Shown here: positions 1-23,195 of the stretch, piece by piece
Numbering within the stretch: the first letter of the stretch is position 1
How the letters are laid out: each line of letters opens with the position of its first letter
Source of the DNA: a virus
IMG/VR virus record: IMGVR_UViG_3300034272_001441
Location: 1-23,195 of that record
Length of the DNA stretch: 23,195 bases
Strand: one strand, 5' to 3'
Made by a program: the position numbers and the translations under genes
Notes under the pieces: model-generated
What the model saw: the letters and a program-made list of their open reading frames with translations, nothing else
What the model was told of the DNA's origin: nothing
Databases searched by the model: none

Positions 1-1518
1 ATTTACACCTTTTACCATTGGATTTTCTACATTCCATGACAAAAGATCATTGATAATCATCACACGCTCCTCAATTGGCATGGCAGCCGCGGGAGTAAAC
101 ATAAGCGGATTATCAGTCTGATAAAGTAAGTCCAACACTGTAATACCGCCGTCCTTGGTGATCGTCTCCGTTCCAGCCGTCCTTGGGTCAATCCAACGGT
201 CCACAATCATCTCACGCTTATCTCCAGCCGTCTCCAGGCTCCAGATCAAGTCAGTATACTCGTTCACACCCCTTCCTGCTCCAGCCTTCTGTGCCGGGCC
301 AGCTCGACCATCCGCCTTGTCACTAGGTAGCGCCCATTCCCCATAGCTTTGATCCGGCCATTCCCGATAGATCCATAGTATACCGTACTTATCTACTCTA
401 CCCCAAAGCATGAACCAGTTCCGCGCCCCAGCCGGGTCCACAGCCATATAGTTGCTCCCATCAGGGATAACCTCCTCAGCGTCTCCCTTCCACAGGTTAT
501 GGTCACCAAACATGGGAAACTCACTTCCAGCCGTCTGGTCAGCCCAACCATAAGCGCGGATCTTAATGTCATGGCTGGAGCGCCCCGAAAGCTCCTGCTT
601 CATGCGCTCCCAGTTGTTGTACGGGTTAAGCTCGGTATGATACCAAATACAAGCGTGCCTACCATACAAGTTCTCCGCTTGATAAGGCATCTCGCCTTTA
701 GGGACCGTTAGAACATTGTTATTGGGTAACAATGGAGATTTGCGGGTAGCCGTTACCTTGGCACTGTTGATGTACTCCTTCACGACTTGAGTGTACCCTT
801 GCACCGGCGTAAAAGTAACAATCAGCTTCCCAGACCTAGTCACCAGACGGTAGCGCAGGGTATCGAGCCAGTTCTGCGGCACAAGTTCGTCGCACCAGAC
901 GTAGTCCACCTCACCACCTTCAACCACCTTAATGTCCTGGGCATAGTTAAGGAACCAGATCTGGTTACCCATGTACACCGCCGTATTGTCGCTGAACCCG
1001 TTCTTCTGGCTAAAACTAATCTGCGTATGATTAGTACGTTTAATATTTCGTATCTCAGGCGGTAGGTACTTATAGAAGACGTTCTGCTGGGCAGACACAC
1101 TTGTCATGTGGTTAGTGTGAAAGCACCAGATGCGGATGTTGCGCTTGTTGTAGCGTTCCTTTACCCAAGACGGCGCTTGTCCATTAAGGTCAGTCCCTAC
1201 AAAAGCCTGGGCCATCCGTTTGGCAGCGTACTCAGTCTTGCCACTTCTGTTCCCCCCAAGGACGACGATCTCGTTAAAGCGGTCTAGCAGCTTATCTGCA
1301 TCGGGCCAGTGCGGCAGCTCGTGGCCATAGCGCATCGGATCGTTCTGCTCAGCCTTAATCTTGTTCTCCCGCATGAGGAAAAGATCGAGCACCTTCTCCG
1401 GGCCAATGTTCTCGATCATCTCCAGCCGCTGCCGCTTGTTCGGTGCCGGGAGCGTTGGATGTTCCTCCAGCTTGTAGGCTAAAACTTTCTCAATAATTTC
1501 CTGATTTTCTTCATTCAT
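1..1518 (-). CDS. terL: Phage terminase large subunit (partial, C-terminus cut by window edge)
   Basis: ATP-driven DNA-packaging motor and headful nuclease that loads phage DNA into proheads. I translated 506 codons from the ATG at 1518 to the window edge with no stop. A Walker A motif GGNRSGKTE lies near residues 85-94, and a Walker B-like segment EVDYVWCDEL near 202-212. The start of the RNase-H-fold nuclease domain, YMAVDPAGA, lies near 353-362. The remaining nuclease acidic residues should lie beyond or near the left edge. The ATG at 1518 is the only ATG or GTG after an in-frame upstream TGA, and it has no convincing Shine-Dalgarno site. It is separated from the nearest leftward gene by about 480 nt with inverted repeats. 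A candidate small subunit lies about 4 kb upstream rather than adjacent. The family assignment is firm; the subfamily is not determined. Confidence 0.93.
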   Translation of the reverse strand, partial: MNEENQEIIEKVLAYKLEEHPTLPAPNKRQRLEMIENIGPEKVLDLFLMRENKIKAEQNDPMRYGHELPHWPDADKLLDRFNEIVVLGGNRSGKTEYAAKRMAQAFVGTDLNGQAPSWVKERYNKRNIRIWCFHTNHMTSVSAQQNVFYKYLPPEIRNIKRTNHTQISFSQKNGFSDNTAVYMGNQIWFLNYAQDIKVVEGGEVDYVWCDELVPQNWLDTLRYRLVTRSGKLIVTFTPVQGYTQVVKEYINSAKVTATRKSPLLPNNNVLTVPKGEMPYQAENLYGRHACIWYHTELNPYNNWERMKQELSGRSSHDIKIRAYGWADQTAGSEFPMFGDHNLWKGDAEEVIPDGSNYMAVDPAGARNWFMLWGRVDKYGILWIYREWPDQSYGEWALPSDKADGRAGPAQKAGAGRGVNEYTDLIWSLETAGDKREMIVDRWIDPRTAGTETITKDGGITVLDLLYQTDNPLMFTPAAAMPIEERVMIINDLLSWNVENPMVKGVN

Positions 1519-1630
1519 ACAGTTGACTTTCCCTGAAGATGCTCTAAATTCCTTGTGTCGTCAAATAAACGACCGTGTACCTTCTGCGCAACCTGAAACA
1601 CTGGACGCACGAGCGACTAAATGGTTCCAA

Positions 1631-1735
1631 CTATTCCTCTTGAGTTGGATTAAACATCTGCTTCGGCTTCAAAGTTGCAGAGTGCTGACAGTCACGCCTA
1701 CGAGAATGGCAAGAGTTTCCCGAACGGGTAGCCAT
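1631..1735 (-). CDS. Possible 34-aa microprotein upstream of terL
   Basis: Leftward ATG at 1735, stop TAG at 1631. The start overlaps the stop of the preceding small ORF in a TGATG arrangement, a usual sign of translational coupling. The product is basic at its N-terminus (MATRSGNSCHSRRRD) and ends NPTQEE. I recognise no family. The TGATG junction is the main reason to list it. Length and composition alone do not separate it from chance, so it may be noncoding leader sequence of terL. Confidence 0.2.
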   Translation of the reverse strand: MATRSGNSCHSRRRDCQHSATLKPKQMFNPTQEE

Positions 1736-1854
1736 CACTCACGACTGTAATTGCGAAACGAACGACGACACTTATACGGATCGTTGATCTCTTTTTTGTA
1801 TAGTACTCCCCCAAGATAGGCAGTAATGCTGAGTCTTGGGGGTACTATGCTCAC
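1735..1854 (-). CDS. Possible 39-aa small protein with GTG start
   Basis: Leftward GTG at 1854 with a GGAG-type site about 10 nt upstream, stop TGA at 1735. The product begins MSIVPPRLSITAYLGG and has a basic C-terminal half with Lys and Arg. The strong hairpin at 1801-1847 lies inside this ORF, so the same bases may serve as RNA structure, as coding sequence, or both. No family recognised. It is coupled by TGATG to the next small ORF. Confidence 0.3.
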   Translation of the reverse strand: MSIVPPRLSITAYLGGVLYKKEINDPYKCRRSFRNYSRE

Positions 1855-1920
1855 TCGCAACTCTCCTTGCCGGATTGTTTATCTCCTCCGGTGAGCAGCG
1901 TTAGCTGCGAGAGTGAGCAT
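1801..1920. repeat. Two adjacent large inverted repeats, possible structured RNA or regulatory DNA
   Basis: Arm pairs are 1801-1816 with 1834-1847 (about 14 pairs around a small bulge) and 1847-1859 with 1906-1920 (about 13 pairs with a 2-nt bulge, read on the minus strand). The second stem contains two inner hairpins and could fold as a multi-branched junction. There is no tRNA T-loop sequence or terminator U-tract. It could be a terL leader element or a protein-binding site. Confidence 0.5.
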
Positions 1921-2000
1921 CTGGGCGAAGCCTAGTGCGAACGGCAACACGAAGCTAGAAGTAAGACAATCTTACTAACGAGTAAAAAGTAAGCTCTAGC

Positions 2001-2204
2001 TTAAGAACAGATAATCCAAAGTATAGCCAACTCAAACGTGTTAAGTGGCGTATACTCGGCGCTTACCAAGCTTAACACACACTTAAGCGCGATATGCAGC
2101 ATATAACCTGCGCTTAATGCGAATATAAGCGACTTAAACTTACTCTTAAGCCGATCAAGCGTGTCATATACTGCCAACTTGTCTTTGAGCGTCACCTTAT
2201 GCAT
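2001..2204 (-). CDS. Small membrane protein, possibly holin-like
   Basis: The 67-aa product has a basic, polar N-terminus (MHKVTLKDKL...RLKSKFK) followed by two hydrophobic stretches, about residues 28-48 and 56-66. The ATG at 2204 overlaps the 3' end of the upstream gene by 13 nt, so the two are probably co-transcribed. A short protein with two membrane segments near terL could be a holin, but size and topology are the only support and no endolysin or spanin was seen nearby. The DNA here is unusually rich in TTAA words, which partly encode Leu-Lys and Leu-Ser pairs. Real gene likely; function open. Confidence 0.5.
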   Translation of the reverse strand: MHKVTLKDKLAVYDTLDRLKSKFKSLIFALSAGYMLHIALKCVLSLVSAEYTPLNTFELAILWIICS

Positions 2205-2599
2205 ATAGTCTTGTTCTTAACCCGAATCTTCTGTCCTTTGCGAAAGTTAAACCCTCTAGCACCCACAAACACTTTGTCAGCCATATCAGTCTTAACCCAA
2301 CGACTGTTCGGATATAACATGACAATTGTCTGTTCCGTAACCTCATCACTTACGGACAACTGCTGCGGCTCTGTCACAGGTGTCACCTGTACCACCGGCA
2401 CAAGCTCCTCCACAGGCTGCTCCTGCTCGGCCACATCACAAGCCAGCGTGCCGTCCAACAGGTCACTGCGATAGATACGGCGCACACCGCGAAACGCCTT
2501 CCGCTCGATGTAATCCACGTCCTGCTTGTACGACATAGGCCGATACGCCGGGCCTAAGTGCTGCTTAACCGTCTTCTCGCTTAGTGTGTACTTGGTCAT
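2192..2599 (-). CDS. Hypothetical protein, 135 aa
   Basis: I chose the ATG at 2599 (MTKYTLSEKTVKQHLG) because residues upstream in the longer ORF look like noncoding translation. The middle of the protein is rich in Val, Glu, Pro and Gln (about residues 55-85) and looks like a flexible linker. The C-terminus is basic and beta-like (FNFRKGQKIRVKNKTICIR) and could bind nucleic acid. No family recognised. It is followed by a small membrane protein with a short overlap. Upstream is the gene-poor region from which the rightward operon diverges, so its promoter should lie between about 2600 and 2900. Confidence 0.65.
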   Translation of the reverse strand: MTKYTLSEKTVKQHLGPAYRPMSYKQDVDYIERKAFRGVRRIYRSDLLDGTLACDVAEQEQPVEELVPVVQVTPVTEPQQLSVSDEVTEQTIVMLYPNSRWVKTDMADKVFVGARGFNFRKGQKIRVKNKTICIR

Positions 2600-3062
2600 A
2601 GTACGAACGACGGTACACTGGGTCGGCCAATTACACAAGCAAGGTGTAGCGTAGCATGGCGACGGGTGCACGAGCCGAGTGCGAAGGGGGCCAGTTGGCG
2701 AAAAAAAGTCTGAGGGGGGCTATGCGTCGCTGTCGTCGCCAGTCAGCCAGGCGCGACCCCCTCCCCCCCTGCCTCCGGTTTTGGCACGTCAAAATGCACT
2801 CCAACAGAGTAAATCCCCACTCTATATGATATGTGTTGTAAACTGTTATGGCCAACGTACTCAGCCGCAGCCGCTTGCAAGGGCCGTCCAAACGGAGCGC
2901 GACGGGATGGTCCGTTTGCTGGTCGGAGAGCGTCGATTGACGGGCCACGAGGGCCACGGAGCGGGGTGGCTGACGGCTCACATACACGCACGCGGTGATT
3001 GTATACAATCCAAGGGACGTAACGCATTTACTTCGTACACGAACTATCTCCACCGCACGCCC

Positions 3063-3164
3063 GCACTCGCCCGCACTCCGCAGCACGTCCCACAGTCACG
3101 CCTCTCGTGCACTCACCGAGCCGCACTCACTCGCACGCACGCACTCACCAGGCACGCACGCACT
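3063..3164. repeat. GCACTC / GCACGCACGCACT short-repeat array
   Basis: GCACTC occurs at 3063, 3073, 3109, 3123 and 3141. The 13-mer GCACGCACGCACT occurs exactly twice, at 3133-3145 and 3152-3164, 19 nt apart. It sits 30-170 nt upstream of the rightward promoter and resembles iterons or a clustered regulator-binding site. The pattern is visible directly; the role is inferred. Confidence 0.55.
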
Positions 3165-3197
3165 ACGCACTTTTCTTTGCCTATCGTCACTTTTTTG

Positions 3198-3228
3198 TTG
3201 CTTACTTGTGCAAAGCGCCGTATTTTTG
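3198..3228 (+). promoter_or_regulatory. Promoter of the rightward operon, predicting a near-leaderless mRNA
   Basis: Two readings fit the same DNA. Sigma70-like: TTGCTT (3198-3203), a 17-nt spacer, then TATTTT (3221-3226). Bacteroidota-like: TTG (3198-3200), 20 nt, then TATTTTTG (3221-3228), an exact match to TAnnTTTG. Either places transcription start at about 3232-3236, at or next to the ATG at 3236. Confidence 0.45.
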
Positions 3229-3235
3229 CCCTCGT

Positions 3236-3430
3236 ATGAATAACACATCACTAATCGACTCCCTAAACGCAGAGCTCCAATCAGCACAAGCGGAGCTACT
3301 TGCACTCCGCACGGCGGGCACGCTTGGTCTGAAGATCACAGAGGCTTATTTGCGTATTCTACACGCAACAAACGCCTTGATGGCCTACAGAGTCGCCGTG
3401 TTAGAGCGTGCTTGCGTAACACTAGCCTAA
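3236..3430 (+). CDS. Small helical protein, first gene of the rightward operon
   Basis: The 64-aa product is rich in Leu and Ala and almost entirely helical in pattern (SLIDSLNAELQSAQAELLALR), consistent with a short coiled coil or helical hairpin. No family recognised. The ATG at 3236 was chosen over upstream in-frame starts because those would add low-complexity sequence from the repeat array and because a promoter ends 8 nt upstream. It is the first of six same-strand genes before the terminator at 4814. The mRNA probably begins at or within a few nt of the start codon, so initiation would not use a Shine-Dalgarno site. Confidence 0.6.
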   Translation: MNNTSLIDSLNAELQSAQAELLALRTAGTLGLKITEAYLRILHATNALMAYRVAVLERACVTLA

Positions 3431-3454
3431 CCTTAACCAACCCAACCCAAACTT

Positions 3455-3631
3455 ATGATCGCTAATATCGTTACCATCTCAACCTACTGCCCACAATATC
3501 AGGCATTTGAGGAGCGCCAAATCTGGCTCAATCGTCGCTACCGTCTCACCTACAGAGGAGCGCAACGCATCATCAGTAAATCCCATCCATCATCAATCGT
3601 AACTCGTATTGAGACAGCAATCTACGCCTAA
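3455..3631 (+). CDS. Hypothetical protein, 58 aa
   Basis: Basic small protein with aromatic residues (MIANIVTISTYC..., then QIWLNRRYRLTYRGAQRIISK). No family recognised. Its leader from 3426 to 3456 contains no G, so there is no Shine-Dalgarno site. The next gene starts 5 nt after its stop. The conserved operon position and tight spacing are the main support for its being real. Confidence 0.5.
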   Translation: MIANIVTISTYCPQYQAFEERQIWLNRRYRLTYRGAQRIISKSHPSSIVTRIETAIYA

Positions 3632-3636
3632 ACCTT

Positions 3637-3780
3637 ATGACCATCGAATCCATGAATACCCTCGAACACATTGCATACGTACGACTTGCACTCATGCTCG
3701 CATCTGCGGGCTGCGTGCTCATCGCAGCTTCCCTTTGGGCGTCAATCTATTGTGACTGGCGCAAAAGCAATCGCAAGTAA
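3637..3780 (+). CDS. Single-pass membrane microprotein, 47 aa
   Basis: Residues about 16-38 form one hydrophobic helix (RLALMLASAGCVLIAASLWA), followed by a short basic tail (CDWRKSNRK). The tail suggests that the C-terminus faces the cytoplasm. It begins 5 nt after the previous stop in the same operon, with leader AACCTT and no Shine-Dalgarno site. A second in-frame ATG lies at codon 6. Function unknown; small early phage membrane proteins can alter host envelope or superinfection, but nothing in the sequence shows this. Confidence 0.5.
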   Translation: MTIESMNTLEHIAYVRLALMLASAGCVLIAASLWASIYCDWRKSNRK

Positions 3781-3813
3781 CAACCTCAAACCTAACATAC
3801 TACAAAAAACCAT

Positions 3814-4419
3814 ATGAACATTACACTATCACAACCATCGAAAATGCCATGCCAAGGATGGTCAATCCCTGCTCTCGCATGTAAGACAGGCTCCAAGCTC
3901 GCACAAGTCGTTGGATCCGTTTGTCATGGCTGTTACGCTTTGTCGGGCTTTTATCGCATGCCAAACGTCCAACGTGCGCTTCAGCAACGCCTTGCAATGA
4001 TGGATTCGCCCGAATGGGTGCCAGCGATGATTGCCAAGATTCGCGACACGGAGAAAAGCGGTTTCTTCCGTTGGTTCGATAGTGGGGACCTTCAGAGCAT
4101 TAAGACGCTGAAAGCAATCGTCCGCATCGCTATCGCTTTGCCAGAGATACAGTTTTGGCTCCCCACAAAGGAGTACGGCATCGTCTCCGAGTACGTTGAA
4201 TTGTTCGGCTCATTCCCTCCAAACCTTACCGTGCGTCTCTCCGCTTATATGGTCGACAAGGCTGGTCCCAACAGCCTAGCAGAAGGGTTGGGCGTCACCA
4301 CAAGCGAAGTCTCATCAACGGCGGGTACATGTCCGGCGCCTACGCAAGGAAACAAATGCGGCGAGTGCCGGGCATGCTGGAACAAAGACATTCAGACTGT
4401 CACCTATCGCCTGCACTAA
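3814..4419 (+). CDS. Cys-rich Gp88-like phage protein
   Basis: The 201-aa protein resembles the phage 'gene product 88' type family of unknown biochemistry. An N-terminal Cys cluster (C13, C23, C37, C40, within CHGCYALSGFYR) precedes the core motif FRWFDSGDLQS (about 85-95) and WLPTKEY (115-121). A C-terminal Cys cluster follows: C173, C182, C185 and C188 in CPAPTQGNKCGECRACW. The two Cys clusters suggest metal or iron-sulfur binding; this is inference from spacing. The start is supported by ATG 3814, preceded by 33 nt with no G. It is the largest gene of the rightward operon and the only one with recognisable family features, so it probably defines the operon's role. Confidence 0.7.
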   Translation: MNITLSQPSKMPCQGWSIPALACKTGSKLAQVVGSVCHGCYALSGFYRMPNVQRALQQRLAMMDSPEWVPAMIAKIRDTEKSGFFRWFDSGDLQSIKTLKAIVRIAIALPEIQFWLPTKEYGIVSEYVELFGSFPPNLTVRLSAYMVDKAGPNSLAEGLGVTTSEVSSTAGTCPAPTQGNKCGECRACWNKDIQTVTYRLH

Positions 4420-4423
4420 GCTC

Positions 4424-4591
4424 ATGAAACGCTACAAACTTACATACGCTGACCGATACTGCTACGCGCAATGCAATGGCACTCGCATTATTGAAGCTGA
4501 TTCAAACGAGTTTGCTCGTGAGCTTGCTTTGGAATGGCTAAGAGCCCACGGAGGAATTGAGGGCCTTCTCTGGTCACTTATTGAGGAATAA
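4424..4591 (+). CDS. Hypothetical protein, 55 aa
   Basis: The product starts MKRYKLTYADRYCYAQCNG and ends in an acidic helix (LLWSLIEE). No family recognised. It begins 4 nt after the Gp88-like gene stops and ends 3 nt before the next ATG, so it sits tightly inside the operon. ATG 4424 is the only sensible start. Codon use looks like its neighbours. Confidence 0.55.
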   Translation: MKRYKLTYADRYCYAQCNGTRIIEADSNEFARELALEWLRAHGGIEGLLWSLIEE

Positions 4592-4594
4592 TCG

Positions 4595-4807
4595 ATGAAC
4601 TACAAAATCCAAACTGCCGCCTGCTATGGCTGGGCTGACCTTAAGGAATGTGACAACGATTCGGACATCTATGTTGCCTGCACATTCGCAATCAAATCCG
4701 AAGCCGAATCAGAGCTTGCAGATATCCTAGATGGCTGCGACGGCTCGCCCGACGATTGGCGCATCGTGCCAGCTGACATGCCAGCCGATTGTGACATCTA
4801 CGAATAA
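4595..4807 (+). CDS. Acidic hypothetical protein, 70 aa
   Basis: Strongly acidic protein (many Asp and Glu, for example DLKECDNDSD and DGCDGSPDD) with scattered Cys residues at about 9, 19, 29, 48 and 66. No family recognised. Small acidic phage proteins sometimes mimic DNA to block host nucleases or regulators; that is only a possibility suggested by charge. It is the last gene of the rightward operon, and the terminator hairpin starts 7 nt after its stop. Confidence 0.6.
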   Translation: MNYKIQTAACYGWADLKECDNDSDIYVACTFAIKSEAESELADILDGCDGSPDDWRIVPADMPADCDIYE

Positions 4808-4813
4808 CCAAGC

Positions 4814-4846
4814 GCCCCTAGGTTACGCGCCTAGGGGCTTTCTTTT
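4814..4846 (+). terminator. Intrinsic terminator of the rightward operon
   Basis: A perfect 9-bp stem, GCCCCTAGG (4814-4822) with CCTAGGGGC (4830-4838), has a 7-nt loop and is followed by TTTCTTTT. It lies between convergent gene ends (4807 rightward, 4850 leftward). The leftward side lacks a good U-tract, so it should act mainly on the rightward transcript. Confidence 0.9.
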
Positions 4847-4849
4847 GCC

Positions 4850-5032
4850 CTAATTCCGCCCCACTCCTCGCACCTCTCGCGCAACCCTGCGCAGGCTCGC
4901 CAGCAATGTCGCGAGCTGGCGCGCCAACATCCTTTCCCGCCTATGTGATACCTCATACATGCTCCGCCATTTCGCGGCCTCACTCGCATAAAACTCGGCC
5001 TCTTCCTCTAGGGCTTCGCAATCGTCGCACAT
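4850..5032 (-). CDS. Small coiled-coil protein, 60 aa
   Basis: Last gene of the leftward small-gene chain. I chose ATG 5032 (MCDDCEALEEEAEFY); the longer ORF adds an unlikely N-terminus. The first 20 residues are acidic with a CxxC pair (C2, C5). The rest is a basic helix rich in Arg (RRERMLARQLATLLASLRR), consistent with a coiled coil or nucleic-acid contact. It overlaps the upstream gene by 25 nt. No family recognised. Confidence 0.55.
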   Translation of the reverse strand: MCDDCEALEEEAEFYASEAAKWRSMYEVSHRRERMLARQLATLLASLRRVAREVRGVGRN

Positions 5033-5271
5033 AAGTCGTTCTCTAGCAGCGCGATGCGAACATGCTGCGCTTGGATGATGCGCCAATACCGCTCGGTAAG
5101 ATCGCGCAGGTCCAAAAGCTCATTTGCCAAGTCAATCCCGTTCGGTAAAACCAAATTTGAATTTGGAATCTCCAAAAGCAATTTCGAATCTAGCTTGAAA
5201 TTTGGAAGGCTGACTTCTGATTTACAAGGTAGACCGGCCATCGCATCACTCGTTTTCAATCGTTCCAACAT
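5008..5271 (-). CDS. Hypothetical protein, 87 aa, with Leu-rich helix
   Basis: ATG 5271 (MLERLKTSDAMAGLP) overlaps the upstream HTH gene by 26 nt; an in-frame ATG ten codons later is an alternative. The N-terminal half has short alternating hydrophobic segments with repeated Leu, Asn and Pro (LPNFKLDSKLLLEIPNSNLVLPNG). The C-terminal half is a helical, probably coiled-coil segment (DLRDLTERYWRIIQAQHVRI). A perfect palindrome, CCAAATTTGAATTTGG (5151-5166), lies inside the coding sequence. No family recognised. Confidence 0.5.
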   Translation of the reverse strand: MLERLKTSDAMAGLPCKSEVSLPNFKLDSKLLLEIPNSNLVLPNGIDLANELLDLRDLTERYWRIIQAQHVRIALLENDLCATIAKP

Positions 5272-5830
5272 GTTCGTCTTGGGCTTTCGGCGGCTTAAGG
5301 GCCGCCATGAAAGCGGCAGAGATGTCGTTATTCGTGTGCAAATGCACATGTTGGTGCAGCTGATCCGGCACCTTGTTCTTCTCTAGGTTAGCATACTTGT
5401 CCAAGGTGATCCCCAGAGCCAGCACTGCGTCCTTGGCGGACATCTCCGGCATAAGCTCCATGACCCGCTGCGCAGCGCCATCGATCACCGATTGTAGCTT
5501 GGCCTTCAAGTTTGTATTGAAGTACGCATTACGGAATTGCGAATCCATATCCAGCGCACTTACCTTGATCTCATCTACACTTCGCTCGGAGATACCGAGC
5601 TGCATGGCAATGGCTCTCGAGTGTTGCCCGGTGATGAACAGATCGAGCACCTTCTTCTGTATCTCCGGTGGAATGCCCGCAAGCGCCCCTTGTCCGTTCA
5701 CTTTCTCCATTACAACCCCAGGCACATGCTTCTCGATCTTCACGCCACTCAACCCGGCAAGCTGCCGTGCCCTGCTCTCGGGGGAGCGGTACACGGCGTT
5801 GCGCTTCTTGCGCTTTGGTGTCTCGCTCAT
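5246..5830 (-). CDS. HTH DNA-binding protein, candidate terminase small subunit
   Basis: 194 aa from ATG 5830, whose ATGA overlaps the stop of the PAPS-reductase-like gene. The N-terminus is very basic (SETPKRKKRNAVYRS). A helix-turn-helix of resolvase/TerS type lies at about residues 53-85 (IPPEIQKKVLDLFITGQHS, then RAIAMQLGISERSVDEIK). A helical region follows (residues 100-155), with a motif seen in small-terminase-like proteins (AKDAVLALGITLDKYANL). The His-rich segment LHQHVHLHTNND (about 159-170) is odd. Small terminase subunits recognise packaging sites and commonly have this layout, but the large subunit is 4 kb away on the far side of an opposite-strand operon. A regulator is the main alternative. 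Confidence 0.55.
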   Translation of the reverse strand: MSETPKRKKRNAVYRSPESRARQLAGLSGVKIEKHVPGVVMEKVNGQGALAGIPPEIQKKVLDLFITGQHSRAIAMQLGISERSVDEIKVSALDMDSQFRNAYFNTNLKAKLQSVIDGAAQRVMELMPEMSAKDAVLALGITLDKYANLEKNKVPDQLHQHVHLHTNNDISAAFMAALKPPKAQDEHVGTIENE

Positions 5831-6687
5831 ACCCCACAAAGCCCCTCACATTCGTTTCCAAACATATCAAGCTGCCCAGCGTCTTCTTCAGTGGACAAGT
5901 CGACATCCTCAAGCGGGACGCACGACCTGTGCAGCCAAGGGACGCTTCTCATCTTGTCTGTTTCTGCTTTTGTGCGCTGCAATTCTTTCTCGACTCGCAC
6001 GGCCTCAGTAAAAGCTTCTGGCTCGTGTTCCTTAAGTCGTCGCCACTCTTTATTTGAGTGGAACGGGCAATACGAACATGCACTTCTTGGTGGCTCAGGA
6101 AACCCGCGCTGCTTTAACCAAGCGATACAATCGTGACGGCGCATCTCAAGCTCAACCAACGGCCACCGATGTTGCGTCCACTTGTCGCGACTTGGTTTCA
6201 TGCGTTGAATCTCATCGTAACTGATGCCAATGAATTGAGTGATTTGCACCTGTTTTTCACCTCTTTTGATGCCACAAAGCCGCCTCAAATTCTTAAGAAT
6301 TGGTGCAATTTTGTAATCTGCTGTGCAGGATCTGCCGAGTAAGCCAATGCTGCCATCCGGTGCCTGCATAAATGCTGGAATTGTGCTTTTAGTCCATACC
6401 CTGCCATCTTTGGCAGTCCGAAACGCCATCATGTCAGTGGTCATGTTCCCACGAGTCACTCGATGCACCGGAAATGGAAGCTGTTTCTCAAGCCAATCAA
6501 GCCATGTGTATACAGATTTTGGCTCCGCTTGAGTGTCAGCAAAGATGGCAAAGTCCGGCATTGGCGCGATCTCTCCAACTGCTGCCATGAGCGCAAGCGT
6601 GCTGGACTGCACGCCTGCACCCAAATTAAGCACATTCCATTTAGTGGTCGGCGGTGGCTGACCGTTAAGTGAAAGCATTATACTCAC
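5827..6687 (-). CDS. PAPS-reductase / adenine-nucleotide alpha-hydrolase family protein
   Basis: 286 aa. The N-terminus carries the PP-loop-like nucleotide-binding motif NLGAGVQSSTLALMAA (21-36), a phage variant of SGGxDS. IFADTQAEP (48-56) follows, the usual second strand of the fold. Conserved Cys sites are C121 in RSCTADYKIAPI and C204/C207 in SACSYCPFHSNKEWR. This family activates or transfers sulfur, or adenylates substrates. Phage members are often labelled phosphoadenosine phosphosulfate reductase, but the substrate is unknown and a DNA or tRNA thio-modification role is equally plausible. I chose the GTG at 6687 because its GTGA overlaps the upstream stop; ATG 6678 is an alternative. 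The C-terminal 40 residues are acidic with three further Cys. Confidence 0.8.
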   Translation of the reverse strand: MSIMLSLNGQPPPTTKWNVLNLGAGVQSSTLALMAAVGEIAPMPDFAIFADTQAEPKSVYTWLDWLEKQLPFPVHRVTRGNMTTDMMAFRTAKDGRVWTKSTIPAFMQAPDGSIGLLGRSCTADYKIAPILKNLRRLCGIKRGEKQVQITQFIGISYDEIQRMKPSRDKWTQHRWPLVELEMRRHDCIAWLKQRGFPEPPRSACSYCPFHSNKEWRRLKEHEPEAFTEAVRVEKELQRTKAETDKMRSVPWLHRSCVPLEDVDLSTEEDAGQLDMFGNECEGLCGV

Positions 6688-6929
6688 TCTCGCTCCTCCA
6701 TGAATGACAAGTCCTCAGCCGTGATCCCGGTGATGTCGCCAAAGGCAGCCTCACGGATGGCCTGGAGCTGCATGTAGTAGTGATCCGCCTTGAGCGCGAT
6801 GCGAAGCTGGATGTCAGCTTCCTCTTCACGTTCCTTTTTCAAAATTTGAATTTCATTTTTCAATTTTGAAATCTCCTCTTCAGCCTGAAGCAGGAGCATC
6901 TCTGTGGCTATGGCTTGTTCTGGTGTCAT
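6684..6929 (-). CDS. Coiled-coil protein, 81 aa
   Basis: Residues about 12-40 form a clear heptad-type coiled coil (LLLQAEEEISKLKNEIQIL, then KKEREEEAD), followed by a second helix and an acidic tail (AEDLSFMEERE). It joins its neighbours by ATGA at the start and GTGA at the end. No enzymatic motif. Such proteins usually act as small oligomeric adaptors, but nothing shows a partner. Confidence 0.65.
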   Translation of the reverse strand: MTPEQAIATEMLLLQAEEEISKLKNEIQILKKEREEEADIQLRIALKADHYYMQLQAIREAAFGDITGITAEDLSFMEERE

Positions 6930-7231
6930 TTTTGTTTAACGTACTCTAGTCCGGCCTCGTCTAAAAGCGCATACAACCGCTTAGCCTCATCTTTCCACGA
7001 ATGCTTACGCTCGATTAACGGCATGCCAACCAGCGCCCGCAGCCTGTTCATGGCTTTCATGCCTACCCAGATGACCTGTTGGTTGTGCTCAAGTGCGTAG
7101 CGAAGCTGCTCCATGCTGCGGATGTTGAGCTTCTCGATGTACCGGGCCATCTTGAAGTCGAGGGGCGCACACCCGCTGAGTTGCTCCATTCGGTACACCC
7201 ACAACTTGCGTCTGTTCTCAAACGGCCTCAT
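6926..7231 (-). CDS. Small protein with RNA-polymerase alpha-CTD-like helix-hairpin-helix
   Basis: 101 aa. Residues about 32-70 (EKLNIRSMEQLRYALEHNQQ, then VIWVGMKAMNRLRALVGMP) follow the pattern of the alpha-CTD or HhH fold: a 'nI-s-eqL' helix, then 'vG-ka-nrlr', then a 'L-glP' ending. In RNA polymerase alpha this fold contacts DNA and activators. The basic aromatic N-terminus (RPFENRRKLWVYR) and Lys-rich C-terminus fit nucleic-acid binding. The start overlaps the upstream stop as ATGA. Fold assignment is by pattern only; a polymerase- or DNA-binding modulator is inferred. Confidence 0.6.
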   Translation of the reverse strand: MRPFENRRKLWVYRMEQLSGCAPLDFKMARYIEKLNIRSMEQLRYALEHNQQVIWVGMKAMNRLRALVGMPLIERKHSWKDEAKRLYALLDEAGLEYVKQK

Positions 7232-7419
7232 TTCCGAGTCTCCTCATGTTTAATCGCGTCCCACATGCAATCAGCTTCAAGCTGGTGATACTTAGCCAAC
7301 AGACGCAGCACGCAAATGGCTGTCGTGTCCTCGTCGCTCTCGGCAAAGTCTTCAACATATGAGGCAATGCGCCCCAGCATCTGTGAATGCTCCTTGAGTT
7401 TCTCGATGTTGTCGCTCAC
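7228..7419 (-). CDS. Hypothetical helical protein, 63 aa, GTG start
   Basis: I chose the GTG at 7419 because a strong AGGAGGTG Shine-Dalgarno (7425-7432) sits 5 nt upstream and the GTGA overlaps the preceding stop. Begins VSDNIEKLKEHSQMLGRIAS. Largely alpha-helical, acidic in the middle (EDFAESDED), ending HEETRK. No family recognised. The whole start region is a near copy of the start of the gene at 7416-7724. Confidence 0.6.
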   Translation of the reverse strand: MSDNIEKLKEHSQMLGRIASYVEDFAESDEDTTAICVLRLLAKYHQLEADCMWDAIKHEETRK

Positions 7420-7724
7420 TTCTGCACCTCCTCCCATTTGCCTAGTGTCCGCAGAAACGCCTCTGCGCGTTGGCGGGCTGTGGCGCGAAAGTAAAACAGT
7501 CCATTTTTATTTACAAGCTGCTCAATGTAATGCGCCATAACAAACATGTTTGTTTGACTGAGCGTATTCTCCGCCTCATGCATCGCGTTTAGGTCGGTGC
7601 AGTAGTCTGGCAATTTGGCATGTTGGGTAACAAAAAAGCCTTTATCGTTAAGTTTAACTTTTCTGCATGGCTTCTTTAATCCGCACGCCTCCGCAATCGC
7701 TGCGTTGATTTGTTCGTCGCTCAC
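7416..7724 (-). CDS. Phage ABA-sandwich-type protein (copy 1)
   Basis: 102 aa from GTG 7724, with AGGAGGTG at 7730-7737 and a GTGA overlap with the previous gene. The motifs INAAIAEACG, LPDYCTDLNAMHEAENTL (about 38-55) and ATARQRAEAFLRTLGKW (81-97) match the small phage proteins usually labelled phage ABA sandwich domain, function unknown. It is a paralogue of the gene at 10303-10596, sharing start, centre and C-terminus. The DNA at its 3' end (7427-7462) matches 10314-10349 at 33 of 36 positions. Confidence 0.7.
   Translation of the reverse strand: MSDEQINAAIAEACGLKKPCRKVKLNDKGFFVTQHAKLPDYCTDLNAMHEAENTLSQTNMFVMAHYIEQLVNKNGLFYFRATARQRAEAFLRTLGKWEEVQK
7425..7432 (-). promoter_or_regulatory. 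Strong Shine-Dalgarno site for the GTG start at 7419
   Basis: Reads AGGAGGTG on the minus strand, 5 nt before the GTG. It lies in a 22-nt block (7411-7432) that is identical to 7716-7737, where it serves the GTG at 7724. It decides both GTG starts. Confidence 0.7.
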
Positions 7725-7975
7725 TTCTGCACCTCCTTCTGCGTCAGCTTATACGCCTCAGCCAACACAAGGTCAGCGTCAAGCAGTGCAGCCCGGTCTT
7801 GCGCAGATGCTGAGTTAGCGTCGTAGTGACTCAGCAGCCTATGCTTGAGCTGCTCGATCGCTGATGCCGCCTGTACGGCAAGATGCCTGTGCATGATAAG
7901 CTCGGCCTTAAGGTTGCCGATCATCTCGGCCTGACGGTTGTGTGCGTCCATGTATTGTTGTAGTTGTACGCTCAT
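7721..7975 (-). CDS. Hypothetical helical protein, 84 aa
   Basis: ATG 7975 (MSVQLQQYMDAHNRQ) overlaps the upstream stop as ATGA; the longer ORF upstream is a frame shadow. The whole protein is predicted helical, with His-rich stretches (AELIMHRHLAVQAASAIEQL) and a DLVLAEAYKLTQKE tail, consistent with a coiled-coil oligomer. No family recognised. It ends at the GTGA junction that starts the ABA-sandwich gene. Confidence 0.6.
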   Translation of the reverse strand: MSVQLQQYMDAHNRQAEMIGNLKAELIMHRHLAVQAASAIEQLKHRLLSHYDANSASAQDRAALLDADLVLAEAYKLTQKEVQK

Positions 7976-8295
7976 GCTGCGAATTTGACTCCCATTCGAC
8001 GGTGTGCAGTCTTGTTCTCGTACCCGATGCTGATTAATGCATCGATCATCTCCTCGTTCGAGGGCCACATTTCCTTGCGAAAAGTGCTAGGATGTGCTCG
8101 GAGCCACATGTCCATTTCCGGCCAACGGTTCGGCACCGTCTTGTCTGCAAAGTAATCCCACCACACGATCTGCGCCACAAACACTTGCAGCTTCACCGGC
8201 AGTTCCATAATCCGGCTCTGCCATTCCCGTGGATCGACCAGTCTCAACCTGCCTACCCAGCCGTTCGATTGTCTTTTTGTATTCCTGATTCTCAT
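7972..8295 (-). CDS. Trp-rich phage protein, 107 aa, start uncertain
   Basis: From about residue 19 the product has good coding character (LRLVDPREWQSRIMELPVKL, then WWDYFADKTVPNRWPEMDMWL and MWPSNEEMIDALISIGY). No enzymatic motif. ATG 8295 gives an odd basic N-terminus (MRIRNTKRQSNGWVG) and overlaps a coiled-coil ORF in another frame by more than 200 nt. The real protein may instead be a fusion of that coiled coil with this domain, interrupted by a frameshift near 8240-8260. The 3' junction is ATGA with the next gene. Confidence 0.6.
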   Translation of the reverse strand: MRIRNTKRQSNGWVGRLRLVDPREWQSRIMELPVKLQVFVAQIVWWDYFADKTVPNRWPEMDMWLRAHPSTFRKEMWPSNEEMIDALISIGYENKTAHRRMGVKFAA

Positions 8296-8368
8296 TTGTT
8301 AGTCGTTTGTTTTCTTGTGTTAGTACATGGATGCGCTCCATGAGCGATTCGATTAATTGAGCACTCAT
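8087..8368 (-). CDS. Coiled-coil ORF overlapping the next gene; likely frameshifted N-terminal half
   Basis: ATG 8368 overlaps the stop of the upstream microprotein as ATGA, so initiation here is credible. Residues 1-43 form a strong coiled coil (MSAQLIESLMERIHVLTQEN, then KRLTNENQEYKKTIERLGRQ). After about residue 43 the sequence becomes Gly, Ala and Val rich and unstructured, just where the neighbouring frame (7972-8295) becomes protein-like. Joining the frames needs a +1 shift (or -2). Alternatives are a genuine overlapping gene, a programmed shift, or a sequencing or assembly error. Confidence 0.45.
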   Translation of the reverse strand: MSAQLIESLMERIHVLTQENKRLTNENQEYKKTIERLGRQVETGRSTGMAEPDYGTAGEAASVCGADRVVGLLCRQDGAEPLAGNGHVAPSTS

Positions 8369-8451
8369 TCTCGGTCGAAGATGTAGCCCAGCGCCAATGC
8401 TAGAATGCTTAGTATAGCAATAGCAACTTGTATTTTAGGTGGGTTCTTCAT
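8365..8451 (-). CDS. Membrane microprotein, 28 aa
   Basis: The 28 residues are MKNPPKIQ followed by one hydrophobic helix (VAIAILSILALALGYI) and the tail FDRE. ATG 8451 lies inside the end of the zinc-ribbon gene (17-nt overlap), and its TGA forms an ATGA overlap with the coiled-coil ORF. Both junctions fit the coupled style of this operon, and the helix is clean, so I list it despite its size. Function unknown. Confidence 0.45.
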   Translation of the reverse strand: MKNPPKIQVAIAILSILALALGYIFDRE

Positions 8452-8593
8452 TCTTCTTTTGACTTTCTTTAGCATCACACTCAGGGCAGAACCAGTCTCC
8501 CCAAAAGTCTTGAGTCAAATCTTCCCGGCAGTACCAGCAGACTGGATGCTCGTCTTTGGGGTCGCTGTCCCCGGGGAATCCTGTGCTGATCAT
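8435..8593 (-). CDS. Small zinc-ribbon protein, 52 aa
   Basis: Two Cys pairs, CWYC and CPEC, about 15 residues apart (PVCWYCREDLTQDFWGDWFC, then PECDAKES) form a classic zinc ribbon. Small proteins of this type bind nucleic acid or proteins. ATG 8593 overlaps the upstream stop as ATGA; the in-frame extension upstream is a shadow of the membrane-protein gene. The C-terminus is charged (KESQKKNEEPT). Confidence 0.7.
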   Translation of the reverse strand: MISTGFPGDSDPKDEHPVCWYCREDLTQDFWGDWFCPECDAKESQKKNEEPT

Positions 8594-8817
8594 CGGCGAC
8601 CTCCGTTGTATTCGTACATGGCTGACACCGCAAACACGGCGCTTGAGATAAACAACGCAAGCAGCACGACTGCTTCCCACAGTTCTTGAGCGAAGTAGGC
8701 AATGGCTAGTCCATCTAGAATCGCAAGTGTCGCAAATGCCCAGAGGTAGGGCAGTGCTTTGTTTGAGTTGTCGGGTTCAAGTTTCATATATGACTGGTAG
8801 TGTTTTACTTTATTCAT
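8590..8817 (-). CDS. Small membrane protein with two helices, 75 aa
   Basis: I chose ATG 8817 (MNKVKHYQSYMKLEPDN), which slightly overlaps the stop of the helicase C-terminal gene; ATG 8787 is an alternative. Two hydrophobic helices, roughly residues 24-43 (ALPYLWAFATLAILDGLAI region) and 47-66 (LWEAVVLLALFISSAVFAVS), are joined by a short loop, with a polar tail YEYNGGRR. No family recognised. It lies at the end of the DNA-metabolism block. A holin-like role is possible from topology alone. Confidence 0.6.
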   Translation of the reverse strand: MNKVKHYQSYMKLEPDNSNKALPYLWAFATLAILDGLAIAYFAQELWEAVVLLALFISSAVFAVSAMYEYNGGRR

Positions 8818-9394
8818 TGTGGAATGTTGCTGTTTTGCCATGGAAACGCAGATTTGCACTGACGCCACACGGGCCATTTCGTTGGATGGGTATGCCAATC
8901 TCGCGAAACTCTGCGTCGTCGGACAGCTTCACAACCATCACGGCTGTGGCGTCTTGTCCGATTGCGCGGCTTTCACGAGCTTTACCCTGTTCATTTAGTT
9001 GCGTAATTGAGATGACTAAGCAACCTAATTCGATGCCAAGTAAGCGCAGACTCCGGCTGACCTCGGCCACTTCACGCTCACGGCTGCTGTCCTTGCCTAG
9101 GTCGCACCTGACAAGCTGGATGTAATCCACGAACAGCACGCCCAAGCCATCCGGCGACTTCGCCATAGCCCGTGCAGTAGCGCAGATGTTGGCGATGTCA
9201 TAGAGATCGTCGCGCACCACTAGACGGCTGTTATTAAGCTTCTGGATGGCACCGTGGACGCCTCGTATGTCGCGCTCGTGCTTCGCACCTTCAGCGAGGG
9301 TGCGCAGGCTGACGCTGCCCAGCCGGGCGACAAGCCGGTCGATGATTTGGTTAGCTGGCATCTCCAAAGAGATGACGAGGATTCCTTTGTTCAT
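8810..9394 (-). CDS. DnaB-type replicative helicase, C-terminal half (split gene)
   Basis: 194 aa carrying the second half of the RecA-like motor of a hexameric replicative helicase, which unwinds DNA at the fork. It opens at the strand after the Walker A helix (NKGILVISLEMPANQIIDRL). It then shows Walker B VLFVDYIQLV (86-95, Asp 90), SSREREVAEVSRSLRLLG, the sensor strand VISITQLN (127-134), GKARESRAIGQDA, and the arginine-finger region IQRNGPCGV (170-178). It has no Walker A of its own; that lies at the end of the gene at 11684-12394. Together the halves total 430 aa, normal for DnaB. ATG 9394 overlaps the stop of the Mom-like gene as ATGA. Confidence 0.88.
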   Translation of the reverse strand: MNKGILVISLEMPANQIIDRLVARLGSVSLRTLAEGAKHERDIRGVHGAIQKLNNSRLVVRDDLYDIANICATARAMAKSPDGLGVLFVDYIQLVRCDLGKDSSREREVAEVSRSLRLLGIELGCLVISITQLNEQGKARESRAIGQDATAVMVVKLSDDAEFREIGIPIQRNGPCGVSANLRFHGKTATFHNE

Positions 9395-10077
9395 AATAAG
9401 CGCATCTGCGTGTCGATTTTTGCCGATGCATCATACCGTTTGGTGTCTCCCTTTGGATATGGCTCAACGGTGTACTTCAACGCACTCCGCATTTGTTTCT
9501 TTTGTTTATTGTTGCCGCAGAAGTAAATATATCTGTGCTTTCTGGATCTTTCCTTTAAGTAAAAAGCATCTCCGTACTTTTCTCGCATCCAAGCTGCCCT
9601 ATTTTCTTTGCCGCGACTTTCATCTGCAATTGTTGCTCCGTGAAGATGTTCTAGGCCTTTAATTGCCCAATCTGTTCTTTTTGCCGAAAGGCCAGTGTAT
9701 AAAAAGTTTGTGGCTTGATAAACGTAGCCAACATGTCCCTGTTCTAGATCAGCATAACTAACAACAATCAGTGGCTTTGGCAGCATAGATAAAGATCTTC
9801 CAACTAAAATGCTTGCAAGGTTTTTCATGCTGTTGCAACAGAGCCTGTTTAGCTCAACCACATGGCTTTCCCATACTTCCCCGCAAACTCCAGACCTTAA
9901 TGATGAGCTTGCTGGAGTTCCGTAAGTGATAACACCCTGAAGTTTACTGTCTTGCCAAGCTCCAAAAGCGTAAGATATTGGACAAAGCCTTCTTGCGTAA
10001 TGACGATTTAAAAGCCAAGGCTCCGCTTCAGTTGCAGAGATTTCAGTGACAACAATATCCACATTATCGTGTTCCAT
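9391..10077 (-). CDS. Mom-like DNA-modification protein (GNAT-type fold)
   Basis: 228 aa resembling the Mom family, which modifies adenine in phage DNA to block restriction. Family-like segments are LLNRHYARRLCPISYAFGAW (22-41), GVITYGTPAS (48-57), VVELNRLC (73-80), KNLASILVGRSLSML (85-99), VVSYADLEQGHVGYVYQATN (105-124) and YTG (127-129). The C-terminal third is basic (FYLKERSRKHRYIYF), fitting DNA contact. I chose ATG 10077 (MEHDNVD); it overlaps the upstream gene by 14 nt. The gene is visibly more AT-rich than its neighbours and sits directly before the split helicase half, suggesting acquisition by transfer. A different N-acyltransferase activity remains possible. Confidence 0.68.
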   Translation of the reverse strand: MEHDNVDIVVTEISATEAEPWLLNRHYARRLCPISYAFGAWQDSKLQGVITYGTPASSSLRSGVCGEVWESHVVELNRLCCNSMKNLASILVGRSLSMLPKPLIVVSYADLEQGHVGYVYQATNFLYTGLSAKRTDWAIKGLEHLHGATIADESRGKENRAAWMREKYGDAFYLKERSRKHRYIYFCGNNKQKKQMRSALKYTVEPYPKGDTKRYDASAKIDTQMRLL

Positions 10078-10306
10078 TACCTGGCCTTGCAGACGTGTGA
10101 CTATGCTGCCCCGTGTACGGCTCAAGCAGATACTTCACCTCGATAAGATCCGTCGATTGATTCTCCGGCAGAAGCATAAGCGCCTCCATCTTCGAGCCGA
10201 GTGCAGCCTTCTCGCCGATGGCGATGATGTCCTGCGTCTTCTTGGGGCGCGGCAGCTCCACGTTTTGCAGCACGTTAGTACGGCGGATGAGTACCCAGTC
10301 GCTCAT
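10064..10306 (-). CDS. Hypothetical protein, 80 aa
   Basis: ATG 10306 (MSDWVLIRRTNVLQNVELPR) has an AGGAGG site about 7 nt upstream and an ATGA overlap with the preceding gene. A beta-rich N-terminus leads into a helical middle (DIIAIGEKAALGSKMEALML). The tail TGQHSHTSARPGNGTR looks disordered. No family recognised. It lies inside the block of genes that separates the two helicase halves. Confidence 0.6.
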   Translation of the reverse strand: MSDWVLIRRTNVLQNVELPRPKKTQDIIAIGEKAALGSKMEALMLLPENQSTDLIEVKYLLEPYTGQHSHTSARPGNGTR

Positions 10307-10596
10307 GGTTGTGCCTCCTTCCACTTGCCTAATGTCCGCAGAAACGCCTTTGCCTTTTCTCGCGCAGTAGCATGGCAGATGTCTTGCATGAAACTGGCTA
10401 AGTGCATTAAGTAGATCCTCCACTGCTGCATGTTCAGCGTTTTCTCCGCCAGATGCATGGCGTTAAGATCATTTGCCCAATCCCACAATTCGTCGCAAGT
10501 GCAGTCAATGCCGTTGGCCGTCCACACATAGACGCCGTCTTCCTTGCGCCAGCCCATAGCGTCAGCCATGGCTACGTTAATCTCGTCGTCGCTCAT
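10303..10596 (-). CDS. Phage ABA-sandwich-type protein (copy 2)
   Basis: 97 aa from ATG 10596, which has GGAGG just upstream and an ATGA overlap with the nuclease gene stop. It shares with the gene at 7416-7724 the start MSDDEINVAMADAMGW, the centre WANDLNAMHLAEKTL and the C-terminus ATAREKAKAFLRTLGKWKEA. The middle differs and contains CTCDELWDW. Function unknown in this family. It is a paralogue within the same operon, so one is probably a duplication, or both arrived with their flanking genes. Confidence 0.7.
   Translation of the reverse strand: MSDDEINVAMADAMGWRKEDGVYVWTANGIDCTCDELWDWANDLNAMHLAEKTLNMQQWRIYLMHLASFMQDICHATAREKAKAFLRTLGKWKEAQP
10314..10349. repeat. 36-nt near-duplicate of 7427-7462
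   Basis: Matches at 33 of 36 positions. It covers the 3' coding end of each ABA-sandwich paralogue plus the ribosome-binding site of the following gene. Similarity carried past the coding end supports duplication of a gene-junction unit rather than convergent proteins. Confidence 0.6.
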
Positions 10597-11372
10597 GCTT
10601 CCTCCCATCTTCTTGGCAGCATCACGCGCATCGTTGGTGGACCGGGCCACACGTCTTGATCGAGGCACAGTTTGTACTGCGATAAAGTCACGTCCAACTG
10701 GTCATTGGCCAAATCAATCAACTCGGTTGACGCCTTCACCCACTGGCTCAAGTAAGGTGCTTGCATGTCGACGACCAAGAAGTAAAAGTCAATGTCCTCT
10801 TGGCCGGTGATCCGCTCCAGACCGTAGGTGTACCAAGCAGCTTGCTTATCGTAGCCGAAACCAAAGAACTTGTGGTCGAATTTAGACCAGTCACTGGTCG
10901 TCTTTAAATCGACAATCGCCGGACGACCCTTAATTTCAGTAATCATGTCCGGCCTGCCTTTACACTGAATACCGTCGCGCTCCCAGAACATGGACGCTTC
11001 GATAATCTTGTTAGCTGTGACCATCTCAAGCAACGGCTCTACAGCCGCACAGGCACCCTCTACACGCGCCCCTTCGTCTTCGTTGAGGATGACTTTACCA
11101 AGGTTCTCTTGGCAAAAGTTCTCCCATGTCAGCTTGCCCTCCTTGGTGCGCCGATCACACGCTGGAGCGATAGCGTATTCACAGCGGCCCTCAAGAGCGA
11201 GGCTGTGGACAAGTGTGCCAAGCTCCATCTCGCGGGAGGGCTTCCACTCTTGGCTTTCCTTCCACTTGTAGTACGACGGACACACGGCGAATGCGTCCAG
11301 GCTGTGTTTACTCAGGCCGTGCATTGCACGGTACTTTGTCATTTCCCAATCGTAGTGTATTTCGTTTTTCAT
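10593..11372 (-). CDS. PD-(D/E)XK nuclease, RecE/Cas4-like
   Basis: 259 aa from ATG 11372 (MKNEIHYDWE), 4 nt after the upstream stop; the longer ORF is a frame extension through the previous gene. The RecE/Cas4-type motif set is present: GTLVHSL (His 56), GRPDMI (Asp 142), AIVDLKTT (Asp 155, Lys 157) and DKQAAWY (Gln 177, Tyr 181). One Cys (C31) precedes the core, but no four-Cys iron-sulfur set is seen, favouring a RecE (exonuclease VIII-like) rather than a Cas4 identity. Such phage nucleases resect DNA ends for recombination. A single-strand annealing protein is not evident here. The nearby ssDNA-binding-like protein and resolvase support a recombination role. Confidence 0.82.
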   Translation of the reverse strand: MKNEIHYDWEMTKYRAMHGLSKHSLDAFAVCPSYYKWKESQEWKPSREMELGTLVHSLALEGRCEYAIAPACDRRTKEGKLTWENFCQENLGKVILNEDEGARVEGACAAVEPLLEMVTANKIIEASMFWERDGIQCKGRPDMITEIKGRPAIVDLKTTSDWSKFDHKFFGFGYDKQAAWYTYGLERITGQEDIDFYFLVVDMQAPYLSQWVKASTELIDLANDQLDVTLSQYKLCLDQDVWPGPPTMRVMLPRRWEEA

Positions 11373-11376
11373 TTTG

Positions 11377-11691
11377 TTATGGGTTGATTTCAAGCGCACC
11401 ACAGCCAACGATCCTGCCAGCTCCGTCGCGAATGAGTTTTGTTGGACTCGCCAAATCTTTCCTGTGCGGAAGTGCAGTTCGCACATAGCCCGGCACAATG
11501 TAAAGTACACCTTTAATTGGATCCGGCAGGTTGCTCACACGAGCGTCCTTGCAGCACATTATGGGGACACCGTCTATGTCGTCCACCTTAGACAAGTGTG
11601 AGTGTACTTTGACTGAGTTTCCGCTAGGCTCGACGATACCATAGCCAGTGATGACTATGTCGTGAGGGGTAAGGTTGATAAGCTTATTCAT
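11377..11691 (-). CDS. Conserved phage protein of the NLTPHD type, 104 aa
   Basis: The sequence begins MNKLINLTPHDIVITG and contains EPSGNSVKV, LPDPIKGVLYIVPGYVRTAL and RKDLASPTKLIRDGAGRIVG. I recognise this layout from small uncharacterised proteins common in phages and some bacterial genomes; no function is established that I know of. Mostly beta, with no catalytic motif. ATG 11691 overlaps the stop of the helicase N-terminal gene (TAA at 11684), so it is the first gene of the block between the helicase halves. Confidence 0.65.
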   Translation of the reverse strand: MNKLINLTPHDIVITGYGIVEPSGNSVKVHSHLSKVDDIDGVPIMCCKDARVSNLPDPIKGVLYIVPGYVRTALPHRKDLASPTKLIRDGAGRIVGCGALEINP

Positions 11692-12394
11692 TTATTAAGT
11701 TTGCAATGATGTTGAGTGCCAGCATGGTTTTGCCGGACTTAGTTTCGCCACCGATGACGACAAAGTCTCCGTAGCGTATCGGGCAGATGTTGTCGATAGC
11801 GGAGTAGCCGGTTTTGATCCGCATAGATTCGTCATCGCCAGTCTCGTAGCGTGTCAGCGCATTAAGCAAGAGCGCCTTCGTATCCATGACTTTCGGTGGG
11901 GCCAGTTCACGGGACAGGCTCTCAACCTTCATCACGACATCACTTAACAGCTCCGGCGTCTGCTGCGTCTGGTCGCCGATAGCCATGAGCGTCTCGTAAG
12001 CAACATGCTGCAAGGTGCGACGCTTGGCCGTGGACTTGACTATCTCGATGAGGTCACCAATTGCTGACGCAATCGGCATGAGCGTGTAGAGCTCGCTCAG
12101 TTCGTGGAATTGCACCTGAGGCAGCGTCTCGCGTACTTTCTCAAATACGACACGGATCTCCGAGCTGGCGTTGCGGCTCTGCTGCTGCAAGATGATCTCG
12201 CATACTCGGTGACTGAGCGGATCGAAGATGTCTGACACCTTGAAGTTTTTCTCCGAGATGTGATGCAAGAACACCTCTGGATGGTTCAGCGCAATCGACG
12301 CTATGCCACGTTCAGCCTCGCTCGCGGTTGGCACCACCGTGTCGGGTGGCAACTCTACAGGCTTACGCCTACCAGCTTTCTTGGGTGCTTCCAT
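11684..12394 (-). CDS. DnaB-type replicative helicase, N-terminal half (split gene)
   Basis: 236 aa. Residues 1-20 are a basic tail. Residues about 24-130 match the DnaB helical N-terminal domain (SEAERGIASIALNHPEVF, then DPLSHRVCEIILQQQ). A linker follows (STAKRRTLQHVAYETLMAIGD), then the start of the motor: IKTGYSAIDNI and the Walker A GGETKSGKT (215-223). The protein stops 13 residues later with LALNIIANLINE. Walker B and the arginine finger are absent and lie in the gene at 8810-9394. The N-terminus overlaps the upstream gene by 26 nt. The stop is clean, in frame, and overlaps the next start, so this does not look like a recent frameshift. Confidence 0.88.
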   Translation of the reverse strand: MEAPKKAGRRKPVELPPDTVVPTASEAERGIASIALNHPEVFLHHISEKNFKVSDIFDPLSHRVCEIILQQQSRNASSEIRVVFEKVRETLPQVQFHELSELYTLMPIASAIGDLIEIVKSTAKRRTLQHVAYETLMAIGDQTQQTPELLSDVVMKVESLSRELAPPKVMDTKALLLNALTRYETGDDESMRIKTGYSAIDNICPIRYGDFVVIGGETKSGKTMLALNIIANLINE

Positions 12395-12917
12395 TTGATG
12401 CCATTAAAGTGTCGCGCTTAAGAAGCGTCTTGATTGGCGTACGCACCATTGACGATGCACGGGATAGCCAACCGTTGAGGTAGCGTCCCATGCCGCGCTG
12501 GGTCTTGCGTCGCAAAGGATCGGCTTCGATCCAGGCGTGGGCTTTGAGCAACTCTACTTCGACGGTTTTCTCGCCATAGATGATGACGAGATCCTTCATC
12601 AAGCGCGGCGGCACCTGCCAGTCTTTTCCGTCTTGAGTCTGGAATGTCATGTTGTACATGCTCATCGTCTTACCTGACTCGGGGTCTTGGCAAAGCTCGT
12701 CCACCATTTCCTTCACGGACGTGTACCGCTTACCTGACGACTCGAGCTCTTTGTTCGTGACGATGCACATGGCGTCAGCCAAGTCCTGTGCAGGCTGTAC
12801 CGGCTCAGGCGTCACAGGTGATTCTGGCTCGCTAACGATCTGGCATGGCTCCTCGAGAGGGACGACCAGCTCGACTTTGGTGCCGGATTTGTAGCTAATG
12901 TTAATGCTTATGTTCAT
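12369..12917 (-). CDS. Replication-associated protein with C-terminal WLxxR-type motif
   Basis: 182 aa. A Pro, Glu and Val rich disordered segment (residues 20-45) follows a short beta start (MNISINISYKSGTKVELVVP). The middle contains TFQTQDGKDWQVPPRLMKDL. Near the C-terminus, VEVELLKAHAWIEADPLRRK, then TQRGMGRYLNGWLSR, is a pattern found in phage replication and primosomal proteins, where it probably mediates helicase or DNA contact. The gene directly precedes and overlaps the DnaB N-terminal half, supporting a helicase loader or initiator role by position. A related motif recurs in the next upstream gene. Confidence 0.6.
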   Translation of the reverse strand: MNISINISYKSGTKVELVVPLEEPCQIVSEPESPVTPEPVQPAQDLADAMCIVTNKELESSGKRYTSVKEMVDELCQDPESGKTMSMYNMTFQTQDGKDWQVPPRLMKDLVIIYGEKTVEVELLKAHAWIEADPLRRKTQRGMGRYLNGWLSRASSMVRTPIKTLLKRDTLMASNGSTQESW

Positions 12918-13152
12918 GTTTTTGATATTTCAATGATCTCATCAACCAACAGATTAGAAAACGAAACACTAATTTTTTCTCCCGTTGTCTGCTGCGATTC
13001 TTACGCAACCAAGCCGATGCCTTAAGAAGTTCATATTTCAGATCCAACTTGCTTGAGTATCCCTCAATCAAAGCCTGCACACGATCATCCTCAATGCAGT
13101 ACACGCCATCCTTTGCCTCAAATTCTATTGTTTTTAATTCTTCGTTTGTCAT
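12901..13152 (-). CDS. Small protein sharing the replication-type C-terminal motif
   Basis: 83 aa from ATG 13152 (MTNEELKTIEFEAKDG); an upstream GTG at 13182 is less likely. The C-terminal segment YELLKASAWLRKNRSRQR, then KLVFRFLICWLMRSLK, matches the motif ELLKAHAWIEADPLRRK...RYLNGWLSR in the downstream gene, so the two are partial paralogues. The N-terminus (GVYCIEDDRVQALIEGYSSK) is acidic. It overlaps the downstream gene by 17 nt. The end is very basic with alternating His and Lys (KYQKHEHKH). Confidence 0.55.
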   Translation of the reverse strand: MTNEELKTIEFEAKDGVYCIEDDRVQALIEGYSSKLDLKYELLKASAWLRKNRSRQREKKLVFRFLICWLMRSLKYQKHEHKH

Positions 13153-13199
13153 TTGGTAAATGTGTGCGTTGTGCAGGCGCACCCCTGCATGGTGCAGAA

Positions 13200-13532
13200 T
13201 TACTTAAGCCCGTCCATCCCATCCCTGAGCAGCCGGAAGAACAACTCAGCATTCATCGTGACAAGCCAAGGCGTCCTGTTTTTTTTATGAGCAACGATCC
13301 ACGGCTTTCCGGCGCCATCACGTTCTGCCTGCTCAGTGGCCTTGATGAGGTTGAGGTTCTCGACAAACTTCACCTCTTGGTGTAGTCCGCGCAGCTCCTC
13401 ACACACCACATCCGGGCTGTCGCCACCTCCGGCAAACTGTTGCCCACGACGGGCCGTGAAGCCCGCCGCACGCAACTCGTCGCGCCAGAGGCGTTCTCCA
13501 CGGCAGCCTTTAGCCCTGCTGTTTATTGGCAT
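13200..13532 (-). CDS. Holliday-junction-resolvase-like PD-(D/E)XK nuclease
   Basis: 110 aa from ATG 13532 (MPINSRAKGCRGERLWRDEL); the longer ORF adds shadow sequence of the HTH gene. The Hjc-type active-site set is visible: Glu 13 in GERLWRD, Asp 41 in SPDVVC, and Glu 53-x-Lys 55 in HQEVKFVE. A second conserved half follows (ATEQAERDGAGKPWIVAHKK, then WLVTM). It would cut branched intermediates during replication, recombination or packaging. It overlaps the HTH gene by 23 nt and sits between an HTH protein and replication genes. Length is typical of phage single-domain resolvases. Confidence 0.82.
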   Translation of the reverse strand: MPINSRAKGCRGERLWRDELRAAGFTARRGQQFAGGGDSPDVVCEELRGLHQEVKFVENLNLIKATEQAERDGAGKPWIVAHKKNRTPWLVTMNAELFFRLLRDGMDGLK

Positions 13533-13689
13533 CTCGTTTGACTTGGAGCCAATGGTTAACTTCCTCAAGCGAAAAGCGCAAGCAGCGCGGGCTGATACGG
13601 TGATGAGGAATCTTACCTTCACGCGCCCACTTCAGGACAGTCTGAAGTGAGACGTTTGCGAGCTGGGCAATATCTTTGGCTTTTACCAT
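13510..13689 (-). CDS. Small helix-turn-helix protein (excisionase/MerR-like), 59 aa
   Basis: Translates as MVKAKDIAQLANVSLQTVLK WAREGKIPHHRISP (written in two parts), followed by CLRFSLEEVNHWLQVKRD. This is the usual winged-helix pattern of excisionase/AlpA-like proteins, with a recognition helix at about 14-22 and a wing ending in the R-F-S segment. ATG 13689 overlaps the stop of the OB-fold gene by 7 nt. It overlaps the resolvase gene by 23 nt. It probably binds DNA as an operon regulator or recombination accessory factor; no integrase is visible here. Confidence 0.75.
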   Translation of the reverse strand: MVKAKDIAQLANVSLQTVLKWAREGKIPHHRISPRCLRFSLEEVNHWLQVKRDANKQQG

Positions 13690-14324
13690 TTGAGATCGTC
13701 CTCCTCTAGTTCAGGTGCTTCTTCCTTCGCTGCCTTCACCTGCGCTGAGGGGAATGCCTTCGCAAAGCCCGCACGATCTGCGGAGATAAACAAGCTGGTC
13801 GCGATAGCCTGGAGATGCTCAGGCGAAAGCGCCTTAACCTCTTTGCCAACCCATTCGGCTGCTTTGATAGCTTCAGCCATAAGCTGTGCAGCCTGAAAGA
13901 GCGCACGCTTGGCATCAGCCACAGTCAGCGACACAGGTGACGAAGCCTGCACAGGCTTGCGTGGGCCTGCCACTGGTGACGCGCCGCTTGCGTCATCAAT
14001 GATGGCAGCCTTGTCGGTGACCTTCAACTCGTTCTCGCCGGAATGAGTGGATGTCTTTACTGACAGGCCCTCAAGGCCCTTCTTGCCAGCTTGTGACTTG
14101 ATGGTCACCATCTGGCCTTTGAGATCTCCCATCTCGTCTGGCAGCCAGAATGAGGCCTTGCACTCGCCAGTGGCATCTTGGACTACCGCGTTCTGTACGC
14201 GCCATTCACCAAACTTACCCTGACCAGTACGGGGTGGGTAAACCGTCTTGATTGTGACTCTGATCTCACCGATGACGCTGCCGTCGGCAAGGTTCGCTAA
14301 GTCTGCAATTGTTGCTACTTTCAT
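13683..14324 (-). CDS. OB-fold single-stranded-DNA-binding-like protein
   Basis: 213 aa. Residues 1-100 follow an OB-fold pattern: GEIRVTIKTVYPPRTGQGKF, then VQNAVVQDATGECKASFWLP and GQMVTIKSQAGKKG. This resembles RPA-like and phage ssDNA-binding domains. A Pro/Ser linker (110-135) leads to a helical domain (TVADAKRALFQAAQLMAEAI). The tail EEAPELEEDDLKW is acidic, as in SSB proteins, where the tail recruits partners. ATG 14324 follows the only sizeable gap in this operon, which carries two palindromes, and has an A-rich leader (TTAACAAAAATG) without a Shine-Dalgarno site. The SSB role is inferred from fold pattern and neighbours. Confidence 0.65.
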   Translation of the reverse strand: MKVATIADLANLADGSVIGEIRVTIKTVYPPRTGQGKFGEWRVQNAVVQDATGECKASFWLPDEMGDLKGQMVTIKSQAGKKGLEGLSVKTSTHSGENELKVTDKAAIIDDASGASPVAGPRKPVQASSPVSLTVADAKRALFQAAQLMAEAIKAAEWVGKEVKALSPEHLQAIATSLFISADRAGFAKAFPSAQVKAAKEEAPELEEDDLKW

Positions 14325-14341
14325 TTTTGTTAAGTTTCATC

Positions 14342-14381
14342 GATGGACCATCCACCGAATGCCAGCAACGTACACGTTGCT
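14342..14381. promoter_or_regulatory. Two palindromes in the gap before the OB-fold gene
   Basis: GATGGACCATC (14342-14352) and AGCAACGT-AC-ACGTTGCT (14364-14381, 8 bp each arm) lie in the 70-nt gap 14325-14394, one of the few noncoding gaps in the leftward gene block. No U-tract follows in the leftward direction, so operators for a regulator such as one of the nearby HTH proteins are more likely than a terminator. Confidence 0.45.
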
Positions 14382-14394
14382 TTTCTACGCGCAA

Positions 14395-14667
14395 CTACTT
14401 TTTTGCACGAATTTCATCATCATCGTCATCATCCTCATCATCACACTCTTCTGACCAAGAATGCTCTAGCACACGTTCTTGGTGCATGAGATGGATGTGG
14501 CGATCACGAGCAAAACGGTTGCCCCAACCGGCCTCGTAGCGATCCGTGTTGTCGTTATCAAGTTCGTTCTGCGCCTGCACCAGGATCTCGCCGCACTCAA
14601 AGTACTCAGACAAAATGTCTTTTGCACGTTGGATGATGGCTTGGCGTTCAGATTCTTGCGGGCTCAT
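14395..14667 (-). CDS. Acidic-tailed hypothetical protein, 90 aa
   Basis: The helical N-terminus (SPQESERQAIIQRAKDIL) is followed by a central region with RYEAGWGNRFARDRHIHLMH. The tail contains about a dozen consecutive Asp/Glu residues and ends EIRAKK. No family recognised. Such polyacidic tails occur in proteins that mimic or displace nucleic acid. ATG 14667 overlaps the HTH gene stop as ATGA. The acidic repeat is encoded by a CATCATCGTCATC-type run. Confidence 0.6.
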   Translation of the reverse strand: MSPQESERQAIIQRAKDILSEYFECGEILVQAQNELDNDNTDRYEAGWGNRFARDRHIHLMHQERVLEHSWSEECDDEDDDDDDEIRAKK

Positions 14668-14921
14668 AGCTTGTAATGTACCGTGGGGATAATCCTGCCG
14701 TCACACGTTTTGTGCAAAAATGTCTGTGCGGCAGCCTTGTTTCGATTAAGGACATTACGCGCCGCAGTTCTGCCCATGTTTAGGCGTTGAGCAATTTGAG
14801 TGAGCGTGTACCACCCCGGAGGAGCACACTTTGCGTGCAGAGTTTCGGCAAGCTGCGCGAGCCAGTCTCCCTTTACACGGGGAGCCGGAAGCTTCCGTCT
14901 TTTGTTTCTTTTGTCAGCCAT
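14664..14921 (-). CDS. Small HTH DNA-binding protein, 85 aa
   Basis: A basic start (MADKRNKRRKLPAPRVKGDW) is followed by an HTH, GWYTLTQIAQRLNMGRTAAR (37-56), then NVLNRNKAAA and a short beta end. It resembles small transcriptional repressors or site-binding accessory proteins. ATG 14921 makes a 49-nt overlap with the metallophosphoesterase gene, larger than usual here; no later good start spares the HTH. It is joined to the next gene by ATGA. Confidence 0.65.
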   Translation of the reverse strand: MADKRNKRRKLPAPRVKGDWLAQLAETLHAKCAPPGWYTLTQIAQRLNMGRTAARNVLNRNKAAAQTFLHKTCDGRIIPTVHYKL

Positions 14922-15625
14922 ACAATTGTCTCATTGTCAGTATATTCACCCCACGCCCAACCTCGACTCCATGCGGTGGTTGCGATTCTATTCTCCGCAT
15001 AGCCAGCCATTTCGGGATCTCCTAGCCACCCAACAGAGTAGCCAGTCACCCCTTTAATGCGCCGACCTTCAGCGATTTGTACACGGTGAATGTGGCCCAT
15101 GACAAGCTTGGTGTACCGTCCGTGACACATACGCTCGGCGGAATCCCGCAGCGCATTCTCGCTGTGAAGATAGCCGTGCTGGAAAAGAGCATCGCCTAAC
15201 CCAACAAAGCCGATTTTGAGCTTGTAGTCGTACACCTTGCACTTAATCGACTTGGCTCTGTCGTGGATCTGGTGGTACACACGAGTCGCAAGTGCAGAGA
15301 TGATTGCTTTGGGATGGCTCATCAGCGTGACCAGCCGGGCCTCGTGATTGCCGAGCAGGTAGTGCTGTGGACGTAAAGCGGAGATAAACGCTAGACCGTC
15401 GTTAAGGTCCGCCTCAGGATTGACGGTAGCGTCGTGACTATCGTTAGTGATAGCGCCACTGCGCAGGCACGTCATGTCGATGGCATCGCCCAGATGCAGC
15501 ACCGTGTCCGGCTTCCACCGATCACGAAAGCGAAGGACTTCCTTGAGTACAGCCTGGTCGGCCATGAAGCCGTGGCTGCATGATACTGCAAGGAAGCGTT
15601 TCCACTTCCGTGTTATGTTCGCCAT
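14873..15625 (-). CDS. Calcineurin-like metallophosphoesterase
   Basis: 250 aa. The metal-binding blocks appear in order: VSCSHGF (14-20), HLGDAID (44-50), LLGNHEAR (90-97), FQHGY (148-152) and MGHIHR (176-181). These define the phosphoesterase fold, which hydrolyses phosphodiester or phosphate bonds with two metals. The first block normally reads DxH, but here Asp is replaced (C16-S17-H18), which may alter the metal site; the other ligands are intact. It lies between the virion genes and the DNA-metabolism block, 3 nt after the 51-aa gene. The substrate is unknown; DNA-end processing or cyclic-nucleotide cleavage are both possible. Confidence 0.8.
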   Translation of the reverse strand: MANITRKWKRFLAVSCSHGFMADQAVLKEVLRFRDRWKPDTVLHLGDAIDMTCLRSGAITNDSHDATVNPEADLNDGLAFISALRPQHYLLGNHEARLVTLMSHPKAIISALATRVYHQIHDRAKSIKCKVYDYKLKIGFVGLGDALFQHGYLHSENALRDSAERMCHGRYTKLVMGHIHRVQIAEGRRIKGVTGYSVGWLGDPEMAGYAENRIATTAWSRGWAWGEYTDNETIVWLTKETKDGSFRLPV

Positions 15626-15628
15626 AGG

Positions 15629-15784
15629 CTATTTCTTGCGCTTAGCAGCGGCCTGCTGACGAGCAGCATCCTTCTGTACGCGATAAGCGATTGCCACAGC
15701 CTGCTTCTGTGGTTTGCCAGCGCCGATCTCGCGCCGGAGGTTTTCAGTGAAAGCTTTGTCGGATGCGGAGTGCTTGAGTGGCAT
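15629..15784 (-). CDS. Small basic phage protein, 51 aa
   Basis: Translated directly as MPLKHSASDKAFTENLRREI, then GAGKPQKQAVAIAYRVQKDA, ending AAAKRKK. The pattern 'PLK-GSS...N-R-GxPQKQAVAIA' is a widespread small phage protein of unknown function. Very basic, consistent with nucleic-acid binding. It sits 4 nt after the large virion gene and 3 nt before the phosphoesterase gene. There is no Shine-Dalgarno site; the leader is AATAATTAT. Too short for many gene finders, but the family match is clear. Confidence 0.75.
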   Translation of the reverse strand: MPLKHSASDKAFTENLRREIGAGKPQKQAVAIAYRVQKDAARQQAAAKRKK

Positions 15785-15788
15785 ATAA

Positions 15789-18005
15789 TTATTTTGATTG
15801 TTTCAGTTCTCGTTTAATTGCGCCAACAATATCTTTAGTTGCCTTATCCTTGGCTTCTTGTTCACTTCTAAAAATGCCAACAAGTCGTCCATTGGAATCA
15901 AAAAGCTTATGAGACGTGTCGCTTTTGCTGACAATCTTCATTCCATTTACACCATCGGACAACACATATCCATCTCCAAGAGCCTCGCGACTGCTAGTCT
16001 TGTCCATGAAGGCAACAGGCATCTTCTTGCGCTCGATGTCACTAATTGCCTGTTGTTGCATCGTAGACTGCATAGCCTGAGTAATGCGCTTGGATAGCGC
16101 AAATTCTTCAGGTGAGCCAGCAGCAACTTTTGGCATTTTTAGCAGCAAATTGCGAACGCCTGGGGTTTCGTACAAACGTCCTAGTCCGTATGTAGCGCCT
16201 GCTACAAGGGCCGTACCAGCAAATCCGAGCGAATGCCCAATCATGCCAGCTATTGTTGGCAATAACAGCTTTTGTCCAGTAGAAGGATCGTAATTAAACT
16301 CTCCAGCTCTTTTTGTAAGATTTAAATATCGAGTAAGCCCATCAATCGCGTTTTTGTCTGCGCCACTAAAAAATATGCCAGTTTGTTTTTCTGCGCTTCC
16401 AAGATTTCCAAGAAATTGCACAGGAGAAAGTTGCTTTGTTTTGTTATCTAAAGACCTAGTCGCAACGTCTTCAAGAATAGCAGCGCGAGCAGAGGCTTGG
16501 CCCTTAGCATCAAGATTTTTATACAGCAACTCAACTTCGCTTTTAGATTTACTAAACAGTAATTTACTAGCAATTTCTTTATTTACAGTTCCTTTATTTA
16601 AGGCTGCTCTAAGTGCGGCGTCGTCTAGCTCTTTTGCCATTTCATGCAAATTAGTATTTGCAGATTCCCACGCATTTCTATCACGCCCGCTAGCTTCAAT
16701 GAAATCTCCTAGCTCTTGCTTGATTGCTCCATATACACGATCCATTGATTTGCCCGCCAATCCTTTAATTGACGCTAAATTTGGATCATCTAATAAGTCT
16801 CCAGCAAGTTTTAAATTGGCAGCTACCTGAGATGCTGTTTTCCCTTGAATCCCACTTTTAAACGATTCAAGCTCCGTAATAACTGAAGCAAGTCTATTTG
16901 GATTTACACCATTAAGGAACTTAATTTCGTCATCAATTGCTTTGACTGCGTTTGCAGTTGAAACTGTAACTCCAGTGCTATCAAGATCCTGCAAAATTCC
17001 TTTAACAATACTTGTGTTGGCAGAAAGTTCTGCTGCTCTTGTGGCGTTAAGGTTGGCAGTAACATCGCGAATTGCGTCACCTCCAACGGTTGCACTAAAC
17101 TGACCAAGTAAATCTTTAACAGCTTGAGTTCTTTCTTCTGATTGCTGAACAAGTGCGGCTCTTCCTCCAACAGCTTCTCGCACGTCTTGCATTCTGCGAC
17201 TTAACGGACCGCCAGGCTGAAGAACATCGGATGTACGAACAAGTCTTCCGGCAGACTCAGCCTCTGATATGGCTTGCGCAGTTTCTGCGGCAGTCATGCC
17301 TGCAACCGATGGACCTGTTGTTGGGGTTCTTGCCCCAGCAAGTTTTCCAGCAGCTAACCCGCCAGTCAGTCCTCCAACCAAGGATGCTGCAATCTGACCC
17401 TTTGTGCCTGCTCCCATTTCTTCAGCAAGATACCTTGCCCCTTCCGCTGTGGCTCCACCGGCAGCAGCGGCGGAAAGCTGTTGCAACGGCTTTTCTGCTA
17501 GCACAGCTCCAATCTTGCGTGCGGTTGCAGATGCAGCGCCTTTAAGCACATTCCCAATTCCAATGCCAGCAGCAGTGGATGCCACAGAACTCCCGACGGA
17601 TTCTGCAATACGCCCAGCTTCTGTGCTAGTTGGGTCAAGGCCCATCCGAGTGAACAGCTCACCAAAAAGCTCAGTAGGTGTTTTTAAATCAGTGCTCAGG
17701 AAGTGGTTCATCCCAAGCACCAATGGATCACCTATAAGCTGGCCTGCGGCAACGGCGGTTGCTCCCATTGCAGCCCCACCAGGAATAGGGCTTAGTAAGC
17801 CAGCAGTGGCACCTAGGGCAACTGGCCCCATTCCACGAGCTAGTCCACGAGCAACGTCTGCTGTTTCGCTAGTAGGCTCCTGCGCTGCCGTGGGCTGGCG
17901 CGAGCTTTGAGCGTATTGATTTACAGTTTGAGTGATTTGCTCAGTAGTTGCTTGGTCTGGAAACTCCAGTATGGTGCCATCAGGCAGTACAGCTTCTTGT
18001 GGCAT
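15789..18005 (-). CDS. Large virion protein, probable DNA-ejection (internal) protein, 738 aa
   Basis: The start MPQEAVLPDGTILEFPDQAT is a common N-terminus of phage virion-associated proteins. Residues 50-240 hold several Ala/Gly-rich hydrophobic helices (MGPVALGATAGLLSPIPGGA, AAGIGIGNVLKGAASATA, ASLVGGLTGGLAAGKLAG). A long helical, coiled-coil-like region (240-560) follows, then another hydrophobic pair (TIAGMIGHSLGFAGTALVAG). The basic C-terminus has a small domain with LFDSNGRLVGIFRSEQEAKD. Large helical proteins with membrane-like segments placed after tail genes in short-tailed phages form the ejection channel. Identity is inferred from layout, since no motif is diagnostic. Part of the gene (about 15.8-17.1 kb) is AT-richer than its neighbours. 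Confidence 0.65.
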   Translation of the reverse strand: MPQEAVLPDGTILEFPDQATTEQITQTVNQYAQSSRQPTAAQEPTSETADVARGLARGMGPVALGATAGLLSPIPGGAAMGATAVAAGQLIGDPLVLGMNHFLSTDLKTPTELFGELFTRMGLDPTSTEAGRIAESVGSSVASTAAGIGIGNVLKGAASATARKIGAVLAEKPLQQLSAAAAGGATAEGARYLAEEMGAGTKGQIAASLVGGLTGGLAAGKLAGARTPTTGPSVAGMTAAETAQAISEAESAGRLVRTSDVLQPGGPLSRRMQDVREAVGGRAALVQQSEERTQAVKDLLGQFSATVGGDAIRDVTANLNATRAAELSANTSIVKGILQDLDSTGVTVSTANAVKAIDDEIKFLNGVNPNRLASVITELESFKSGIQGKTASQVAANLKLAGDLLDDPNLASIKGLAGKSMDRVYGAIKQELGDFIEASGRDRNAWESANTNLHEMAKELDDAALRAALNKGTVNKEIASKLLFSKSKSEVELLYKNLDAKGQASARAAILEDVATRSLDNKTKQLSPVQFLGNLGSAEKQTGIFFSGADKNAIDGLTRYLNLTKRAGEFNYDPSTGQKLLLPTIAGMIGHSLGFAGTALVAGATYGLGRLYETPGVRNLLLKMPKVAAGSPEEFALSKRITQAMQSTMQQQAISDIERKKMPVAFMDKTSSREALGDGYVLSDGVNGMKIVSKSDTSHKLFDSNGRLVGIFRSEQEAKDKATKDIVGAIKRELKQSK

Positions 18006-18007
18006 AA

Positions 18008-19246
18008 TTAGTCTTGTATAGGCATATAAGCGCCACCCTTCATTTCAAAACGAATGCGCTTAGGCTTTTCTGAAGTAGGGGCCGATGGAGTTTGTGGAGT
18101 TACTCTTTTTCCTTCAAGCTCAGCCTCAAGGCCAGACTTAAACAAAGGAAGCGGTTTAAGCCCGGACACTCGTCCAAACCATTCTGGGGAAGAGGAAGCT
18201 TCAAGCTCAGAAATTCTTTCGTTTCTAACGCTTGCAATGCTATTGTAATTCCCTTTAATTTTTTCAATGTAATCATCTGGACGAGCAATGAATCCTGACT
18301 TTTTAGGGTCTGCAAGATACGTCATCAAATTATTTACATTTGCCGCTCCTCCTGGCAGTGTTTGAGCCCACAACTGGTAATCTCCAAGTTCTGGGGCTCC
18401 AAGGAAAAACTCACCAATCTGCATTGCATCTGTTCCGCCAGTTCCTGAAGACTGCGTAAGCTTTGGAATCATCAACTGTAGCCGCTCTCTCTTTTTATTG
18501 GGATCTTTTTCTTTTTCAGCAGCAGTAACCTCTTTGTAAACAATCTTTGACATGTCCCTTATTTTTGCAAGGTTGTCAATTTGAGGAATGATTACCTTTG
18601 CAGATGCACTGTCATCGAATGACTTAAGGTCTTCTGGATTAACGTATGTATCAATGGTATCTTTTAAAGTCCTAAAGATAAGATCTCTATCTCTTGGATT
18701 TTGCTGCGCCATTCGAAATGCATTCTGTTGCGCTTTTGCAATTTTTTCTCTAACGGCTTGCCTGCGGCTTTCATGTTGCCGCTCTGGATACATTGGAGCC
18801 TGCTCTGGCTGTGCCATCTCCTGTGGCGCAGTTGTCTGCGCCTGGGTAGTTGGCTGGGCAGTAGGCGGCATAACTGCCTGTTCCGGTCCAAAGTCTCCAC
18901 CAGATCCGCTATAACTGGTATCCATCGGAGCATTTGCTAAATTGTACTTAGCCATCTCCTGTGGAGTTAACTGCTGTGCTTGCTGTGGCGCGGCGACGGG
19001 AGCATTTGGTATATTATATTGAGCAAGCTCTTCTGGAGTTAGTTGCACTACCCGCTTGGGAGAGGCGTATGCGTACAAAGCCTCCTGTTGAGGAGTTAGT
19101 GGATAACCCATGTTTGGGTCGGAAAGATCTTCTGAAGGCGGCAAAACAGGTTGCTGTGCCCTTGCAAAATAATTATCAACCACTGTAGCCAATGGCCGAG
19201 CAGGTATTCTAGGAATATCTTCTGAAATGTAGTCGGAGAATGGCAT
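18008..19246 (-). CDS. Virion-associated protein with LTPxE repeats, 412 aa
   Basis: The N-terminal third is low-complexity, rich in Pro, Gln and Ala. It carries a repeat written LTPEELAQYNIPNAPV and LTPQEMAKYNLANAPM (about residues 69-108), with a degenerate third unit LTPQQEALYAYAS just before. A Pro/Gln/Thr-rich stretch (125-150) follows, then a basic helical region with charged coiled coil (AAEKEKDPNKKRERLQ). The C-terminal half has a globular look (DYQLWAQTLPGGAANVNNLM). It lies between two probable ejection proteins, with 2- and 11-nt gaps. The function is probably structural or ejection; no family is named with confidence. Confidence 0.6.
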   Translation of the reverse strand: MPFSDYISEDIPRIPARPLATVVDNYFARAQQPVLPPSEDLSDPNMGYPLTPQQEALYAYASPKRVVQLTPEELAQYNIPNAPVAAPQQAQQLTPQEMAKYNLANAPMDTSYSGSGGDFGPEQAVMPPTAQPTTQAQTTAPQEMAQPEQAPMYPERQHESRRQAVREKIAKAQQNAFRMAQQNPRDRDLIFRTLKDTIDTYVNPEDLKSFDDSASAKVIIPQIDNLAKIRDMSKIVYKEVTAAEKEKDPNKKRERLQLMIPKLTQSSGTGGTDAMQIGEFFLGAPELGDYQLWAQTLPGGAANVNNLMTYLADPKKSGFIARPDDYIEKIKGNYNSIASVRNERISELEASSSPEWFGRVSGLKPLPLFKSGLEAELEGKRVTPQTPSAPTSEKPKRIRFEMKGGAYMPIQD

Positions 19247-19257
19247 GTTAAAAAAAG

Positions 19258-20085
19258 TTATTGTCTAAAAAATGATTGATGCGCAGCCCCATAATCTACA
19301 CCTCCACCCCCTCCGCCACCCATACGTTCCATTGCAGGAGCGTTTCTTAGCCGCTGCAACTGTAGCTGCCTGCCAAAGTCTACATTTCCAGCGCCAGCTC
19401 GTGATAGCATTGGTAGTGTTTGCTGTAGGTATTGTGCGCCTTCAATTGTGCCAAGCGTGTCCTTGTACTTCATCAAAGCATCAACCTGCTCTTGTTTTAC
19501 TCCAGGATACAATGCCTCACGAACAGTAGGATCTTTAAGCGTGCCTTCTAAAATGCGATTGCTTTTATTTGCCGACTGTACGTCCTGAAAGTAAGACCCA
19601 ATTGCACCAGCGATTGCTTGTTGTGGCATAGCACTACCACCGCCTCCGCCTCCGCCTCCAGCTCCTCCACCCATTGCTCCCATAACTGCACTGTTAATCA
19701 AAGAACCCGTAACTCCTCTTCCTAAAGCGCCAGCAGTAGTGCTCAATCCACCAGCAAGCCCTTTAACGTTCGGAGCAACCGACCCTGCACCTGTAAAAGC
19801 CCCAAGCGCACCTTTGCCAAAAGTAGATAACCCAGCGCCAAGCCCGCCCGCCATTGCCCCCGGAGCAGCTAAAGCAGCAGCTCCACCTGTAAGTGCCGTT
19901 GCTCCAACTAAAATTGCCATATTTTGCAACGCCTTTTTTTTCTGCCGCTTTTGTTCGGCTATAGCATCTTCTCTATTTTCAATGCCAGCCTGCCCCGCTC
20001 CCATTCTTGAGTACGCACTGGCAATTTGACTGGCAATTTCTTGCGGGAAATAATCTCCAGCGTTAACTTGTGAAAATCCTTGCAT
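19258..20085 (-). CDS. Gly/Ala-rich virion protein, probable ejection protein, 275 aa
   Basis: A helical N-terminus with a charged segment (IENREDAIAEQKRQKKKALQ) leads into a long Ala/Gly hydrophobic region (MAILVGATALTGGAAALAAP). Then comes a run of eight Gly residues near 140-150, a helical domain (ILEGTLKDPTVREALYPGV), and a second Gly run near the C-terminus. Small phage proteins with this 'KKALQN-hydrophobic-Gly' plan are found beside internal virion proteins and could insert in the host membrane during DNA ejection. ATG 20085 lies in an AT-rich leader without a Shine-Dalgarno site. Assignment is by composition and position only. Confidence 0.6.
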   Translation of the reverse strand: MQGFSQVNAGDYFPQEIASQIASAYSRMGAGQAGIENREDAIAEQKRQKKKALQNMAILVGATALTGGAAALAAPGAMAGGLGAGLSTFGKGALGAFTGAGSVAPNVKGLAGGLSTTAGALGRGVTGSLINSAVMGAMGGGAGGGGGGGGSAMPQQAIAGAIGSYFQDVQSANKSNRILEGTLKDPTVREALYPGVKQEQVDALMKYKDTLGTIEGAQYLQQTLPMLSRAGAGNVDFGRQLQLQRLRNAPAMERMGGGGGGGVDYGAAHQSFFRQ

Positions 20086-20097
20086 ATAAATAACAGG

Positions 20098-22245
20098 TTA
20101 AACAATTTCACCGTTTTCGCGGATGAACGGCACATCCTCGCCAAGCAAATCAAAGACATTCATCCAAAATCCTTCAACTGGCTTAAACACCCAGCCGTGT
20201 TTGTTCTGGCCGTAGTACCACTTGGCAAATGACACTAGCGGATCTGCAAACAGTTTAGACACCGTAAACTTAAACAATTTAGACTTGCGCATCAAGGGCA
20301 CAAACACTTCTGCCAGCTTGTAGTAGCCACGACGATTGCGCGGCGTCACATGCTCGTCTCTGTAGCGGCGGACAACTTCATCCATCACGCCATTCCCGTA
20401 GCGAGCCTCTAGCATAATAAAGCAGCATAGGCCTCCACCACCGCCACCTGAAGGTTGGCTTGCTCTTCCTTGTAGGTATGAGGCAGCAAAGTTTGCTTGG
20501 TTGCTATACTGACTCATCGTGTTTTGATAAGGCAGCATGTTCAGCCCGGTAATCACAGGATTAGTCGGGTTAGCAATGTTTAGCCCGGCTTGAGCGTACT
20601 GATTCTGCGCTTGGTTAGCAGACGTGCCATAAGCGCCCTGTGTTGGCGGCACATTAAAATATGCGGCCATCGCTGGGGCCAGCGCCTGTTGTTGTGTGCC
20701 AAGAGTGCTTGCGGCAATGTTAGCCGCATTTGACTGTAGCGTGTTTGCAGCCTGCAAGCGACCAGACTCGGCTTCTCCTCTGGCAAGAGCTTGACCAAAC
20801 TGTTGGCCCTGAATAGCAGCTTGTTGTTGCTCTCTAGTAGCAGCTTGACCAAACTGTTGGCCTTGTGCGCCTAATTCGTATTGCTCGGCTCCTGCTTGTC
20901 TGGCGTATGTCTGTGCCAAAGCTGGCTGATACAAATTGGAAATTGTGCCCATTGCCTGTTGGGCAGCAGCCTGACGCTCACGATACCGTTGGTTTGCGAG
21001 CTCTTCCCGATTGAGTACTTCCGAGGTGATTGCCTGCGGGCCAAGAGCCATTCCACGGGCAGCGTAAGCCTCGCGAGCAGCTTGGGTGGCCAGACGTTCT
21101 TGTTCTGGCGTTAAAGATCTTCCAAGGGATAGGTCCAAGTTGATTTGCTGGCCAAGACGCTGCGCTCCCTCCTTAACTCCGGGCATTGCCCCCATGTATT
21201 GGTTTACAAGGTTTTGATCAATCGTGCCAAGATCGGATTGTAACTGTGGACCTGCAACCTTACCAAGCTCTTGGCCATAGGTTGGCCCTGCTACCTGTTG
21301 CTCAAACGCAGTAAGCTGTGGTGCCTGTGTGGCTTTTTGTGCCATCTGCGAGCCAAGCTGTCCAAGCGACTGTAGAGTCTGCTCTGCGCCCGGCATTTGA
21401 GATAAATACTGCTCGCTGTACTGCGGCATCAACTCTTGGTACTGCCCCAACTTGCCCCGCTGAATAGCTTGGTTAAAGAGCGTGTCTGCGCGTGCCGCCA
21501 GCTCGGCAGTAGGAATGTTGGCAAACCGAGCGTCGTATTGAGCAAGCGTCTGTTGTTCTGCTGCGGTAAGTTCGGGCTTACTGCGAAGCGCACTAACTTC
21601 AGGCGTGTCTGTTGCAGCCTGAATGTTCTTGATCATCTGCTCGCGTTGAGCCTGACCTGTGACCTGAGCTAGCTGCGGTGCGTATTGCAGTTCAAGGTTT
21701 GCCGCCTCTCCTAAGACGGCCTTCATGGCATCTACGTTCTCTTGTAGAATAGCCTTTGTGTCGGGAGGCTGAAGAGACTTGGCGTATACAGCTAGCTGTC
21801 CGATGGTGGGCGTGTCTTTGTCTCCGGGCTTTTTGCCCAAGGCAGCGTAAGCAGTTGTGCTGCCTGTCTTATAAGAGGACTCAAGTAATTTGAGCTTTTC
21901 GCCAGCTAAAGCTCTGACTTCAGCAGAATAACTTCCAGAATCAGATATGATTTCTTGTAATCTATTCTTAGAATCTAAATATAAGTTATTCCACTGAGAA
22001 AGATATTCTCCGTCCCTTGCTTTTTCTGATTGTAATTTTGGAAGTGCTATTTCGTTAACTTGTTTTAAAAAATTGCGCTGTTTTTCGCCAAGCGTCATTG
22101 CAGATTGTTTTTTTACATATTCTGCACTTGGAACCCAACGAGTTCCATCATATGTGTATCCGCCTTGAGTTTGCCCTTCTTTCGGCGTTCCACTAAAAAG
22201 GGCGCTATATGGCCCTAAATATGTAGCAAGAGTAGGTTCTGCCAT
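20098..22245 (-). CDS. Large Gln/Ala-rich virion protein with C-terminal CFI-box-like domain, 715 aa
   Basis: Residues 1-600 are helical and rich in Gln, Ala and Leu, with many heptad-like stretches and short repeats (GQQFGQAATREQQQAAIQGQ). They suggest a long fibrous or coiled-coil virion protein. A six-Gly linker at about 600-605 leads to a distinct C-terminal domain of about 110 residues. It begins LCCFIMLEARYGNGVMDEVV and continues RRYRDEHVTPRNRRGYYKLA and PLMRKSKL. This resembles the 'CFI-box' C-terminal domain. The end is aromatic and globular (PVEGFWMNVFDLLGEDVPFI). Upstream neighbour is the fibre-like gene, downstream are ejection-type proteins. ATG 22245 has an AT-rich leader and no Shine-Dalgarno site. 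Confidence 0.68.
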   Translation of the reverse strand: MAEPTLATYLGPYSALFSGTPKEGQTQGGYTYDGTRWVPSAEYVKKQSAMTLGEKQRNFLKQVNEIALPKLQSEKARDGEYLSQWNNLYLDSKNRLQEIISDSGSYSAEVRALAGEKLKLLESSYKTGSTTAYAALGKKPGDKDTPTIGQLAVYAKSLQPPDTKAILQENVDAMKAVLGEAANLELQYAPQLAQVTGQAQREQMIKNIQAATDTPEVSALRSKPELTAAEQQTLAQYDARFANIPTAELAARADTLFNQAIQRGKLGQYQELMPQYSEQYLSQMPGAEQTLQSLGQLGSQMAQKATQAPQLTAFEQQVAGPTYGQELGKVAGPQLQSDLGTIDQNLVNQYMGAMPGVKEGAQRLGQQINLDLSLGRSLTPEQERLATQAAREAYAARGMALGPQAITSEVLNREELANQRYRERQAAAQQAMGTISNLYQPALAQTYARQAGAEQYELGAQGQQFGQAATREQQQAAIQGQQFGQALARGEAESGRLQAANTLQSNAANIAASTLGTQQQALAPAMAAYFNVPPTQGAYGTSANQAQNQYAQAGLNIANPTNPVITGLNMLPYQNTMSQYSNQANFAASYLQGRASQPSGGGGGGLCCFIMLEARYGNGVMDEVVRRYRDEHVTPRNRRGYYKLAEVFVPLMRKSKLFKFTVSKLFADPLVSFAKWYYGQNKHGWVFKPVEGFWMNVFDLLGEDVPFIRENGEIV
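20788..20862. repeat. 21-nt direct repeat inside the 715-aa gene
   Basis: An identical 21-mer beginning AGCTTGACCAAACTG occurs at 20788-20808 and 20842-20862, 54 nt (18 codons) apart. It encodes the repeated peptide GQQFGQA, so the protein has grown by in-frame tandem duplication. Confidence 0.75.
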
Positions 22246-22253
22246 ACGATTAA

Positions 22254-22931
22254 TTAGTTAAATGATCCCCAGTGTGCAACTTGGGTTGGGTTATCTTGAA
22301 GAGCAACAAAAACAAACTCTTGGGTGCCGCTCGTGGCTGTAGCTGTTACTATGTTTGTGGCAACTGCGCTTGGTTGAAAGTTGATCGTGGCGCTGCCAGA
22401 AAATGCCACTTTAAAGTTAAACGTTGCACCATTCTTGCAGGTTCCCGGCAACTTAATTGTCTGCACAGCAGGAGCAGTTAGAGTATACTTGTAGAACTGC
22501 GAGAATGCAGTGGACGTCGTTAGTGTCTGAGTAGCCGTGCCAGACAGTGATGCCGTAGCAAACGATGCTAGCGGCGCAGCAGCGAGGGTGATCGCTCCAG
22601 CAGCGTTGGTGACAGTCAGATTGGATCCAGCAGTCAGCGTTGCCTTTGTAAACTGACTGGTAGTCGTGTTGCCGATTAGAAGCTGCCCATTTGTGGCCGG
22701 AGATAGAGTTCCGTTTACAGCCTGACTAAGCGTTGCACTTCTTAATGCGCCACCAGTCACGATGGCAATTTGGGCAGATGAAAGCGAATTAACTTGCGAG
22801 GTAGCAATTGCAGCTTGATCTGTAATAGATCCCGGCAACAAGGCCGCATTGTCTACATGCGCATTTAAGTTATCAATTGTTACAGTAGGGCTACCTGCTG
22901 AATAAGTTGTTCCTTTTTGAATTTGAGCCAT
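22254..22931 (-). CDS. Tail-fibre-like structural protein, 225 aa
   Basis: Rich in Thr, Ala, Ser and Asn, with no Cys clusters or charged enzymatic motifs. The segment NGQLLIGNTTTSQFTKATLT, then AGSNLTVTNAAGAITLAAA (about residues 80-118), is a pattern very common in trimeric beta-helical phage fibres. A C-terminal beta domain (FYKYTLTAPAVQTIKLPGTC, then FVFVALQDNPTQVAHWGSF) closes the protein. It may be a short fibre or the distal part of a host-recognition complex. ATG 22931 has a GGAG site 8 nt upstream, unlike the other virion genes. It is followed 8 nt later by the 715-aa gene. Confidence 0.72.
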   Translation of the reverse strand: MAQIQKGTTYSAGSPTVTIDNLNAHVDNAALLPGSITDQAAIATSQVNSLSSAQIAIVTGGALRSATLSQAVNGTLSPATNGQLLIGNTTTSQFTKATLTAGSNLTVTNAAGAITLAAAPLASFATASLSGTATQTLTTSTAFSQFYKYTLTAPAVQTIKLPGTCKNGATFNFKVAFSGSATINFQPSAVATNIVTATATSGTQEFVFVALQDNPTQVAHWGSFN

Positions 22932-22933
22932 AA

Positions 22934-23195
22934 TTACTCCTGACTAATCATCGGACGGCTGGCACTAATAGCATGAACAGTAATTCCTTTCAAGGATGGT
23001 CTGCCGTATAAAAAGTTTACAGTAAAGTCCACTGACGACCCCCTCATTGCTACTCTAGGGCGAAGTGTTCCATCTGAGTTTCCAGCAAAGTTGTAGAGCA
23101 AAATCTGCTGCGAAGAGTCTGGGTCGTGCGTTGTGGCCGTTAAAGACAACACGTCATTCAATACGTTGCTAAACTGAAACTCTGCGCGGCTGTAT
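22934..23195 (-). CDS. C-terminal end of a protein cut by the right window edge
   Basis: The reading frame is open to the window edge (the first visible residues are YSRAEFQFSNVLNDVLSLTA), so the TTG inside it is not a start. Visible residues include THDPDSSQQILLYNFAGNSD, DFTVNFLYGRPSLKG and ISASRPMISQE. It looks beta-rich, consistent with a virion or tail-associated protein upstream of the fibre gene. No family can be named from about 86 residues. The stop is 2 nt before the fibre-like ATG. Confidence 0.6.
   Translation of the reverse strand, partial: YSRAEFQFSNVLNDVLSLTATTHDPDSSQQILLYNFAGNSDGTLRPRVAMRGSSVDFTVNFLYGRPSLKGITVHAISASRPMISQE

Follow-up and report, generated by a model that had tools for sequence, protein, structure and literature searches.

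G-free, ACA-rich leaders and a probable near-leaderless first gene in a variable phage operon, with a candidate Shine-Dalgarno-independent mode of initiation

The rightward operon and its relatives

The window, that is the whole stretch of DNA analysed here, is a contig of 23,195 bases from an uncultured phage, in which most genes are oriented leftward. The rightward operon, located at 3236-4807 on the plus strand, comprises g1, g2, g3, a GP88-family gene, g5 and g6. The first gene, g1 (64 aa, 3236-3430), is followed after its stop by a G-free leader of 24 nt, CCTTAACCAACCCAACCCAAACTT (3431-3454), and by g2 (58 aa, 3455-3631), which has a homologue in the related loci L015 and L016 (97%). A short leader of 5 nt, ACCTT (3632-3636), also devoid of G, precedes g3 (47 aa, 3637-3780), a gene absent from the list drawn up by the sequence-only reading and whose product contains a hydrophobic segment, as judged by eye. 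The GP88-family protein (201 aa, PF17338, Pfam 7.2e-26; 3814-4419) is encoded downstream of a G-free, ACA-rich leader of 33 nt (3781-3813) that is predicted to be unfolded and harbors at 3794-3806 the sequence AACATACTACAAA, a one-change version of a leader word shared among relatives. After g5 (55 aa, 4424-4591; leader of 4 nt) and g6 (70 aa, 4595-4807; leader of 3 nt), the operon ends with a terminator-like hairpin (4814-4838) and its T-rich tail (together 4814-4848). Pfam and PHROG searches within the operon matched the GP88 gene alone and gave no match for g1, g2, g3, g5 or g6.

A search with the GP88 protein yielded 59 loci (L002-L060), including close relatives with 86-100% identity (L002-L038 and L042-L043). 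Removal of identical operons left 23 distinct operons with 79 genes, which were called by a simple length-maximising chain, the first gene of L006 and L017 being replaced by hand. Across these 23 operons (L005, L009, L012, L014, L015, L022, L029 and others), 21 protein families were found, and g3, present in 23 of 23, and GP88 were the only constant members, as in a variable cargo site.

Megablast against named phages gave no match for the window, comparison of its large terminase (TerL, PF03237, encoded leftward) with the nearest named phages gave distant matches only, and tRNA and Rfam scans of the window found nothing. A terminase search showed that at least 594 stretches encode a relative. 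Among the terminase matches listed, those of L111, L114, L116, L127, L131 and others either span 1914 bases versus 1518 or begin only at about residue 90-92, which suggests an insertion of about 396 bases in the large subunit of part of the relatives. The leftward genes also include a group of long ORFs at 15789-22931 and, between two helicase ORFs, a Mom-family gene and a PDDEXK nuclease gene. These helicase ORFs, 12394-11684(-) and 9394-8810(-), appear to be a split DnaB-type helicase, one covering positions 2-44 of the DnaB_C profile and the other 49-255; about 2.3 kb of other genes, including the Mom-family and PDDEXK genes, lie between the halves, and the C part is kept in relatives, where its upstream neighbours differ.

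Promoter block and first gene

To compare the region preceding g1, 34 relatives were aligned with the window, giving 35 loci that all hold the leftward neighbour (2599) and GP88. All 35 display the same arrangement: CTTTTTT[GA]TTGC, a gap of 18-19 bases, a TAnnTTTG-like element and finally CnCnCGT, the first and last of these being in some loci replaced by a near variant. In the window, the upstream, -33/-35-like block is CTTTTTTGTTGC (3190-3201), and the -7/-10-like element TATTTTTG (3221-3228) ends 7 nt ahead of the ATG at 3236, the constant block, here CCCTCGT, extending up to the start codon (3221-3235 with the element). Immediately after this promoter block, 17 of the 35 loci have an ATG and 17 a [CT]AGT leader, neither being clear in L022. 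Directly upstream of it, tandem-like CGCACT/CGCA repeats occupy 3058-3170 of the window, and similar CA/CG-rich stretches are visible upstream of the promoter in L024 and L029.

The pattern TTTG-N17-24-TAnnTTTG matched three times in the window versus 0.55 expected, and a scan for E. coli-type promoters found none at this site. Of 12 contigs scanned with a matrix derived from the aligned blocks, 11 contained a single strong site, scoring 32-42 where the next non-overlapping best reached about 18 and random maxima 5-17, and the remaining one, G012, contained none; since those blocks were themselves the source of the matrix, uniqueness, and not score, counts as the result. The type of promoter is uncertain. 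A TAnnTTTG-like element is common to this window and to the Bacteroidota promoters described in PMC6847099, and the window's TATTTTTG fits the refined sigma-ABfr consensus TAHHTTTG, but that consensus is broken in several relatives, with some members having a G inside the spacer and those with TAGATTTG, TATGTTTG or TAGTCTCG not fitting it. With the spacing of 4-5 nt between promoter element and transcript start given in PMC6847099 for Flavobacterium, the leader of g1 would be 2-3 nt.

Three observations support the leaderless ATG. Codon differences in g1 are mostly synonymous, as under coding selection, with synonymous to amino-acid-changing ratios in three pairs of 19:3 (window against L005), 16:4 and 15:1; an in-frame stop lies 15 nt upstream of the leaderless ATG in L014; and three unrelated protein families use the same start position. 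Ratios are weaker in other leaderless pairs (9:9 for L024/L014, and 11:5 to 15:14 and similar for an 84-aa family). The near-leaderless first gene proposed by the sequence-only reading is supported by promoter geometry and conservation, which would place the 5′ end about 0-5 nt from the start codon of g1.

This proposed arrangement resembles the leaderless bacterial mRNAs presented in PMC9031893, such as lambda cI, in which the start codon lies at or beside the 5′ end, the start region is unfolded and the early codons are A/C-rich. Passages of that article also report that CA repeats downstream of the ATG, as well as lack of structure, favor leaderless translation. In the phages, the first 50 nt of the distinct leaderless genes had a predicted minimum free energy of 0 to -3.3 kcal/mol in 11 of 11 cases, a start region without predicted structure. 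G accounts for 7.7% of codons 2-10 in leaderless genes and 8.2% in internal genes, so leaderless genes are not distinguished by the CA richness of their early codons. Unlike leaderless mRNAs in general, the configuration here is confined to the gene that opens a variable operon, is seen in 17 of 35 loci and has a transcript start that we infer.

G-free leaders and a shared leader word

The absence of G before the genes at 3455 and 3814, stated in the sequence-only reading, is exact: the G-free runs span 3426-3456 (31 nt) and 3778-3815 (38 nt), and the latter is the longest in the window, both strands included. Under a first-order model of the operon, one expects 0.66 runs of at least 24 nt and 0.06 of at least 33 nt, so that in the window alone these leaders are suggestive and provide modest evidence. 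Comparison across relatives makes the case overwhelming. Scoring the internal leaders of at least 9 nt in the 23 distinct operons (n = 53), we found the last 20 nt free of G in 39, versus 0.8% expected, while 14 do carry G there; G represents 1.6% of internal leaders versus 23.5% of coding sequence. The description of these leaders as C/A-rich and unstructured also held, with 51% A, 36% C and a mean predicted folding energy of -0.4 kcal/mol for positions -30 to +20, versus -9.5 kcal/mol in 300 random coding windows. Since most of them lack G, entirely or nearly, and are rich in A and C, these leaders would leave no possibility for a Shine-Dalgarno (SD) duplex or a stable hairpin. The [CT]AGT leaders of first genes follow the same trend (8 of 11 G-free in the last 20 nt). 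By comparison, none of the 34 leftward starts of the window has G-free last 20 nt, and their mean fold is -6.3 kcal/mol; three of these starts have mis-set coordinates (10068, 11450 and 13535) and some GTG/TTG starts are doubtful, but removing them changes nothing because every start listed has at least one G.

The explanation that any unselected gap on a C-rich plus strand would lack G agrees with the mostly negative GC skew of the plus strand of the window. However, the noncoding DNA upstream of the promoter, between the divergent genes, contains 29.4% G in 23,812 b and 0.42 G-free runs of at least 20 nt per kb. As this DNA is not G-poor, strand bias alone is not the cause; nor would composition explain an exact recurring word. 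Plain strand composition is therefore disfavoured, and we give it hardly any credence.

The word in question, CACTACAA, occurs exactly in 29 of the 53 internal leaders, placing ACA motifs directly upstream of these starts, whereas 500 shuffles gave a mean of 0.3 and a maximum of 3; these 29 leaders are related and do not represent 29 independent events. In 22 of the 29, the word ends 8, 9 or 11 nt before the ATG. A loose pattern for CACTACAA-like words precedes 12 of the 21 protein families, and position -3 of the leaders is mainly C (71%). In the GP88 relatives of 68-71% identity (L039-L041), the upstream sequence is mostly A/C-rich, and GP88 genes of distant phages (42-48%) often have AGGA or GGAG upstream instead. 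A scan of viral contigs for AACACACTACAAA-N4-10-ATG returned at least 120 stretches; 125 loci (L203-L327, including loci from the promoter scan) were scored, 28 of them belonging to the group by shared proteins. Among the listed loci, motif sites were G-free up to the ATG in 31 of 39 cases in the group versus 18 of 97 outside it, and outside the group no listed locus had the motif twice, which is consistent with chance.

Reuse of one word before 12 of 21 families, in an operon whose content varies from phage to phage, could also mean that the shared leader serves chiefly as a DNA joint through which cassettes are swapped by recombination, its G-free make-up being a by-product of copying an ancestral leader. 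Two observations argue against this possibility: the leaders of orthologous g3 genes differ in sequence yet mostly stay free or nearly free of G, and the distance from the word to the ATG varies by no more than a few bases. We consider such an origin improbable as the main explanation, and the two roles, DNA joint and translation, can coexist. The leaders of g2 differ between the window and L015, and both are G-free.

Rho-loading (rut) sites are characterized by an excess of C over G and little structure, and the usual rut site is longer than the leaders considered here. The leaders share this composition and lack of structure, and could accordingly serve to cut off the operon when translation fails; nevertheless, they are short (about 10-37 nt) and contain more A than C, making this function very unlikely.

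The word was also considered as a possible anchor for rRNA pairing. This candidate was rejected: no match to AACACACTACAAA recurs consistently among four 16S sequences from the candidate host order, in which hits vary and remain within the shuffled range. If CACTACAA is read specifically, a protein would then be the better candidate, as no consistent 16S complement exists in this sample. Its SD-like placement 8-11 nt before the ATG, its reuse before some 12 unrelated families and this same result could fit recognition by a trans-acting factor, such as an RNA-binding or ribosomal protein encoded by the phage or its host. We hold this reading to be doubtful; if true, it would amount to a private, sequence-specific initiation code through which the cargo genes are translated as one regulon.

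Separately, a conserved structured RNA element is predicted directly upstream of the ACA leader at L015:4448-4533. It was found in 11 loci (L015, L005, L006, L009, L012, L014, L022, L023, L024, L027 and L029) and has 16 consensus pairs, of which two show changes on both sides. Its GGGAGC has two possible pairing partners, one upstream and one downstream. The GP88 leader of the window is without this element.

Probable initiation without Shine-Dalgarno sites and the candidate host

According to the sequence-only reading, other genes of this genome use AGGAGG, and the operon would contrast with them by a different initiation mode. The first statement was not confirmed: in 12 contigs, SD-like words were found 4-16 nt before 41 of 385 ORF starts versus 43 of 385 control positions further upstream. 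As such words are no commoner at starts than further upstream, the whole phage is SD-poor. The conserved AGGAGG ahead of the 13689 start lies within the last codons of the preceding gene (GAG GAG GAC GAT). The clearest SD in a true intergenic leader, within the window gene set, is GTCAGGAGTAATT-ATG at 22931, which is conserved wherever the start of a relative can be aligned. Applied to several other phages, this crude test does reveal SD use, with 4 of 8 versus 0 and 4 of 5 versus 0 in two loci, and is less clear elsewhere (L055, 1 of 11 versus 2). Initiation independent of SD is supported, and the contrast with AGGAGG-using genes falls; the operon is distinguished by leaders that are long, rich in ACA and free of G.

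Similar features are known from bacteria. As described in PMC3879156, ACA motifs shortly upstream of the start raise translation of yifK and dppA in Salmonella, dppA losing more than 100-fold when all four motifs are replaced, and the same article cites an ACAA repeat as active in the absence of an SD. The phage leaders have ACA triplets in the same place; however, the Salmonella enhancers act beside an SD, whereas here there is no SD and a single word recurs ahead of many genes. Bacteroidota also initiate without SD, according to PMC6847099, from A-rich, unstructured upstream sequences comparable to those of the phages, but with A at position -3 where the phages mainly have C.

Our preferred reading, with a probability of roughly 0.7, is SD-independent initiation combining a leaderless first gene with unstructured, ACA-rich leaders that act as enhancers for variable cargo genes. 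The rightward operon would be a single variable cargo operon with one promoter of its own. Its transcript would begin at the first ATG or a few bases from it in about half of the phages, giving a leaderless mRNA, and in the remaining ones would open with a short leader resembling [CT]AGTCCAACC. Entry into most later genes would be via about 10-37 nt of leader sequence with abundant A and C and with G absent or nearly so, in which CACTACAA, about 8-11 nt before the ATG in many cases, may serve as a translation enhancer; the ribosomes doing the reading would be those of a host in which SD sites are scarce. Neither leaderless mRNAs nor ACA enhancers are new in themselves; the novelty lies in a phage operon reusing its own G-free leader word. 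Searches of open-licence PMC papers for phage genes without leaders, viral genomes lacking SD and leaders depleted of G listed no title or abstract describing this operon.

In SD-scarce bacteria, the way in which ribosomes choose a start without SD is still an open question. These phages offer a natural pairing of leaderless and leadered first genes behind one promoter, as well as one ortholog, g3, with many different leaders in which the G-free rule is mostly kept. Such natural promoter and leader variants form a ready panel for testing which non-SD leader features matter, and the leader could become a strong expression part for hosts that ignore SD.

As to the host, a search by TerL alignment found nothing. 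With a 205-aa query, a TerL stretch 71% identical was found in a 13.5-kb phage-like contig of a Pedosphaera (Verrucomicrobiota) MAG, and the reading of this contig suggests genes shared with the window phage. TerL matched 5 genomes out of 293 in the order and 11 out of 288 in the phylum, the Pedosphaera MAG being counted in both and this phylum alone being sampled; among the matches listed, all except the Pedosphaera MAG have 26-42% identity. A verrucomicrobial host is thus a lead, not proof. Some Verrucomicrobia are SD-scarce and have kept CCUCC, as reported in PMC10783764, and 4 of 6 sampled 16S loci of the candidate order show the CCTCC end. The leader word is not enriched in that order, ACACTACAA-N7-11-ATG being rare and about equal to control in 39 genomes, and the link consists of one contig. 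Likewise, TTG-N19-TAnnTTTG was not above the reversed control in 58 pooled genomes of the order. In the candidate host MAG, with leftmost-ATG starts, SD-like words preceded 9 of 155 starts versus 5 of 155 controls, a weak difference given unrefined start calls. On its phage-like contig, a run of AAAC repeats (L142:7300-7330) precedes one gene start and forms a G-free leader.
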